This document shows positions 1 to 61,426 of a DNA stretch of 61,426 bases, in pieces. Source of the DNA: Ornithinibacillus caprae (GTDB taxonomy: Bacteria > Bacillota > Bacilli > Bacillales > Amphibacillaceae); assembly GCF_009728145.1 (NCBI RefSeq), contig NZ_WOCA01000021.1:1-61426 (forward strand), given 5' to 3'. Under the pieces are notes generated by a model. It had not been told where the DNA came from. It worked only from the letters and a program-made list of their open reading frames with translations, and made no database searches. Positions within the stretch are counted from its first letter, which is position 1. The number at the start of each line of letters is the position of its first letter. Made by a program: the position numbers and the translations under genes.

Positions 1-18
1 TTGCATTTTAAACTTCAT
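1..18 (-). CDS. 5' end of a gene running off the left edge
   Basis: On the minus strand an AGGAGG Shine-Dalgarno sequence (positions 33-28) lies nine bases before an ATG at 18-16, which opens a reading frame starting MKFKMQ and leaves the window. Only six codons are visible, so no product can be named. Its direction matches the gene at 178-705, which ends about 145 bases upstream of it, so the two may be co-transcribed. Confidence 0.4.
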
Positions 19-177
19 ATAAGAGTTCCTCCTTAAGATTTTGAGTTTTAGAGTGGTGTCTATACTCATATCTTACTGGGGAGCTCTCTTTTGATCAAAG
101 TTGAAATTAACGCTCTACAGGAATGCTACGCATTCTACATCAATAACACTAAGATTCATTTCATGAAAGGAATCATT

Positions 178-705
178 CTAATCCTCAATAAGTTGATTGG
201 CAAAATTGATCATCTCTTCTTCTCCATAAGGATCTTCAAATTGTGTAAGATGATACAATCCATAAGTGAGTCCATCTTTTTCGAATTGGATTCTTTCTCC
301 TAGGTCCTTTTCATAGTAGTAAGCAACAGTTCCATCATTTAATTCTACTTGTGCTTCTTGTTTCATATCTTCATTAGTTAATCCGCTTTGTAGATTACTG
401 CTTTCTGGTGAAATGATTAAGTTAAAGCTTTTATCTTTATCATCATTCTTATTTACTATTACAACCTTTTGTAACGACTCCGATCCGTATCGATAATGGT
501 ATAGATTGACACTGGTATCTGACTCAAAAGGGATATCATTAATTTCTATCATCTCGATATCTGCTTGTTTCTGAGCTTCTTCTATAGTTAACTCCATTTG
601 TTGATCTGTAAGAATTAAATCCTTCCCTGAACCATTAAAAGCAACATAACACGTTGTTCCTACTATTAAAGCCCATAGCACAAATGCAACCACATATTTC
701 CTCAT
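178..705 (-). CDS. membrane-anchored extracytoplasmic protein, unknown function
   Basis: 175 residues. One N-terminal hydrophobic segment (about residues 5-24) is followed by a charged, Asp/Glu-rich domain with alternating beta-type segments and no further membrane span. That suggests a signal anchor with the bulk outside the cell. The Cys near residue 19 sits after GTT, which is a poor lipobox, so a lipoprotein is not supported. An AAAGGAGC site precedes the ATG. I do not recognise the family; the C-terminal half, rich in aromatic residues, recalls DUF4367-like spore or cell-surface proteins, but this is only an impression. Confidence 0.7.
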   Translation of the reverse strand: MRKYVVAFVLWALIVGTTCYVAFNGSGKDLILTDQQMELTIEEAQKQADIEMIEINDIPFESDTSVNLYHYRYGSESLQKVVIVNKNDDKDKSFNLIISPESSNLQSGLTNEDMKQEAQVELNDGTVAYYYEKDLGERIQFEKDGLTYGLYHLTQFEDPYGEEEMINFANQLIED

Positions 706-734
706 GTTAAAAAGCTCCTTTTCCAGTTACTTCC

Positions 735-777
735 AGGTGCCTGTCACTTGTCGAACTTCGACAAGTGACAGGCACCT
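735..777. repeat. palindromic intergenic repeat, copy 1
   Basis: A perfect inverted repeat with 21-base arms (AGGTGCCTGTCACTTGTCGAA and its complement) around a single central C at 756. It lies between the divergent genes at 705 and 841, so it cannot be a simple 3' terminator here. Six more copies occur at 3116, 5390, 9977, 11410, 19722 and 25487. Confidence 0.95.
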
Positions 778-840
778 GCCTATATGTTCATACTATGGAG
801 GTTTTGTGCATAGTGTGTTTAGTAATAAGGAGGTGAGGAC

Positions 841-1056
841 ATGCGAGGATGTTCGAAGCTTCGGGATCCTGGATTCTTTTTAACAGTTGTATTACTAATC
901 TACGCAGGGTTCGTATTTATTTGGTGGCCAGCAGATGTATATGTTGCAGGTATATCTTTAGTAGGTTGGCTAATGTTTGTAGGTTTATTTTTCTGGTTTT
1001 TGCTAGCGATTGTCTATTGTTTATGGATTGAAAATCTAGAGAAGAAAGAGGAATAA
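841..1056 (+). CDS. DUF3311-type small membrane protein of a symporter pair
   Basis: 71 residues with two hydrophobic helices (about 12-30 and 38-62) and a charged C-terminus. It is preceded by AAGGAGGTGAGG and followed 21 bases later by a sodium:solute symporter gene. The same pairing of a DUF3311 protein with an SSS symporter is known in Bacillus (yhjC-yhjB), so it is probably a small accessory subunit needed for symporter assembly or activity. The role is inferred from this conserved pairing. Confidence 0.75.
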   Translation: MRGCSKLRDPGFFLTVVLLIYAGFVFIWWPADVYVAGISLVGWLMFVGLFFWFLLAIVYCLWIENLEKKEE

Positions 1057-1077
1057 GGAGAAAAGGAGGTTTGACGG

Positions 1078-2514
1078 ATGAGAGTAACGGAAGCTAGTAT
1101 TCTATTCATTTACTTAGTAATTATGACGGGTATTGGGATTTACTTTTATAAGCGGGCTCGTAAATCTGAAAGCGATTATTTTACCGCTGGACAAAGTATA
1201 AATACATTTGTTGGGGCATTTGCTATTTTTGCAGCAGTAGCAAGTTCTAGCTCTCTTATGGGGGCTGTTGGATCTGGGGTTGCTTTAGGTGTTCCATACT
1301 TTTTCACGTATGCGTTTGGGGTAATAGCAATTTTACCATTTGCAATGTTTTTAATTTCTGGTCAAATCAGACGTGCTGGAGTTAAAACCATGCCTGACTT
1401 TTTTAAACAGCGTTATGGGAATTCTGTACAAATAGTTTCAGCAGTCATTGTTGTAATAGGAATGACTTTTTATATGGTTCCACAGCTAACAGCATCTGGT
1501 TTGATTGGTTCCTATGTGCTTGGGATTGATTACAAAACGGCAGTAATTGTTCTTGGATTGGGATTTACCTTGTATGCTGCTTTAGGTGGTATGTGGGCAA
1601 TTACTTATACCGACTTGATTCAAGGGGCGGTAATGCTAATAGGTATCGTCATATTAGCTGGATTTATTTTAATTGATCATAGTGGGGTTGGAAATTTAAT
1701 AAATGACGCATTAGCAGTAGATCCGAATTTTGGATCAATTACACAGCCGTGGATGTCGTACTTTGGCTTATTTATAGCATTTCTATGGTTTGGAATTATA
1801 TCACCCTCAGTGGTAATGCGTAATTTTGCCTCTCGTGATGCAAAAACTGCACGAAGATCTTCCATGTGGGCGTGTTTAATTTACTTAACTTTATTTATTT
1901 CTGGGTTTGCTGTAACAGCTGCAGGAGCAAGCTTAGGTATTGTTGAAACGTTAGTTAATAAAGATATGATCTTCGTTTCAGTTATCGAGCATTACTTACC
2001 TGCCATTTTAGGTGGTATTATGTTAGCGGGATTAATGGCTGCAATCATGTCTTCTGCTGATGCAATGCTTTTAGCAATATCAGCTGGGATTGCTCATGAT
2101 ATTTACAAAGGACATATAAATAAAAATGCTAGTGAGCGTTTTGTAACTGGACTTGGATTAGTGGTAATGGTTGTTGCAAGTATCATTGGGATAATTTTTG
2201 CAATTGATCCACCAGGTTTAATCGCGGTTATGGTTGGATGGGTTGGAGGCTTTTTGTTGTCTTCGTTTGGATTCCCAATTGTACTTGGTTTATGGTGGAA
2301 ACGTGCCAATAAAACAGGAGCACTGGTTGGAATGCTAGGGGGAGCAATTACATTCTTAGTATTAATTATTTCACAGGTGCTCCCAACGAATGCGGAGCCA
2401 ATTATTGCAGCACCAATTTCTTTGGTTCTGATGATAATTGTAAGCTTGATGACGAAACCACCATCTGCGGCCATTCAAGCTAGAGTTGATTTTTACCATT
2501 CTAACCAATCGTAA
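1078..2514 (+). CDS. sodium:solute symporter (SSS family, YhjB-like)
   Basis: 478 residues with about 13 hydrophobic segments, typical of the SSS family. The early segment SDYFTAGQSI and the SSSSL / GSGVALG stretch are typical of SSS transporters, which couple uptake of an organic solute to the Na+ gradient. It has a strong AAAGGAGG site and forms a unit with the DUF3311 protein upstream; the next gene starts within a few bases of its stop. The substrate cannot be read from the sequence; the proline/pantothenate/organic-acid branch is possible. Confidence 0.9.
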   Translation: MRVTEASILFIYLVIMTGIGIYFYKRARKSESDYFTAGQSINTFVGAFAIFAAVASSSSLMGAVGSGVALGVPYFFTYAFGVIAILPFAMFLISGQIRRAGVKTMPDFFKQRYGNSVQIVSAVIVVIGMTFYMVPQLTASGLIGSYVLGIDYKTAVIVLGLGFTLYAALGGMWAITYTDLIQGAVMLIGIVILAGFILIDHSGVGNLINDALAVDPNFGSITQPWMSYFGLFIAFLWFGIISPSVVMRNFASRDAKTARRSSMWACLIYLTLFISGFAVTAAGASLGIVETLVNKDMIFVSVIEHYLPAILGGIMLAGLMAAIMSSADAMLLAISAGIAHDIYKGHINKNASERFVTGLGLVVMVVASIIGIIFAIDPPGLIAVMVGWVGGFLLSSFGFPIVLGLWWKRANKTGALVGMLGGAITFLVLIISQVLPTNAEPIIAAPISLVLMIIVSLMTKPPSAAIQARVDFYHSNQS

Positions 2515-2517
2515 AGG

Positions 2518-3102
2518 ATGAGAATTGTGGAGAACGTGGCAACGAAAAAAAAGACGATACTAAGAATAGGAAAACAATCCATCTCTGATCAGGAAATTTA
2601 CAAGTATGTATACAAAGGCATGCCGTTTCAAGCAAAATTTAGTCGAAGGGTCGATGAAGCATTTTTACGTGAGCACACGTTGGATAAGAGATTAATATAT
2701 CATCCGTTTTGGGTTGCTAAGGTACTAGTGATAGCGGAACGGCCACCGTTTCCACCACGTAAATTACCAAATGTCATTTTTGTAGATGGTGTGTCAGGAT
2801 ATCGAGGAGTATTTTCAAAAGTACCACCGATTCAAAAGGAAGAAGTCGATAGCGGTGAGATTGTGCCCTTAAAGATTGCTAGTCAGAATGAGGCGAAAAG
2901 GTTCGTAAAGGATGTACAAGAAAAACAAATTAACCGAAGCTATATCTTGAAAAAACCATTGCATGAATTGAAAAACTTACAATTAGTTTATTTGCCATTA
3001 TGGAAAATAAACATTACGAGTGAACCGGTCACAGACACACTTTACATCAACGCCAACACCGGAGAAATAGAAAAACACCTCCAACAACAATGGAAAAATT
3101 AG
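2518..3102 (+). CDS. conserved protein of unknown function linked to the symporter
   Basis: 194 residues, soluble, basic at the N-terminus, no clear motif. The last 25 residues (TDTLYINANTGEIEKHL) resemble the end of PepSY-like repeats. It starts three bases after the symporter stop, so it is translationally linked. The AAAGG site abuts the ATG at 2518 but is well spaced from a GTG at 2527, which may be the true start. Palindromic repeat copy 2 follows directly. Function unknown; context suggests a partner of the transporter. Confidence 0.65.
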   Translation: MRIVENVATKKKTILRIGKQSISDQEIYKYVYKGMPFQAKFSRRVDEAFLREHTLDKRLIYHPFWVAKVLVIAERPPFPPRKLPNVIFVDGVSGYRGVFSKVPPIQKEEVDSGEIVPLKIASQNEAKRFVKDVQEKQINRSYILKKPLHELKNLQLVYLPLWKINITSEPVTDTLYINANTGEIEKHLQQQWKN

Positions 3103-3115
3103 ACTGCCTTGCTTT

Positions 3116-3164
3116 TGTCGGTGCCTGTCACTTGTCGAAATTCGACAAGTGACAGGCACCGACA
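3116..3164. repeat. palindromic intergenic repeat, copy 2
   Basis: The longest copy: arms of 24 bases extend the common core by TGTC/GACA, with a single central A at 3140. It sits between two genes on the same strand, 15 bases after the stop of the gene at 2518 and just before the arsR promoter. Confidence 0.95.
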
Positions 3165-3189
3165 TTTCATTTTTATTTGAGCTTTTATT

Positions 3190-3229
3190 TTGTATATATA
3201 AGCAAATCGTTATATACTAATATAGTGAT
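3190..3229 (+). promoter_or_regulatory. ars operon promoter and probable ArsR operator
   Basis: TTGTAT (3190-3195), a 17-base spacer and TATACT (3213-3218) form a sigma-A promoter. An imperfect inverted repeat, ATCGTTATA (3206-3214) against TATAGTGAT (3221-3229), matches in 7 of 9 positions and overlaps the -10. This is where ArsR repressors normally bind. Repression relieved by As(III)/Sb(III) is inferred. Confidence 0.65.
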
Positions 3230-3251
3230 ATTTTTGGAAAGGGGTGAGTTT

Positions 3252-3596
3252 ATGTTGAAAACCACAATTGATATGGATCGTGCAGCAGTAGTGTTGAAAT
3301 TGTTAGGGGACCGGACTCGGTTAACTATGATGAAAATACTTGAAAACAATGATTGCTGTGTTTGCGAGTTCGTTGAAATTTTCGAAGCAAGTCAACCATC
3401 TATTAGTCAACATATACGCAAGTTAAGAGATATTGGCCTGGTGAAGGAAGAAAGAAGAGGGCAGTGGATATTTTATTCGATAAATACAGAAAATGAGTAT
3501 TATCCATTTGTACAACACGTTCTAGCTCAACTCCCTAGCCAAGATCACAAATTAAAAGAGTTAGAAGAGAAAGGAACAAGAATTTCTTGTTGCTAA
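3252..3596 (+). CDS. arsR: arsenical resistance operon repressor ArsR
   Basis: Winged-helix ArsR/SmtB repressor of 114 residues from the ATG at 3252, which has a GGGGTGA site; an upstream in-frame extension to 3177 would run through the promoter and is rejected. The recognition region reads [18 protein letters not shown]. Cysteines 35, 36 and 38 (CCVC) at the start of the DNA-binding helix match the As(III) site of classical ArsR, and the protein ends in a further CC pair that may add a thiolate ligand. It heads the arsR-arsB-arsC operon and should repress it until metalloid binds. Confidence 0.93.
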
Positions 3597-3609
3597 ACAG
3601 GAGGGACAA

Positions 3610-4914
3610 ATGTTGTCAACAACTCAGGTTGTACTAGCAATCATAATATTTCTTATTACACTAATCCTAGTTATATGGCAACCAAGAGGGTTATCGATTG
3701 GTTGGTCTGCAGTTGGTGGAGCCATAATTGCATTACTTGTTGGTGTTGTAGGATTTCAAGATGTTATAGAGGTTACAGGAATTGTTTGGAATGCAACATT
3801 GGCATTTGTAGCGATCATCCTCATCTCGTTAGTACTTGACGAAATTGGATTTTTCGAATGGGCATCGCTACATATGGCAAGAGCTGCAAAAGGAAATGGA
3901 ATTAAGATGTTTGTGTATGTCAGTATATTAGGTGCTATCGTTGCTGCCTTTTTCGCAAATGATGGAGCTGCTTTAATTCTTACGCCGATTGTATTAGCAA
4001 TGGTTAGAAACTTAAATTTTCAAGAAAAAATGGTGTTTCCGTTTATTATGGCCAGTGGATTTATCGCTGATACGACATCACTACCACTCGTCGTAAGTAA
4101 CTTAGTGAACATCGTATCTGCTGATTTCTTTAATATTGGTTTTGTGGAATATGCAACGAGAATGATTATACCAAATCTTTTTTCACTTGTAGCAACAATA
4201 GGGGTATTACTATTTTACTTTAGAAAAAGTATTCCCAGAAATTATGATCTATCCCAATTAAAGCAACCACAGGAAGCAATTAAAGATCGTAAAATGTTTC
4301 ATTTATCATGGTATGTTCTTGGTGTATTATTAGTTGGCTATTTTATTAGTGAATTTATTAACCTTCCAGTTTCCATTGTTGCTGGAATTATAGCGATATT
4401 CTTCTTATTAATGGCTAGAAATAGTGAGGTAGTAAATACAACAGCTGTTATAAAAGGTGCTCCATGGTCGATAGTGTTCTTTTCCATTGGAATGTATGTT
4501 GTTGTATTTGGCTTACGAAATGCAGGCTTAACCGATTTATTAGCTCATGTGATTCAATTAGCAGCGAATGAAGGGTTATTTATTGCAACGATTTCCATGG
4601 GATTCATTGCAGCGATTTTATCATCAATTATGAATAACATGCCAACCGTTATGATTGATGCAATTGCAATTGCAGAAACTGATACAACTGGAGTAATTAG
4701 AGAAGCATTGATCTATGCAAATGTGATTGGATCAGATTTAGGTCCGAAAATAACACCAATTGGTTCCTTAGCGACATTGTTGTGGCTTCATGTGTTGGCA
4801 CAAAAAGGAGTCAAGATATCTTGGGGAACGTATTTTAAAACGGGGATTGTGCTAACCTTACCAATCTTATTTATTACATTGTTAGGACTGTATTTGACAC
4901 TTACCATACTTTAA
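3610..4914 (+). CDS. arsB: arsenite efflux membrane protein ArsB
   Basis: 434 residues with about 11-12 membrane spans, belonging to the ArsB/NhaD ion transporter superfamily. Family-typical stretches include [15 protein letters not shown] and [17 protein letters not shown]. It exports As(III) and Sb(III) using the membrane potential, alone or with an ArsA ATPase; no arsA is present here. It starts 13 bases after arsR with a CAGGAGGG site and is followed 17 bases later by arsC. Confidence 0.93.
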
Positions 4915-4931
4915 AAAAAAGGAGAATTATC

Positions 4932-5351
4932 ATGGCTAAAAAGACGATTTATTTCTTATGTACTGGAAACTCATGCAGAAGCCAAATGGCAGAAGGATGG
5001 GCGAAAAAACATCTGGGAGATGACTGGGAAGTTAAAAGTGCTGGAATTGAAGCACATGGATTAAATCCAAATGCGGTTAAAGCGATGAATGAAGTTGGTA
5101 TCAATATTTCAGAGCAAACCTCTGACATTATCGATCTAGATATTTTAAATAATGCAGAATTAGCGGTAACCCTTTGTGGAGACGCAAAAGATAAATGCCC
5201 GGTTACACCTCCACATGTTAAGCGTGAGCATTGGGGCTTCGATGATCCAGCGAAAGCGGAAGGCACTGAAGAGGAGAAATGGAAAGTGTTCCAACGCGTT
5301 CGTGATGAAATTGGTGAACGAATCAAACGATTTGCAGAAACAGGAAAATAG
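4932..5351 (+). CDS. arsC: arsenate reductase, thioredoxin-coupled
   Basis: 139 residues, the standard length of the low-molecular-weight phosphatase-like ArsC. The P-loop CTGNSCRS begins at catalytic Cys10, and the resolving cysteines Cys82 and Cys89 lie in LCGDAKDKC, giving the Cys10-Cys82-Cys89 relay of thioredoxin-dependent enzymes such as S. aureus pI258 and B. subtilis ArsC. It reduces arsenate to arsenite for export by ArsB. It is last in the operon, with an AAAGGAG site and a terminator four bases after its stop. Confidence 0.96.
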
Positions 5352-5354
5352 TAG

Positions 5355-5388
5355 AAAAGCCATGTGTCGCTAAGACACATGGCTTTTT
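5355..5388 (+). terminator. ars operon terminator
   Basis: AAAAGCCATGTGTC (5355-5368) pairs with GACACATGGCTTTTT, followed by T residues. Palindromic repeat copy 3 begins immediately after, so the repeat is not needed to end this transcript. Confidence 0.85.
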
Positions 5389-5389
5389 A

Positions 5390-5432
5390 CGGTGCCTGTC
5401 ACTTGTCGAATTTCGACAAGTGACAGGCACCG
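5390..5432. repeat. palindromic intergenic repeat, copy 3
   Basis: Perfect 21-base arms around a central T at 5411, between the convergent genes arsC and the Nramp homologue, directly after the arsC terminator. Confidence 0.95.
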
Positions 5433-5461
5433 ACACTGACATCGCTACACTCGAACCGAGC

Positions 5462-6667
5462 CTATAGGATGCCGAAGGAGTTAAGGGATAGTAGTAAAGT
5501 GATTGCGAATATGGTCCATCCGACGATGTTAATGACTAATGGATTGGTGTTTTCCCCTAGTAATCGTTTGTTGTTCATGACGATCATGAGTAGTAGAACG
5601 ATAACGGGTAAAATTAATCCATTTGCATATTGTGAAAAGACAATAAGTTCGATTGGACTATATCCAATTGCTGAGAAGAAAATTCCGATTGCTAAAATAG
5701 TAACCCAAATGATACGAAATCTAGTTGATTTTAAATCGCGTTTCCAACCTAATACACCTGTGGTTGCATAGGCAGCGGCCAATGGGGCAGTCATTGCAGA
5801 AGTTATCCCAGCAGCAAAAATACCAATAGAAAAGATATATTTTGCCCAAGAACCTAATAATGGTTCAAGTTGAACAGCCATTTCGGTTGGATCACTAATC
5901 CCGGTACCGAGTGGAAATGCTACTGCAGCCGAAACAATAACAGAGATCGATATGACCATCACAATTATTAAGGAAAAGATAATATCAAAACGACTCTCCT
6001 GTAAGCCAGATTTGTCCTTCCAGCGCTCCTGAACCGTGGACGATTGTAAAAATAGAGTATAAGGAACAATCGTTGTCCCGATGAGAGATACTACTAATAG
6101 TGCAGTTCCGTCTGGAATCGTTGGAACAAATCCAGAAAGTATATCGCTAATATTTGGTCTAATAACTAAAGCAGTAAGGAAAAAGCTCAAGCTCATCATC
6201 AAGATTAATACAACAAATGCTTTTTCAATTGTTTTATAGTTCCCAAACCAAAGAAACAATCCAGCGATTCCCCCAACTAGAATCCCCCAGATGTTTACAG
6301 GGATATCCGTAATAGTTGCTAAACCAATAGCTCCTCCAGTAATATTTCCTGCTTCATATGCCGCATTCCCGATTGCTATAGCTGAAATTACTAACACAAT
6401 TGTTATGGTTCGTAACATGGGATTATCGAACTGTCTCCGAAATGCAGTACCTAAGTCCATTCGGGAGACAACACCTAATCTTGTAGACATTTCCTGCAAA
6501 AACATTGTTGCTACAAGTGAAAATACAAGTGCCCATATTAATGTAAACCCAAATTCTGCACCTGTTTGTGATGCTGTTGTAATCGTGCCTGGCCCGACTA
6601 TTGCTGCTGCTACGATCGTTCCAGGGCCAATATTCTTTATTTTATTTAGAAATCCTTTTTGACGCAT
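5462..6667 (-). CDS. Nramp-family transporter lacking the canonical metal-site motifs
   Basis: 401 residues from the ATG at 6667, which has an AAAGGAGG site; the longer frame adds 23 polar residues without a better site. About 11 membrane spans in the Nramp (SLC11/MntH) fold. In span 1 the metal-binding DPGN signature is replaced by GPGT, and in span 6 the MPHN motif reads VPYT, so the Asp, Asn and Met ligands of manganese transporters are all missing. Related proteins exist in Bacillus (YcsG type), and some Nramp relatives carry other cations such as Mg2+. The substrate is open; a manganese importer should not be assumed. Confidence 0.85.
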   Translation of the reverse strand: MRQKGFLNKIKNIGPGTIVAAAIVGPGTITTASQTGAEFGFTLIWALVFSLVATMFLQEMSTRLGVVSRMDLGTAFRRQFDNPMLRTITIVLVISAIAIGNAAYEAGNITGGAIGLATITDIPVNIWGILVGGIAGLFLWFGNYKTIEKAFVVLILMMSLSFFLTALVIRPNISDILSGFVPTIPDGTALLVVSLIGTTIVPYTLFLQSSTVQERWKDKSGLQESRFDIIFSLIIVMVISISVIVSAAVAFPLGTGISDPTEMAVQLEPLLGSWAKYIFSIGIFAAGITSAMTAPLAAAYATTGVLGWKRDLKSTRFRIIWVTILAIGIFFSAIGYSPIELIVFSQYANGLILPVIVLLLMIVMNNKRLLGENTNPLVINIVGWTIFAITLLLSLNSFGIL

Positions 6668-6911
6668 TTTTTCCTCCTTTAATTTTTCTATATTTAGTAT
6701 TCCTTTTCTGTCAGTGTTTAACCAAATCTTGATCACTAGGCTCTTGAATATTCTTTAAAATCTAGCACATCATTACAAGGAATAGGTAGATTAGAAAATA
6801 TATCCATTACTACCTGCCAAAAAAGACACAATCTGTATACTACCATCGAAATATGATGTTTGTCACGTTATAACTATGAGTCGCAATATGTTGACGAATA
6901 CTCAAAAATCG

Positions 6912-6963
6912 TTGACATAATGTCAATGATTTTGTATAGTACAACTAACTAATATAGTAGTTG
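6912..6963 (+). promoter_or_regulatory. promoter with two palindromes upstream of the XRE-DUF1232 gene
   Basis: TTGACA (6912-6917), 17-base spacer, TATAGT (6935-6940). The -35 is itself half of a palindrome, TTGACA-TAA-TGTCAA (6912-6926). A second inverted repeat, CAACTA (6942-6947) and TAGTTG (6958-6963), covers the likely start of transcription. Both are plausible operators, perhaps for the XRE protein encoded just downstream. The rest of the 318-base divergent region (6668-6911) shows no other gene. Confidence 0.65.
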
Positions 6964-6985
6964 AAGAGCGTGGGATGGTGAAAGA

Positions 6986-7636
6986 ATGTTAGAGGAACAT
7001 CATGAAAATAGAGTAGGAGAATATCTACTTGAGTTAATACAATCAAAATCTTTATCGATGAGAAAATTAAGTAAAGCTACCGGTATTGATACGGCAATAA
7101 TTTCAAAAATAGTAAATGGAAAACGTAAGGCGAACCTGCAGCATCTACAAAAATTTTCGGAAGGTCTAGACGTTCCGTTATACCAATTTTTAAAAGTTGC
7201 AGGTTATGTGAGTGAAGATAATAATTTTGATAAAACAAAATCCGATCTACAGGAATCTGCTGACCATATTCAGTCACTTCTAAAGGCAGCAGATGCTAAA
7301 GATATTGAGTTTTCGTTAGAACGAATGGAACATTTACTATCAAATTATCAAGATTATAGTAAAACAGATGAAGGTAAACTGACGATATTAAATGGCTTTA
7401 AGGAAAAACTCACAAAAATAGGTAGTACGGGGCCGTACATCCAAAAATTAGAGAAAATGTATGAGGCATTTCGTTTACAAAAGGGGACGACTCAACATTT
7501 ACTGCTAATGGGTAGTGCTTTGCTTTACTTTATTTTTACGATCGATATTGTACCGGATTATTTTTTTCCAGTCGGCTATTTAGATGATGCATTAGTTGTC
7601 CAATACATTACTAGTGTAATTTCTATGAAAGAATAA
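6986..7636 (+). CDS. XRE-type HTH protein fused to DUF1232
   Basis: 216 residues. Residues about 10-65 form an XRE/Cro helix-turn-helix (MRKLSKATGIDTAIISKIVNGKRKA split across both helices). A charged linker of about 80 residues follows. The C-terminus (about 165-216) is a DUF1232 domain, a short membrane-associated segment with the typical DIVPDYFFPVGYLDD. A DNA-binding head on a membrane-anchoring tail suggests a regulator that senses an envelope state. It precedes two SEDS genes on the same strand by 39 bases. The start at 6986 has a GGTGAAAG-type site. Function otherwise unknown. Confidence 0.8.
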   Translation: MLEEHHENRVGEYLLELIQSKSLSMRKLSKATGIDTAIISKIVNGKRKANLQHLQKFSEGLDVPLYQFLKVAGYVSEDNNFDKTKSDLQESADHIQSLLKAADAKDIEFSLERMEHLLSNYQDYSKTDEGKLTILNGFKEKLTKIGSTGPYIQKLEKMYEAFRLQKGTTQHLLLMGSALLYFIFTIDIVPDYFFPVGYLDDALVVQYITSVISMKE

Positions 7637-7675
7637 ATACCCTTTTTTGAAATACAGGATAATGAGGTTAAGGAT

Positions 7676-8830
7676 ATGCAGCATAGAGAACAGCAAATCG
7701 ATTATATTTTATTAACAATACTAGGATGTTTATTTATTTTTAGTTTAATAGCTGTATATAGTGGTTCTGGGCAATATACACTTGATGATTCGTTCTTTTT
7801 TGTTAAAAGACAAGTCATTTGGTATATTATTGGAATTATTATTATGTTTGGTATTGCTTATTTTGATTTTGAACTCCTCGACCGAGTAGCCATTTATCTA
7901 TACACAGTTGGAGTTGGATTATTGCTTGTCGTACACTTTTTTGGTACAACGAAAAACGGCTCTCAACGTTGGATAGACCTCGGTATATTTGATCTACAAC
8001 CATCCGAATTTATAAAGATATTTCTCATTCTCCAGTTAGGAGTTTTGTTAAGTAAAATTGGAGAAAACCGAATTGCCTTTCTAGCTAGTATTCCTGTTAC
8101 GTTAAAGATTGCTCTCTATTCAACAATTCCTTTCTTATTGATACTCATTCAACCCGATCTCGGATCAGCGCTGATGATTGCTGCAATCGCTGCATCTATG
8201 ATTTTGGTTTCTAGTATTTCCTTTAAAATGATCGGCCTATTATTGGCTAGTGGAGTTGGAATGATTTTATCTTTAATCCTATTATTTCAATATAATTTTG
8301 AATTATTTTCAAAAATATTTAAGCCGCATCAAATGGGAAGAATCTATGGATGGCTTAGTCCAAACGAGTATGCATCCGATTATGGTTATCAATTAAAACA
8401 AGCAATTACAGGGATTGGAGCAGGGCAACTAACAGGTGCGGGCTTTAACCAAGGGGTGCAAGTCCAATCTGGAAAAGTCCCTGAAGCACACACTGATTTT
8501 ATATTTGCAGTAATTGGCGAGGACTTTGGATTCATTGGAGCTAGTATATTAATAACACTATATTTCATATTAATCTATCGAATTATTGCTATTGCGCTTC
8601 GTTCAAATAGTTTATTTGGTGTGTATATTTGCATTGGTGCGGTTGGATTATTTGGATTCCAGGTGTTCCAAAATATTGCAATGACAGTTGGTCTCATGCC
8701 GATCACTGGACTTCCTTTACCGCTGATTAGCTATGGAGGGAGTGCGTTATTAACTAATTTTATAGCGCTCGGTCTCGTTTTAAGTGTGCAAATTAGGTCT
8801 AGAGATTACATGTTTAGTGATAATAATTAG
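7676..8830 (+). CDS. SEDS-family peptidoglycan glycosyltransferase (RodA/FtsW type), first of pair
   Basis: 384 residues, about 10 membrane spans. SEDS hallmarks: QRWIDLGIFDLQPSEFIK, PEAHTDFIFAVIGEDFG with the loop Asp expected to be catalytic, and PITGLPLPLISYGGS. These proteins polymerise lipid II into glycan strands, normally with a class B penicillin-binding protein. It looks closer to RodA than to FtsW by length and lack of a long tail. It lies between the XRE-DUF1232 gene and a second SEDS gene 15 bases downstream; no penicillin-binding protein gene is nearby. Confidence 0.9.
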   Translation: MQHREQQIDYILLTILGCLFIFSLIAVYSGSGQYTLDDSFFFVKRQVIWYIIGIIIMFGIAYFDFELLDRVAIYLYTVGVGLLLVVHFFGTTKNGSQRWIDLGIFDLQPSEFIKIFLILQLGVLLSKIGENRIAFLASIPVTLKIALYSTIPFLLILIQPDLGSALMIAAIAASMILVSSISFKMIGLLLASGVGMILSLILLFQYNFELFSKIFKPHQMGRIYGWLSPNEYASDYGYQLKQAITGIGAGQLTGAGFNQGVQVQSGKVPEAHTDFIFAVIGEDFGFIGASILITLYFILIYRIIAIALRSNSLFGVYICIGAVGLFGFQVFQNIAMTVGLMPITGLPLPLISYGGSALLTNFIALGLVLSVQIRSRDYMFSDNN

Positions 8831-8845
8831 CCTAGGAGAACATCT

Positions 8846-9958
8846 ATGATTGTAAAAAAACTTAAACATATTGATTATCCATTTACTATATTTATATTAT
8901 TATTTGCCCTTTTTGGTTTAGTCATGATCTATAGTGCAAGCTTTCCAATGAGTTCGCTTTTTTATGGAGATGCTACTTATTTTTTTATGAAACAAGTACA
9001 ATGGTTTGTTATTGGTTTCATTTTCTTGGTCATCACTGCTATAGTACCGTATGAAGTGATTGGAAAATTAAGTGCATTACTTGTAATAGCTTCAGTTGTG
9101 TTACTCATTCTTGTATTGGTGCCAGGGGTAGGTGTAGAACGGAATAATTCGCAAAGATGGATTCAACTAAGTACTTTTGTATTTCAACCAACAGAAGCGG
9201 TAAAGTTATTTATGATTATTTACTTTGCTTATATATATGCTAAGAAACAGTCCTATATAGATCAGTTTAAAAAAGGAGTGTTACCTCCTTTAATTGTGTT
9301 AGCAATTGTATTTCTCTTAGTCTTGCAGCAACCCGATTTAGGTACTGCTACCATGATCTTATTATCATGCGGTATCATTGTTGCTTGTTCTGGGGTAAGG
9401 TTTCGCCATTTAATCTTACTTGCAAGTATAGCAGTTGCTGGATTTAGTTACTTTGCTTACTCATCTCCATATCGGTTGGAACGACTAACATCTTTTAGGC
9501 AAGCATTTAATGATCCTTTAGGTGATGGGTATCAATTAGTTAACTCATATATCGCCATCGGTTCTGGGGGAATATGGGGAAATGGGTTAGGAAATAGTGT
9601 GCAAAAACTAGGATATCTCCCTGAAGCGCACACCGATTTTATTATGGCGGTTATCTTAGAAGAGATTGGTGTCGTTGGTCTAGCAATTATCATGTTTAGC
9701 TATTTGTACATTATGTTTCGAGGCGTGCGAATAGCCAAACAAGCGCCTACTATGTTTGCAAAGCTACTTGCGGTGGGTTTAACATTTCAGTTAATCATTC
9801 AAGCTGTAATTAATTTAGGTGCTGTATCAGGTTTATTGCCAATTACGGGAATTACGCTTCCGTTTATTAGTTACGGAGGATCTTCATTAGTATTTACCAT
9901 GATTACCGCAGGCTTACTAATTAACATATCTGCAACAAACCATCATAAAGTTAACTAG
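8846..9958 (+). CDS. SEDS-family peptidoglycan glycosyltransferase (RodA/FtsW type), second of pair
   Basis: 370 residues, about 10 membrane spans, same signatures as its neighbour: QRWIQLSTFVFQPTEAVK, PEAHTDFIMAVILEEIG, PITGITLPFISYGGSS. The two proteins share the fold and motifs but differ elsewhere, so this looks like an old duplication. A TAGGAGAA site precedes the ATG. Whether it serves elongation, division or spore cortex cannot be told from sequence alone. Palindromic repeat copy 4 follows 19 bases after the stop. Confidence 0.9.
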   Translation: MIVKKLKHIDYPFTIFILLFALFGLVMIYSASFPMSSLFYGDATYFFMKQVQWFVIGFIFLVITAIVPYEVIGKLSALLVIASVVLLILVLVPGVGVERNNSQRWIQLSTFVFQPTEAVKLFMIIYFAYIYAKKQSYIDQFKKGVLPPLIVLAIVFLLVLQQPDLGTATMILLSCGIIVACSGVRFRHLILLASIAVAGFSYFAYSSPYRLERLTSFRQAFNDPLGDGYQLVNSYIAIGSGGIWGNGLGNSVQKLGYLPEAHTDFIMAVILEEIGVVGLAIIMFSYLYIMFRGVRIAKQAPTMFAKLLAVGLTFQLIIQAVINLGAVSGLLPITGITLPFISYGGSSLVFTMITAGLLINISATNHHKVN

Positions 9959-9976
9959 ACTCGACATACTATGAAT

Positions 9977-10019
9977 AGGTGCCTGTCACTTGTCGAAATT
10001 CGACAAGTGACAGGCACCT
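9977..10019. repeat. palindromic intergenic repeat, copy 4
   Basis: Perfect 21-base arms around a central A at 9998, between two genes on the same strand (second SEDS gene and mgtE). It ends 25 bases before mgtE, so there is no room for an M-box riboswitch. Confidence 0.95.
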
Positions 10020-10043
10020 CCCGAACAGAAGGGGGCAATTTGT

Positions 10044-11405
10044 ATGGCTTTATCGATGAATGAAAATGAGGTTATGGTGGCTTTGATTCAGTCGTTGAAG
10101 GAGGGGAAGAAATCTTCTTTCCAAACGATTGTAGATGAGCTGCAGCCTTACGATATAGCACAACAGTATGTTCAATTACCTAGAAAACATAAAAATAAAT
10201 TCATCCTTTATCTATCGATTGAACAATTATCAGAGCTGATTCAAGAGCTAGAAGAAAAAGAAGATCAATTAGATGTCATACATAAACTAGGAATTGAAAA
10301 ATCATCCAAAGTGCTTGATTTAATGGAAAATGATGATTTAGCAACCTTGCTTTCCGATTTAGAACCGGAAAAAATTGAAGAACTACTCTCCGAGATGAAG
10401 CAAGAGGAAATAGATGTTGTTCAAAACCTCATGAATTATCCTCCAGAAACTGCTGGTCGAATTATGACCAATCGTTACGTATGGATACCGAAAACGTATA
10501 CGGTGAGAGAAGCTGTTGATAAGATAAAGCATTTTGCAGAACTAGCAGAGTATTTGAATTACCTTTATGTTATCGACGAAGAGAAGAAGCTAGTTGGTGT
10601 TGTATCCTACAAGGACCTATTGCTAGCCGATTTACAAGATAAAGTAGAAGACATTATGTTTACCAGGTTAGTAATGGTTAATGCACAAATAGATCAAGAA
10701 GAAGTTGCAAAATTAATTAGTCGTTATGATTTTGTTTCGATTCCGGTTGTGGAAGAGGATCAAAGATTGGTTGGTGTTGTAACTGTTGATGATATGATGG
10801 ATGTCGTGATCCGTGAAGCTAATGAGGATATTGAGAAGCTATCAGCAACAGGTAAAGCAATTGATTTTAATACCAAGCCATTGGTGGCAGCTTATCGGAG
10901 ATTACCTTGGTTGATTTTATTACTATTAATTGGTCTTGTATCTGGAAGTATCATTAGTGGATTTGAGGAAACCTTAGATCAAGTGGTAGCCCTAGCATTT
11001 TTTATGCCAATGATTGCAGGGATGACGGGCAATACCGGGACACAGTCCTTAGCTGTAGTCGTCCGTGGATTAATCACAAATGATTTAAATTTCAAGCAGG
11101 TCATTCGACTTGTTCTACGTGAATTATGGGTAGGTATTATCATTGGAATTGTGTGTGCGATCTTAATAGCGGTTATTGCTTACTTTTGGCAAGGGGATAT
11201 GACCTTAGGATTTGTTGTAGGGACATCCTTATTGTTAACGCTAATCATTGGTACGTTAGCTGGAACGATTATTCCACTTATATTATATAAATTTAATGTA
11301 GACCCCGCCGTAGCATCAGGTCCACTAATAACAACCATCAATGATATTATATCGCTATTTATATATTTTGGACTTGCAACCATATTCCTTACACAACTAA
11401 CATGA
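10044..11405 (+). CDS. mgtE: magnesium transporter MgtE
   Basis: 453 residues, the usual MgtE length. An N-terminal helical superhelix (about 1-130), two CBS domains (about 135-255), a plug helix and five membrane spans. The pore stretch MTGNTGTQSLAVVVRGL and the last-helix TINDIISLF with its conserved Asp are diagnostic. MgtE is a Mg2+ channel gated by intracellular Mg2+ binding to the N and CBS domains. GAAGGGGG precedes the ATG. It converges with prfC, and repeat copy 5 lies between the two stops. Confidence 0.96.
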   Translation: MALSMNENEVMVALIQSLKEGKKSSFQTIVDELQPYDIAQQYVQLPRKHKNKFILYLSIEQLSELIQELEEKEDQLDVIHKLGIEKSSKVLDLMENDDLATLLSDLEPEKIEELLSEMKQEEIDVVQNLMNYPPETAGRIMTNRYVWIPKTYTVREAVDKIKHFAELAEYLNYLYVIDEEKKLVGVVSYKDLLLADLQDKVEDIMFTRLVMVNAQIDQEEVAKLISRYDFVSIPVVEEDQRLVGVVTVDDMMDVVIREANEDIEKLSATGKAIDFNTKPLVAAYRRLPWLILLLLIGLVSGSIISGFEETLDQVVALAFFMPMIAGMTGNTGTQSLAVVVRGLITNDLNFKQVIRLVLRELWVGIIIGIVCAILIAVIAYFWQGDMTLGFVVGTSLLLTLIIGTLAGTIIPLILYKFNVDPAVASGPLITTINDIISLFIYFGLATIFLTQLT

Positions 11406-11409
11406 ATAA

Positions 11410-11450
11410 GGTGCCTGTCACTTGTCGAATTCCGACAAGTGACAGGCACC
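11410..11450. repeat. palindromic intergenic repeat, copy 5 (one mismatch)
   Basis: The repeat fills the 50 bases between the convergent stops of mgtE and prfC. One arm has C instead of T near the centre (11432), so this copy has begun to decay. No other terminator is visible for either gene, so it may serve both as a terminator. Confidence 0.92.
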
Positions 11451-11455
11451 GACAT

Positions 11456-13033
11456 TTAGACACCATATTGGTTCACTTCAAATAAGTCAATTAGCTCTAC
11501 GTCTGGGTTTTTGTCTTTAAACCAGTTTAGGGAGAATTCGTTTTTGAATAGGACGAGGAAGTTTCCTTCTCGATCACGTACGAGCATATTTCGCTCATCA
11601 TATAATGTTTCATCCACTTTTTGGTCTGGTTTTAACCAGCGAGGAATCCGATCTCCAATTGTTTCAAATACAACCTCGACATTATATTCATTTTTCATCC
11701 GATATTGGAATACTTCATATTGTAATTCACCTACAGCTCCTAAGATATAGGATTCCGTACGTTTGTCTCGGAACAATTGAATCGCACCCTCTTGAACGAG
11801 CTGCTCAATTCCTTTTTTGAATTGCTTCGCCTTCATAACGTTTTTAGCAGCTACCTTTTTGAAAACCTCTGGTGGGAACTGAGGAAGTTCATCATATTCA
11901 TATGTTGATTTTCCTTCCATTAAAGTATCCCCAATCTGATAAGCGTTTGGATCATAGATTCCAATAATGTCCCCGGCATAGGCTTCATCAACCGTATCAC
12001 GAGCTGAGGCAACGATTTGTTGGGACTGGGAAAGCTTAATAACTTTATCGGTTCGTGCTAATTTCACACTCATACCACGCTCGAATTTTCCAGAGCACAC
12101 CCTTAAGAAGGCTACACGATCACGATGTGCTGGGTTCATATTCGCTTGGATTTTAAATACGAATCCAGAAAAATCAGGGTTATCAGGCTGTACGACACCT
12201 TCTGTAGTTTTTCTAGGAGTTGGTGCCGGAGCCATGGAAATAAACGTATCGAAAAAGGTTTGTACCCCAAATGGAGCGAGTGCACTACCAAAAAACACGG
12301 GGGTTTGTTTCCCATCCAAAACAGCATCTAATGAAAATTCATTACCTGCTTCATCAAGTAAAGCCAGCTCTTCTTTTGTTGCCTCATAAGTTGCTTGATC
12401 TACTAGTTCTTCCTGTTGATCCAATTCCTTGTATGGGATATAGGTTTCTTCTTCATTTCCGTTGAACTTTACAAATTGCTTGCCATGTCGGTCGAAAATA
12501 CCAAGGAATCGTTTACCCATGCCTACTGGCCAATTCATCGGATAGGTTTCGATATCTAATACTTCCTCAATCTCTTCCATTAACTCAAGCGGTTCTTTTC
12601 CTTCACGGTCTAATTTATTAATAAACGTAAAAATTGGAATTCCGCGCATCCGACAGACTTTAAAAAGTTTTAAGGTTTGAGCCTCAATCCCTTTTGTTGC
12701 ATCAATAATCATGACAACACTATCAACCGCTGTTAATGTTCGATAGGTATCTTCACTAAAATCTTCGTGCCCAGGTGTATCCAATATATTGACCTGATAT
12801 CCGTTATACGGAAAATTCATCACACTGGAAGTTACTGAAATTCCCCGTTGTTTTTCAATTTCCATCCAGTCAGAGGTAGCAAACTTACCAGATTTTTTAC
12901 CTTTTACAGTTCCAGCAGAACGAATTAAGTTTCCGTATAGTAATAATTTTTCCGTTAACGTTGTTTTCCCCGCATCTGGGTGGGAAATGATAGCAAATGT
13001 TTTTCGTTTTTGTACTTCTTCTTGTAGACTCAT
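11456..13033 (-). CDS. prfC: peptide chain release factor 3
   Basis: 525 residues from the ATG at 13033, the family length; AGAAGGGA lies seven bases upstream, and the extra eight residues of the longer frame are not conserved. GTPase motifs: [25 protein letters not shown] and NKLDRE. RF3 is a ribosome-dependent GTPase that removes RF1/RF2 after peptide release. It stands alone on the minus strand. Confidence 0.96.
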
Positions 13034-13182
13034 ATACAAATCCCTTCTTATTTTCATTCTTATTTCTATTATATTAGTATTGGGATTTACGCTTTACATC
13101 GGACTAATGCTCCTTTAATAAAATGAATAACAAATACCATCAAAAGATAGCATTAGATTCGGTCTAAGTCAATGTCTTCATC

Positions 13183-13212
13183 TTGACGATTGTGATGCAG
13201 CTGTTCTATGAT
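13183..13212 (+). promoter_or_regulatory. sigma-A promoter of the XRE-cupin gene
   Basis: TTGACG (13183-13188), 18-base spacer, TATGAT (13207-13212). Transcription would begin near 13219. The -10 overlaps the TTG at 13212, so that codon would not be in the message. Confidence 0.6.
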
Positions 13213-13817
13213 TGAATAACAAATATAGACGTAACAGAGGGGAGAGGGCAACCATAAATCTTGATCATATTGGAAAAAAAATAAAAGAAATGCGATTACG
13301 TAAGAAATTAACACAACAACAGGTAGCAGATGAATGTGGTATTTCCAAAAGCCTTTTATCTAAAATTGAAAATGGACAAACTGCCTCTGCGATTGCTACA
13401 TTATCCAAAATTAGTGATGTTCTAGAAGTTCCTCTCTCTTGGGTGTTAGAGGAAAAACCCGAGCAGGATCTGGTTTTATTACCAAAGGCAAAACGGCCAT
13501 CAAAAATTGGCGATGAAAATATGGGTTATTCCTATGAATTACTAGCAAACCGATCTCAATATACGGGGATAGAACCCACCATTATCCATGTTACACCGAA
13601 GGATATGAACCTACGGGAAGATACATATACTCACTCTCAGGATGAATTTATTTACATATTAGAAGGTGCGATTTATTTGTTATATAATGGAGAAAAGCAT
13701 TACATGGAAAAAGGAGATAGTGCTTATTTCCAGGGCTCCAAGCCGCATTTATTTGTTCCCGTGAATAATGATGGTGCAGAAGTACTTACATTTTTTATTA
13801 CAAACCCCATGGATTAA
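13212..13817 (+). CDS. XRE-family regulator with C-terminal cupin; unusual start
   Basis: Helix-turn-helix (about residues 20-75 of the longest frame, LTQQQVADECGISKSLLSKI) followed by a cupin domain (about 120-200, with HSQDEFIYILEGAIYLLYNG and EKGDSAYFQG). Such proteins repress or activate small-molecule metabolism genes, the cupin binding the effector. The outer boundary given is a TTG that overlaps the probable -10 box. The only well-placed ribosome site (AGGGGAG, 13238-13244) points to an ATA at 13254, giving IleAsnLeuAspHis as the first codons. The next ATG (13290) would cut the DNA-binding domain. The true start is therefore either a rare ATA or a recent ATG-to-ATA change. Confidence 0.82.
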   Translation: MNNKYRRNRGERATINLDHIGKKIKEMRLRKKLTQQQVADECGISKSLLSKIENGQTASAIATLSKISDVLEVPLSWVLEEKPEQDLVLLPKAKRPSKIGDENMGYSYELLANRSQYTGIEPTIIHVTPKDMNLREDTYTHSQDEFIYILEGAIYLLYNGEKHYMEKGDSAYFQGSKPHLFVPVNNDGAEVLTFFITNPMD

Positions 13818-13854
13818 ACCTGCGTTCTTTATGGATGCAGGTTTTACTTTTTTT
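13817..13854 (+). terminator. terminator after the XRE-cupin gene
   Basis: AACCTGC (13817-13823) pairs with GCAGGTT (13837-13843), followed by a T-rich tract. It overlaps the stop codon. Confidence 0.8.
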
Positions 13855-13891
13855 AGGGCTCATATAACATAACATAATGCTATAACAAAGA

Positions 13892-13970
13892 ATGTGTAGT
13901 AAATTGTGCCATGAAAACGTTGCCTTCTTCAGAGTGTTTTTTGGAGATAGATTACTACACATGTTTTCAT
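13892..13970. other. interleaved inverted repeats in a 320-base gene-free stretch
   Basis: Between the terminator and the kinase gene there is no gene. ATGTGTAGTAA (13892-13902) has its exact complement at 13952-13962, and ATGAAAAC (13911-13918) has its exact complement at 13963-13970. The order A-B-A'-B' means the two stems interleave. In RNA they would be alternatives rather than one fold, since the 8-base link is too short for both. The role is unknown. The rest of the stretch to 14137 is AT-rich, with the ribosome site GGGAGGAA for the next gene. Confidence 0.5.
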
Positions 13971-14137
13971 CAAATACTTATCGAACCTCAATTCTTGAAT
14001 AAATCAACAATCTTTCAAAAAACGGCCATTAATAATATATAAGAAGCAATAATAGTCGAAATATTTTAATTATCAGTGGCATCATTATGGAAATCTATGA
14101 GATAATTTTTATATAAATTAATGGGAGGAACGAAAAC

Positions 14138-14920
14138 ATGAAGCCTATTGAATTATTTGAGATCCCAAAAGAAATTATGAAAAATACTAAAGCCATTACA
14201 TTTCCAAAACAAGGATGTACCTCTGATGTAGGGATTATTGAAACAAGTGAAGGTAAGTTTGTTGTTAAGCGTTCCAAAAATCAACTATATCGTCAGTGGC
14301 TTGCCGATGAAGCAAACATACTTAAGCAATTGGAAGCCACTCAATTAGCCATTCCAAAATCACATCGTTTTTTCGAAGATAGGGAGCAAGGTCAAAGCTG
14401 GATATTGATGGATTATATTGAAGGAAAGCCTCTAGGCGAAGTACTTCATGAAAGTCACAATGAGGAAGAACGATTGCACTTAATCTATCAATTTGGAAAT
14501 AAATTAAAAACGTTACATGAAACTCCTTGTCCTAAAGCATTAATTACAGACAAGCCTTGGCTTGAGGATATGCTAGAACAGTCTCAATATAATTTTGACC
14601 ATTATGAAGTAGACGGTTCACAGCAATTACTTGATCAACTGAAAAAGACCAGACCTAAACCATTTAAACAAACATTAATACACGGTGATTTTACCATTGA
14701 TAATGTATTGGTAAATGACGGAAAAATCGTCGCAATTATTGATTGGAGTGGGGGAGCTTACGGTGATCCGAGATATGATGCTGCTCTTGCAATCCGTCCA
14801 AAGCCGAATGCCTTTGAAAAAGAAGTCGACAAAGAAGTGTTTTTCGAAGGGTATGGTGAGAAGATTATTGATGAAAAAGAATATTGGTACTTCGAACAGG
14901 GATTGTATGAGTTTTTTTAA
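14138..14920 (+). CDS. APH/choline-kinase-like phosphotransferase
   Basis: 260 residues. The catalytic loop HGDFTIDNVLV and the metal-binding IIDWSGGAYGDPRYDAA mark the aminoglycoside phosphotransferase/choline kinase fold; the nucleotide lysine is probably in KFVVKRS. Members phosphorylate aminoglycosides, macrolides, choline or sugars. This one resembles chromosomal, uncharacterised Bacillales members more than a named resistance enzyme, so resistance should not be assumed. GGGAGGAA precedes the ATG. Two Nudix genes follow on the same strand. Confidence 0.85.
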   Translation: MKPIELFEIPKEIMKNTKAITFPKQGCTSDVGIIETSEGKFVVKRSKNQLYRQWLADEANILKQLEATQLAIPKSHRFFEDREQGQSWILMDYIEGKPLGEVLHESHNEEERLHLIYQFGNKLKTLHETPCPKALITDKPWLEDMLEQSQYNFDHYEVDGSQQLLDQLKKTRPKPFKQTLIHGDFTIDNVLVNDGKIVAIIDWSGGAYGDPRYDAALAIRPKPNAFEKEVDKEVFFEGYGEKIIDEKEYWYFEQGLYEFF

Positions 14921-15043
14921 GCAGATAGTAAGATTTAAACTTTACTATCCTACATAAGTGCAGTTAAGGTATTCACCATAGAGGCTTGGCGAATGCAAAG
15001 TTTGCAAATCTGGTAGACCAATATCTTAGAGGAGAATTAGTGC

Positions 15044-15502
15044 ATGGGGTATATAGAAGAACTTAGAAAAATAGTAGGTCATCGACCATTAATATTCGTA
15101 GGAGCAGTTACAATCATTGTAGATGATCTAGGAAGACTATTATTGCAGCAAAGAAAGTTTCCAAATGGAATGTGGGGCATCACTGGTGGTCTTATGGAAT
15201 TAGGAGAATCTACAGAAGAAGTTGCCAAGCGTGAGGTACTTGAAGAAACTGGATTAATCGTTGATGATCTTCAGTTAATCAACGTATATTCTGGTCCTGA
15301 TCAATACATAAAAGCTGAAAATGGTGATGAATTCTATGTCGTTACAATTGCATATTATACGAAAGGCTACAAAGGCAGTTTAGATGTGGATAAATCGGAA
15401 TCTATTAAGTTTGAATTCTTTTATCCGAATGAGTTACCTAAAAATATAGTGAGTAGTCATCGAGCTATATTGAATGAATTTTTAACAAAGGAAGGGTATT
15501 AA
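15044..15502 (+). CDS. Nudix hydrolase, first of two
   Basis: 152 residues with the complete Nudix box, starting GGLMELGESTEE and ending REVLEETG (G-x5-E-x7-RE-x-x-EE-x-G). It hydrolyses a nucleoside diphosphate linked to another moiety; the substrate is unknown. AGAGGAGAA precedes the ATG. The neighbours are a small-molecule kinase and a second Nudix protein. Confidence 0.9.
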   Translation: MGYIEELRKIVGHRPLIFVGAVTIIVDDLGRLLLQQRKFPNGMWGITGGLMELGESTEEVAKREVLEETGLIVDDLQLINVYSGPDQYIKAENGDEFYVVTIAYYTKGYKGSLDVDKSESIKFEFFYPNELPKNIVSSHRAILNEFLTKEGY

Positions 15503-15567
15503 TTGTTTTTATCTACCTGCTTTAAATGTAAGGAAATCTGCTGAAAAAAGAAAAGAGGGACTAATCA

Positions 15568-16071
15568 TTGACTACTACCTATGTGAATTGGGGAGAATCG
15601 AAGGTTAAATTAACATGGCATGCCAATCAAACATTACCTTCTCGTAACTTAATTACTAGTGTTCACGGCTATTGCTTTCACGAGGAAAAATTAATGCTGG
15701 TAAACTTAAATCAAAGAGGCTGGGATATTCCAGGGGGACATATTGAACAAGACGAAACACCGGAAGAATGCTTTAAACGTGAAGCGATGGAGGAAGGTTA
15801 TATTGAAGGAAGGTGTTACCCGTTAGGATATATAATTGTAGATCACAGTGAAAATACAAAATGGGATGAATCAAGTCCATATCCTGAAATTGGGTACCAA
15901 GTATTTTATCGGATGGATATCGAACAGTTACATCCTTTTGAAGCGAAATTTGAATCCTTCCAACGGGTGTTCATCAAAACAGACGAAATAACTAATTATT
16001 ATCAAGGTTGGCATGAGTTTCATCAAGAGATATTAAATTGTGCATTAACTAATAAAAAAAGAATGGTATAG
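15568..16071 (+). CDS. Nudix hydrolase, second of two
   Basis: 167 residues starting at a TTG seven bases after AAGAGGGA. Nudix box GHIEQDETPEECFKREAMEE is complete. It is only distantly similar to the preceding Nudix protein, so this is not a recent duplication. Substrate unknown. Confidence 0.87.
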   Translation: MTTTYVNWGESKVKLTWHANQTLPSRNLITSVHGYCFHEEKLMLVNLNQRGWDIPGGHIEQDETPEECFKREAMEEGYIEGRCYPLGYIIVDHSENTKWDESSPYPEIGYQVFYRMDIEQLHPFEAKFESFQRVFIKTDEITNYYQGWHEFHQEILNCALTNKKRMV

Positions 16072-16254
16072 TCTGATTCTCACAAGTTGACAGGATCTCA
16101 AAATCAAGATATTATATATTTTACATTCATAAACGAACCGAGTGATGTTTAATTTTAATTCGACTTATACTAGGTACTTTAGCAAATCGTTAATGACATA
16201 TATTGACTATTTGAAAAAGAATCTAGTAATCATTCGTTTTAAAAATTAAAAATA

Positions 16255-16298
16255 AATCGGCATACTTCCTAACGATTTAGGAAATATGTCGATTTTTT
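16255..16298 (+). terminator. isolated terminator in a 345-base gene-free stretch
   Basis: An 18-base imperfect stem (AATCGGCATACTTCCTAA against its near-complement ending TCGATT) is followed by six T residues. It lies about 180 bases after the Nudix stop and 120 bases before the SbtA-type gene, so it ends a long 3' tail or acts as an attenuator in the leader of the next gene. Nothing else is evident between 16072 and 16416. Confidence 0.7.
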
Positions 16299-16416
16299 CA
16301 TGAAAAAAGTCAAAAGGTTTTGTTTATTACAAGTATAGGAAGAGCTTTAAACAACATTAAGTTTAGTTAAAGGTAATCCTACTTATTAATCATGATTGTA
16401 ATAGGAGGAAACTTAT

Positions 16417-17421
16417 ATGACTGATATAATAATGGAAAATTTATTATCTCCAGTTGTGTTATTTTTTGTACTAGGAATCGTAGCCGCTTTGTTTAAATCT
16501 GATTTAAAAATTCCTCATGGTTTAAGTGAAGGATTAAGTATATATTTATTAATTGCAATCGGCTTAAAGGGAGGCATTGAGCTCTCGCATTATTCTTTGG
16601 AATCGGTAATTGGTCCAATATTAGGAGCGATATTTTTAGGAATCATTATTCCGATTATTACCTTGTTTATATTGAAGTTTATCAATATGGACCTAAAAAA
16701 TTCCATTGGACTAGCAGCAACTTATGGTTCCATTAGCATTGTAACTTATGGTGCTGCAGTATCATTCCTTGAGAGTAACAGCATAAGCTATGAAGGGTTT
16801 ATGAACGCCTTGGTGGCTCTGATGGAAAGTCCAGCAATTCTTGTTTCGCTTCTAATGTTAAAAGTTGTGGAAAATAAGGATAATATTTCTGGAAATTCCA
16901 CACAACGTGTAGGGTTCATTTCACAGCCTCTACAATTAATAGATAAAAGGGTTGTAAAAGAGAGTATCTTTGGAAAAAGCATTTTGCTTCTAATGGGAAG
17001 CTTACTGATCGGTATTATTCTGGGGGAAAGCGCCGTTCCAATGGTTAAGCCATTATTTATTGATTTATATAATAGTGTATTAATATTATTTTTACTAAAT
17101 ATGGGAATAATCACTGGACAACGGTTACCTGAGGTGAAAAAACACGGTGTGAAGCTACTCCTATTTGGATTAACCACTCCATTATTATTTGGTACTTTAG
17201 GTGTATTAGTAGGTAACTTGGTTGGTTTATCATTAGGTGGGGCTACATTAATGGGAGTTTTAGCTGGAAGTGCTTCCTATATAGCAGCACCGGCAGCTTT
17301 AAAAACATCCGTACCTGAAGCAAACCCATCCATTTATTTAGGATTAGCATTAGGCGTAACGTTTCCATTTAATCTGATTATTGGAATACCAATGTATTAT
17401 GAAATAGCCAAATGGTTTTAG
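16417..17421 (+). CDS. sodium-dependent bicarbonate transporter family protein (SbtA-like)
   Basis: 334 residues with about 10 membrane spans in two inverted halves. Typical SbtA stretches: LIAIGLKGGIEL, LAATYGSISIVTYGAA and the end SIYLGLALGVTFPFNL. Cyanobacterial SbtA takes up HCO3- with Na+; heterotrophic homologues are common, and their role, perhaps supplying bicarbonate to carboxylases, is little studied. AGGAGGAA precedes the ATG. No PII-like SbtB gene is adjacent. Confidence 0.85.
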   Translation: MTDIIMENLLSPVVLFFVLGIVAALFKSDLKIPHGLSEGLSIYLLIAIGLKGGIELSHYSLESVIGPILGAIFLGIIIPIITLFILKFINMDLKNSIGLAATYGSISIVTYGAAVSFLESNSISYEGFMNALVALMESPAILVSLLMLKVVENKDNISGNSTQRVGFISQPLQLIDKRVVKESIFGKSILLLMGSLLIGIILGESAVPMVKPLFIDLYNSVLILFLLNMGIITGQRLPEVKKHGVKLLLFGLTTPLLFGTLGVLVGNLVGLSLGGATLMGVLAGSASYIAAPAALKTSVPEANPSIYLGLALGVTFPFNLIIGIPMYYEIAKWF

Positions 17422-17442
17422 GTTGGTGAGATTGTAACGCAG

Positions 17443-17476
17443 AAACGAGCTTGAAAGTTTTCTTTCAAGCTCGTTT
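17443..17476. terminator. bidirectional terminator between convergent genes
   Basis: AAACGAGCTTGAAAG (17443-17457) pairs perfectly with CTTTCAAGCTCGTTT (17462-17476). It separates the SbtA-type gene from the 55-residue gene on the other strand. Confidence 0.9.
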
Positions 17477-17479
17477 ATA

Positions 17480-17647
17480 TTATTTTTCACTAGGATCATA
17501 TTCATCATTAATTAGTCTAATTACCTTAGTTGATTCACCTTGTTCAATTTCTGAATTCGTTGCATCCTCACCGTAGGAATCTTCAGGATCGATTCCAGGT
17601 GCTACACCACGAACATTCTTCAAATTTGTTTTTCTTTTCTTATCCAT
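17480..17647 (-). CDS. small acidic protein, 55 residues
   Basis: A complete short gene with AAGGAGG seven bases before the ATG at 17647. The product begins MDKKRKTNLKNVRG and continues with an Asp/Glu/Ser-rich, probably disordered part ending DEYDPSEK. It lies 12 bases after the stop of the aldehyde dehydrogenase on the same strand, so it is probably co-transcribed with it. Small charged proteins of this style are common in spores of this group, but I do not recognise the family. Confidence 0.72.
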   Translation of the reverse strand: MDKKRKTNLKNVRGVAPGIDPEDSYGEDATNSEIEQGESTKVIRLINDEYDPSEK

Positions 17648-17659
17648 TTATAAGCCTCC

Positions 17660-19135
17660 TTATTCTAAGTAATTAGTATGATATGGGCTTTCTCTTTCTT
17701 CAGATTGTACAGAAATCCACTGTAATGTTGTAAATTCTTCTAAGGATCTTTCTCCACCAAAACGACCTAATCCAGAATCTTTTTCCCCACCAAAGGCTAT
17801 CAATGGTTCATCATTGACACTCTGGTCATTCACATGGACCATACCCGTTACAATTTGTTTGGCAACTTCCACACCATGTTCTGGTGAGCCGGCGTGTACT
17901 GCACCGCTTAATCCGTATTCAGTATCGTTTGCAATTTTAATTGCTTCATCGTCATCTTTAGCTGAAATAATCGTAGCTACCGGACCAAACATTTCATTCT
18001 TTGCCGTAGCAACTTCATTTGTACCGGTTAGAATATATGGGTACATAACATTTCCCTCCGCTTTACCTTCTAGTACAACCTTTGCACCTTGCTCTTTCGC
18101 TTGGTCAATAAATTCTAGGATTCCATCAACAGCTTTACGGTTGATAAGTGGTCCAATGAGCGTATCTTTATCACGAGGATCTCCAACTTTTATTTTTTTC
18201 GCTTTTTGGACGAACAAGTCGACAAATTCATCATATTTGCTTTGGTGAACAATAATTCGATTAATGGCCATGCAAATTTGGCCATTATGCATGAATTTCC
18301 CAAACAATGCAGAATTAACAGCTCGTTCAACATTAGCATATTCCAGCACAATTAGTGCATTATTTCCACCTAATTCAAGAATTGATTTTTTGATATGTTT
18401 TCCACATAGCTCACCAATGTGACGGCCAACTGCGGTTGAACCTGTAAAGGAGATTAGCCTTGGTATAGGGTGTTCTGTAACCGCATCCCCAACCTCTTTG
18501 ATGGTTGGCATGATCACATTGATTAATCCTTTAGGAGCTCCTGCTTCTTCAAAAATTTTTCCTAATAATACCCCACCTGTTATTGGGGTCTGGCTATCTG
18601 GTTTTACAACAACTCCGTTACCAGTGGCAATGGCTGGTGCAACCGAACGCATGGATAAATACATAGGGAAATTGAATGGTCCAATAACACCAACGACTCC
18701 TAATGGTTTACGGTAGATTCTATTTTCTTTACCGGCTATAAGAGAGGGAACGATGTGACCTTCCATTCTTAACGGAAAAGAAGCGGCTTCACGTGTTATA
18801 GCTGTGACAAAGTCCATTTCCACATTTGCTTTAATAAAAGAAGAACCACTTTCCTCAATTAAATGCTCTATGAACTCTTCCCTTCTTTCTTCTAATAGTT
18901 GAACTGCTTTTTCCATAATGGAAGACTTTTCAAACGCATTTACTTTTTCCCATTCCTGTTGAACTTGTTTTGCTGATTGGTACGCTTCGTCTATATCTTC
19001 TACACTTGCACTTTGAATTGTCTCCATTTTTTCATTGGTATAAGGGTTAGTAACTTCAATGGTCGATTGTCCTCGTCCATCTCTCCATTCACCAGAAATA
19101 TAGTTTTTATTTAGCGATTCATAAGGTTTCATCAT
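17660..19135 (-). CDS. aldehyde dehydrogenase (YfmT/benzaldehyde-type)
   Basis: About 491 residues. The catalytic Cys lies in MHNGQICM and the general base Glu in ILELGGNN; the NAD-binding FTGSTAVGR is intact. The C-terminus GGEKDSGLGRFGGERSLEEF matches the branch containing B. subtilis YfmT, reported to oxidise vanillin and benzaldehyde. The longest frame starts at a GTG that touches the GAGGAG site; the ATGs at 19135 and 19132 are better spaced. Substrate preference is inferred. Confidence 0.9.
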   Translation of the reverse strand: MMKPYESLNKNYISGEWRDGRGQSTIEVTNPYTNEKMETIQSASVEDIDEAYQSAKQVQQEWEKVNAFEKSSIMEKAVQLLEERREEFIEHLIEESGSSFIKANVEMDFVTAITREAASFPLRMEGHIVPSLIAGKENRIYRKPLGVVGVIGPFNFPMYLSMRSVAPAIATGNGVVVKPDSQTPITGGVLLGKIFEEAGAPKGLINVIMPTIKEVGDAVTEHPIPRLISFTGSTAVGRHIGELCGKHIKKSILELGGNNALIVLEYANVERAVNSALFGKFMHNGQICMAINRIIVHQSKYDEFVDLFVQKAKKIKVGDPRDKDTLIGPLINRKAVDGILEFIDQAKEQGAKVVLEGKAEGNVMYPYILTGTNEVATAKNEMFGPVATIISAKDDDEAIKIANDTEYGLSGAVHAGSPEHGVEVAKQIVTGMVHVNDQSVNDEPLIAFGGEKDSGLGRFGGERSLEEFTTLQWISVQSEERESPYHTNYLE

Positions 19136-19141
19136 TAGCAC

Positions 19142-19465
19142 TCCTCATTACGGTTAGGCTTTTTACTTCGCTTATGTTTCCCATATATTGCAAATATAAT
19201 CGGTGAGGAAAGTTAATTTCCATCATCATTTTAGCCATGAAGAACTTCTTCTTCTAAAATTCAGGTAGGGAGGTGAATTGTTGATGGGATTGGGAGGGTT
19301 TGTACACCGATGAGTTAACCCCACTGATGGTTTAACGTCATTTTTAAAGTTGATACCTCAGAACACACCACTTCGAAAAAAAATTAAGTGATGGAAGTAT
19401 TCATCGTATGAAATTGTAAATAAAAGAGACAATACAATGGAGTCCAATATAAAAGAGGTGATAAT
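19142..19465. other. gene-free stretch between divergent genes
   Basis: No gene of normal size. A good ribosome site, GGGAGGTGAATTG (around 19267-19280), leads to a nine-codon frame, MGLGGFVHR, beginning at the ATG near 19283. This may be a remnant or a leader peptide. Near 19430, CAATACAAT resembles a sigma-E -10 box upstream of the Gln-rich gene, without a clear -35. Confidence 0.4.
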
Positions 19466-19705
19466 ATGACACATCAAGTTCAACAAACCCTTCAACAGAT
19501 TGCACAGCTTGCTCAACAGTTAGAACAAACGGAGCAACAAAATGCACAACAATTACAGAGTGCACAGCAACAGGGTGGGGCAAACATGAATGCAGGTGCT
19601 CAGCAACAGCAATTAGCACAACGTGAACAAAACGCTGCTCAACAGTTGCAACAAATTCAGCAACTTGTTACACAATGCCAAACCCAATTAAACCAACAGC
19701 AATAA
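19466..19705 (+). CDS. glutamine-rich small protein, probable spore component
   Basis: 79 residues, of which well over a third are Gln, with Ala, Asn and Thr; only a single Cys. Regular LxxxxQQ spacing suggests one or two amphipathic helices that could pair. AAGAGGTGA precedes the ATG. Gln/Asn/Ala-rich small proteins such as gamma-type SASP are spore stores in related species, but this lacks their repeated motif, so the spore role is a guess from composition. It converges with cysC, with repeat copy 6 between them. Confidence 0.65.
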   Translation: MTHQVQQTLQQIAQLAQQLEQTEQQNAQQLQSAQQQGGANMNAGAQQQQLAQREQNAAQQLQQIQQLVTQCQTQLNQQQ

Positions 19706-19721
19706 GAAAAGAAATGAAAAG

Positions 19722-19760
19722 GTGCCTGTCACTTGTCGAATTTAGACAAGTGACAGGCAC
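19722..19760. repeat. palindromic intergenic repeat, copy 6 (one mismatch)
   Basis: 19-base arms around a central T at 19741; an A replaces C at 19744, opening one pair. It lies between the convergent Gln-rich gene and cysC, four bases from the cysC stop. Confidence 0.92.
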
Positions 19761-19763
19761 TTG

Positions 19764-20360
19764 TTAAATTATTCCATTTATTTTGAGGTGGGTGATGATA
19801 AGTTGGGCTGCTTCGTGGACGGTATGTTTTGCGGTGTTAATGGTTAATTCTGGATTAATTGGAGCTTCGTACGGTGAGTCGATTCCAGTAAAGTCACGAA
19901 TTTCACCTTTCCTAGCCTTTTGATAAAGCCCTTTTGGATCTCGCTGCTCACATATTTCAAATGGACAATCTACAAATACCTCGATAAATTCGTTACCCGC
20001 AAATAGCTGTCTAACTTGATCACGATCCTTTTGGAATGGGGAGATGAAGGCAGTTGTTACAATTTGCCCACTATCCACAAATAGCTTTGCAACTTCACCA
20101 ACGCGGCGGATATTTTCTACACGATCTTCTGGTGAAAATCCTAGTTCCTTATTCAATCCGTGTCTAATATTATCACCGTCTAATACATAGCTTTGAATTC
20201 CTAATTCATATAACTGACAATCTAATTCATTGGCTATTGTTGATTTTCCTGATCCAGAATATCCGGTAAACCAAAGGACACAGCTTTTATGATTATTTAG
20301 TTTATGACGATCTTTTTTTGTTATTGCAGTTGGATGCCAAACAATATGTTGATGAACCAT
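19764..20360 (-). CDS. cysC: adenylylsulfate kinase
   Basis: 198 residues with P-loop GYSGSGKST (33-41) and family stretches [11 protein letters not shown] and RVGEVAKLF. It phosphorylates APS at the 3' position to give PAPS. Its ATG overlaps the sat stop by one base (TAATG), so translation is coupled. It is the last gene of cysH-cysP-sat-cysC; the siroheme genes that follow in B. subtilis (sumT-sirB-sirC) are absent here. Confidence 0.96.
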
Positions 20361-21511
20361 TAGAATTCCCCCGTCTCTACTAAGGGTTTTGTCATACCTT
20401 CGATTAATTTTACTGCAACTTCGGGACGACTAAATTCTTTTGGTGGTAAGACTCCTTCTCGTAGCATTGCTCTTACTTTGGTACCAGATAAGGAAATATG
20501 GTGCGATTCATCATGTGGGCATGTTTTTGACGTTCCCATACTTTCACATTTCCTACAATAGAAGCTATTTTCAAAACAAAGAATTTGAATACCGATTTCC
20601 TCTTCTGTAAAATGGTCAAAGATTATCTGAGCATCATACGTACCATAATAGTCGCCAACACCAGCATGATCCCGACCAACGATAAAATGTGTACAACCAT
20701 AATTTTTTCTAACAATGGCGTGAAAAATAGCTTCTCTAGGGCCAGCATATCTCATTGCTGCTGGAAAGACAGATAGAAATACACGATTAGTTGGATAATA
20801 GTTTTCTAACAATATTTGATAGCATTCCATTCGTAAATCACTTGGTATATCACCAGCTTTTGTTTCACCAACTAGTGGATGCAATAGCAATCCATCAACT
20901 GTTTCTAAAGCAGTTTTTTGAATATATTCATGTGCTCGGTGAACTGGATTTCGGGTTTGAAATCCAACAATTGTCTGCCATCCCAGTCTCTGAAATACTT
21001 CTCTTGTTTGGCTTGGAGTTAAATGAAACGTATGGAATTGTTCTTTTTTAGGGTATTGGATTAATGTAATCGGCCCACCAAGATAGCTGGTTGGACGTTC
21101 CATTAATTTCTTAACACCAGGGTGCTTCAAATCTGTAGTTTGATAGATATGTTTCGCTTCTTCTTCTTTATTTGGAGTATAGATATCCCTGACTTCCATA
21201 ACTCCATAAACGATGTCCTCATAGACCAAATTGACAGTATCCCCGATATTTATTTGTTGAATTTCTTCATCTTTGACCGGAAGCGTAATTGGAATACTCC
21301 AAGGTAGCCCTGAAGAAAGTCGCATATGGTGAACGACAGACTGATAATCCTCACTAACCATAAAGCCAGTAAGTGGACTAAAGGCACCAGTTGCTACTAA
21401 CTCAAGGTCGCTTAAAGCAATAGCATCTAGTTGAATTTGTTCCTTTGTAGGGTCATGGTCGAGTTCTGTATTTACTCGGTTGATGAGTGAACCACCATGG
21501 GGTTTGATCAT
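20360..21511 (-). CDS. sat: sulfate adenylyltransferase
   Basis: 383 residues, of the monofunctional dissimilatory/assimilatory ATP sulfurylase type used by Bacillus. Active-site motifs [12 protein letters not shown] and [13 protein letters not shown] are intact, and a Cys cluster ([13 protein letters not shown]) near residue 320 probably binds zinc. It makes APS from sulfate and ATP. The gene starts one base after the cysP stop region and overlaps cysC by one base. Confidence 0.96.
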
Positions 21512-21512
21512 G

Positions 21513-22589
21513 TTAACTACCTCCTAATTTTTTCGGTACAACTTTTTCTTTATATAAAGGTCGACTTTTAAATCCTCGCTGCCATATGCCAACTGCATAA
21601 ATAATGGCCACAAGAATGAAAATCATAGTTAAACCAGAATAATCATCTCGTATGAAAATCTTCACAAGGTTATAGGAAAGAATTAAAGAAAAGAATGGGG
21701 ATAAAACCCATGTTTTAACCAGTTTGGTAATGATCGACTTTTTAAATAAGGCTTTTCCATGTGCAGACACACCGACACCTAAAATACTACACGTGGTTAT
21801 TTGGGTGTGGGGGACAGGAATACCAAAGATTGATGCAATAATCACAAGTGTGGCTCCAATTCCAGACACGGCACCGCCCTGTAAAAGAGTTAATTTGGTA
21901 ATTTTTTTTCCGTTCGTTTCGATTACTTTTCCTCCGAGAAATATTGCTCCTAGGGCTACAAAAATTCCACCATAAAATGTTCCTTGTTCGATGGATAGTA
22001 AGCCTGCAGCAACAAGAGGACCTACTGAATTCGCCACATTATTCATTCCAGCTGAAAATGCTTCTAAAAAACCAGTGAGGATAACAGCTATAGCAAGGAG
22101 TTTGGTACTTTTTCCTTGTAAAGTGGGTTGCAGGCGTTGAATTCCTTTGTTTGTGATAAAAGCTAGTAAAAAGGCGATGAATGGAACGAATAACCAGAAC
22201 AAAACAATCATTAGAAGAGTATTTACATACAAAACCTGAAAAGCTATGCCGACACCTACTACTGCTCCTACGGTTACCTCACTTGTGGATAAAGGAATTC
22301 CACTTAGGTTTGCGATGAAAAGGGAGATGGATGCAGATGAAAGGATGATTAGAGCAATTTTAATGGAGATCATATGGTCGGGAACAATCTCTGAACCTAG
22401 TGTTTTGACTACTTCTCCTCCGCCTAAAATAGCACCTAAAAAAACCCCAATTCCACAAATGAGCAGTGCCATTTTTCTATTGCTAACAGCTTTTGAACCA
22501 TAGGCAATTCCCATGGAAGCAGCTGCTCCACTTGCCCCAATATTGATTGCAAAAAAGAAAGCCACGAAAAATAAAAGTATGATGATCAT
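21513..22589 (-). CDS. cysP: sulfate permease CysP (PiT family)
   Basis: About 358 residues from the ATG at 22589; the TTG three codons upstream is too close to the AAGGA site. Around 10-11 membrane spans in two repeats, each with a PiT signature: [13 protein letters not shown] at the start and [17 protein letters not shown] in the second half. PiT proteins usually carry phosphate, but the B. subtilis member in the same operon position carries sulfate. Operon position supports that here. Confidence 0.9.
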
Positions 22590-22605
22590 TGAACACAATC
22601 CTTAC

Positions 22606-23316
22606 TTATGCCTGGTGCAGGCCGCACTCTTTTTTTTCAAAATTCACCCATCTACCTGCGCGTGAGTCGTCTCCGTTTCTGACAGGAAGGGTACACATCT
22701 CACAGCCAATACTTGGATAGTTTTGATCATGCAGTTCGTTATATGGTAAATCATTTAGTTTAATATAGTCCCAAACATCCTCCCATGACCAATGGATTAA
22801 TGGGCAGATTTTAACTCGTTTAAACCGCTCATCCTTGTTAATGTACTCCGTGTTTTTTCTAGTTATCGATTGTTCACGTCGTAATCCAGAGATCCATGCA
22901 TCAACTTTTGATAATTCATTTTCTAGCGGTTGGATTTTGCGAATGCTACAACATAAATTAGGATTACGTTCCCATAACGATTCTCCAAACTGTTTTGTTT
23001 GTTCATCTAGCGTTAAGGACGGCTTCACAATATTTAAATCAAGCTTAGGATATTTTTGTTTGACCTTCTCAATTAGAGTATAGGTTTCCGTAAAATGTAA
23101 GTCGGTATCAAGAAAAACAATATTAGCATGCGGATTGACTTTGGAGATTAGATCAATTAATACGATCCCTTCAGCTCCAAAGCTACAAGAATATACGATT
23201 TTATCTTCGTAGACGCTATAAGCCCATTTGATAACATCCATAAAATCCTTTAATTCATGATTAAGCTGGTCTTGGAATTGATCATCCCAGTTTTCGTACG
23301 TTAATTTTTTCTCCAT
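22606..23316 (-). CDS. cysH: phospho-/adenylyl-sulfate reductase, Fe-S type
   Basis: 236 residues. Cys122-Cys123 and Cys205-x2-Cys208 form the paired motif that binds a [4Fe-4S] cluster in APS reductases and in B. subtilis CysH; Cys231 in KECGLH is the catalytic thiol. It reduces APS or PAPS to sulfite with thioredoxin. It is the first gene of cysH-cysP-sat-cysC. I looked for an S-box leader in the 263 bases upstream and saw none; only a weak GGGC/GCCC hairpin near 23403-23440. Confidence 0.94.
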   Translation of the reverse strand: MEKKLTYENWDDQFQDQLNHELKDFMDVIKWAYSVYEDKIVYSCSFGAEGIVLIDLISKVNPHANIVFLDTDLHFTETYTLIEKVKQKYPKLDLNIVKPSLTLDEQTKQFGESLWERNPNLCCSIRKIQPLENELSKVDAWISGLRREQSITRKNTEYINKDERFKRVKICPLIHWSWEDVWDYIKLNDLPYNELHDQNYPSIGCEMCTLPVRNGDDSRAGRWVNFEKKECGLHQA

Positions 23317-23579
23317 ATACTTCCCCCGCTTTGCTTATTCGACAAGTTCTAAGTGTTAAAACAATTAACCTAGGTATTTGCCTTAAATCAATGTATTCAA
23401 TCTATTGGGCGATTGTTAAAAGGATAAGAGCCCATTTTTGCTGGAAGGGTAGATTTTTAAAACAAATGGAGGTGTACGTACCCTTAACTGTTTTTAAAGT
23501 TGTAACGAAAAATAAATAGGCGAATATACTTGGTGTATGTGGTTGAAGTCAATTTTAAGAGAACTAGGAGAGTAACAAA

Positions 23580-24275
23580 ATGGATATTCGAATATATCAA
23601 GGAAGTGACGCTATAGAAACGGAAGCAAAAGTTACCGTTGTGATTGATGTGATTCGAGCATTTACCGTAGCTCATTATGCTTTTTTACAAGGAGTAAAGG
23701 AAATCTATCTTGTGGAAACGGTTGAACATGCCTTTCGTATGAAAGAAAAAAACCCAGATTTTGTGTTGGCAGGTGAAGTAAATGGATTAGCCATTGATGA
23801 ATTTGATTTGGATAATTCACCCTCCCATATTCAAGAAGAAGAATTAACAGGGAAAACGCTTGTTCAGAAGACAACAAACGGTGTTCGAGCTACATTAAAC
23901 AATTTATCCTCCAACCATCTATTTGTTACTGGATTTACCAATGCGAGAAAGACGGCTGAATTTATTCGAGATAACCTATTGCCTGGGAACAACGAGATTG
24001 TTCATATTATCGCCTCCCATCCGAGTGGAGATGATGATTATGCTTGTGCGGAGTTTATGAAACAAATTATGGAAGGGGACTCTGTTCTTATTTCAGCCCA
24101 TGAGGTGATAGATCGAATAATACACGCTCATGTGGCTGAAAAATTCTTTGATGAATACAATACAGCATTTAATCGAGAAGATATCATGTATTGCATAGAA
24201 GAATTAGATACCAATTTTGTGATGAAAGTGGATCAAACGAGTAAGATTCCAAAGATTGAGAGGGTTCAACTATGA
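23580..24275 (+). CDS. comB: 2-phosphosulfolactate phosphatase
   Basis: 231 residues with the family stretch VVIDVIRAFTVA near the N-terminus and VQKTTNGVRA in the middle (ComB, Pfam 04029). It dephosphorylates 2-phosphosulfolactate to sulfolactate, the second step after ComA. Divergent from cysH; it overlaps comA by four bases (ATGA). In B. subtilis the pair is yitC-yitD. An AGGAGAGT-type site precedes the ATG. Confidence 0.93.
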   Translation: MDIRIYQGSDAIETEAKVTVVIDVIRAFTVAHYAFLQGVKEIYLVETVEHAFRMKEKNPDFVLAGEVNGLAIDEFDLDNSPSHIQEEELTGKTLVQKTTNGVRATLNNLSSNHLFVTGFTNARKTAEFIRDNLLPGNNEIVHIIASHPSGDDDYACAEFMKQIMEGDSVLISAHEVIDRIIHAHVAEKFFDEYNTAFNREDIMYCIEELDTNFVMKVDQTSKIPKIERVQL

Positions 24276-25030
24276 GAGAAACAGGTTTAATGCTGCCATT
24301 TAGAGAAACGAAACCACGAGAGAATGGGTTAACCATACTAATAGACAATGGGGCTCCTTTAAACTTGTTTAAGGATACCATTCAAAGTTCTAAGGACTAC
24401 ATTGACTTTGTTAAGTTTGGGTGGGGGACATCCTTGATTACGAGTTATTTGGAACAAAAAATTGATTGGTTACAGGAACAGGGAATCGAATTCTTTTTTG
24501 GCGGTACGTTATTTGAAAAATTCCTTAGTCAAGATAAAGTAGGGGAGTATTACGAGTTCTGTAAAAAGATGGACTGTCATTTTGTAGAGGTTTCAAATGG
24601 AACAGTTGATATTTCAAATCAAGAGAAAGCTTTATATATTAAAGAATTTGCAGATGAATTTGTGGTTTTTAGCGAGGTTGGTAATAAGGATGAGTTAAGG
24701 GCAAGTGGGAAAGATTCAGCAGAATGGCTAGAACATATACATGAGGATTTTGAAGCCGGGGCCACGAAGGTTATTACAGAAGCAAGAGAAAGTGGAACAA
24801 GTGGCATTTGTATGGCGAATGGTGAAATTCGTTTAGACATTTTTGATTTGATCAAGGGATCTGGTATTCCGTTTGAAAGAATTATTTTCGAAGCTCCTAA
24901 TAAAAAGCTGCAAACATTCTTTATCGAGCAGGTAGGTCCAAATGTCAACCTTGCAAATATTGCTTTGAATGATGTTATATCAGTAGAAACGCTCCGTCTT
25001 GGATTGCGTTCCGATACATTTAATGTTTAG
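24272..25030 (+). CDS. comA: phosphosulfolactate synthase
   Basis: 252 residues, TIM-barrel ComA family, with VKFGWGTSL near residue 48 and ITEARESGTSGICMANG around residue 167. It adds sulfite to phosphoenolpyruvate to give (R)-phosphosulfolactate. In archaea this starts coenzyme M synthesis; in Bacillus it leads to sulfolactate, which accumulates in spores. Nothing else for coenzyme M is seen. Coupled to comB by a four-base overlap. Confidence 0.93.
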   Translation: MRETGLMLPFRETKPRENGLTILIDNGAPLNLFKDTIQSSKDYIDFVKFGWGTSLITSYLEQKIDWLQEQGIEFFFGGTLFEKFLSQDKVGEYYEFCKKMDCHFVEVSNGTVDISNQEKALYIKEFADEFVVFSEVGNKDELRASGKDSAEWLEHIHEDFEAGATKVITEARESGTSGICMANGEIRLDIFDLIKGSGIPFERIIFEAPNKKLQTFFIEQVGPNVNLANIALNDVISVETLRLGLRSDTFNV

Positions 25031-25055
25031 AAGAAATGCGGGGAGGAGTAATAGC

Positions 25056-25454
25056 ATGCGAGAAACAAATAAAGTGTTTCATTTAGCTATTCCATGTAAG
25101 GAGCTTGATGAAACGGTAACATTTTATGAAAAATTAGGATGTAGGTTGGCTAGAAGATATGATGATCGTGTAACCTTTGATTTTTTTGGGGATCAAGTAG
25201 TTTGTCATTTAAGCCCTGAAAACGTAGACAGGGAACCAACTATGTATCCTCGTCACTTTGGAGTTACGTTTTTGGAAAAGGAAGAGTATGATCAAACATT
25301 AGAATATGCAATCAAAGAAGAGTTACCCTTTTTTAAAAAACCGATGGTACGATTTAAAGGAAAACAAGAAGAGCATATGACCTTCTTCTTAATTGACCCA
25401 GCTAATAACTTGCTAGAATTTAAATATTATCACGACACGAGTATGGTCTACTAA
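25056..25454 (+). CDS. VOC/glyoxalase-fold protein in the sulfolactate operon
   Basis: 132 residues from the ATG at 25056 (GGGGAGGAG site); an upstream extension overlaps comA and is rejected. Two beta-alpha-beta modules with possible metal ligands: His in KVFHLAIP, His in PRHFGVTF and Glu in NNLLEFKYYHD. It is a single-domain vicinal-oxygen-chelate protein. It starts 25 bases after comA, so it may act on a sulfolactate-related compound or on methylglyoxal from PEP chemistry. The substrate is not known. Confidence 0.85.
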   Translation: MRETNKVFHLAIPCKELDETVTFYEKLGCRLARRYDDRVTFDFFGDQVVCHLSPENVDREPTMYPRHFGVTFLEKEEYDQTLEYAIKEELPFFKKPMVRFKGKQEEHMTFFLIDPANNLLEFKYYHDTSMVY

Positions 25455-25486
25455 ACAAGCTAGGAAGTTCCAGAAAAGTGGAGTGC

Positions 25487-25531
25487 CAAGTGCCTGTCAC
25501 TTGTCGAATTTCGACAAGTGACAGGCACTTG
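25487..25531. repeat. palindromic intergenic repeat, copy 7
   Basis: 22-base arms around a central T at 25509. The outermost bases differ (AAGTGCC rather than AGGTGCC) but change together on both arms, so pairing is kept. A T-rich run (TTCTTTTTT) follows, making this copy a convincing terminator for the comB-comA-VOC transcript. Confidence 0.95.
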
Positions 25532-25605
25532 TTCTTTTTTCTGGTGGTTTTGAATAGGTTAGTAGGGGTTGTTTGAATAAATTGGGTTTTGATAGGGAGT
25601 TGCTC

Positions 25606-26220
25606 ATGAGACCATTTTGGAAGAAACATGGACTAGTTATGCTCGGGGGTATATGTCAGGGATTTGGAATGGGGGTATTTTTATTTCCTCAGTCCATTCC
25701 GTCTGGTGGCGCCGGTGGAATTGCAATATTGTTAAACCACTTTCTTCAAATAAATATGGGGCCAGCTCTTTGGATTGTGAACTTTTCCCTCATGTTACTG
25801 GGTATTAAATACCTTGGTAAACGATTTACATTATGGACGCTCATCGGAATAACGATGACATCCTTAGCTATTGATTTTTTTGAAACACATTTTGTTATTA
25901 CCCACCGAAACCTTATGTATGATCTTGTGATCGGATCGTTTTTTCTTGGGACAGGCATTGGAATCCTCATGCGGAATAATGTTTCCAACGGTGGCGTTGG
26001 TGTTGTTGCAGTGATGATATCTCATGGAAGAAATATACTTCCCGGAAAACCTCTATTTTACATGAACTCCGTTATATTTTTAATTACTGCAGCAGTAATT
26101 AGCTGGGAAATCATCTTTTTAGCGTTGATTAGCCAATGGATATCAACGACAGTTATTGATCTTGTTTGTCGAATAGATATTCCTCGTTCCTACAGCTTTG
26201 GGTGGAGAAAGAAACCTTAA
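25606..26220 (+). CDS. YitT/YitE-family membrane protein
   Basis: 204 residues from the ATG at 25606, which has AGGGAG six bases before; a TTG at 25573 is badly spaced. Five membrane spans with the repeated glycine motifs PSGGAGGIAIL and NGGVGVVAVM typical of DUF161/YitT. B. subtilis has yitE in the same place after yitC-yitD, so a link to sulfolactate (for example its transport) is possible but unproven. The C-terminal DUF2179 domain of larger YitT proteins is absent. Confidence 0.83.
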   Translation: MRPFWKKHGLVMLGGICQGFGMGVFLFPQSIPSGGAGGIAILLNHFLQINMGPALWIVNFSLMLLGIKYLGKRFTLWTLIGITMTSLAIDFFETHFVITHRNLMYDLVIGSFFLGTGIGILMRNNVSNGGVGVVAVMISHGRNILPGKPLFYMNSVIFLITAAVISWEIIFLALISQWISTTVIDLVCRIDIPRSYSFGWRKKP

Positions 26221-26222
26221 GT

Positions 26223-26435
26223 TTAATGTAGTAAAATTTGATAATCATGCTGTTGCAGTGTAATTGCTATTCGCTCTTTTGAAATCTGTTTATCATTATA
26301 CTCAATTTTCAATTCACCATCATCCGTGTCTATGAGGACTCGTTCGATGCCACCAAGCTCATGTAAAATATCTTCAATTTCTTGAATAGTTGGACCTGAT
26401 GTTGCTTCTTTTACATAAAAGGTGATCTCGTTCAT
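26223..26435 (-). CDS. HMA-like small protein without the CxxC metal site
   Basis: 70 residues from the ATG at 26435 (GGAAGGAGAA site). Beta-alpha-beta-beta-alpha-beta pattern like CopZ-type heavy-metal-associated domains, including LGGIERVLIDTDDGELKIEY, but the MxCxxC metal loop is replaced by ATSGPT and the protein has no Cys at all. It therefore cannot carry copper in the usual way. Similar Cys-less HMA proteins are found in Firmicutes, with unknown function. Confidence 0.7.
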   Translation of the reverse strand: MNEITFYVKEATSGPTIQEIEDILHELGGIERVLIDTDDGELKIEYNDKQISKERIAITLQQHDYQILLH

Positions 26436-26504
26436 CTGAATCTTCTCCTTCCTACATGTAAAATTGTAATGTAGTGTTACATTTATTTGCAATAATTCAC
26501 ATTC

Positions 26505-27743
26505 TTAAACATACTTATACCGAAATTTCGTCTTTTTATTTTTCTTCCCATCTTTCCCTTTCACATGCAGTAACAGTAATACGAGTAGGCCAATAAGCAA
26601 GGTGAAGGTTGCAAGTGATACAAACATCCCGGTACGTGACCAATCCATTAACCGGGAAAAAATGGGTGGCCCGAGAGCGACTCCAAGAAATCGTACAGAT
26701 CCGTATAACGAGGTAACAAATCCTCTTCTTTCTTTGCCTACTGCTCCAGTAATTAAGCTATTGACACATGGTAAAATTAATCCAGCCCCTACACTACTGA
26801 TTGCTAACACTGCCAAAAATGGAACAATTTTTTCTAAAAATACAAGAGAGCCATAGGAAATCGTCATAAATGCGAACCCTAATAGCTGTAGCTTTTTCAT
26901 TTTTTCAAAATTTTTACCAATCTTACTTCCAGTAATATAAGACGTTGTAACCATTACAAGTAATGGAATAGCGAGGATTAATCCCTTCATAACTCCATCA
27001 ATCTCGTACTTTGTCTCCAATTTATCAGATAGGAAAAATAATATTCCAAACAACGTAAACAAACATGTCCCACCTGCTAGATAGGTTGTAAATAGCCATC
27101 TTCCTTCATGTTTAAAAACACTAAACAGTCCATGTGCATATTTCTTAAACGGAGGTGGTGCCTGGCGATTGCTTTTTTCTTTTACAAAAATGAATACAAG
27201 GATTAATGACACAAGTGTAATTACAGGAAAAGCGAAAAATACAGAATGCCACACTAATAATCCTAGCAAGGACCCTATGATAGGGGATAATACTTTACCT
27301 AATCCGTTCGATGCTTCAAATATCCCAAGCACACGACTTTGTTCTCCACCTTTAAATAAATCCCCTGTAAGTGCCATGGCCACAGGCGCAGTTCCTGCTG
27401 CACCAATTCCTTGGAGAGTTCTCCCAATAAGTATCCAAGCGTATGCATTCGAAAAAAAAGCTGCGGCTAACCCAGCCAGCAGTCCGCCAAGTCCAAATAG
27501 GATTAACGATGGTATGATGACCACTTTTCTAGAAAAACGATCAGACAGGTAACCGACAATGGGAATAAAGATTGCTCCAGCTATGGAAAAAACGGTTATC
27601 GTTAGACTGACTTTCATTTGAGAGATGTCTAAAGATGATTTCATATCCGGAAAGATAGGTATTAACATGGAATTTCCAAGGGTCATGATTAGAGGAATGG
27701 ACCCTATTGCAGCGATAACCATACCTTTATTTTTGGGTTTCAC
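26505..27743 (-). CDS. MFS efflux transporter
   Basis: 412 residues, 12 membrane spans, with the MFS motif [12 protein letters not shown] after span 2 and [14 protein letters not shown] in span 4, as in drug:H+ antiporters. It starts at a GTG ten bases after AAGGAG. B. subtilis carries an MFS gene, yitG, just beyond yitCDE; this may be its counterpart, which would place a possible exporter next to the sulfolactate genes. The strand is opposite and the substrate unknown. Confidence 0.87.
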
Positions 27744-27788
27744 AATTTCTCTACTCCTTGTTTTTCCTAGGTTACAAATCAGAAATGG

Positions 27789-28289
27789 TTACTTTATGTT
27801 TATTGGTGGTGGTACGATCCACCCTTTTTCTTTTGTGAGTTGTAATAGTTTTACTTCATTTTCCTCTTTTTGTGTATGGAAATCTCCAAACATGTCACGT
27901 ATATCTTCTCGGTGAGCTATTCCCATCACATAACTACACGTCATTTTTCCAGTTATTAATTCCTTTTGTACTAGCGCAGCAATTTCAGGGTCGTTAAATC
28001 TTGCGCCTGCTGGAATATCCTGTACTTCAACATTAGGGCGATCTGGTGGTGCTGGTGGTAAACGTATCCCAGTTTCTTTTAGTAATGATTCAACCTGTTT
28101 AGCTTCTTGAGTAAAGACGCTTTCAACAAGGTCTTCTAACAACGTCTTTAAATCATGATCTCCTGAGTGATTAATCAGTACTTGCATTGTAACTAAGTGT
28201 GCTTTCATATGGAATAAATAAGTCCACAAGTGAAAAACCTCTCCTGAATGAAGTGGTTCTTCCTCTGGTTTTCCGCCTAGAACTCCCAT
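27789..28289 (-). CDS. DUF3231 protein (CotF/ferritin-like fold)
   Basis: 166 residues, mostly helical, with LWTYLFHMKAHLVTMQ and the PPAPPDRP linker typical of half of the DUF3231 repeat. Proteins of this family are found only in spore formers and are thought to be spore coat or germination related. It is 45 bases upstream of the MFS gene on the same strand. The role is inferred from family distribution. Confidence 0.75.
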   Translation of the reverse strand: MGVLGGKPEEEPLHSGEVFHLWTYLFHMKAHLVTMQVLINHSGDHDLKTLLEDLVESVFTQEAKQVESLLKETGIRLPPAPPDRPNVEVQDIPAGARFNDPEIAALVQKELITGKMTCSYVMGIAHREDIRDMFGDFHTQKEENEVKLLQLTKEKGWIVPPPINIK

Positions 28290-28434
28290 TTATCTCACTC
28301 CCTATAACATGTGTCTATAGTTTTCCTAAATAAAAGAAAAATATGTTTGTTGGTGAAAATTATTAGAATGTAATGCGGACAAGGGGCCATTACAAGTGGT
28401 AAACAAGAGGATAGGGAGGTGGTGAAAGTAAGAA

Positions 28435-28710
28435 TTAACTACTTTTCACACCATAGATAATACAGGCGACACCAAGAAAAATCCAAAAAAACTTTTTAAA
28501 TGATAATTGATCAGCAATTCCGAATAGACCAATTGTAGTAGTTAGAAGCAATACAAGTGGTCCAATGAAAGCAAGCGAGCTATTTATAATCAATGCTTTT
28601 TCAACGCTATTATATCGAAGCATTAATAATGCTGCAGATATCTCAATGAATCCAGATAATACACGAAGTAGTGCCATACCTATAACTGCTTTATGAAACA
28701 GCAAAAACAT
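28435..28710 (-). CDS. YqhV-like membrane protein (DUF2619)
   Basis: 91 residues from the ATG at 28710 (GGGGGAAAAAG site). Three membrane helices; MALLRVLSGFIEISAALLML and the LSFKKFFWIFLG stretch agree with B. subtilis YqhV, encoded beside the spoIIIA operon. Function unknown. The 15 residues added by the longer frame are polar and unlikely to be real. Confidence 0.78.
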   Translation of the reverse strand: MFLLFHKAVIGMALLRVLSGFIEISAALLMLRYNSVEKALIINSSLAFIGPLVLLLTTTIGLFGIADQLSFKKFFWIFLGVACIIYGVKSS

Positions 28711-28854
28711 TCTTTTTCCCCCTAGAATACAAGTTACTTTTTTATGTATATGCACTACTTGTACACCTGAGGACGAATTTAGTAAGATTTTCTAAAAAAA
28801 TTTCTGTTACATAAGACGGGAAACAAGACCGCTACGGACGCAATAATTCATTTT

Positions 28855-29556
28855 TTAATAATTCATATTATCATTTTTGATATCGATATATATCGAACCA
28901 TCCTGCTGTACCTCAGCATAAAAAACCTCTTCAATAGAAGAAACTTCTGCTTGTTTAAGTTGCTGTCTAACCCAACTTTCACTTAGATCTAATCGTTTTA
29001 AGTTATTCATATTGATTTTGCCATCGGAAATAATTTCTGTTGCAGTTGGATAAATCTTTTTTGTTGAAGTTAAAATGTTTAAATCTCCTTTGGTAATTGG
29101 TAGTTTACTGTCCTTCAATCGTACCGAAAGATTTCCGCTTGATTCAAAGATGGCATAGTCCACATCTTTAATTGAAAAAACCTTGTTAATCCTTAATAAG
29201 GAATTTAATGAATCCATATCCAGTCTAGTTTTTCGCAAGGCACCTTCCATAACCATTCCATTTTTAATGACTATAATTGGTTCTCCAGTTGTAATTTTAC
29301 GAGCATTTTTAAACTTAATATCTATAACATCCATTACTAGAGTATATATAGTCCAAGCGATAAGAGCTAGTATGCCATTTCTTATACTGAAGCTTTGATC
29401 AGTCACAAGTGCAGCCGCAATGGATCCGATAGCAATTGCTGAAACAAGATTAAAAAATGTCATTTGACTAATTTCTTTTCTACCCATGATTCTAGCTAGC
29501 GTAAATAACACAACAAATGAAAGAAATCCTCGTAGAAATAATTCGGTTATCTCCAT
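28855..29556 (-). CDS. YetF/DUF421-family membrane protein
   Basis: 233 residues from the ATG at 29556 (GGTAAGGAT site); the much longer frame reads through non-coding DNA. Three N-terminal spans (FTLARIMGRKEISQMTFFN is diagnostic) followed by a soluble alpha/beta domain of about 140 residues with the GEPIIVIKNG start. Paralogues in Bacillus affect spore germination or stress. Function unclear. Divergent from the channel-like gene at 29786. Confidence 0.85.
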   Translation of the reverse strand: MEITELFLRGFLSFVVLFTLARIMGRKEISQMTFFNLVSAIAIGSIAAALVTDQSFSIRNGILALIAWTIYTLVMDVIDIKFKNARKITTGEPIIVIKNGMVMEGALRKTRLDMDSLNSLLRINKVFSIKDVDYAIFESSGNLSVRLKDSKLPITKGDLNILTSTKKIYPTATEIISDGKINMNNLKRLDLSESWVRQQLKQAEVSSIEEVFYAEVQQDGSIYIDIKNDNMNY

Positions 29557-29785
29557 ATCCTTACCTGCTTTCACAAATATTGTATGCATAGGATGCTTCA
29601 TCCAATTAGTTTTATACGAGTATACAGAGTAATACGATGTAGTTATCGTTGGAGTGGCGGATAAGCGATAACAAGTAATAAGTAAAACGGAAAGTACAAG
29701 CTTTCTAATTTTTTGCTGGAGGGATGCACGAATATTTATTTTCCAATATAATAGATGGAAATAGAAATTTAAGAGGGGAATCGTT

Positions 29786-30412
29786 TTGCAAAAATTTTTA
29801 AAAGCAATGTATGAAAGTATTATGGTTCTACTCGTAATGCTAACCATTATCACGTTATGGACGCAAAATACGTATAATTCCACTATAAACTGGGTGGTTT
29901 GGTTTGTATTTTTTGTAGATTTTTTGATTAGATTCTTACTTTCGGAGGAAAAGTGGATCTTTATTAAGAAAAATCCATTTTTAGTAATTGCCATTATTCC
30001 ATTTGATCAGTTTTTCCAGGTTGCTAGAATTGTACGGATCTTTTACTTTTTCCGAATTAAAACAATTGCTAAATACTATATTCTACCTTATGTGAATAAA
30101 ATGAATTTCCAATCGCTTACATTAATTGTACTTTTTCTTCTGGCATTATTCTTTATGGAAGGAATCGTTATCTTGAATGTAGAGGAAACAGTTCAATCCT
30201 ATATAGATGCATTGTATGTCATTATTGGGCATATGTTATTTTTTGGCCATGAAATATTTGTGATTCATCATTCACTATCTATTTGGTTGCTTACGATTAC
30301 CTCCGTTTTAGGGATTGTGATTCAAGGAGTTGCTCTTCAGTGGGGTTTTTCCAAAGTAGAATGGTTGTACAAGAAAACCAAACATAGTTGGGATTCAAAA
30401 CGTGCTAGTTAA
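29786..30412 (+). CDS. voltage-gated-channel-like membrane protein with a degenerate filter
   Basis: 208 residues from a TTG seven bases after GAGGGG. The six-span plan of a small Kv channel can be traced: S1 about 10-25, S2 35-52, S3 63-72, an S4-like helix with R81, R84, R90 and K92, S5 108-128, pore helix 138-150 and S6 164-182. Where potassium channels have TVGYG-D, this protein reads LFFGHE (151-156). So the fold looks channel-like, but K+ selectivity is not expected. It could be a relic, a voltage sensor or a channel for another ion. Confidence 0.72.
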   Translation: MQKFLKAMYESIMVLLVMLTIITLWTQNTYNSTINWVVWFVFFVDFLIRFLLSEEKWIFIKKNPFLVIAIIPFDQFFQVARIVRIFYFFRIKTIAKYYILPYVNKMNFQSLTLIVLFLLALFFMEGIVILNVEETVQSYIDALYVIIGHMLFFGHEIFVIHHSLSIWLLTITSVLGIVIQGVALQWGFSKVEWLYKKTKHSWDSKRAS

Positions 30413-30454
30413 TAAGAAACGAACAATTTTCTGGAAAAGAAAAAGGCTTTTGTC

Positions 30455-30483
30455 ACGGGTCAACCTTTTGAATGCATATCTTA
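30455..30483 (+). promoter_or_regulatory. sigma-K-type promoter
   Basis: AC at 30455-30456 (-35) and CATATCTTA at 30475-30483 (-10, matching CATANNNTA), 18 bases apart, 33 bases before the spore-protein gene at 30516. It fits mother-cell expression late in sporulation. Confidence 0.55.
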
Positions 30484-30515
30484 TTTAAGGTTAGTCTTAA
30501 GATAGGAGGAAAATA

Positions 30516-31172
30516 ATGTATTCAAGTTATCCATATTACCCATGTGTACCATATGCTTATTATCCAGATTATAGAGTTGCGTATGTTCCATATCCATATG
30601 GAACAACTAGTATGATTCCGACTACTTGGACACGTCAACAGCCAGTTAGCGGCCGTGCTACATGGACAGAAGGTGGACCAACAACTCAATGTGGGATCCC
30701 TTGGTCTACTAACGAATATATGACAGTAGCTGTTGGGCAGAATTCTCCATATCAGTGTGGACAGTCCATTAAAGTGAGAAATCCAGCAATTCCAGGTAGA
30801 GAAGTTATTGTAACTGTTGTTGATAAGGTTTCTAGCGGTGACGCTAGTCAGATTACTTTACACCGTAGAGCGTTTGAGGCATTAGGTGCTAATCCAGATA
30901 TTGGAGTATTAAATGTAGAGATCATTGCTGATCCTGAGCTAGAGGAGGAGCGTTGGGGAAAATACTTATTAGAAGTTGTTCAAACAGCGTATCCTAATGC
31001 AAATGTAACAGAATACAATACGGTAGAAAAATCCCAAGTCTCAGCGACAGAAACAAAAGAAACGTATGACTTTATTTTACAGTCTCCAGAGGGCCAAATG
31101 ACCGTTAGAGGGAATGTGGTATATAATCCTCAGACAAACAGAGTAATCTCCTTTGATCTTTCGGAGGTTTAA
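30516..31172 (+). CDS. Tyr/Pro-rich double-psi beta-barrel protein with DUF3889-like tail
   Basis: 218 residues. The first 30 are rich in Tyr and Pro (YPYYPCVPYAYYPDY), a composition of cross-linked coat proteins. Residues about 45-140 form a double-psi beta-barrel of the RlpA/expansin type: GRATWTEGG, TTQCGIPW, YQCGQSIKV, VVDKVSSGDASQITLHR. The remaining 75 residues resemble DUF3889. There is no signal peptide, consistent with mother-cell synthesis and coat assembly. GATAGGAGG precedes the ATG. Whether the barrel binds peptidoglycan is unknown. Confidence 0.75.
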   Translation: MYSSYPYYPCVPYAYYPDYRVAYVPYPYGTTSMIPTTWTRQQPVSGRATWTEGGPTTQCGIPWSTNEYMTVAVGQNSPYQCGQSIKVRNPAIPGREVIVTVVDKVSSGDASQITLHRRAFEALGANPDIGVLNVEIIADPELEEERWGKYLLEVVQTAYPNANVTEYNTVEKSQVSATETKETYDFILQSPEGQMTVRGNVVYNPQTNRVISFDLSEV

Positions 31173-31180
31173 TTAGCATG

Positions 31181-31209
31181 CCCCAAACCATTATGGTTTG
31201 GGGGTTTTT
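31181..31209 (+). terminator. terminator after the double-psi barrel gene
   Basis: CCCCAAACCA (31181-31190) pairs with TGGTTTGGGG (31194-31203), followed by GTTTTTG. Confidence 0.9.
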
Positions 31210-31326
31210 GTATGCTTGAGATTAGGTGAGTGCCAGCAATCACCATTAACCGGAGAAATCAACCTTCACCCGATAAAATCCTCTGTTATAATAGTAGAAT
31301 CATAGTTACATATAGAGGGTGACGTA

Positions 31327-33282
31327 ATGAATATTACTATTGGTGTTTTAGCACATGTAGATGCTGGAAAGACAACTTTTTCTGAGCAGCTGCTTTATCA
31401 TACAAAAACCATTCGAAATAGAGGTCGAGTAGACCATAAAGATGCTTTTTTGGATAGTCATGAGATTGAAAAAGAGCGTGGTATTACAGTATTTGCTGAC
31501 CAAGCAACGTTTTCCTATAATGATTCAACGTATTATTTAATTGATACTCCTGGTCATGTGGATTTTTCACCTGAAATGGAGCGTGCGATCCAAGTAATGG
31601 ATTATGCAATTGTAATTATTAGTGCAGTGGAAGGTGTCGAAGGACATACAGAAACGGTATGGCAATTGCTTCAAAAACATAAAGTACCGACATTTTTCTT
31701 TATTAATAAAACAGATCGTGAAGGTGCAGATGTTGACAGCGTATTAGCTGAAATTCGAATAAATCTTACAGAAGATGCAGTTGATATAACCAAGTCCTAT
31801 GATAACGGAAAAATGGATGAAGAATTAGTGGAGTTCATTGCTGAGCGAGATCAACAACTATTTGAAGCCTACATGGAGTCGGGCTATGAACAAAGCCTAT
31901 GGCATAAGACATTTAAAACAATGATAAGAAAAAATATAGTCTACCCTTGTGTACATGGTTCAGCCTTAAAGGATGTAGGTGTTCATGAGTTTTTAGAAAA
32001 GTTAGATCTACTAACAGAAACTAGGTACTCGGATGAAGGTGATTTTTCTGGACAAGTCTATAAAATTCGCTATGACGAAAATGGGAATCGAGTATCGTTT
32101 ATGAAAGCGTTAGGTGGTACCCTTTCAGTTCGTGACGAACTTTCCTATGGGAAGGGTGAGGAGCGAAAAACTGATAAAGTTACTCAAATACGAGTGTATA
32201 ATGGAACGAAATATACGACGATCAATCAAGTATCTTCAGGAGAACTCTTTGCAGTAGTAGGATTATCAGATGCTGTAATTGGAGATGGAGTTGGTGTGAA
32301 TGTGGAAAAAAGCATATTTGAACTGGTACCAACATTGAGGTCAAAAGTTGTTTTTGACCCGTCTATACCGGCAAAAGATATGCTGCAATGCTTTTGCAAA
32401 CTAGATGCTGAGGACCCATCTTTACAGGTGATTTGGGATGAGCATTTTCAAGAGATACACATCCATGTTATGGGGGTTATCCAGCTTGAAGTGTTAGAGC
32501 AACTCATAAAAGAAAGATTCCATTATGACGTTTCCTTCCAAGTACCGGAAATTTTGTACAAGGAAACAATCGAAACCTCAGTTGTTGGGTATGGGCATTT
32601 TGAACCTTTAGGGCATTATGCTGAAGTTCACCTTAAATTAGAACCTGCCCCTAGAGGTACTGGAGTAACATTTAATAATGATTGTCATGCAAATGATCTG
32701 TCAGTAGGGAGTCAGAATTTAGTTCGGAAACATTTAGTTGAAAGGGATCATCATGGATTACTGACGGGTTCACCCATAACGGATGTTGAAATTACCTTAC
32801 TTACTGGACGTGCCCATCATCAACATACTTCTGGTGGTGATTTTCGTGAAGCGACATTACGGGCATTAAGACAAGGGCTAGAACAAGCACAAAATATACT
32901 CCTTGAACCTTACTATAACTTTAAAATAAAAGTTGGAATCGATGAAATAGGTAGGGTTTTATCAGATATTCAACAAGCATCTGGGACATTTAATGCTCCT
33001 AAAACGGTTGATGATAAGACAGTGGTTACAGGTAGAGTTCCAGTAGCCACCTTTATGAATTATCAAAAAGAGTTTGCTTCATTCACACATGGAAAAGGAA
33101 TATTAAATCTTAGGTTTGCAGGATATGACCGTTGTCATAATGAAGCAGATGTTATTCATAAAATGGACTACCGAAAAGATGCGGACCCTGAGTATTCCTC
33201 AAACTCCATTTTTTGCGCGAAAGGAAAAGGATATACGGTTCCATGGGATCAGGCGAAAAAGCAGATGCATTGTTTGAGCTGA
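31327..33282 (+). CDS. TetM/EF-G-like ribosomal GTPase
   Basis: 651 residues, the size of tetracycline ribosomal protection proteins. GTPase motifs AHVDAGKTTFSE, RGITV, DTPGHVDF and NKTDRE; domains II-V follow in EF-G order, with HIHVMGVIQLEVL and GGDFREATLRALRQGL in the C-terminal part. It is clearly in the TetM/OtrA side of the EF-G family but diverges from named Tet classes. It lies among chromosomal genes with no transposon around it, so it may be an intrinsic translation factor rather than acquired resistance. GAGGGTGA precedes the ATG. Confidence 0.83.
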   Translation: MNITIGVLAHVDAGKTTFSEQLLYHTKTIRNRGRVDHKDAFLDSHEIEKERGITVFADQATFSYNDSTYYLIDTPGHVDFSPEMERAIQVMDYAIVIISAVEGVEGHTETVWQLLQKHKVPTFFFINKTDREGADVDSVLAEIRINLTEDAVDITKSYDNGKMDEELVEFIAERDQQLFEAYMESGYEQSLWHKTFKTMIRKNIVYPCVHGSALKDVGVHEFLEKLDLLTETRYSDEGDFSGQVYKIRYDENGNRVSFMKALGGTLSVRDELSYGKGEERKTDKVTQIRVYNGTKYTTINQVSSGELFAVVGLSDAVIGDGVGVNVEKSIFELVPTLRSKVVFDPSIPAKDMLQCFCKLDAEDPSLQVIWDEHFQEIHIHVMGVIQLEVLEQLIKERFHYDVSFQVPEILYKETIETSVVGYGHFEPLGHYAEVHLKLEPAPRGTGVTFNNDCHANDLSVGSQNLVRKHLVERDHHGLLTGSPITDVEITLLTGRAHHQHTSGGDFREATLRALRQGLEQAQNILLEPYYNFKIKVGIDEIGRVLSDIQQASGTFNAPKTVDDKTVVTGRVPVATFMNYQKEFASFTHGKGILNLRFAGYDRCHNEADVIHKMDYRKDADPEYSSNSIFCAKGKGYTVPWDQAKKQMHCLS

Positions 33283-33375
33283 TTAGAAAACTTGGCATTC
33301 GCCAAGCCTTTATGGTGAATGCCCTAGTTGCACTTATGCAGGATAGGAAAGTTTATACTTTCTTAACTGCTAAAG

Positions 33376-33404
33376 AAGGAGGTCGGTCTACGACCAACCT
33401 CCTT
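33376..33404 (+). terminator. hairpin after the GTPase gene
   Basis: AAGGAGGT-C-GGTC, loop TAC, GACC-A-ACCTCCTT: a strong stem with one mismatch and no T tract. It is 94 bases after the GTPase stop. Note that one arm is a perfect ribosome-binding sequence that the fold would hide. Confidence 0.55.
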
Positions 33405-33439
33405 AAGATTGTAGGAACATGAGTAAATGGAAAAATGTA

Positions 33440-33476
33440 GTAAAGCCTAACTACTATATCGGTAGTTAGGCTTTAC
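33440..33476. terminator. hairpin between GTPase and YjcZ cluster
   Basis: GTAAAGCCTAACTAC (33440-33454) pairs perfectly with GTAGTTAGGCTTTAC (33462-33476). It lies eight bases after the stop of the minus-strand 46-residue YjcZ gene, and may serve both directions. Confidence 0.75.
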
Positions 33477-33483
33477 GTTTACC

Positions 33484-33624
33484 TTACAACCAAGCAGCAC
33501 CAACAATGATTAGTAGGATGAATAATACAACGATTAGTGCAAAACCACCGCCGTATCCATAGCCAGCTCCTCCTACTGGTGCTCCATAGCCGTAACCACA
33601 ATGATGACCATATCCAAATGACAT
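33484..33624 (-). CDS. YjcZ-family sporulation protein, 46 residues (module 1)
   Basis: 46 residues with AAGGAGG before the ATG at 33624. The N-terminal half is Gly/Tyr-rich and begins [14 protein letters not shown]; the C-terminal half is the near-invariant membrane helix [18 protein letters not shown] ending AAWL. The YjcZ family (Pfam 09680) is restricted to spore formers and made during sporulation. It follows two 36-residue relatives on the same strand. Confidence 0.88.
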
Positions 33625-33667
33625 AACACAATTCCTCCTTGTTTTAGTAATTTTTTAAATGTGAAAA

Positions 33668-33778
33668 TTAATAACCAACGTAAGCTGTTCCAACAATAAT
33701 TAGTAAAATGAACAACACTACAATTAACGCGAAACCTCCGCCATAGCCATATCCTGCTCCAGCAACAGCTTCACCCAT
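33668..33778 (-). CDS. YjcZ-family sporulation protein, 36 residues (module 1)
   Basis: 36 residues, [14 protein letters not shown] then the common membrane helix and the end TAYVGY. GGAGGTGTTATTA precedes the ATG at 33778. It is nearly identical to the protein at 33909-34019 (Y10/F10 and Y33/F33 differ), so it arose by recent duplication including the leader. A sigma-K-type promoter lies at 33808-33836. Confidence 0.9.
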
Positions 33779-33807
33779 TAATAACACCTCCATGTGCTAT
33801 TTGCTAA

Positions 33808-33836
33808 TACTATATGAGAGTTGCCCTAGTTTTGTA
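33808..33836 (-). promoter_or_regulatory. sigma-K-type promoter of a YjcZ gene
   Basis: On the minus strand: AC at 33835-33834, a 17-base spacer and CATATAGTA at 33816-33808, an exact fit to CATANNNTA. The duplicate gene at 33909 has the same -10 (34058-34050) but AT instead of AC at the -35. Just upstream a palindrome GGGACAGTGTCCC lies at 33838-33850. Confidence 0.65.
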
Positions 33837-33908
33837 TGGGACAGTGTCCCAATTTGCCTAATTTGGGCTACTCTTTCCTAGTCATTCAATCAGATTGTTT
33901 TTAAAAGA

Positions 33909-34019
33909 TTAGTAGCCAACGAAAGCTGTTCCAACAATAATTAGTAGAATAAATAGCACTACAATTAATGCGAAACCTCCGCCATAGCCAAATCCTGCTC
34001 CAGCAACAGCTTCACCCAT
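33909..34019 (-). CDS. YjcZ-family sporulation protein, 36 residues (module 1, duplicate)
   Basis: 36 residues from the ATG at 34019 (GGAGGTGTTATGTA site). A longer frame to 34157 runs through the promoter region and is rejected. Sequence [14 protein letters not shown], common helix, end TAFVGY. It is divergent from the Sm-like gene at 34219 and is the first of the three tandem YjcZ genes. Confidence 0.88.
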
Positions 34020-34218
34020 TACATAACACCTCCATGTGTCATTTGTTAATACTATATGTAATACGCCCGATCTTGATATGGAAAATGTCACGAATTCTAA
34101 AAATGGGCTCTTTAGTATATGAATCTCTTCCGCTATTCCCCTAATGCATCTATCCATTACGACATTTTATATTGCAACATACAATGTCATATAGCTCATG
34201 TATAATGGAGGTGAGAGT

Positions 34219-34473
34219 ATGTCAGCAGGGCATTATTTTGAACTGTGTAATCGGTATAAGGGGAGAGCTGTGGAAATAAGAACGAGAGATGGTAGAGTTC
34301 ATCGTGGAATCATCCAGCATGTAGATCATAGAAAGGTATATTTACAACCAATGGGTGGTGCTGGTGGCCTTGGAGGCTATGGATATGGCTTTTTCGGTTT
34401 TAGAGGATTTGGCCTTGGGATTGCACTAGGCTCAATTTTTACACTTGCATTACTTCCTTGGTTCTTTATTTAA
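34219..34473 (+). CDS. Sm-like, glycine-rich, C-terminally anchored protein (module 1)
   Basis: 84 residues from the ATG at 34219 (GGAGGTGAG site). Residues about 12-45 (GRAVEIRTRDGRVHRGIIQH and VDHRKVYLQPM) look like an Sm/LSm or SH3-type small beta-barrel. A Gly/Phe/Tyr-rich linker follows, and then a hydrophobic end, LGSIFTLALLPWFFI. It is divergent from the YjcZ genes and has a paralogue at 35140. The -10 (CATGTATAA, about 34197-34205) weakly resembles sigma-K. Probably a coat- or forespore-membrane-associated protein; function unknown. Confidence 0.75.
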   Translation: MSAGHYFELCNRYKGRAVEIRTRDGRVHRGIIQHVDHRKVYLQPMGGAGGLGGYGYGFFGFRGFGLGIALGSIFTLALLPWFFI

Positions 34474-34516
34474 GAACCAGATATTCTATAACTACCAACT
34501 TCCTCATCAAAGAAGC

Positions 34517-34557
34517 ATCCCATATTACGAATAAGCACGTAATATGGGATTATTTTT
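34517..34557 (+). terminator. terminator after the first Sm-like gene
   Basis: ATCCCATATTACG (34517-34529) pairs with CGTAATATGGGAT (34538-34550), followed by TATTTTTT. Confidence 0.9.
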
Positions 34558-34585
34558 TATCTAACTTGTCCAAAAAAGTGAGTAA

Positions 34586-34615
34586 AAACACAGTCACTCA
34601 CAAGTGACTGTGTTT
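34586..34615 (-). terminator. terminator after the second YjcZ pair
   Basis: AAACACAGTCACT / AGTGACTGTGTTT with a four-base loop; read on the minus strand it ends in a T run (TTTTTAC). It lies 18 bases beyond the stop of the gene at 34633. Confidence 0.88.
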
Positions 34616-34632
34616 AAATGGAAGTTTTGAAA

Positions 34633-34782
34633 TTATAACCATGCTGCTCCAACAATGATAAGAAGGATGAACAATACAACAATTAATGCAAATCCTCCGC
34701 CATAGCCAGCACCATAGCCAGCGCCGTATCCAGCTCCGGCTCCAGCTGCGCCATAGCCATATCCACCATATCCAAATGACAT
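34633..34782 (-). CDS. YjcZ-family sporulation protein, 49 residues (module 2)
   Basis: 49 residues from the ATG at 34782 (AGGAGGG site). It begins MSFGYGGYGYG, continues with Gly-Ala-Tyr repeats (GAGAGYGAGYGAGYG), and ends with the invariant membrane helix and AAWL. It is the counterpart of the 46-residue protein at 33484, with a longer Gly/Ala/Tyr region. Confidence 0.88.
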   Translation of the reverse strand: MSFGYGGYGYGAAGAGAGYGAGYGAGYGGGFALIVVLFILLIIVGAAWL

Positions 34783-34824
34783 AAGAAAAACCCTCCTAAT
34801 TAAATATTTTAGTTAATCGGTAAA

Positions 34825-34935
34825 TTAATACCCTACATAAGCTGTTCCAATAATGATTAATAGTATAAACAGCACTACAATTAAGGCGAACCCTCCGCCA
34901 TATCCGTATCCAGCTCCAGCAACTGCACCACCCAT
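34825..34935 (-). CDS. YjcZ-family sporulation protein, 36 residues (module 2)
   Basis: 36 residues from the ATG at 34935 (GGAGGTGTTGAAGTA site): [14 protein letters not shown], common helix, end TAYVGY. Counterpart of the 36-residue proteins of module 1 but more diverged in DNA, so the two modules separated earlier than the duplication inside module 1. Confidence 0.88.
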
Positions 34936-35081
34936 TACTTCAACACCTCCATAACCATTTGTTAATAATATACGCAGATAAATAATGTGTGATATGGATA
35001 GAATCCTAATTTGACCTAAATTGGGCTTAGGTAATAATAAACGGATGGATATTCCGCTGTTAACTCAGTCTATCTATCCTT

Positions 35082-35109
35082 ACCATGCTTCAGATTTACA
35101 CATACGATA
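35082..35109 (+). promoter_or_regulatory. sigma-K-type promoter of the second Sm-like gene
   Basis: ACC at 35082-35084, 16-base spacer, CATACGATA at 35101-35109 (exact CATANNNTA). It places transcription start about 24 bases before the ATG at 35140. Confidence 0.65.
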
Positions 35110-35139
35110 TGATAAGGCTCATCATATGGGGGTGAAAAA

Positions 35140-35406
35140 ATGTCTGTTGGATATTATCATGGCCTTTGCAGGCAGTGTACGGGAAGAGCTGTTGAAATTA
35201 GAACCCATGATGGAGGTGTCCATCGTGGAATTGTTCAAGGTGTGGATCGACGAAAGGTTTACTTGCGTCCACTTGACGGAAGACGCCATTTAGGAGGATA
35301 TGGATACGGATTTGGCGGTTTTGGTGGTTTTGGAGGCTTTGGAGGTTTTGGCCTTGGTCTAGGCTCCATTGCAGCCTTAACTTTGTTGCCGTTTTTATTC
35401 ATTTAA
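35140..35406 (+). CDS. Sm-like, glycine-rich, C-terminally anchored protein (module 2)
   Basis: 88 residues (GGGGGTGAAAAA before the ATG). Same plan as the protein at 34219: beta-barrel core TGRAVEIRTHDGGVHRGIVQ and VDRRKVYLRPL, then a run of GGF repeats (GFGGFGGFGGFGGFG), then the hydrophobic end LGSIAALTLLPFLFI. The core is well conserved between the paralogues and the Gly region is not. Divergent from module 2 YjcZ genes. Confidence 0.78.
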   Translation: MSVGYYHGLCRQCTGRAVEIRTHDGGVHRGIVQGVDRRKVYLRPLDGRRHLGGYGYGFGGFGGFGGFGGFGLGLGSIAALTLLPFLFI

Positions 35407-35588
35407 TCAAAAAATAACTGCTTAGAAAATGCTAGAAAAAAACTATAGCACTCTATTCTAAAGACGGATGATTCAGGATAAGGAAGTTTAGGATGTTACT
35501 GGATCATAATTCGTAGTAAACTACGCAGTAACATATCCTTTGAAATACGTTGGTTGAAAACTAAGACGGAATGTAACGCTTGCACACC

Positions 35589-35685
35589 GCTCCGAAAATA
35601 CACTTCGCTTTCTGCGGGCGGCTGGTGAGCCTCCTCATGCTGACGCACTGTGCGGCTCACCGATGCCTTTTTTTCCGCAGGCCAA
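35589..35685. repeat. structured intergenic repeat, Bacillaceae type
   Basis: G+C-rich compared with its surroundings. It contains CTCCGAAAATACACTTCGC followed by nested inverted repeats: CTGCGG (35612-35617) with CCGCAG (35675-35680), and GGTGAGCC (35624-35631) with GGCTCACC (35654-35661). From memory, near-identical blocks recur many times in Bacillaceae genomes; only one copy is in this window. It is the only feature in the 405-base gap between 35407 and 35811. Confidence 0.65.
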
Positions 35686-35811
35686 AGGATGGTTACGTCA
35701 GAGTTAGTTCAGATTTTTCATTGATTAATACACTTTTGTCTCAGTTACTATCTACCTATAATCCTAGAGATAAAGTAACTAGCAGAATACATCTATTTAG
35801 GAAAACGTTCT

Positions 35812-36597
35812 TTATTCATTTGCAATTTGAGCAATTTCCTCTGATGACTTACCTAATAAATCTTTGCATCTCAATTCAGTCTTGGTTAAATATTTATTAA
35901 CTAAATGATAGCCAACACAGTAGCCAGCCATTCTAGGCTGAAACTTGAGCCCATATAATAATTCCGGATGTTTTCGATGATTTTTAGGAAGATCTTTATG
36001 AGGATAAATAATCTGCTTCCATATTTTCTCTGCTTCATCCTCGGTATAATAGGATGTCCAGTTTGCTGTATAATCTTCGCCTAATCGCTCCCGAACAGCA
36101 TTTTCAGCTAAACCCTCCAATATAATGGTATCCAATAATACATAATCCTCTTCTGGCTTTGAATAGACGGATAATCGACAAACATGATTATACTCATGGG
36201 TAAATAACGCCTGTATTTCTTTTACCGAATTATCCTCTGAAAGAAATAAAAATAACTTATCGTTAAACGCCAGTCCTGATTTTCCATTATATTCAGCATT
36301 CATTGTACGATTAGTTGTATCGGAAGGTAAAATTAGAATTGGAATATCTGGACCATTCCACTTCTTCTGAAGCTTTCGTTCTTCCCATTTAATGATATCC
36401 CAGAATCTTTTATCTTGTAGTCCTTGTACAATTTCTTCTCCATGCTTACTCGGTCTCCGGTACATACCATTAATGGCTAAATGCTGATAAATCTCTGAAG
36501 CAGAAGCACCACTAAAATAATCCTCGATTCTTTCGCATAGTTTTAACGGGTCTTCGTAATCGTTCAACAACCATTGATCCGTTTCAATGACGCTCAT
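35812..36597 (-). CDS. DUF2268 putative zinc protease (YjaZ-like)
   Basis: 261 residues from the ATG at 36597 (GAGGGGTG site). Zinc motif HEYNHVCR (HExxH) with a downstream Glu in ILEGLAEN as the likely third ligand. The final segment MAGYCVGYHLVNKYL is typical of DUF2268. Predicted cytoplasmic metallopeptidase with unknown substrate. It stands alone on the minus strand. Confidence 0.83.
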   Translation of the reverse strand: MSVIETDQWLLNDYEDPLKLCERIEDYFSGASASEIYQHLAINGMYRRPSKHGEEIVQGLQDKRFWDIIKWEERKLQKKWNGPDIPILILPSDTTNRTMNAEYNGKSGLAFNDKLFLFLSEDNSVKEIQALFTHEYNHVCRLSVYSKPEEDYVLLDTIILEGLAENAVRERLGEDYTANWTSYYTEDEAEKIWKQIIYPHKDLPKNHRKHPELLYGLKFQPRMAGYCVGYHLVNKYLTKTELRCKDLLGKSSEEIAQIANE

Positions 36598-36765
36598 AGC
36601 CACACCCCTCTACATTAACTTCATCTAATAACTTATGATACTGTTTTGCCACCAGTTACAAGAATTTCATACACAATTTTATTTATATGGGACAGCGACC
36701 CTTTTCAATAATATATTCAATGAATAATATATAGTAGATTTTTTAAAACTTAGGAGGTGTGTTGT

Positions 36766-36990
36766 ATGTTTCCAGGAAGACCGGGACGACCGATGCCACC
36801 ATACCCGCCAATGCCACCTGGAAGACCACCGTTTCCAGGACAGCAACAATCCAACCGACCGAATTTACTGTCTTTGTTTCAGGATCCAGATGGAAACCTA
36901 GATCTTGAAAAAATTTCAACCACTGCACAACAAATTAATAGTATTTATGGTCAGGTTAGTCCGTTAATTTCCCAATTCTTCAAGCGATAA
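36766..36990 (+). CDS. YppG-like spore coat protein
   Basis: 74 residues from the ATG at 36766 (TTAGGAGGTG site). Pro/Gly/Arg-rich N-terminus (PGRPGRPMPPYPPMPPGRP) and a conserved C-terminus DPDGNLDLEKI followed by a QVSPLI segment, which matches the end of YppG-family proteins. B. subtilis YppG is a spore coat protein. The surrounding cluster of sporulation genes supports the same here. Confidence 0.75.
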   Translation: MFPGRPGRPMPPYPPMPPGRPPFPGQQQSNRPNLLSLFQDPDGNLDLEKISTTAQQINSIYGQVSPLISQFFKR

Positions 36991-37051
36991 GTGGAACAAG
37001 TCACTATTAAAATCATAAGATGATGTAACCAAAATAGAAGGCGGGGCAGGA

Positions 37052-37765
37052 ATGAATTATTCGTATATGGATTGTTTAGCAGAGTTAGGAATAGGGGGGG
37101 CACATCCTGGTGGGCTTCCTTTGACCAAACAGCTTCTATCGCAAGTACCCATTCAGGATGGAACCACTGTTTTAGATGCTGGGTGTGGTACTGGTCGATC
37201 TTCTGCATATGTGAAAGAACATTTTGCTTGTCAGGTAACAGCATTGGATAACCATCAAACGATGGTAAAAAAAGCAAAGCAACGATTTTTGTCTCACAAT
37301 CTCCCAATTGAAGTACAGCACGGAAGTACAGAGAGTCTTCCGTTTGAGAAAAGCACATTTGATATTATCCTTTCTGAATCCGTCATAGCATTTACGGATG
37401 CATCACGAACAGTGAATGAATTTTCCCGGGTATTAAAACCAACCGGGGTATTACTTGCTGTTGAGATGGTAGTAGAAAAAGCAATTCCTATGAAGGAAGT
37501 CAATGAAATTAAGGAATTTTACGGGTTATCCGAATTATTAACCGTTGACGAATGGGATAGCTTATTTCAACAAGCAGGTTTTCAAGACAGAAAAATTTTA
37601 ACGTTTACTTCACAGTTTGATGCACATGACCCAGATCATGCACCAGAATTCCTTTTATCAGAAAATCTTGATGATGTACATTTCGATATATTAAAGGAAC
37701 ATGAACAGTTAATTGAAAAATATAAGGATGTTTTAGGCTATCGAATGTTCCGATGTACGGTTTAA
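37052..37765 (+). CDS. SAM-dependent methyltransferase
   Basis: 237 residues, class I Rossmann-type. Motif I is VLDAGCGTGRSS, and the acidic residue after beta2 lies in VTALDN; ILSESVIAFTD corresponds to motif IV. Substrate unknown. GAAGGCGGGG lies before the ATG. It follows the YppG-like gene by about 60 bases and may share its transcript. Confidence 0.85.
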   Translation: MNYSYMDCLAELGIGGAHPGGLPLTKQLLSQVPIQDGTTVLDAGCGTGRSSAYVKEHFACQVTALDNHQTMVKKAKQRFLSHNLPIEVQHGSTESLPFEKSTFDIILSESVIAFTDASRTVNEFSRVLKPTGVLLAVEMVVEKAIPMKEVNEIKEFYGLSELLTVDEWDSLFQQAGFQDRKILTFTSQFDAHDPDHAPEFLLSENLDDVHFDILKEHEQLIEKYKDVLGYRMFRCTV

Positions 37766-37816
37766 ACGTAGTAAAAACCTTAATCCGTTCAATTTCTAGG
37801 AAGGGGATGATTGTGA

Positions 37817-38257
37817 GTGACCATTAGAAAAGCAACATTCGATGAAACGCAGAGGATTTTAGACTATGCGTTAGTCGTTTTAAAAGAATCCACCATGGGA
37901 TTTGTTAAACCTAGAGTTGAAATAGCTAATCTGATTATGGCCCCAATATTAGCAGATGGTGGTTATTATTTAATTTATGAAAAAAACCGTACCATTCATG
38001 GATGGATTGGCGTTGGGACTATATATGATAGCTATTCGGAGGAAGTGGTAGGTACCATTCCAGAGGTTTATGTATTTCCAGCTTACCGTGGTCAAGGGGT
38101 TGCTGAAAAACTGTTCCATGAAGCGTTTCGTCATCTTAAAACAGAGAATGTTAATAAGGTGCAATTAAACGTGTTTGCGGGAAATCATGCCAAAAAACTG
38201 TATGAAAAAATAGGGTTTCATGATGTTTCTACACTGATGGAAAAAGATCTAGATTAG
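37817..38257 (+). CDS. GNAT-family N-acetyltransferase
   Basis: 146 residues from a GTG ten bases after AGGGGA. Motif A (PAYRGQGVAEKLF) binds acetyl-CoA, and GNHAKKLYEKIGF is the usual motif B. The acceptor is unknown. It ends just before a terminator shared with the convergent Hsp20 gene. Confidence 0.87.
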   Translation: MTIRKATFDETQRILDYALVVLKESTMGFVKPRVEIANLIMAPILADGGYYLIYEKNRTIHGWIGVGTIYDSYSEEVVGTIPEVYVFPAYRGQGVAEKLFHEAFRHLKTENVNKVQLNVFAGNHAKKLYEKIGFHDVSTLMEKDLD

Positions 38258-38271
38258 GATATATAAATGAA

Positions 38272-38304
38272 AAGCCGGCTTTCCATTTTAGGAACGACCG
38301 GCTT
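38272..38304. terminator. terminator between GNAT and Hsp20 genes
   Basis: AAGCCGG (38272-38278) pairs with CCGGCTT (38298-38304) with an inner TTCC/GGAA pair; T-rich downstream, A-rich upstream, so it works for both converging genes. Confidence 0.8.
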
Positions 38305-38315
38305 CTTATCTTTAT

Positions 38316-38771
38316 TTACTCATGAATATCAAGGTATTTACGTTCGGAGTGTCTTTTTGGAATGGTTACTTTTAATAGGCCATCACGAAAAGATGCTTTT
38401 GTTTCTCTTTTAGGTATTTCAAATGGTAATGTGACAAATCGTTCTCTTTTTTGATAGGATTGTTGTTTATTGAAGTACGTATCCTCGTTATTTTTTTCTT
38501 CTATTACGGCGTGGTCTTCTACACCAATTCTTAGTTGGTTACCAATGATTTCAAGTTCAATTTGATCTCGTTTATATCCTGGTAATTCGGCTTCAACAAT
38601 GAATTTGGAATCCGTTTCGCGCACATCTACCCAAAATGGTCTCAGGTTAAATTGTGAATTGATGTGCTTAAATGAATGATTGAAAAAAGAGTCCATTTGC
38701 CTCATAAAGTCATGAAGTGGTGTCATATCAATGTCGAATTTACTTGGAAGTTTATCTTTATTTGAAGCCAT
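38316..38771 (-). CDS. Hsp20/alpha-crystallin small heat shock protein
   Basis: 151 residues. The alpha-crystallin domain (about 45-148) has FIVEAELPGYKRDQIELEI, and the hallmark close FRDGLLKVTIPK corresponds to the A-x-x-x-G-x-L motif. Holds unfolding proteins in a folding-competent state; related proteins (CotM, CotP) sit in the spore coat. No CIRCE element is seen upstream. AAAAGGGGTG precedes the ATG. Confidence 0.9.
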   Translation of the reverse strand: MASNKDKLPSKFDIDMTPLHDFMRQMDSFFNHSFKHINSQFNLRPFWVDVRETDSKFIVEAELPGYKRDQIELEIIGNQLRIGVEDHAVIEEKNNEDTYFNKQQSYQKRERFVTLPFEIPKRETKASFRDGLLKVTIPKRHSERKYLDIHE

Positions 38772-38859
38772 TGTTTCACCCCTTTTTTCAAGAATTTACA
38801 CTATACATTATGCAAATCTTGAAAAATAGTAGTGGGCATTTACGGAATTTTCGTTTTAG

Positions 38860-39669
38860 CTAGATATGAATGAACTCACGAATTTGATTACTTACTTCGG
38901 ATGGTTTTTCTTCTGTTAATAAATGTCCAGTTTTTTCATAGGTAACCAGCTTAGCATTTGGTAAATCGTTAACAAGTCTTTTTCCAATTCGTAATGGAAC
39001 CACTTTATCCTCCGCTCCCCAAATCAATAATATAGGTGTAGTTACTTCCTTAAGTTGTTCTTTTGTTAAATCTCCCTCGCGATATCGTACAAAACGCACG
39101 AGTGATTTTGAGAAATTCTGCTCGTTAATTGGTCTTTTATATTCTTCAATTAATTCATCGGTGATGAGAGAATGATCATATAAAACATTTTCTAGATTTT
39201 CACGAACGCCATTCTTTTTAATACGATGTTTAGCAACTATGTTAAAGAAAGGTAAGTACGATGCATAAATAAGCCATTTGTTTGCTCGTTGTAAATATCC
39301 CGAACTAGCTAGTAAAATCAGTTTGTTAATTCGATTTGGAATTTTACGAGCGGTATACATTGCAATTTGTCCACCCATGGAATGACCAATAATATAACAA
39401 TTTTTCAGATGAAAGTAATCCAAACATTCTATAATTAATTCTGCATAGTTATTATACGTATAGACAAAGGTTTTTGATTTTTCACTTCTTCCAAACCCAG
39501 GTAGATCGATTGCGATAATAGAGAAATGATCTTTAAGATATGGAATTAAGCGATGAAATGTATGGGTAGAAGATACAAAACCATGAATAAGCATAATTGG
39601 TGGTTTATCATTTATTATGTACTCACAATATATTTGAACATTAGATAGGGAAAGGTATGTTTTATTCAA
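38860..39669 (-). CDS. alpha/beta hydrolase
   Basis: 269 residues. Nucleophile elbow GHSMGGQ, oxyanion region MLIHGFVSSTHTF, acid Asp in WGAEDKVVP and His in KTGHLLTEE complete the triad. It resembles esterases and C-C hydrolases of Bacillus with unknown substrates. A single gene, divergent from the UPF0182 gene. Confidence 0.87.
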   Translation of the reverse strand: MNKTYLSLSNVQIYCEYIINDKPPIMLIHGFVSSTHTFHRLIPYLKDHFSIIAIDLPGFGRSEKSKTFVYTYNNYAELIIECLDYFHLKNCYIIGHSMGGQIAMYTARKIPNRINKLILLASSGYLQRANKWLIYASYLPFFNIVAKHRIKKNGVRENLENVLYDHSLITDELIEEYKRPINEQNFSKSLVRFVRYREGDLTKEQLKEVTTPILLIWGAEDKVVPLRIGKRLVNDLPNAKLVTYEKTGHLLTEEKPSEVSNQIREFIHI

Positions 39670-39829
39670 TGCAAAATCACCTCAATACCACTATTATTTG
39701 CTTTCGGGTTCGTATTTAAACAAAAATGAAACCAAATTCAAGTTCATCCGTATAAATAAGGAAAGAAAGTTCTTTCATTTTTTGGTATGATAGTTACGTA
39801 ACTTAAGAGAATTTATAGGGGGATCAATT

Positions 39830-42616
39830 TTGGATTTTAACAATAATGAAGGTAATGTTTCAAAAGAACAAGTAGTGAGGTTTAAGAAATTACTGAATAG
39901 AGTAGGTATCTTGTTAGGAATTATTATCGTGCTATTAGTTATTGGATTAATAGCTTCTCAATTTCTAACAGATTATATTTGGATGGATTCCCTTGGGTTT
40001 GGAAGTGTTTTTACAACCGTATTAGGGAGTAAAGTGGTATTAGGAGTAATTGGTTTTATCTTATATTTTGCTCTTACTTATTTTACACTTTCTTGGATAC
40101 GCCGTTCCTATATGGGACATTTTCATGGCAACCAATTGCCATCCTTTATCCAAAGCCGTAAGTATAGCATACTAATCATTTCAGGGATTGCTTTATTTGT
40201 TGGAATTATAGGTAGTTCCATTATACAAGGGTTTGGATGGGAGCCAGCCTTAAAGCTATTGAATTATGCACCGTTTGGGGAGACAGATCCTCACTTTAAT
40301 ATGGATATTTCTTTTTATTTATTTGTTTTGCCATTTATAAAATTTATTGTAAATGTGTTGTTGGTGTTAGGAGTATTTTTCCTACTGGTTGAAATTGGCT
40401 TTTACTCAGCATTTCACATGTATCGAATGAGCAGATCTGCACAGCTTCATATGGGGATTACACTAGGATTCATTGGTCTTTTACTTGCTGGCATGCATTT
40501 ATTAGCACCATACGAGACATTGCTCACGAGCCAAGTGAATATTTTCCAAGAAAGTGTTGTTCATGGTTTAAGTTATACGGATGATGTGTTTAATATTCCA
40601 AAAGCCTATGTATTAGCTGCAGCAGCTATTATTGGAACAATTTGGCTAATCTTTGCCTTAAGTAAAGGTAGATTACAATCCATGGTAACTCCAATAGCTA
40701 TCTATGTTGGTTTGGTAATTATTGGGCAAATTGGATCGGTAGTCGTACAAAATTTTGTTGTGTCACCAAATGAATTTTCTAAGGAAAGTCCATACTTGGA
40801 ACATAATCTTGAATTTACAAGGGCTGCATATGATCTTGATCAAATTGAGGAACAGGAGCATCCCGGAAATAATTCATTAGATGAAGATATGTTAGAAAGA
40901 AATGCATTAACCATTGATAATATGCGAATTAATGATGCAAGGCCAATCCTTGATGTGTATAATCAAACGCAAACGATTCGAACATACTATAACTTCAATG
41001 ATGTTGATATTGATCGATATGAAATTGATGGAGAGTATCACCAAGTTTTTGTAGGGGCAAGGGAATTGAGTACCGTTGATCTTCCCTCTCAAGCTCAAAC
41101 ATGGGTGAATCAAAACCTACGCTATACGCATGGTTACGGTTTGTCGATGAGTCATGTTAATAAAATCACTCGACAAGGGCAACCGGAATATATGCTAGAG
41201 AATTTACCGCCTGAGGGTGTTATGGATGTCAATACACCGCAAATTTATTTCGGAGAAAATCCATATCAAAATGTTATTGTTAACAGTACAGTGGATGAGT
41301 TTGACTATCCAATGGGAGAAGAGAACGCATCTTCTCGATTCGAAGCAGATGCAGGAATACCTATGAAAGGATTTAATCGTTTATTATTTGCATTAAATGA
41401 AGGATCCTTCCGTATGCTAGTGTCCGATCAAATTACGGATGAAAGTAAGTTATTAGCAACACGAAATATAATGGAACGTGTTAATCGAATTGCTCCTTTC
41501 TTCACTTATGATGAGGACCCGTATATCATTGTTCGTGAAGATGGAAGTCTAACTTGGATTATCGATGCTTATTTAACGGCTGAACGTTATCCTTATGCTG
41601 AACCACATCAATATGAAGAAAACTATATTCGAAACTCGGTAAAGGTTACGATTGATGCGTATTCAGGGGAAGTTAATTTTTATGTTGCTGACCCAGAGGA
41701 CCCATTGTTAATGACATATCAAAGTATGTTCCCAGATTTATTTACAGAAGAAATTCCAGAGGATATCCAAGCGCATTTCCGTTATCCTGAAAAGTTATTT
41801 AAGGTTCAAGCATCCATGTATGGTACGTACCATATGTCTAATTTAGAAGTATTTTATAATCGTGAGGATACGTGGCAGTTTCCAACAGAAAAATATTTCA
41901 ATGAAGACATCGTTATGGAGCCGTACTATATTACGATGAAACTTCCTGAGTATGATAAAGAAGAATTCATTTTAATGATGCCGTACACGCCGAAGAATCG
42001 CCAAAATATGATTGCCTGGATTGGTGTGCGTAATGACGGAGAAAATTATGGAGAATTGTTTGTATATCGTTTTCCAAAACAAAAAAACATTTATGGTCCA
42101 CAGCAAATCGAAAATCGAATTAATCAGGATAGTGTCATTTCTCAGCAATTAAACTTATGGTCACAAGGTGGATCAGAAGTTATACGAGGAAATTTACTTG
42201 CTATTCCGATTGAAGATACGATTCTTTACGTTGAACCAATTTATATTGAATCTTCAAATGCGACCTCCTTACCGGAAGTGAAACAGGTCATTGTTGCCTA
42301 TGGTGATCTAATTGTCATGGAAGCAACTTTTGAAGATGCGATTGAAAAAATATTGGAAATGAATGATCCAACTGTTGATTTAGGGGAACAGGAACAACCA
42401 GACCTTGATGAACAACCTGATCAAGAAAACCAGCCCGATGCTGGAGAAGAGGATGAAACAGAGACTCCAATTCAACCAATATTAGGTGCGGAGGACCAGT
42501 TACGTGAGTTTGCTGAATTGTTCGAGGCTTACCAAGCAGCACTATCGAATGGTAATTGGGAAGAGGCTGGCGAAATTATGACGGAAATTGAAGCGATATT
42601 AGATGAAATAGAATAA
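39830..42616 (+). CDS. UPF0182 large membrane protein
   Basis: 928 residues from a TTG seven bases after AGGGGG. Seven hydrophobic segments in the first 300 residues, then a large domain of about 520 residues, probably outside the cell, and an acidic tail (Glu/Asp/Gln/Pro-rich, about 850-885) before a helical end. COG1615 proteins occur widely in Firmicutes, actinobacteria and cyanobacteria. Their function is unknown. Length and architecture are standard, apart from the variable acidic tail. Confidence 0.88.
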   Translation: MDFNNNEGNVSKEQVVRFKKLLNRVGILLGIIIVLLVIGLIASQFLTDYIWMDSLGFGSVFTTVLGSKVVLGVIGFILYFALTYFTLSWIRRSYMGHFHGNQLPSFIQSRKYSILIISGIALFVGIIGSSIIQGFGWEPALKLLNYAPFGETDPHFNMDISFYLFVLPFIKFIVNVLLVLGVFFLLVEIGFYSAFHMYRMSRSAQLHMGITLGFIGLLLAGMHLLAPYETLLTSQVNIFQESVVHGLSYTDDVFNIPKAYVLAAAAIIGTIWLIFALSKGRLQSMVTPIAIYVGLVIIGQIGSVVVQNFVVSPNEFSKESPYLEHNLEFTRAAYDLDQIEEQEHPGNNSLDEDMLERNALTIDNMRINDARPILDVYNQTQTIRTYYNFNDVDIDRYEIDGEYHQVFVGARELSTVDLPSQAQTWVNQNLRYTHGYGLSMSHVNKITRQGQPEYMLENLPPEGVMDVNTPQIYFGENPYQNVIVNSTVDEFDYPMGEENASSRFEADAGIPMKGFNRLLFALNEGSFRMLVSDQITDESKLLATRNIMERVNRIAPFFTYDEDPYIIVREDGSLTWIIDAYLTAERYPYAEPHQYEENYIRNSVKVTIDAYSGEVNFYVADPEDPLLMTYQSMFPDLFTEEIPEDIQAHFRYPEKLFKVQASMYGTYHMSNLEVFYNREDTWQFPTEKYFNEDIVMEPYYITMKLPEYDKEEFILMMPYTPKNRQNMIAWIGVRNDGENYGELFVYRFPKQKNIYGPQQIENRINQDSVISQQLNLWSQGGSEVIRGNLLAIPIEDTILYVEPIYIESSNATSLPEVKQVIVAYGDLIVMEATFEDAIEKILEMNDPTVDLGEQEQPDLDEQPDQENQPDAGEEDETETPIQPILGAEDQLREFAELFEAYQAALSNGNWEEAGEIMTEIEAILDEIE

Positions 42617-42627
42617 ACACATTGAAA

Positions 42628-42657
42628 AATGCTCCTACTAGTGTAGGGGCATTTTTT
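42628..42657 (+). terminator. terminator after the UPF0182 gene
   Basis: AATGCTCCTAC (42628-42638), loop TAGT, GTAGGGGCATT and a T run. Confidence 0.9.
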
Positions 42658-42761
42658 AACACTCCGGAACGGTAGTTGAAGCAAATTCTAGTTACTTCAC
42701 TGTTTTATCAATAGCTAACAATCAATCAATGTAATAAACCTTTTTTGAAAAACCATACTAA

Positions 42762-42790
42762 TTGACAGATTGAATGAATCATGATACATT
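42762..42790 (+). promoter_or_regulatory. sigma-A promoter of the dioxygenase gene
   Basis: TTGACA (42762-42767), 17-base spacer, TACATT (42785-42790). The operator-like palindromes begin at the next base. Confidence 0.75.
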
Positions 42791-42823
42791 TATCTTGAAT
42801 TAAAGATATCTTAATTAAGTATA
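42791..42823. promoter_or_regulatory. two overlapping MhqR-like operators
   Basis: TATCTTGAATTAAAGATA (42791-42808) and TATCTTAATTAAGTATA (42807-42823) are palindromes of the TATCTC-GAATTC-GAGATA kind that MhqR binds in B. subtilis. They cover the expected transcription start. This predicts repression relieved by quinones or hydroquinones. The mhqR gene is not in the window. Confidence 0.6.
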
Positions 42824-42873
42824 TTTTTTTCTTAATGTTTGTATATATAATGGTAACTATGGGAGGCAATATC

Positions 42874-43857
42874 ATGAACGGTTTAAAAGGAATGCATCAT
42901 GTTACAGCTATTACAAGTAGTGCGGAAAAGAATTACGAGTTTTTCACCTATGTACTAGGAATGCGTTTAGTGAAGAAAACGGTGAACCAAGATGATATCC
43001 AGACATATCATTTATTTTTCGCAGATGACAAAGGAAGTCCAGGTACGGATATGACATTTTTTGATTTTCCTGAAATACCTAAAGGCTCACATGGTACGAA
43101 CGAAATTTATAAGTCATCCTTTAGAGTTCCAAGTGATGCTGCACTAGATTATTGGGTGAAACGATTGGCCAACTATGAAGTGAAACATACAGGTATAAAA
43201 GAACAGTTTGGCACGAAAGTATTAAATTTCGTTGATTTTGATGATCAAAACTATCAATTGATTTCAGATGAAGGCTTAGATGGAGTGAAAGCAGGTACAC
43301 CTTGGCAAAAAGGCCCTGTACCACTCGAATATGCGATTACTGGTCTAGGGCCAATACATGTGCGAGTAGCTAATTTTGATTATTTCAAAGAAATGTTAGA
43401 AAAAGTACTACAATATAAAGAAATTGCAGACGATGGTTCTTTCCATTTATTTGAGGTAGGTGAAGGAGGAAATGGTGCTCGGATCGTTGTTGAGTATAAC
43501 CCTGTTTTACCACAAGCTTTGCAAGGCTATGGAACTGTTCACCATGCTGCTTTACGAGTAGATGATCGAAATGTTCTAGAGGAATGGGACAGCCGAATGC
43601 AAAGCTTTGGATTCCAAACTTCTGGATTTGTTGACCGATTTTTCTTTGGTTCTTTATATGTAAGAGTGGCTCCACAAATTCTATTTGAGTTCGCAACTGA
43701 TGGCCCTGGTTTTATGGGAGACGAACCTTATGAGACACTTGGAGAAAAATTGTCACTGCCACCATTTTTAGAGTCTAAACGTGAACAAATTGAGAAGTCG
43801 GTTCGCCCAATTGATACGGTAAGAAGTACCAAAGAAATCGAAAAAGAATATTATTAA
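42874..43857 (+). CDS. ring-cleaving dioxygenase, MhqO/MhqE type
   Basis: 327 residues from the ATG at 42874 (GGGAGG site); earlier in-frame ATGs lie within the operator/leader. Two VOC modules: GMHHVTAI and GTVHHAALRV supply His ligands, and ILFEFATDGPGF supplies the Glu. LVKKTVNQDD and DKGSPGTDMTFF are typical of the MhqA/E/O group, which in B. subtilis removes hydroquinones and catechols. Regulated by MhqR there; matching operators are present here. Confidence 0.9.
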   Translation: MNGLKGMHHVTAITSSAEKNYEFFTYVLGMRLVKKTVNQDDIQTYHLFFADDKGSPGTDMTFFDFPEIPKGSHGTNEIYKSSFRVPSDAALDYWVKRLANYEVKHTGIKEQFGTKVLNFVDFDDQNYQLISDEGLDGVKAGTPWQKGPVPLEYAITGLGPIHVRVANFDYFKEMLEKVLQYKEIADDGSFHLFEVGEGGNGARIVVEYNPVLPQALQGYGTVHHAALRVDDRNVLEEWDSRMQSFGFQTSGFVDRFFFGSLYVRVAPQILFEFATDGPGFMGDEPYETLGEKLSLPPFLESKREQIEKSVRPIDTVRSTKEIEKEYY

Positions 43858-43867
43858 GGTGAAAAAA

Positions 43868-43890
43868 GCCTGCATCACAACGATGCAGGC
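43868..43890. terminator. hairpin after the dioxygenase gene
   Basis: GCCTGCATC (43868-43876) pairs with GATGCAGGC (43882-43890), preceded by A6 and followed by an AT-rich run. It lies between convergent genes. Confidence 0.75.
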
Positions 43891-43930
43891 AATTTAAATT
43901 GAGGGGTATTTTCCGTCTGATGGTAACGTA

Positions 43931-44215
43931 TTACCATTGTTTGGTGTCATTTGTCATTTGTTCTTGTATGCTTTGATCGCCTGTGTCCATATTCATGTTC
44001 ATACCTTGCTGTTGACTGCCCTGATTATTATTATTATTCATCATGTTCTGAATTGGTTGTGTGATTTGTTGGACAGTTTGATTATTCATTGCATTCGATA
44101 AGGTTTGAGGCAAGCGTTGAAAAGTTCCGTTCTGAATACCTCTAGTGATACCATAAATGGCAGCCCCTGCAGCCCCCACTGTCAATATAGAAGTCATCAT
44201 CCCACGGTTATTCAT
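43931..44215 (-). CDS. DUF3918/YrzQ-like small protein with Asn/Gln-rich tail
   Basis: 94 residues from the ATG at 44215 (AAAGGA site, eight bases). The hydrophobic N-terminus (MTSILTVGAAGAAIYGITRG) fits the DUF3918 family to which B. subtilis YrzQ belongs. The rest is rich in Asn, Gln and Met (NNNNNQGSQQQGMNMNMD). Spore-associated proteins often look like this; function unknown. Confidence 0.65.
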   Translation of the reverse strand: MNNRGMMTSILTVGAAGAAIYGITRGIQNGTFQRLPQTLSNAMNNQTVQQITQPIQNMMNNNNNQGSQQQGMNMNMDTGDQSIQEQMTNDTKQW

Positions 44216-44380
44216 ACCAACCATCCTTTAATTATTAAAAGTGCTTTCTTAAAAGAAAGCCATCTTTAGTTTTGATCAACCGACTAAAAAAATACATTTC
44301 ACCAGTTACCACTTATTGTAAATAGAATGCGATATTTTTTTCGGATGAAACATCACATACTACTTGAAGAGGTGAAATAA

Positions 44381-45568
44381 ATGTATAAACTACTTTCGCA
44401 TAATGATTTAGATGGAGTGAGCTGTGGAATCCTAGCAAAGCTTGCTTTCGGAAGAGATGTTTACGTCCGGTATAATTCCGTTGGAGGGCTAGACCGAGAA
44501 GTAGAGTGGTTCTTGGAAAAGGGAGATAAGAATACATTTTTATTTATTACAGATTTATCTGTTAATGAAGAAAATGAAAAAAAGCTAGATGAGTTTGCAC
44601 AAGCTGGTGGCGGGCTACAGCTTATTGATCATCATAAAACAGCACTTCATTTTAATAATTACGAATGGGGACATGTTGAAGTAGAGGATGAGGTAGGTAA
44701 ACTTAATTCAGCTACTTCGTTATTATACGAATATTTGGTAGAGCAAAACCACCTGGAACCGACTCCAGCTATTGCCGAATACGTGGAGTTAGTAAGACAG
44801 TACGATACATGGGAATGGGAAAAAAATGATAATCAAGATGCGCAACGTTTAAATGCATTGTTTTTCCTTATTTCGATTGATGAATTTGAAGATAAAATGA
44901 TGGAGCGACTCCAGTCCAGTGATCACTTTCATTTTGATTCCTTTGAACAAAAAATATTGGATATGGAAGAAAATAAAACAGATCGGTATATCCGTAGGAA
45001 AAGAAGAGAACTGGTTCAAGCAAAAATTGATCATCACTATGCTGGGATCGTATATGCAGAATCGTATCATTCTGAATTAGGGAACGAACTTGGAAAAGAT
45101 AACCCACACTTAGATTATATAGTGATTTTAAATATCGGTGCGAAGCGAGCCGGTTTTCGGACAATTCACGATGATGTAGATGTCTCTGAAATAGCTGGAA
45201 AGTTTGGTGGTGGTGGTCATGCCAAAGCTTCAGGATGTTCCTTAACCGACGAAGCATATAAGCTGTTTGTTTTGGATACTTTCCCTCTTGAGCCTTTACG
45301 TGAAGATGCACGACGAAATCGATTTAACGTGAGAAAATCTTCTTTTGGTTCGATGTATCAGGACCGAAATGATGACCTATTCTTGATTTCTCCAACTGAA
45401 GAGAATAATTGGTTCATTGAACATAATAACCACCTTTTAGAACAGAGCTATACTAGTTTTGAGGAAGCAGAAAAATATCTAAAAAGAAATTTTCAGGCAT
45501 GGTTAGCAAGAGATGATGTGTTTGTCCATTATTTGATGAATGAAGTTAAAAAGCAAAAAACGCGGTAG
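44381..45568 (+). CDS. nrnB: DHH-family oligoribonuclease NrnB
   Basis: 395 residues, close to B. subtilis NrnB (YngD). DHH motifs: SHNDLDGVSCG near the start, FITDLSV, LIDHHKTAL, and the DHHA1 glycine motif GKFGGGGHAKASG at about residue 280. NrnB degrades short RNA (nanoRNA) in a 3'-5' direction with divalent metal. GAAGAGGTGA precedes the ATG; a terminator follows at once. Confidence 0.92.
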   Translation: MYKLLSHNDLDGVSCGILAKLAFGRDVYVRYNSVGGLDREVEWFLEKGDKNTFLFITDLSVNEENEKKLDEFAQAGGGLQLIDHHKTALHFNNYEWGHVEVEDEVGKLNSATSLLYEYLVEQNHLEPTPAIAEYVELVRQYDTWEWEKNDNQDAQRLNALFFLISIDEFEDKMMERLQSSDHFHFDSFEQKILDMEENKTDRYIRRKRRELVQAKIDHHYAGIVYAESYHSELGNELGKDNPHLDYIVILNIGAKRAGFRTIHDDVDVSEIAGKFGGGGHAKASGCSLTDEAYKLFVLDTFPLEPLREDARRNRFNVRKSSFGSMYQDRNDDLFLISPTEENNWFIEHNNHLLEQSYTSFEEAEKYLKRNFQAWLARDDVFVHYLMNEVKKQKTR

Positions 45569-45571
45569 AGT

Positions 45572-45600
45572 AGAGTCTGTCAAATGACAGGCTCTTTCTT
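45572..45600 (+). terminator. terminator after nrnB
   Basis: AGAGTCTGTCA (45572-45582) pairs with TGACAGGCTCT (45585-45595), followed by TTCTTTTGG. Confidence 0.88.
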
Positions 45601-45879
45601 TTGGTACATGACAGGTTTTAATTAACTAGTAAATTGGTTGGTTTTTGGTACTTATGTAAGAACAACTAACTAGGAGGATTTTTTCGTGTTGTAAACTGAT
45701 GTACGATAAACCCTTATTCAAATTGAATTTTACTTGGTTTAGAAAATCTAGGTATATTGTTAATCATTTATGCTTGTTTTGTTACCCTTTCTTTCCCAAT
45801 ATAATTCGGTCTCAAAATACTCATGAGACAATTCCTTCTTCCATATAAATTTTAAAGTAAATCTGGAAGGAGGAGTTTC
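45601..45879. other. gene-free stretch upstream of the protease gene
   Basis: No gene seen. A strong ribosome site, CTAGGAGGATTTTTTC (around 45670-45685), leads into GTG-TTG-TAA, so a start signal survives without a reading frame; this looks like the remains of a lost gene. The ribosome site of the protease (GGAAGGAGGAG) is at the right end. No clear sigma-A promoter could be picked out. Confidence 0.4.
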
Positions 45880-47091
45880 ATGAAGGTAAAGTGGTTTAGT
45901 GGTTTAGCGTTACTGGTTTTAGTTTTGTTTTCACCATTAGTGATAGCAACTGCAGAAGAAGGTGATGCTTTACAGAATAATGGGGAAGAAATAGCTGTCA
46001 ACAAAACGGTAGAACCAGGAGCCTACGTAAAAGGGGAAGTAGTTGTACAGTTTAAGGACCGAGTGTCTGCTAGCAAACAAGAGCAAATTTTACAAGATGT
46101 AGGTGCAAAAGTTCAAGCTACACCAGAGGTTGTTAGGTCTCCATTTTTAGTGTTAGAAGTAGGAAATGTAGATGCAGTAGTGAATGCTCTAAGTAAAAAT
46201 AAAAATGTGGAATTTGCTGAGCCAAATTATATTTTAAAAGCAGCATGGTCACCAAATGACACGTATTTTAGTCCATCCTATCAATATGGATTATTTAATA
46301 CATCGGCAAACTCTGCTTGGGATGTAGCAAGAGGTTCCTCAAGTCAAGAGATTGCAGTTCTTGATACTGGGGTAGATTATAATCATCCTGATTTAGATGG
46401 GAAAACCATTCGTGGTTATGATTTCGTTGATCGAGATTATACACCATCAGATTTAAATGGACATGGAACACATGTAGCGGGTATAGCTGCTGCAGAAACG
46501 AATAATGGAACAGGTATAGCAGGTATGGCACCTAACACAAGAATCCTTGCTGTTCGTGTGTTAGATGCAAATGGAAGTGGTTCCTTAGCAAATATTGCAA
46601 ACGGAATTCGTTATGCGGCTGATAATGGTGCAGAGGTCATCAACCTTTCTCTTGGTTGTGCTTGTGACACTCGAGCATTAGAAGATGCCGTTAACTATGC
46701 GTGGAATCGAGGTTCTGTAGTGGTGGCTGCAGCTGGTAATGATGGTACTTCTCAGCAGTTTCAGCCAGCATCCTATGCCAATGCCATTGCAGTTGGTGCT
46801 GTAGATCGTAATAATAATAAAGCTAGCTTTTCCAATTGGGGAACTTGGGTGGACGTAGCAGCACCAGGAGTTGATATTGCATCGACATATCCGGGAAATC
46901 GGTATGTATACTTATCTGGTACTTCCATGGCGTCACCATACGTTGCAGGGCAAGCTGCTTTGTTAACTGGTCAAGGTAGAAGTAATTCACAGGTTAGAGC
47001 AGCTATTCAAAACACAACAGATTCGATGAATGGTAGTGGATATTATGTACGCTACGGTGTGATTAACGCGTATAATGCGGTACGGTATTAA
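45880..47091 (+). CDS. secreted subtilisin-like serine protease (thermitase/Ak.1 type)
   Basis: 403 residues. Signal peptide about 1-25 (cleavage near ATA-EE), an I9-like propeptide to about 121, then a mature enzyme. Catalytic triad Asp162 (VLDTGVDY), His195 (GHGTHVAG) and Ser349 (GTSMASP); oxyanion Asn287. Cys260 and Cys262 (GCACD) match the tight disulfide of Bacillus Ak.1 protease, and mature-start WSPNDTYF matches that group. It is an extracellular endopeptidase for protein scavenging. Confidence 0.94.
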   Translation: MKVKWFSGLALLVLVLFSPLVIATAEEGDALQNNGEEIAVNKTVEPGAYVKGEVVVQFKDRVSASKQEQILQDVGAKVQATPEVVRSPFLVLEVGNVDAVVNALSKNKNVEFAEPNYILKAAWSPNDTYFSPSYQYGLFNTSANSAWDVARGSSSQEIAVLDTGVDYNHPDLDGKTIRGYDFVDRDYTPSDLNGHGTHVAGIAAAETNNGTGIAGMAPNTRILAVRVLDANGSGSLANIANGIRYAADNGAEVINLSLGCACDTRALEDAVNYAWNRGSVVVAAAGNDGTSQQFQPASYANAIAVGAVDRNNNKASFSNWGTWVDVAAPGVDIASTYPGNRYVYLSGTSMASPYVAGQAALLTGQGRSNSQVRAAIQNTTDSMNGSGYYVRYGVINAYNAVRY

Positions 47092-47097
47092 ATAATC

Positions 47098-47129
47098 ATA
47101 GCATCTCCTATGGGAGATGCTATTTTTCT
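47098..47129 (+). terminator. terminator after the protease gene
   Basis: ATAGCATCTCC (47098-47108) pairs with GGAGATGCTAT (47113-47123), followed by TTTTCTG. Confidence 0.9.
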
Positions 47130-47171
47130 GTAAGGAGAAGGACTGATTTATCCTTCTCCAAATTTTTAATA

Positions 47172-49136
47172 CTATACCTTAGTACGTGCAGTGACCATTT
47201 GTTTTAATTGTTCTACCATAGCTGGATCTTCAAGCCCAGTTATATCTCCGGTAACTGTACCTTTTACGACAACTTCTTTAAGCAGTCGTCTCATAATTTT
47301 CCCACTAACGGTTTTAGGTAGTGTATCTGTAAAAATGATTTCTTTTGGTTTAGCAATCTTGCCGATCTGTCCAATAATACTATTTGAGATTTTCTCCCTT
47401 ATGTCATCGGATGCATCATGACCATCTGACAGATGAACAAAAACAACTGGTGCCTCACCTTTAATTTCATCTGGAATACCAATTACTGCTACTTCTGACA
47501 CACCTTTGACTTCAAGTACAGCGCTTTCCATTTCCATCGTACTTAACCGGTGACCAGCGACATTGAATGCATCATCGGAACGACCTACAACCCAGAAGTA
47601 ACCATCTTCATCCTCTAATGCTAGATCGCTGGCAAAATAACATCCATCTACCTTGCTAAAATAGGCACTGTAATATCGTTCCGGCTCTTTCCAAAGTGTT
47701 CGACATAGCATAGGGAACGGGGTTCGGATGACGAGGTTGCCTAATGTACCTGGTTCAACAGGATTTCCGTAATCATCTACAATAGCGACATCTGCTCCTA
47801 AAAATTGTACACCTGCAGATCCTGGTTTCATCGGGGTTAACCAGGCTGCACCAGCTATAGGGCAACCTGCTGTTTCTGTTTGTCCCCATGTATTATTAAC
47901 ACTAATCTGTTTCTTACCGAGTACTTCATATGTCCATTGCCATGTCTCTGGATCAAACGGCTCTCCTACGAGAGAAATGACATCTAGACAAGATAAGTCA
48001 TATTTTTGTAGAGTTTCTTCTCCCATACTTTTTAGCATTCGTAATGCAGTAGGTGCGGTAAAGAGTTTATTTACTCGATACTTCTGCATTATTTGGTAGA
48101 ACCGATCCTTTGTTGGGTAATCTGGTGCACCTTCATAAACTACTGTAGTAACACCATTGGCTAATGCTCCAGCTATCCCCCATATGTGCATGGTTAGCCA
48201 GCCTATATCAGCGGAGCACCAGAATACATCATCATCATGATGATCCATATGATATTTAGCATAAATATAGTTTTGGATAACAAACGCCATCCCAGAATGG
48301 ACAACACCTTTAGGTTTTCCAGTTGTTCCACTTGTATAAAATACAATGCCTGGTTCGTTAGCTTCTATACGTTCGGGTATACAATGGATACTTTCTTTGT
48401 TGATAACCTCATCCCACCAATAATCTCTTCCTGCTTGCATATTAATATCTGTACGTAATCGGTTGACTACGACAACGGCCTCAATTGAGGGGATGTTAGG
48501 AATAACTTGATCTACTTTTTCTTTTAGAGGGATTATATTGCCACGACGCTGAGTAGCATCTGCAGTAACAATTACTTTAGGTTCAAAATTCGTTAATCGA
48601 TCTTTTAATGACTTTTCCGAGTATCCTGAGAAAATGGTGTTATACACTGCACCGATTCGAAAACAAGCTAGAACAGCAATAAATGCTTCTGTAAGATTTG
48701 GAAGGTAAACAGCAACACAATCTCCTTTTTTTACGCCAAAGGTTTTGAGAGCGTTTGCAAAACGATTCACCTCAGCAAGCAACATATTATATGTGTAAAA
48801 TTTACTTTCACTATTTTCTCCTTCCCAAATAAGAGCGGTACGATTTCCAGCTCCATTCTCAATATGTCGATCCAACAAATTTACACAAGGGTTACTAATT
48901 CCTCCATCAAAAAAGCGAAAGTCTGGTAGAGTGCCAGAGATTGCCTGTTTCCATGGTTCAAACCAAACAAGTTCATTTGCAACATTTTCCCAGAAAGCTG
49001 CTGGTTCTTTTTGCGATTGATTAAGGAGTTCTTGAAAAGCTTTGCTACTACCAATTGATGTCGCTTGCTCTTTCTTTTTGTCTGGATACACTAGTGTACT
49101 ATTTTTTACAACTTGTAAAATACCTGATTGATCCAT
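47172..49136 (-). CDS. acyl-CoA synthetase, acetate/propionate-CoA ligase-like
   Basis: 654 residues, ANL superfamily. AMP-binding core YTSGTTGKPKGVVHS, adenine-binding NNTWGQTETAG and the C-terminal KTVSGKIMRR, whose Lys is the acetylation-controlled residue. The region after FWCSADIGW reads LTMHIWGI rather than the VTGHSY of classical acetyl-CoA synthetase, so the acyl pocket differs and propionate, acetoacetate or another short acid is possible. GGAGGG precedes the ATG. Downstream of the BCCT gene, with a terminator between them. Confidence 0.88.
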   Translation of the reverse strand: MDQSGILQVVKNSTLVYPDKKKEQATSIGSSKAFQELLNQSQKEPAAFWENVANELVWFEPWKQAISGTLPDFRFFDGGISNPCVNLLDRHIENGAGNRTALIWEGENSESKFYTYNMLLAEVNRFANALKTFGVKKGDCVAVYLPNLTEAFIAVLACFRIGAVYNTIFSGYSEKSLKDRLTNFEPKVIVTADATQRRGNIIPLKEKVDQVIPNIPSIEAVVVVNRLRTDINMQAGRDYWWDEVINKESIHCIPERIEANEPGIVFYTSGTTGKPKGVVHSGMAFVIQNYIYAKYHMDHHDDDVFWCSADIGWLTMHIWGIAGALANGVTTVVYEGAPDYPTKDRFYQIMQKYRVNKLFTAPTALRMLKSMGEETLQKYDLSCLDVISLVGEPFDPETWQWTYEVLGKKQISVNNTWGQTETAGCPIAGAAWLTPMKPGSAGVQFLGADVAIVDDYGNPVEPGTLGNLVIRTPFPMLCRTLWKEPERYYSAYFSKVDGCYFASDLALEDEDGYFWVVGRSDDAFNVAGHRLSTMEMESAVLEVKGVSEVAVIGIPDEIKGEAPVVFVHLSDGHDASDDIREKISNSIIGQIGKIAKPKEIIFTDTLPKTVSGKIMRRLLKEVVVKGTVTGDITGLEDPAMVEQLKQMVTARTKV

Positions 49137-49245
49137 CCATATCCCTCCGTATGTTTAAAAATATATAGTATATGATGCTATATGTAGTGCCATTATAAAT
49201 AATATTCTGATAAAACGAAAGGGAAAAATTTACTATTAACGTAAA

Positions 49246-49278
49246 TAAAAAAGTGCAACCCTTATTAGCGGGTTGCAC
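49246..49278 (-). terminator. terminator after the BCCT gene
   Basis: GTGCAACCC (49253-49261) pairs with GGGTTGCAC (49270-49278); read on the minus strand the stem is followed by six T residues. It starts six bases after the BCCT stop. Confidence 0.9.
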
Positions 49279-49283
49279 GGCTA

Positions 49284-50885
49284 TTATAATTTATTATTTT
49301 TGTTTCCAGTATCATCTGTTTTGTGTTGCGTAATAAAGATGGTAGGAGAACGATATTCCCTTGAAGCCTTTAAGTCCTTTGTAGAAGCTTTCATAAAGGA
49401 CCACGCTAGTAAAAACATAATGAAAATAATTGGAAAACCAGATACAATGCTGGCAGTCTGTAAGGTTTCCAAATCACCAATAAACATAAGTGTAAGCGGC
49501 ATGATACATAGGGTAAATGCCCAAAATAGACGGTGCCATCTTAATGGATCGCCACCTTGAACTGTTTTCTGTGCAACAGCTGCTAGTATATAGGATGCTG
49601 AATCGAACGTTGTTGCAAGAAAAATAATCGCTAAGATTGTAAATACCGCAACGATAAGGGTTGAGATTGGTAATTGATTTAAGATGGCAATGATAGCTGC
49701 CGGTGCACCATGTTCGTTCATAAACGCTAAAACGTCGAATGTTCCTGTTAACTGTAAATACAGACCATAGTTTCCAAGAACTCCAAAGAACAAGATACAG
49801 CCCACTGTTCCATAGATCATTGTACCAAGAATCATTTCTTTAATAGTTCGCCCTCTTGATATACGTGCTACAAACAATCCAACAAATGGAGCATAAACAA
49901 GCCACCATGCCCAATAGAAAACAGTCCATGCCTCAGGGAAACCAGTATTAGGAAACCCAGAAATATTGGCAAGTGGTTCTAACCATGTGGACATCCGGAA
50001 AAAATCATCTAATAAAATTCCGATACTTGTGATGGTTGTCTCACTAATGAATACAGTAGGACCAAATAGGAAAATAAATCCTAGTATGAATAATACTAAC
50101 CATAAATTTAAATCACTTAATACCTTAATTCCCCTTTGTAAACCGGAATAGGAACTAACCGCAAAGATGGCAGTACATAATAACATGATGCCTGCTTGGG
50201 TTCCTAAGTTTACAGGAAGTCCAGTTAAGTCATTAACACCTTCTGTAATCATTGGTGTCCCAAGTGCTAGTGTTGTACCAGCTCCACCCATTAAACCGAA
50301 TATAAATAACACATCAATGATTACTCCAAGAGGTCCATCAACATATTTACCTAAAACTGGTCTAATTGCTTCACTAATTTTAAGTACAGGTTTTTTCCGA
50401 ACATAGAAAAAGTATGCAATTGGAAGAGCTGGTAATGTGTAAATTGCCCAAGCTATTGGTCCCCAGTGAAATATCCCATAAGTAGCTGCGAATTCAATCG
50501 CTTCATGAGATTCTGGTTCTGCTCCAAATGGAGGTCCTTGATAATAATAAGCCCATTCGATCATTCCCCAGTAAAGGATACTTGAGCCAATTCCAGCTGA
50601 GAAAAGCATGGCTGCCCATGAAAAGCTGCCAAACTCTCTATTTGTATCTCTACCACCAAGCTTGATTTTCCCATGTCTGCTGAATGCAACATACAGAAGA
50701 AAAACCAATGATAATAAGCCCATTAGTATAAATAAAACACCAAAGTTCCCTGTCATAAAAGTATTTGCCGCGTTAATTACTTCCGCTCCAACTTCGGGGA
50801 AAAAAATGAGTGGTATCGTAACTCCAAATAGTATTACTAGGGCACCTATGAAGGTTGGCCAATCAATAATGTTATTGTTGTTCAT
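49284..50885 (-). CDS. BCCT-family transporter (betaine/carnitine/choline)
   Basis: 533 residues from the ATG at 50885 (AAAGGAATG site). Twelve membrane spans; family motifs FSAGIGSSILYWGMIEW and FYWAWWLVYAPFVGLFVARISRGRT. BCCT carriers import glycine betaine, choline or carnitine for osmoprotection. The second motif has VYAP where betaine carriers usually have SWSP, so the ligand may differ. A role in salt stress suits the presumed halotolerant host. Confidence 0.92.
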   Translation of the reverse strand: MNNNNIIDWPTFIGALVILFGVTIPLIFFPEVGAEVINAANTFMTGNFGVLFILMGLLSLVFLLYVAFSRHGKIKLGGRDTNREFGSFSWAAMLFSAGIGSSILYWGMIEWAYYYQGPPFGAEPESHEAIEFAATYGIFHWGPIAWAIYTLPALPIAYFFYVRKKPVLKISEAIRPVLGKYVDGPLGVIIDVLFIFGLMGGAGTTLALGTPMITEGVNDLTGLPVNLGTQAGIMLLCTAIFAVSSYSGLQRGIKVLSDLNLWLVLFILGFIFLFGPTVFISETTITSIGILLDDFFRMSTWLEPLANISGFPNTGFPEAWTVFYWAWWLVYAPFVGLFVARISRGRTIKEMILGTMIYGTVGCILFFGVLGNYGLYLQLTGTFDVLAFMNEHGAPAAIIAILNQLPISTLIVAVFTILAIIFLATTFDSASYILAAVAQKTVQGGDPLRWHRLFWAFTLCIMPLTLMFIGDLETLQTASIVSGFPIIFIMFLLAWSFMKASTKDLKASREYRSPTIFITQHKTDDTGNKNNKL

Positions 50886-51060
50886 GGCAAGCATTCCTTT
50901 CTTTTTGATAATCTAAAAACATGTAATGTAGTGCATTGTTAATATGCGTCAAAATGTAGATATATATAAATAAGAAATGAGATAAATATTTTTAAACTCT
51001 ACGTAAAAAAATGTTAAAATTGAATCAACATGATGTAAATTTTATGTAGGATGTGTATAT

Positions 51061-51864
51061 ATGGTAGCTAGAATAGGGATCGATGCAGGAGGGTCATTAG
51101 TTAAAATAGCATACGAAGAAAATCGACATTTACATGCGAAGTCATTCCCCGTCCATGAGATCGATCAGTTGACGCAGTGGTTACACCTGATTTCTCCGGA
51201 TGCAACACTCTATTTAACAGGTGGAAAAAGTGGTTATCTTCAACGCTTAGTAAAACAAAAAAGTTTTATAATTGAGGAATTTAAAGCGGTTACAGAAGGA
51301 ACGCGTTATTTATTACGGAAAGAGAATAAGCTAACTTTAGAAAAATTTATTTTAGTTAGTATTGGAACAGGAACGTCTATTTTCTTAGTTACAACTAATT
51401 CATTTGAACGATTACTTGGTACTGGCATTGGCGGGGGAACATTGATGGGACTTGGAAGCCTTATAACAGGAGAGCGTGATTTTAAACAGATCATAAATCT
51501 AGCAGGACAAGGTGATCATCGAAATAGTGACTTGCTTGTCCGAGACATATATACCCCAAATGAGCCGCCTTTAAAGGGAGACCTAACAGCAGCAAATTTT
51601 GGTAAGGCACACCTTGAGGAAAATATACATGTAGAAGACCATCTAGCAAGCTTAGTTAAAATGATTGGTGAAACAATTATACTACTTGCTAGTCAAGCAG
51701 CTATTGCTCATCAAGTGAAACCAATTGTATTTACTGGTAGTACGTTAACTAGTAATGAACCGTTACAAACGGTATTATCAGGATTCAGTGATATGCTATC
51801 CTATGAGCCTGTTTTTCTAGAGAAAGGCTCTCATGCTGGGGCAATTGGTGCATTACTTAAGTAA
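51061..51864 (+). CDS. coaW: type II pantothenate kinase
   Basis: 267 residues. Actin-fold ATPase with IGIDAGGSLVKIAY at the N-terminus, SIGTGTSIF and LLGTGIGGGTLMGLG in the phosphate loops, and GAIGAL at the end, as in S. aureus CoaW. It phosphorylates pantothenate in the first step of CoA synthesis and is normally not inhibited by CoA. TAGGATG precedes the ATG. It is 32 bases upstream of the cytochrome b-like gene. Confidence 0.92.
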   Translation: MVARIGIDAGGSLVKIAYEENRHLHAKSFPVHEIDQLTQWLHLISPDATLYLTGGKSGYLQRLVKQKSFIIEEFKAVTEGTRYLLRKENKLTLEKFILVSIGTGTSIFLVTTNSFERLLGTGIGGGTLMGLGSLITGERDFKQIINLAGQGDHRNSDLLVRDIYTPNEPPLKGDLTAANFGKAHLEENIHVEDHLASLVKMIGETIILLASQAAIAHQVKPIVFTGSTLTSNEPLQTVLSGFSDMLSYEPVFLEKGSHAGAIGALLK

Positions 51865-51896
51865 TAAGGAGACCCCAAAAACATCAGGAGGAGCTT

Positions 51897-52367
51897 ATGA
51901 ACAGATGGTTTTATTTTAATTTAACAGTACTTATTGTAGCAGCATGGCAGGTCTTTCAGACATTCCCTTCTATCCCTACACATGTATTAGTTGGCTTTAT
52001 CGGTTTATGCTTTGTCTTATTTAATTGGACAAGACATGCTGTGTTTTCCACGATTCGCAATACAACTGATCGAAAGCGAAAAATTAAGTTAGCAAATATA
52101 TCGAAAAAGATAATGCCATTTCACCGCTGGATTGGCACTAGTGCATTGGTAATAATAAGTGTTCATGCACTACTTGTACTTGACTTATTTGGGTTCAATT
52201 GGAGAAATTTAAAAGTAGTCAGTGGCTTATTAGCTGGTCTTATTTTAATTGCAATGGTTACAACTGGATGGATGAGGTTAGTAAGACCAACCGGTAGGAA
52301 GCGAAAAGCTCATCTATATATCGGTTTAAGCTTGTTTTGTTTTATAGCTATACATATTTTACTTTAA
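51897..52367 (+). CDS. four-helix membrane protein with a bis-heme histidine pattern
   Basis: 156 residues, four hydrophobic helices. His76 and His90 in one helix (FHRWIGTSALVIISVH) and His139 and His153 in another (HLYIGLSLFCFIAIH) are each 14 residues apart, the spacing that binds two stacked hemes in ferric reductase, NOX and cytochrome b561 domains. No FAD or NADPH domain is attached. Likely an electron-transfer cytochrome b. AGGAGGAGC precedes the ATG. It sits between coaW and the molybdopterin operon. Confidence 0.65.
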   Translation: MNRWFYFNLTVLIVAAWQVFQTFPSIPTHVLVGFIGLCFVLFNWTRHAVFSTIRNTTDRKRKIKLANISKKIMPFHRWIGTSALVIISVHALLVLDLFGFNWRNLKVVSGLLAGLILIAMVTTGWMRLVRPTGRKRKAHLYIGLSLFCFIAIHILL

Positions 52368-52445
52368 TTTCATATAGATTGTGTTTTTGCGTAGAGATAT
52401 AGATAGGTATTAGAAATACTTAGGACTTAGGAAAGGAAAATGATT

Positions 52446-53456
52446 ATGACAGATCGATATTCGCGCCAAGAATTGTTTAAGCCGATAGGGAAACATGGAC
52501 AGCAGAAAATGGAAGCGAAGCATGTATTGATACTAGGATGTGGTGCATTAGGATCTGCAAACGCAGAGGGGCTTGCACGTGCAGGTATTAGAAAGCTTAC
52601 TATTATTGATCGTGATTATGTGGAGCAATCAAATCTTCAAAGACAGCAACTTTTTACGGAGCAAGACTGGTTGGAGCAAATACCTAAAGCAGTAGCTGCT
52701 AAAACCCGGTTACAAGCTATTAATTCTACTATTAAGATTGAAGCATATGTGTTGGACGCATCATATGCATCCTTGGAACCTTTATTAAAGGATGTGGATC
52801 TTGTTATTGATGCAACAGATAATTTTGATACCCGTCTCATGATGAATGATCTCATGCAAAAACTTGAAAAGCCGTGGATATTCGGTTCTTGTGTAGGAAG
52901 TACCGGTATGAGCTATACCATTTTACCGAACGTGACTCCTTGCTTGCAATGCATATTAGATGCTACCCCGATATCAGGTGCGACATGTGATTCAGTTGGG
53001 ATTATTTATCCTACCGTTCAAATGGTTGTTGCTCACCAGCAGGCAGAAGCGCTAAAGCTGTTAGTAGAAGATTTTCAAGCACTTCGAACCAAAATGGTAA
53101 CATTTGATCTTTGGAATAATTATTATCATACAATGAATATGGAGCGCGCCAAAAAGAATGAATGCCCTAGCTGTGGAGAGAATCCCACATATCGTTATTT
53201 AGATTATGAAAATCAAACGAAAACAGAAATTCTTTGCGGGCGAAATACCGTACAAATTCGAAATAAACGTCACGTCTCTATGGTAGAATTAGCGAAACGT
53301 TTAACATCCGTTGGAAAAGTTAAACAAAATGATTTTTTAGTGTCCGTAGAATACGATTCATATCGAGTAGTGTTTTTTCAGGATGGTAGAGCATTAATTC
53401 ACGGAACAAACTCGATTGATGCGGCAAAGAAAATTTATTATCAGTTAACTGGGTAG
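52446..53456 (+). CDS. moeB: molybdopterin-synthase adenylyltransferase MoeB/ThiF family
   Basis: 336 residues. Nucleotide-binding ILGCGALGSANAEGLARAG and DRDYVEQSNLQRQ, Zn-binding C-x2-C pairs (PCLQC, CPSC), and a possible catalytic Cys in SGATCDSVG, as in MoeB. It adenylates the C-terminal Gly-Gly of MoaD so that sulfur can be added. A ThiF role cannot be excluded, but moeA-moaE-moaD follow directly. The ATG at 52440 is too close to the AGGAAA site, so 52446 is chosen. Confidence 0.92.
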   Translation: MTDRYSRQELFKPIGKHGQQKMEAKHVLILGCGALGSANAEGLARAGIRKLTIIDRDYVEQSNLQRQQLFTEQDWLEQIPKAVAAKTRLQAINSTIKIEAYVLDASYASLEPLLKDVDLVIDATDNFDTRLMMNDLMQKLEKPWIFGSCVGSTGMSYTILPNVTPCLQCILDATPISGATCDSVGIIYPTVQMVVAHQQAEALKLLVEDFQALRTKMVTFDLWNNYYHTMNMERAKKNECPSCGENPTYRYLDYENQTKTEILCGRNTVQIRNKRHVSMVELAKRLTSVGKVKQNDFLVSVEYDSYRVVFFQDGRALIHGTNSIDAAKKIYYQLTG

Positions 53457-53468
53457 GGGGAGCTTATC

Positions 53469-54782
53469 ATGGTAGAACGAAGGAAACCAATTAAAGTGAA
53501 TGAAGCTATAGAACGAGTAATGAACTATAAACGGGGAGGCAGTGTTCGATTTGTTTCGATCGAAGAGAGCTATGGTCACTTTTTGGGAGAAGACTTAATT
53601 GCTGACCACCACGTTCCTCCATTTGATCGGTCTCCATATGATGGATTTGCTTTGCGAGCTAAGGATACCGAGGAAGCATCACGTAATTCCCCATTGCAAT
53701 TTGAAGTAGTCGGAGAGATTGGTGCTGGTAGTGTATTTGATGGAGAGGTAAGGCATATGCAAGCTGTTCGGATTATGACTGGTGCTCAAATCCCAGCAGG
53801 ATGTGACGCAGTAGTTATGCTCGAATTAGTAGAGGAACTGAATGAGGATGGTAAATCTTCTATTCTATTAAAACGGAGCTTAACAGCTGGTGAAAATATA
53901 TCTGTTGCTGGTGAAGATACAAAAAAAGGCGACGTGCTTGCACAAAAAGGGACGTATGTTAATCCAGGAATTGTAGCCTTATTGGCAACCTTTGGGTATA
54001 AACAGGTTCCTGTTAGTGCAAAGCCAAAAATTGGAATTATCGCTACAGGGAGTGAGCTGTTAGATATAGACGAGCCATTAAAACCTGGGAAAATTAGAAA
54101 TAGTAATGCCTTTATGGTTTATTCCCAAATCATACGAGCTGGTGGTGAGCCGATTTATTTTGGACAATTTAGTGATGACTTTGATACTTGTTATGAACAG
54201 GTAAACGATGCCTTTCATCAAGTTGATTTTCTTATTACTACTGGTGGAGTTTCCGTAGGGGATTTTGATTATTTGCCCGCTATTTATGAAAAAATAGGTG
54301 CTACTGTTTTATTTAATAAAGTAGGGATGCGACCTGGAAGTGTGACAACTGTAGCAGAAAAGAATGGTAAATTATTGTTTGGTTTATCTGGAAACCCGTC
54401 TGCGTGTTATGTCGGATTTGAGCTCTTTACTAGACCGATTATCCGTAACTTTTTACATTCTGATCATCCAGTATTGAAAAAAGAAGTAGCATTTCTAGGA
54501 ACCGATTTTCCAAAGCCAAATCCGTTTGACCGTTTCGTTCGCGGACACCTATCGTATGAGAATGGAAGACTAATGGCTACACCAGTTGGTTTGGATAAAT
54601 CGAATGTTGTTTCCTCGCTGGGGGCAGCTAATATTTTGATTTTACTTCCTGGTGGAACAAGAGGATATGAACGGGGGATGGAGGTCTCTGTTATTTTATT
54701 AGAGGATCAGGAAGGTATGAAAGTGCAAGAATTTATTCAGTCAGATAGAAATGCAAGAAGGAGACAGCGGCATGACGGATAA
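53469..54782 (+). CDS. moeA: molybdopterin molybdenumtransferase MoeA
   Basis: 437 residues. Family stretches in order: FDRSPYDGFALRA, IMTGAQIPAGCDAVVM, IATGSEL, ITTGGVSVGDFDY and LSGNPSACYVGFELF. MoeA inserts molybdate into adenylated molybdopterin. AGGGGGAGC precedes the ATG. It overlaps moaE by 11 bases in another frame, indicating tight coupling. Confidence 0.96.
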   Translation: MVERRKPIKVNEAIERVMNYKRGGSVRFVSIEESYGHFLGEDLIADHHVPPFDRSPYDGFALRAKDTEEASRNSPLQFEVVGEIGAGSVFDGEVRHMQAVRIMTGAQIPAGCDAVVMLELVEELNEDGKSSILLKRSLTAGENISVAGEDTKKGDVLAQKGTYVNPGIVALLATFGYKQVPVSAKPKIGIIATGSELLDIDEPLKPGKIRNSNAFMVYSQIIRAGGEPIYFGQFSDDFDTCYEQVNDAFHQVDFLITTGGVSVGDFDYLPAIYEKIGATVLFNKVGMRPGSVTTVAEKNGKLLFGLSGNPSACYVGFELFTRPIIRNFLHSDHPVLKKEVAFLGTDFPKPNPFDRFVRGHLSYENGRLMATPVGLDKSNVVSSLGAANILILLPGGTRGYERGMEVSVILLEDQEGMKVQEFIQSDRNARRRQRHDG

Positions 54783-55239
54783 TTTATTTGAAGTAATTGA
54801 TCAACCAATTGAAGTAGGAGAACTAGTGAAAAAGGTTGAACGTAGAGAAGCGGGAGCTATTACTACATTTATTGGAACTGTTCGTGAATGGACAAAAGGT
54901 AGAAGAACGATGTATTTAGAATATCAAGCTTATATCCCTATGGCTGTTAAAATGCTTGCAAAGATAGGAGAGGAAATAGAAGAAAAATGGCAGGACACGA
55001 AAGTTGCAATTACTCACCGGGTTGGAAGGCTAGACATTTCGGATATTGCTGTTGTAATTGCTGTATCTTCACCCCACCGTAAAGCGGCCTATGAAGCCAA
55101 CGAATATGCGATTGAACGAATTAAGCAAATCGTACCAATTTGGAAAAAAGAACATTGGGAAGATGGCGAAACCTGGATTGGAGATCAATTAGAAAATGTT
55201 GCTTACCCTAGTGGAGAACCAGAGATGGAGGATGAATAA
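54772..55239 (+). CDS. moaE: molybdopterin synthase large subunit MoaE
   Basis: 155 residues from the ATG at 54772, which has GAAGGAGA upstream; an earlier in-frame ATG at 54751 lacks this. Motifs GAITTFIGTVREW and the active-site lysines in WKKEHWEDGETW. With MoaD it turns cyclic pyranopterin monophosphate into molybdopterin. Confidence 0.96.
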   Translation: MTDNLFEVIDQPIEVGELVKKVERREAGAITTFIGTVREWTKGRRTMYLEYQAYIPMAVKMLAKIGEEIEEKWQDTKVAITHRVGRLDISDIAVVIAVSSPHRKAAYEANEYAIERIKQIVPIWKKEHWEDGETWIGDQLENVAYPSGEPEMEDE

Positions 55240-55473
55240 ATGATTACTGTCTTATTATTTGCGCATTTACAAGAGGAAATAGGTGCGGATCGGCTCGAAT
55301 TGGAATATGGTGAACTGACCGTGCAAGAATTAAAGGAAAAATTGCAAAATGATTATCCGTCATCTCGCTTGGAAAGTGTAATGGTTGCGGTTAATGAGGA
55401 ATATGCGTTAGATAGTGATTCCGTTCATTCCGGAGATACTGTAGCCCTAATTCCTCCAGTTAGTGGTGGGTAA
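55240..55473 (+). CDS. moaD: molybdopterin synthase sulfur carrier MoaD
   Basis: 77 residues with a ubiquitin-like fold, ending ALIPPVSGG; the terminal Gly-Gly is thiocarboxylated by MoeB and donates sulfur in the MoaE active site. Its ATG follows the moaE stop with no gap. Confidence 0.96.
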
Positions 55474-55479
55474 AGCAAG

Positions 55480-55992
55480 ATGGAAGTTATACAAGTCGTC
55501 GGCTATAAAAATAGTGGTAAAACAACCTTAAGTACAAAACTTATTGATTTTTTAACAGCGAAAGGAATTCGAGTAGGTTCTTTAAAACATCATGGTCACG
55601 GTGGACAACCAATAGGTATAGAATCTACAGATAGTGAAAAGCATCGTAGAGCTGGATCTGTCATTGCTGGTGTAGAAGGGGGAGGGGTTCTTCAGCTATC
55701 CAACCGTAATGAGTGGGATGTGGAACAAGTTGTTGACCTTTATCGATATTTTGGTGTTGAATGTTTGGTTGTAGAAGGATACAAAAGTTATTCGTATAAA
55801 AAGATTGTTTTAATTAGGCATACGGATGACTTACATGTATTAGATCAGGTAGATAATATTATTGCCGTAGTATCAACCATCCCTTTGTCTGGGAGTGGTT
55901 TTTCCTTTCCTATATATAATCGTGAGAAAGTGGACGAACTCATGGAGTGGATTTATCTAGAGTGGGTGAGTTTGGCGAGGGAAGAGTGCTAG
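55480..55992 (+). CDS. mobB: molybdopterin-guanine dinucleotide biosynthesis adaptor MobB
   Basis: 170 residues. P-loop VVGYKNSGKTTLS at the start, then SLKHHGHGG and a central VEGYK, as in MobB. It is a GTP-binding helper in making the guanine dinucleotide form of the cofactor. No mobA or moaA/moaC is in the window. It starts six bases after moaD. Confidence 0.93.
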   Translation: MEVIQVVGYKNSGKTTLSTKLIDFLTAKGIRVGSLKHHGHGGQPIGIESTDSEKHRRAGSVIAGVEGGGVLQLSNRNEWDVEQVVDLYRYFGVECLVVEGYKSYSYKKIVLIRHTDDLHVLDQVDNIIAVVSTIPLSGSGFSFPIYNREKVDELMEWIYLEWVSLAREEC

Positions 55993-56358
55993 TTCTTTAT
56001 GAGGTGCACACCGGCGGAGGGCTCGTTCCGTTTGGCTGCTTTCTATAATTTAGAAACGAATCTGCTAGATATAAGACGTGAAATGTGAAATGATTTTGTC
56101 GCGGGCACGGTTTCAGCTAGGGAGCATATTGTATGCTTCATTGCCCTTGCGCCGATGAACTACGGTTCGAAGCGATACTAGAAGACGTAGGTTCGATCAG
56201 TCCAGTGTCTCCGGTGGGGCGAGTAATCGTAAGCCCAAGGAATACTTTGACACCTTTACATCGCACAAAAGAATACGAACTCACATTCAAGTGTTGCGTA
56301 TTCTATACCAATAGCGACACACTACTTGAAAAGAACCTCCCAATTGAAATTCTGTACT
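55993..56358. other. G+C-rich gene-free stretch after the molybdopterin operon
   Basis: No convincing gene. Bases about 55995-56240 are clearly richer in G+C than the neighbours and include short direct and inverted pieces (for example GCGCCGATGAACTACGGTTC). I take it to be a decayed intergenic repeat or foreign fragment, not an RNA family I can name. A 77-codon frame at 56133 has neither a ribosome site nor plausible composition. Confidence 0.45.
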
Positions 56359-57075
56359 TTAATTAATGTTACAAATTTCAATTGGACAATTCTCACACCC
56401 AATTTCATTTCGTAAATATTGTATATCTTTTATTAGTATTTTGCCTTGATCGACTGCTATCACTTCTAATTTTCTTAATTCTGCTAACATGCGATTGACA
56501 CTTTCACGTGTTGTTGCACAAAATTTAGCGAGTTCCTGATTAGTTAAGGCAAGGGTTATTAGTGTTCCATTACTCTGTTTAGTACCGTAGCTGTTTGATA
56601 AGCGGATTAAGGTAGAATATAATGCACCTTTCTTACCATTTAATAATAAATCTCGAATTTTGCTCTGAAATTTTCTCATATGGTTGCTGGCCCATTTCAT
56701 ATATTCAAATGTGAGCGTGCTATTTGTCATCAATTCTCTTTCAAGTCTATTTTTATTAATCGTAATTACCTCAACTGGTTCTAATACTTTCGCGCTAAGA
56801 AAATATACCGGATCGTCACTAAAAAGTGTTAACTCGCCAATAATGTCTTGTTTTTTACATATCCGTAATGATAGTTCTTTTCCATCTGAAGTAAGTAATG
56901 TCATTTCAATTAAACCCGACTGAATTAAATATATTTCATGTGCCACCTCTCCTGCATGAAATATATAAGAATCCTTTTCTGCAGTTTTAATTGTTCCTAT
57001 AGAATATAATAGCTGTTCCAATTCAGTAGATATGTGCTCGTCTTTATGTGCTTTTAACAGTATATTGGTTTGCAA
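56359..57075 (-). CDS. fnr: Crp/Fnr-family regulator, Bacillus-type Fnr
   Basis: 238 residues from a TTG at 57075 that follows AAAGGGGGG; this is exactly the length of B. subtilis Fnr. An N-terminal cyclic-nucleotide-type beta-barrel is followed by a helix-turn-helix with TRESVNRMLAELRK. The C-terminus carries Cys227-x2-Cys230-x4-Cys235 (CENCPIEIC), the same arrangement and numbering as the [4Fe-4S] ligands of B. subtilis Fnr, unlike the N-terminal cluster of E. coli. Predicted oxygen-sensing activator of nitrate respiration and fermentation genes. It converges with the molybdopterin operon. Confidence 0.88.
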   Translation of the reverse strand: MQTNILLKAHKDEHISTELEQLLYSIGTIKTAEKDSYIFHAGEVAHEIYLIQSGLIEMTLLTSDGKELSLRICKKQDIIGELTLFSDDPVYFLSAKVLEPVEVITINKNRLERELMTNSTLTFEYMKWASNHMRKFQSKIRDLLLNGKKGALYSTLIRLSNSYGTKQSNGTLITLALTNQELAKFCATTRESVNRMLAELRKLEVIAVDQGKILIKDIQYLRNEIGCENCPIEICNIN

Positions 57076-57154
57076 TTTAAGCCCCCCCTTTTTAACATTC
57101 CTGTTAAAGAATATCATTTTTTTACGACCCGTCTAAGAAGTATAGTTTTATTTT

Positions 57155-57172
57155 AACACTCGAAATAGTGTT
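57155..57172. promoter_or_regulatory. palindrome upstream of fnr
   Basis: AACACT (57155-57160), six bases, AGTGTT (57167-57172). The 6-6-6 geometry is that of Crp/Fnr-type sites although the half-site differs from TGTGA. On the minus strand TATACT (57140-57145 region) lies about 20 bases downstream, so the palindrome would overlap the -35. It may be bound by Fnr itself or by another regulator. Confidence 0.45.
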
Positions 57173-57253
57173 ATTGTGCACATGAAAATTACGATATTAT
57201 GACAGCTTTCATTCTTTTATGTTATAGGAAATTAAATCGAAGGAAAAATAAAT

Positions 57254-57283
57254 GGACAGCTATCTTATAGAAGGTAGTTGTCC
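57254..57283 (-). terminator. terminator of the split flavodoxin gene
   Basis: GGACAGCTATCTT (57254-57266), loop ATAG, AAGGTAGTTGTCC (57271-57283), two G-U pairs. On the minus strand it is followed by ATTTATTTTTCC. It lies ten bases past the TAG of the flavodoxin 3' remnant, supporting the view that this remnant is the original gene end. Confidence 0.75.
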
Positions 57284-57293
57284 TTGTTGGAGA

Positions 57294-57377
57294 CTAATTA
57301 AATGCTTTGGCAAAATGAATTAATTTGTCTTCAGATAATTTATGTGTACTTTTTTGTATTCCATGTGCTTTTTTTAT
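57294..57377 (-). pseudogene. 3' remnant of a flavodoxin gene
   Basis: A minus-strand frame of 27 codons that ends in TAG and reads IKKAHGIQKSTHKL then SEDKLIHFAKAFN. This matches the usual C-terminal helix of HemG-type flavodoxins (a KKxxG...ID...xFAK end). It directly abuts the left end of the TnpB element, and the N-terminal 106 or so residues of the same gene lie on the other side at 58885-59232. Confidence 0.7.
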
Positions 57378-57526
57378 CGAACTTGGGCGAGAAGACTCCT
57401 TCCTCAAAAAGCGATAGTGTTTAGGTGGGAGATGAATCGCCTATTTTATAAATTAAAATCTAAAATCAAGACAAACGGGTGTTCTGTTTGGTAAAATATA
57501 ACTAACAATGAGGGGGTGAATTCAAT

Positions 57527-58705
57527 ATGCCAACACTATCAATCAAAATGCCATTGTTTGAACCAACAAATATTAAACAAGAAATGTATGAAACAATGCA
57601 ACATCGTTTTTCCGAATCTAGTAACTTGGCGATTAACATTAAAAAAGAAACTCCGAAATTAAAAGCTTCTGAAATCGATGCTAAAATAAGCCATACTGGA
57701 TTGCCTACCACATTAATTCAAGAAGCAAGAAAACTAGCTGTTTCAAGGTATCAAGATTGGAATAAAAATAAGAAAACCAAAGGTTTTCCGAAGTTTCGGA
57801 AGAGAATCGCTATTCCATTCAATAATCAAAACTGGAGATTGCGTTTTGACAATGGGTACTTAAAGTTAGGAATCCCAACTCTAGAAGAAGGTAACCTTAC
57901 GGTTGATAAATATGTTCCGTTGAAGGTGAATGATTATAATCTTTTTTGGGTGAACTATCTACTGAATGGATATATGGATAGGGCTTCAAAATACTATCTA
58001 CCCTCCTACGAGAATATTTCTTAACCTAAAAAAGGAAACGGACAACTGTTTTTCAAGAATGGAAAATGGTATTTTTCGTTCGCTATTACATTTGAATTAA
58101 AGAACGAAGTTTCTTCAAAAGAAAAAGAAGTTGGCGTGGACCGTGGGCTTAAATACATTGCGGTTGCCGGAGATAAAGAAACCGGTAAATATATACACTT
58201 CTCCGGAAAACATATTGGACATATACGTAGAAAATACTATCGTTTGAGAAGAATTTTTATGAAAAATAAAAATATGAAGGCTTTAAAACGTCTTGAAAAC
58301 AAAGAACAGCGCATCATTCAATACTGGAATCATGTGATTTCAAAAGAAATTGTACGCTTCGCCCAAAAACAAGGAGCCTCTATTATTAAAATCGAAGATT
58401 TGAAGAGTATCCGCTCTATGAAAAAGATTTGGAAACGTAGCGACCGAAATATTAATTCTTGGGCTTTTTTTGACTTGGAAGAAAAGCTTACTTACAAAGC
58501 ACAACTAGCCGAGCTAGAAGTGGTTAAAGTAAATCCGTTCAAAACTAGCCAAGAATGTTCAAACTGCGGTAACGTAGTTAAAAAGAACCGTCGAGGTTCG
58601 CTGTATACATGCTCTTGTGGGTATAAGAAAGACGCTGACGTTAATGCCAGTTTTGTCATTTCCACAAGACCATCTAACGAAGAAAAAGCAATAACTGCGA
58701 CTTAG
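57527..58705 (+). pseudogene. tnpB: tnpB (RNA-guided nuclease) with one in-frame stop
   Basis: A 392-codon TnpB reading frame broken only by TAA at 58022-58024; the same frame continues on both sides (ending ...SYENIS, resuming PKKGNGQLFFKNGKWYF). RuvC residues are kept: Asp in GVDRGLKYIAV, Glu in IIKIEDLKS, Asp in YKKDADVNAS. The zinc ribbon is CSNCG...CSCG. GAGGGGGTGA precedes the ATG. TnpB is an RNA-guided DNA endonuclease. The single stop (perhaps TCA to TAA) suggests recent inactivation. Confidence 0.85.
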
Positions 58706-58905
58706 CGGTCGTTGCAGGAAACCTAATGTTTTCTGTAAGGCGCCTGACTGCGCTGTACACCTAGCTAATGACGCTCTACCCGTAATTCGCATAAACGAAA
58801 AACGGGACTGAGGTGAGGTAACGGTAACCACCCAATAGTCTTTTGGTCTATTGGAATCCCCTTCCTCAAAAATCCGTTAGGATTTTAGGTGGGGGAGGAT
58901 GTCAA
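58706..58905 (+). ncRNA. probable omegaRNA/reRNA of TnpB
   Basis: The noncoding right part of the element, where TnpB guide RNAs are encoded. It contains several small hairpins, such as CCAATAG-TCTTTTGGT-CTATTGG (about 58831-58853) and AAAATCC-GTTA-GGATTTT (about 58869-58886), and ends at the right end, so the guide would begin in the flanking flavodoxin DNA (TAGTGCATGTTC). Inferred from known TnpB element structure. Confidence 0.55.
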
Positions 58906-59232
58906 TAGTGCATGTTCAAGAATCTCCTTTGGAAATGCATTTTCCATTTCTATTTTTCGTTGTTGTGGGTTGGGATGACCTGCACAGAGAAATAGACCAA
59001 GTCGTTTGGTTAGTAGGAGACGGGAATTTTTCTTCATATATTGAGTTAATTCTTTTTGTACTTTGCCATAATAAATAGATCCACCAATGATAACGGTATC
59101 GAATATTTCTAATGAAGGAACATGCTTATTAACATTAGCTATGATTATATTTCCCTTTAGATTTCTCTTTAATAGTGATACTGCTTTCTCAACCGTACCA
59201 TGTTTTGTAGCATAGATAATTATTGTATTCAA
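58885..59232 (-). pseudogene. flavodoxin, 5' part, truncated by the TnpB element
   Basis: 115-codon frame. The first 110 or so residues are flavodoxin: MNTIIIYATKHGTVEKA supplies the FMN phosphate loop, and GGSIYYGKVQKEL and LGLFLCAGHPN follow, close to HemG-type (menaquinone-dependent protoporphyrinogen dehydrogenase) proteins. The final residues (TSSPT) come from the right end of the element. Family members need about 160-175 residues, so the protein is broken. About 20-25 codons are found on neither side. Confidence 0.78.
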
Positions 59233-59352
59233 ATCCCCTCCATTCTCTATGAATATTTCTTACCTTATCATAGCAATTGATGAATTCTATTAGGGAATTT
59301 TGCGAAAACATTCATAAAAAATTCATTTAATAATGGGGTGCATGTGCACCCC

Positions 59353-60606
59353 TTAAGCGTTATGGCCTCCAATTTTCTTGCTTCGATCTAGTGTGACTCC
59401 TGCATCCGTGTAGCTAGTTGCTCGAAGTATAGCAGTTGCTCCGTACTTTTCTCTGATTGCATCCATCACATAGCCGATATCTGTTTTCTTTGAGCGATCT
59501 TCAAATAGGTTTAATTGGATTTCTCCTTTATCAAATAGATTATCTAATGTGACATATACATGCCTGATATTACTTTCACCATCATAAAATTCATGAAACA
59601 GTTGCATACAAATTCGATAAACATCCATGGTTACATTGGTAGGGAGGGGAACAGATCTAGAACGTGAAAAACCGCCGCCAGTTTCTTTTGAATAAGCTAT
59701 CCCTAGATGAATGGTCTTTCCCACTTTCTCAGCAGTACGTGCTCTGCGACATACTTCTTCACAGAGGTCAAGAATACAAATAGAGACTTCTTCTTTGGTA
59801 TAGTCGCGTAATAAAGAAATCCCATGTCCAAACCCTTTTTGATCTGTTTTCGTAAAATCTCCATATACTGGACTTAAATCAATTCCCCAAGCATGCCAAT
59901 AAAGTTGCTCCCCCATGACACCAAACCGTTTCTTTAGAAGCTCAAGACTAAAGTTGGCGAGTTGTCCGAGAGTTACGATACCCATGCGATTTAAATTTCG
60001 TTTCATTCTGCCACCGATTCCCCAAATATCTTTCACAGGAAATGGCCAAAGTTTTTCTTTTACATCTTCATATCTACATTCAGCAATCCCTACTTTTTTT
60101 CCGTGTAAATCCATTACAACCTTAGCTAGAAATTTATTATCACCTATACCAATGGAACAAGTTATTCCGAAATTATCGAGAATTTCTTGTTTAATCTTGT
60201 GTGCTACTTCCCTGCAATCACCAAATAGTCTCTTTAAACCATTAACTGTTACCCATACTTCATCTACAGAATATTGATGAATAGCATCCATTGGTACATA
60301 CTGATGAATAAGCTTCGTAATTTCTACAGAAACTTGTAGGTAGTCCGCCATATGTGCACGAACAATATGGATATCTGGATCATTCGGTAGTTCAAAAAAA
60401 CGGCTAACATTACTAACTCCGTGTTTTCTTTTTAACTCTGGTGATGCTGCTAAAACAATACTCCCAGAACGATTAGGGTCTCCGACGACAGCGACCAATG
60501 CTTTCATGGGGTCCAATCCTAATTTAACTGCTTCTACACTTGCGTAGAAAGAACGCATATCAATACAGAGTACATCGTTACGGGGATAAGAAGAATAATC
60601 CACCAT
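59353..60606 (-). CDS. Y-family DNA polymerase (UvrX/YqjW type)
   Basis: 417 residues from the ATG at 60606 (AGGTGGTG site). Catalytic acids in LCIDMRSFYAS and YSVDEVW, little-finger domain to the end, and QLNLFED resembling the beta-clamp motif (QLxLF). This is the UmuC-like PolY2 branch (YqjW/UvrX) rather than canonical DinB. It copies damaged DNA with low fidelity. A LexA box lies 18 bases upstream of the start codon, so it is SOS-induced. Confidence 0.93.
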   Translation of the reverse strand: MVDYSSYPRNDVLCIDMRSFYASVEAVKLGLDPMKALVAVVGDPNRSGSIVLAASPELKRKHGVSNVSRFFELPNDPDIHIVRAHMADYLQVSVEITKLIHQYVPMDAIHQYSVDEVWVTVNGLKRLFGDCREVAHKIKQEILDNFGITCSIGIGDNKFLAKVVMDLHGKKVGIAECRYEDVKEKLWPFPVKDIWGIGGRMKRNLNRMGIVTLGQLANFSLELLKKRFGVMGEQLYWHAWGIDLSPVYGDFTKTDQKGFGHGISLLRDYTKEEVSICILDLCEEVCRRARTAEKVGKTIHLGIAYSKETGGGFSRSRSVPLPTNVTMDVYRICMQLFHEFYDGESNIRHVYVTLDNLFDKGEIQLNLFEDRSKKTDIGYVMDAIREKYGATAILRATSYTDAGVTLDRSKKIGGHNA

Positions 60607-60622
60607 AATCACCACCTATACA

Positions 60623-60643
60623 GAACATTTGTTCTTATTATAT
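60623..60643 (-). promoter_or_regulatory. LexA (SOS) box and -10 of the Y-family polymerase gene
   Basis: GAAC-ATTT-GTTC at 60624-60635, the exact Gram-positive LexA/DinR core (GAACNNNNGTTC). On the minus strand TATAAT (60643-60638) lies just upstream of it, so LexA would sit over the transcription start. Confidence 0.88.
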
Positions 60644-60759
60644 GCTTGAGGAATAAAATTATCAAATGGAAATATATGTGTTTAATGTAATTTAAGATGG
60701 TAGTATAAGAGTTGATGGATTTAATGGAATAATTGGAAAAAACAAGAGATAAAGAGTTG

Positions 60760-60788
60760 TTGACTTTTATTTACAATCGATGTATGAT
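60760..60788 (+). promoter_or_regulatory. rrn promoter, most upstream
   Basis: TTGACT (60760-60765), 17-base spacer, TATGAT (60783-60788). First of three tandem promoters before the 16S gene. No gene lies between it and the next promoter. Confidence 0.7.
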
Positions 60789-60914
60789 GAATTTCCGCTG
60801 TTCAACAAGAGGTACTATTGCTTCGGTTCAACGGCGAATTATGTTCAACAGATTGTTTCTTTTATACTTTAATAACAAAAAGTTATATGACGTTAATAAA
60901 CTATTAAAAATATG

Positions 60915-60944
60915 TTGACATTCATTTTAGTAATATGATATATT
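60915..60944 (+). promoter_or_regulatory. rrn promoter, middle
   Basis: TTGACA (60915-60920), 18-base spacer, TATATT (60939-60944). Confidence 0.65.
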
Positions 60945-61013
60945 ATTTCGGTCGCCTTTTTCAGAAGCGACATCAAACATCCTTGCTTCTTTTAAATAAA
61001 TTTAAAAAAGTTA

Positions 61014-61042
61014 TTGACTTTAGTTTGATAGTTTGATATGAT
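61014..61042 (+). promoter_or_regulatory. rrn promoter, proximal
   Basis: TTGACT (61014-61019), 17-base spacer, TATGAT (61037-61042), preceded by an A/T-rich stretch like an UP element (TTTAAATAAATTTAAAAAAG). It has the same hexamers as the most upstream promoter. Confidence 0.85.
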
Positions 61043-61077
61043 ATAAAAGTTGTCGCTAAAAACGACATATTAATATT

Positions 61078-61300
61078 TGCTCTTTGAAAATTGAACAAAA
61101 CAACTAGTATGTATAGCGAAACTTAACTTTTCGACTTTGCGGAGAAAAGTTTTAGTTGAGCTTATGCAGGATTGGAAAGTTGAACTTTTCAACCTGCCAA
61201 GAAAAGCAACCCTGTTTTTCTTATTATTAAATCTAGAAGCTAGTGTTTCTAGTAGCTAAGAACTTTCATGTGATTGATTGGTGTTAATCACATACAAACT
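61078..61300 (+). other. rrn leader with boxA and processing stems
   Basis: TGCTCTTTGAAAA at 61078-61090 is the boxA antitermination signal found in Bacillus rrn leaders. TGTCG/CGACA (61051-61067) forms a small hairpin right after the start of transcription, and GTGATT/AATCAC (about 61271-61292) forms another close to the 16S. The leader also contains paired blocks (GCGGAGAAAAG-like and CTTTTC-like) probably used in RNase III processing. Confidence 0.65.
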
Positions 61301-61426
61301 TTTTTGGAGAGTTTGATCTTGGCTCAGGACGAACGCTGGCGGCGTGCCTAATACATGCAAGTCGAGCGCGGGAAGCAAGTGATCGCCCTTCGGGGCGTGA
61401 ACTTGTGGAACGAGCGGCGGACGGGT
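61301..61426 (+). rRNA. 16S ribosomal RNA, 5' end (partial)
   Basis: TTTTTGGAGAGTTTGATC at the 5' end, then GGCTCAGGACGAACGCTGG and GCCTAATACATGCAAGTCGA. The 27F priming region reads GATCTTGG instead of the common GATCCTGG. The V1 loop (GCGGGAAGCAAG ... CTTGTGGAACGAGCGGCGG) is like Virgibacillus/Oceanobacillus. The gene continues past the window. Confidence 0.98.

Follow-up and report, generated by a model that had tools for sequence, protein, structure and literature searches.

A family of small half-Sm proteins, in some genomes encoded near YjcZ micro-proteins and, in a sample of Bacilli, confined to genomes with SpoIVA

The 61,426-nucleotide stretch of Ornithinibacillus caprae DNA analysed here (the window) carries, between positions 33,484 and 35,406, five minus-strand genes for YjcZ-family micro-proteins and two divergent plus-strand genes for proteins of 84 and 88 residues. 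Judged from their sequences, the plus-strand genes represent a real conserved family, here termed half-Sm, for which neither Pfam nor NCBIfam has a dedicated curated model and which, among 299 Bacilli genomes, was matched only in those that carry SpoIVA. In the likeliest case a half-Sm protein is made late by the mother cell as a structural component of the outer forespore membrane or the coat, and it probably helps to build the outer spore layers. That the locus is a late mother-cell one, whose YjcZ and half-Sm products form a structural spore layer proximal to the membrane, is the reading that we somewhat favour. For spore biology the family is a testable target whose gene neighbours recur (YjcZ, a DUF2268 protease and a methyltransferase), and it is a candidate partner for the YjcZ micro-proteins.

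The seven small open reading frames of the preliminary description, and their arrangement in two modules, were all recovered when the sequence was checked. Module 1 contains a two-gene minus-strand unit, in which the lead gene for a 36-residue product (33,668 to 33,778) and the second gene for a 46-residue product (33,484 to 33,624), which lacks a -10 box of its own, are separated by a 43-nt gap. It also contains an extra minus-strand gene for a 36-residue product (33,909 to 34,019), described at the outset as a nearly identical copy and indeed identical at 34 of 36 residues and 102 of 111 nucleotides, and the plus-strand gene for half-Sm copy 1 (34,219 to 34,473; 84 residues). Module 2 comprises a minus-strand pair, with a lead gene for a 36-residue product (34,825 to 34,935) and a second gene for a 49-residue product (34,633 to 34,782), and the plus-strand gene for half-Sm copy 2 (35,140 to 35,406; 88 residues). 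The 46- and 49-residue YjcZ products are identical at 40 of 43 positions, and the two half-Sm proteins at 55 of 84 aligned residues. Terminator-like hairpins lie 3' of the first YjcZ unit (33,440 to 33,476, minus strand), 3' of half-Sm copy 1, there with a T run (34,517 to 34,550, plus strand), and 3' of the second YjcZ pair (34,578 to 34,601, minus strand). The genes that follow encode a predicted Zn-dependent protease of the DUF2268 family (PF10026; 35,812 to 36,597, minus strand; 187 bits against a cut-off of 23.6), a YppG-like protein of 77 residues (PF14179; 36,757 to 36,990, plus strand; 38.7 bits against a cut-off of 27) and a class I SAM-dependent methyltransferase (37,052 to 37,765, plus strand; profile match to PF08241).

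Each of the five minus-strand products scores above the curated cut-offs of PF09680 (46.3 to 48.3 bits, cut-off 21) and TIGR01732 (44.8 to 53.1 bits, cut-off 21.35), and neither model gave a match to either half-Sm protein in the window. The two groups are alike in their Gly/Tyr-rich head, hydrophobic C-terminus and common genomic company, but the YjcZ (tiny_TM_bacill) proteins lack the Sm-like module. To our knowledge, the molecular role of the YjcZ micro-proteins is poorly understood; SscA (YhzE), a coat-assembly protein of B. subtilis, is one that we take to belong to the family. The yjcZ gene of B. subtilis is entered in a list of the sigma-K regulon (PMC517825), and YjcZ genes appear in a table of genes missing from one strain (PMC8313275).

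The half-Sm proteins, mostly shorter than 100 residues, begin with a helix and three strands, continue with a linker rich in aromatic residues and glycine, and end in a hydrophobic C-terminus; the Sm-like module and the linker are conserved. Within a set of 72 proteins (71 distinct sequences, L022 and L067 being the same gene), the most hydrophobic 18-residue span begins within the last 26 residues in 71, the last 20 residues are uncharged in 68, and a Cys is found among the first 14 residues in 71. Start codons were picked by a Shine-Dalgarno rule of our own, and L039, with no usable start codon, was excluded from every protein set. Alignment A1 holds 28 rows (without L034, L035 and L039), A2 holds 8, and A3 holds 63, leaving out in addition the close or long members L041, L048, L053, L056, L057, L082 and L084. 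AlphaFold models of both window copies, which are modest (mean pLDDT 68.8 and 66.9, pTM 0.42 each), show the helix and three strands followed by a segment with pLDDT below 50, and in these models the N-terminal module is predicted to resemble the first half of the Sm fold. The preliminary description had proposed a new architecture built on an Sm-like beta-barrel. Its novelty is upheld by the Pfam and NCBIfam scans, which gave no dedicated family model, but the barrel is reduced to the first half of the fold, strands 4 and 5 being missing. The literature matches listed included no publication on the family, for which there is no name to use as a query.

The family is present in 40 of 61 genomes near that of the window, its own included. 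At the level of the class, where many matches are weak and confined to the N-terminal half, a half-Sm profile matched 122 of 299 Bacilli genomes, all of them within the 210 that carry SpoIVA and not one within the 89 that lack it (Fisher p 3e-26, the genomes not being independent). A link to sporulation had been suggested from the window, and it is borne out by the presence of SpoIVA in 122 of 122 positive genomes and by sigma-K-like boxes before orthologues. Where the half-Sm match was strong (E<1e-15), 24 of 25 genomes also carry YjcZ, against 66 of the 185 other SpoIVA-positive genomes. For the positive genomes that enter these counts, and the linkage statistic below, the rows were complete.

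The sigma-K consensus consists of AC and CATANNNTA. Exact CATANNNTA boxes with AC 17 nt upstream had been reported before the genes at 33,778 and 35,140, and both were found, as AC-N17-CATATAGTA (33,808 to 33,835, minus strand) and AC-N17-CATACGATA (35,082 to 35,109, plus strand). Sigma-K-like promoters also precede half-Sm copy 1 at 34,219 (AC-N17-CATACAATG, which differs from the exact box by one letter; 34,159 to 34,186, plus strand), the DUF2268 gene (AC-N17-CATAAGTTA; 36,629 to 36,656, minus strand) and the methyltransferase gene (AC-N16-CATAAGATG; 36,996 to 37,022, plus strand). The other two genes for 36-residue YjcZ products have less complete signals than that at 33,778: the gene at 34,019 has an exact -10-like box, CATATAGTA, at an equal distance (34,050 to 34,058, minus strand) and no AC at the -35 spacing, and no exact promoter box was found upstream of 34,935.

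As evidence in itself the bare pattern was rejected, the AC-N17 form giving 9 matches over the whole window against a shuffled mean of 4.64 (7 of 100 shuffles reach 9) and the AC-N16 form 6 against 4.62. Because these counts are near chance, the promoter evidence rests on a fixed distance from the start codon and on recurrence before orthologues, both of which exceed chance. CATANNNTR lies within 100 nt upstream of 46 of 49 half-Sm genes (shuffles: mean 6.58, largest 13); in 24 of the 49 it is accompanied by AC at N15-18 (mean 1.07, largest 4), and the full pattern is missing in the other 25. For 206 other reading frames of the same loci the two rates are 20% and 15%, partly because co-regulated neighbours are counted among them. 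The stricter AC-N16/17-CATANNNTR, placed 22 to 46 nt before the start, precedes 17 of 34 DUF2268 genes, 17 of 30 methyltransferase genes and 21 of 49 half-Sm genes, with shuffled means of 0.08, 0.05 and 0.17, respectively. From such boxes we infer that the half-Sm, YjcZ, DUF2268 and methyltransferase genes may all be under sigma-K control. As a separate lead only, TTGTCC, which we take to be a SpoIIID-like motif, was seen upstream of 11 of 49 half-Sm genes, against a shuffled mean of 1.14.

A YjcZ gene lies within 1.5 kb of a half-Sm gene in 11 of the 40 positive relatives; with the window's genome set aside the count is 10 of 39 against 0.29 expected (p 2e-13 on the assumption that genomes are independent, which related ones are not). 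At control loci no YjcZ gene was nearby (0 of 30 for Hfq, 0 of 19 for DUF2642), and 29 class-wide loci newly fetched with 1.5 kb flanks had YjcZ in three, one being that of the window and two belonging to the remaining 28. YjcZ was scored on these loci by a 20-residue scan of our own, not by the Pfam model: the threshold of 58, used for the linkage, control and class-wide counts, gave 0 matches in 40 shuffled loci, and that of 62, used for other loci including Heyndrickxia, 0 in 30. Other orders of YjcZ and half-Sm genes occur in the window's own genome on contig C35 (35 to 38 nt apart), in G143, in G177 and in Heyndrickxia. The YjcZ module of the preliminary description thus stands as a real linkage (11 of 40 against 0.3 expected) but was drawn too narrowly: 29 of the 40 have no YjcZ gene in the stretch examined, and an obligate YjcZ module is rejected on that count. 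Half-Sm genes away from YjcZ genes in relatives had been named as a finding that would tell against the proposal, and this is in part what we see, because 29 of 40 lack a nearby YjcZ gene and the methyltransferase and DUF2268 genes are commoner neighbours.

Such a pattern could also arise if half-Sm, YjcZ, the protease, the methyltransferase and YppG were separate late mother-cell products, adjacent only through the shuffling of late sporulation genes and making no direct contact. The low share of genomes with YjcZ nearby, the variation of the YjcZ partner in number, strand and side, and the like promoter boxes on half-Sm, protease, methyltransferase and lead YjcZ genes all fit this possibility. 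We nevertheless think it unlikely, though worth keeping in view: the linkage is far above the expected density, at least four gene arrangements show it, same-strand neighbours of distant half-Sm paralogues among them, and it is absent from the DUF2642 loci, whose products share ancestry with the half-Sm module.

The commoner neighbours suggest another doubtful but arguable reading, in which half-Sm works with the DUF2268 metalloprotease and the methyltransferase rather than with YjcZ, serving as membrane substrate or adaptor when something is modified or matured in the mother cell. The methyltransferase is near half-Sm in 20 of 40 genomes, the protease in 18 and one or both in 26; each enzyme gene can have its own sigma-K-like box, as counted above, and in G039, G040, G045 and G052 the methyltransferase gene immediately precedes half-Sm on the same strand. 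Yet 14 of the 40 genomes have neither enzyme nearby, a second half-Sm type stands behind a YjcZ gene in a 3.1 kb locus with neither enzyme (reading frames read by eye), and neither enzyme here has a known substrate. A purely structural role for half-Sm, for its part, leaves these neighbours unexplained.

If the role is structural, the mother cell would make the YjcZ micro-proteins and the two paralogous half-Sm proteins under sigma-K, as the promoter boxes suggest. The mostly uncharged hydrophobic segment at the half-Sm C-terminus would be embedded in, or packed against, the outer forespore membrane or the inner coat, and a presumably disordered Gly/aromatic linker would join it to the helix-strand-strand-strand module. 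This Sm1 module, having no strands 4 and 5, may join other copies edge to edge, with the Gly-aromatic stretches, a feature also of YjcZ proteins, packed between them. The family points to the recruitment of one half of the Sm fold as a building block in spores. A bolder version, which we regard as rather improbable, would have half-Sm and YjcZ co-polymerise at the outer forespore membrane, where adjacent copies would complete one another's Sm1 modules, short of strands 4-5, along their edges and the layer would be filled by YjcZ peptides and Gly-aromatic tails; this would be an unrecognised membrane-proximal spore layer in much of the Bacilli, tuned by the co-regulated metalloprotease and methyltransferase.

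The helix and first three strands have Sm, LSm and Hfq proteins as structural neighbours: Foldseek gave Sm, LSm, Hfq or snRNP/spliceosome titles in 40-41 of the 50 matches listed for one AlphaFold model and in 45 of 50 for the other, and no match had E <0.29. A membrane-tethered RNA-binding Sm protein of the mother cell would suit these titles but is very improbable. The second Sm motif (Sm2, strands 4-5) is absent, and the modest AlphaFold models do not contain a five-strand barrel with Sm1 and Sm2 motifs. The comparison with the Hfq profile was insignificant (probability 1.4), and the genome has its own Hfq. The PF01423 cut-off of 23.4 was not reached by copy 1 (14.6 bits) or by the best of the other 26 members scanned (18.9), and no PF17209 match was listed for half-Sm proteins. 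An Hfq-like RNA chaperone was rejected, the Sm2 half being missing and no match significant. Least credible of all are holin-like peptides aiding mother-cell lysis, with which tiny products, a hydrophobic segment and late mother-cell-type boxes upstream would agree, but not the conserved Sm-like module and linker, the Cys near the N-terminus in 71 of 72 proteins or the failure to match any holin family in Pfam or NCBIfam. An ATP-synthase barrel domain (ATP-synt_ab_N, PF02874) was set aside: L018 alone among 28 members passes the low cut-off of 20.9, with 22.7 bits (copy 1, 20.6), a pass that we attribute to a short barrel segment matching by chance.

A relative in sequence is DUF2642 (PF10842), which hhalign aligned with the half-Sm core over 38 columns (probability 73, E 3e-5 for one comparison; at most 0.65 in five column-shuffled controls). 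The first half of DUF2642, some 40 residues comprising the helix and strands 1-3, is on this alignment homologous to the N-terminal half of half-Sm. At E up to 1, PF10842 matches 5 of 28 members, the best at 20.9 bits not reaching the cut-off of 22.7, with no match listed for the two window proteins; a third half-Sm-type protein in the genome scores 21.7 bits. DUF2642 was absent from the 20 literature matches listed out of 39. Beyond the shared half, the DUF2642 proteins collected have a further conserved stretch and no hydrophobic tail, whereas half-Sm proteins have the Gly-aromatic linker and C-terminal hydrophobic segment in that place. YppG, named among the SpoIVA-interacting base-layer proteins (PMC3533761), belongs to a sequence family other than half-Sm, and the starts of the window's YppG-like gene and of half-Sm copy 2 are 1.6 kb apart.

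The 33484-35406 locus is best described, as far as sequence can suggest, as a putative late mother-cell locus centred on a half-Sm protein, which often but not always accompanies YjcZ. The observation of a seven-gene locus is sound. All seven short genes of the preliminary description were found, and the five minus-strand products proved to be YjcZ proteins as claimed, scoring above the curated thresholds of both PF09680 and TIGR01732. These genes probably form three units: 34019 alone, 33778 then 33624, and 34935 then 34782. Within each pair 42-43 nt separate the two genes, and the second one lacks its own promoter box. Several units have terminator-like hairpins with T runs at their 3' side; 14 such patterns occur in the 2.5 kb searched, where shuffled sequence gave a mean of 1.7, the 14 including some both-strand readings of one hairpin and others inside genes. 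The two plus-strand half-Sm proteins, copy 1 (34219-34473, 84 residues) and copy 2 (35140-35406, 88 residues), are identical at 55 of 84 aligned residues.

The half-Sm proteins are a real family, so far without a name. Relatives of the 88-residue protein were found in 40 of 61 genomes (the window's own counted) and 35 of 51 genera. Scans of family members revealed no Pfam or NCBIfam model specific to the family, and neither window copy passes a cut-off in those collections. Sub-threshold Pfam matches among 28 members were to KIF2A-like (19), SM-ATX (14), LSM (9) and DUF2642 (5) models, and the lowest NCBIfam E-value across members, from reports of best E-values only, was 0.0013. Single Pfam scans of the 26 of these members other than the two window copies put one over a cut-off (locus L018, ATP-synthase barrel domain PF02874, 22.7 bits against 20.9), a match regarded as chance. 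The 28-member alignment is invariant at M1, C10, G15, V18, G25, H28, G30, V35, V40 and G53; the 63-member alignment is invariant only at G25 and G30, with 14 further columns reaching 90%. A set of 72 sequences (71 distinct) shows a Cys among residues 1-14 in 71, a most hydrophobic window that begins within the final 26 residues in 71, no charge over the final 20 residues in 68, and FFW at the C-terminus in 39. Elsewhere in the window's genome, contig C16 (L097, 1120-1647, minus strand) encodes a protein of 175 residues whose N-terminus is weakly half-Sm-like (E 0.008) and gives way to M/P/Q/G-rich repeats and a Gly-aromatic stretch; it matched nothing in Pfam or NCBIfam at E 0.01.

An Sm-like beta-barrel had been proposed; the evidence supports a helix and three strands resembling the first half of the Sm fold, and does not support a complete barrel. 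In place of Sm strands 4-5, the half-Sm protein has a Gly-aromatic linker and a hydrophobic tail. Two AlphaFold models, differing in query and alignment depth, both place a helix at 3-12 and strands at 17-21, 27-35 and 40-43/44, with pLDDT below 50 from residue 48 and short helices thereafter; given mean pLDDT of 68.8 and 66.9 and pTM of 0.42 each, the models can be relied on for the N-terminal part only. Foldseek returned nothing below E 0.29 for either model, though among the 50 matches listed for each, 40 or 41 (first model) and 45 (second) were Sm, LSm, Hfq, snRNP or spliceosome entries by title. Sequence comparison with solved structures gave six matches at E <=10 (best 0.2), four to Sm or LSm chains and the others to an FXR2 fragment and a cysteine lyase. 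Profile-profile comparison of the core gave a probability of 73 across 38 columns for DUF2642, against <=0.65 in five column-shuffled controls, and 1.4 for Hfq. From the profile comparison, the models and the Foldseek titles, the module probably shares ancestry with the N-terminal half of DUF2642, and in structure it resembles the first half of the Sm fold.

The proposed module with YjcZ held in part: linkage far exceeds expectation, but YjcZ lies near half-Sm genes in only 11 of the 40 positive genomes, inspected to about 5 kb each side as far as contigs reach. In each of the 11 (G000, the window's own, and G002, G004, G005, G006, G009, G020, G022, G028, G036 and G039) a copy lies <=1.5 kb away. 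Without the window's genome, linkage was observed in 10 of 39, where the number of YjcZ genes in each genome would predict 0.29, and control loci from relatives had YjcZ at 0 of 30 Hfq and 0 of 19 DUF2642 genes. YjcZ genes lie directly upstream, facing away, in nine of the 11; in G039 a methyltransferase gene intervenes, and in G006 YjcZ is downstream. A named collection had YjcZ <=0.7 kb away at 15 of 26 loci, six of the 26 (L042, L044, L045, L052, L063, L065) overlapping genomes already counted. Linked hosts there include Oceanobacillus, Ornithinibacillus, Lentibacillus, Virgibacillus, Bacillus sp. V3B, Perspicuibacillus and Heyndrickxia, the last with YjcZ downstream on the half-Sm strand. 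Among 29 class-level loci (L066-L094, 1.5 kb flanks) YjcZ occurred at three (L066, the window's own, L071 and L091), so linkage fades beyond the window's relatives.

Other, independent gene orders occur. Contig C35 of the window's genome (L096, 1352-1707) carries a third half-Sm gene (69 residues, match E 1.7e-4) starting 35-38 nt behind a same-strand YjcZ gene, the distance varying with the choice between two ATGs, and is a second arrangement of both gene kinds in this genome. Genome G143 has two YjcZ genes and then a gene for a 65-residue half-Sm protein; G177 (L202, 148-1338, minus strand) has, on a single strand, a YjcZ pair, a half-Sm gene whose 66-residue product has an Arg-rich end, and a second pair. 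A second half-Sm gene in G059 has a divergent YjcZ pair, and in G020 a C35-type copy with one internal stop adjoins a YjcZ gene. Loci fetched with the C35-type protein had YjcZ <=1.5 kb away in five of 14, G009 and G039 among those five being already counted. In Oceanobacillus limi (G002, L065) a single half-Sm gene is flanked on either side by a YjcZ pair, so the second pair is probably older than the divergence of O. limi from the window's species. The O. limi half-Sm protein is nearer copy 1 (62/84) than copy 2 (51/87); the second copy was either lost there or gained in the window's species.

The claimed sporulation link is well supported by sequence, through gene distribution and sigma-K-like boxes. 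The half-Sm profile matched 122 of 299 Bacilli genomes (53 of 119 genera), many matches being weak and confined to the N-terminal half, and all 122 are among the 210 of the 299 with SpoIVA; the 25 genomes matching at E <1e-15 all carry SpoIVA. YjcZ occurs in 24 of these 25 (absent from G139), compared with 66 of the remaining 185 genomes that carry SpoIVA, p-values for such co-occurrence being inflated by shared ancestry.

In the window, AC-N16/17-CATANNNTR ends 29-32 nt before the starts of the YjcZ 33778, both half-Sm, DUF2268 (35812-36597, minus strand) and methyltransferase (37052-37765, plus strand) genes. Among relatives, the full box lies within 22-46 nt of the start of 21 of 49 half-Sm (shuffled mean 0.17), 17 of 34 DUF2268 (0.08) and 17 of 30 methyltransferase genes (0.05). 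Of 25 minus-strand YjcZ genes close to half-Sm genes, 12 have a correctly placed -10 box and six the full pattern; second genes of pairs mostly lack it. Against this, among 206 other ORFs of the same loci CATANNNTR occurs in 20% and the AC pattern in 15%, partly because neighbour genes are among them. The -10 boxes of sigma-E and sigma-K are similar, so an earlier mother-cell (sigma-E) contribution may exist. One study (PMC517825) includes B. subtilis yjcZ in the sigma-K regulon. Beyond the promoter box, TTGTCC is common to 11 of 49 half-Sm upstream regions (shuffled mean 1.14; window 34100-34186, plus strand). We take this motif to resemble a SpoIIID site in reverse.

The likeliest role of the half-Sm protein is a structural one in the vicinity of the outer forespore membrane; its oligomers, its compartment and its contact with YjcZ would be steps that we infer. 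Neighbours commoner than YjcZ in the 40 genomes (tblastn, E <=1e-4) are, as raw counts, a DUF2268 predicted metalloprotease (18) and a class I methyltransferase (20), one or both occurring in 26; YppG-like (7) and GNAT (5) genes also lie nearby. A first survey of 49 half-Sm loci, many with 1.5 kb flanks only, gave DUF2268 at 31 and methyltransferase at 17. Base-layer coat proteins interacting with SpoIVA include YppG, according to one report (PMC3533761).

Elsewhere in the window, 31327-33282 (plus strand) encodes an EF-G/TetM-like GTPase of 651 residues, whose best NCBIfam match, the tetracycline ribosomal-protection equivalog, scores 443.8 bits, so far below the cut-off of 775 that a chromosomal paralogue seems more likely than a proven resistance gene. 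At 30516-31172 (plus strand) a protein of 218 residues begins with a Tyr/Pro-rich segment and matches DUF3889 and, weakly, DPBB (expansin-like). Two neighbouring ORFs of 165 and 189 residues at 57527-58705 (plus strand) appear by eye to be parts of one IS605-type TnpB.
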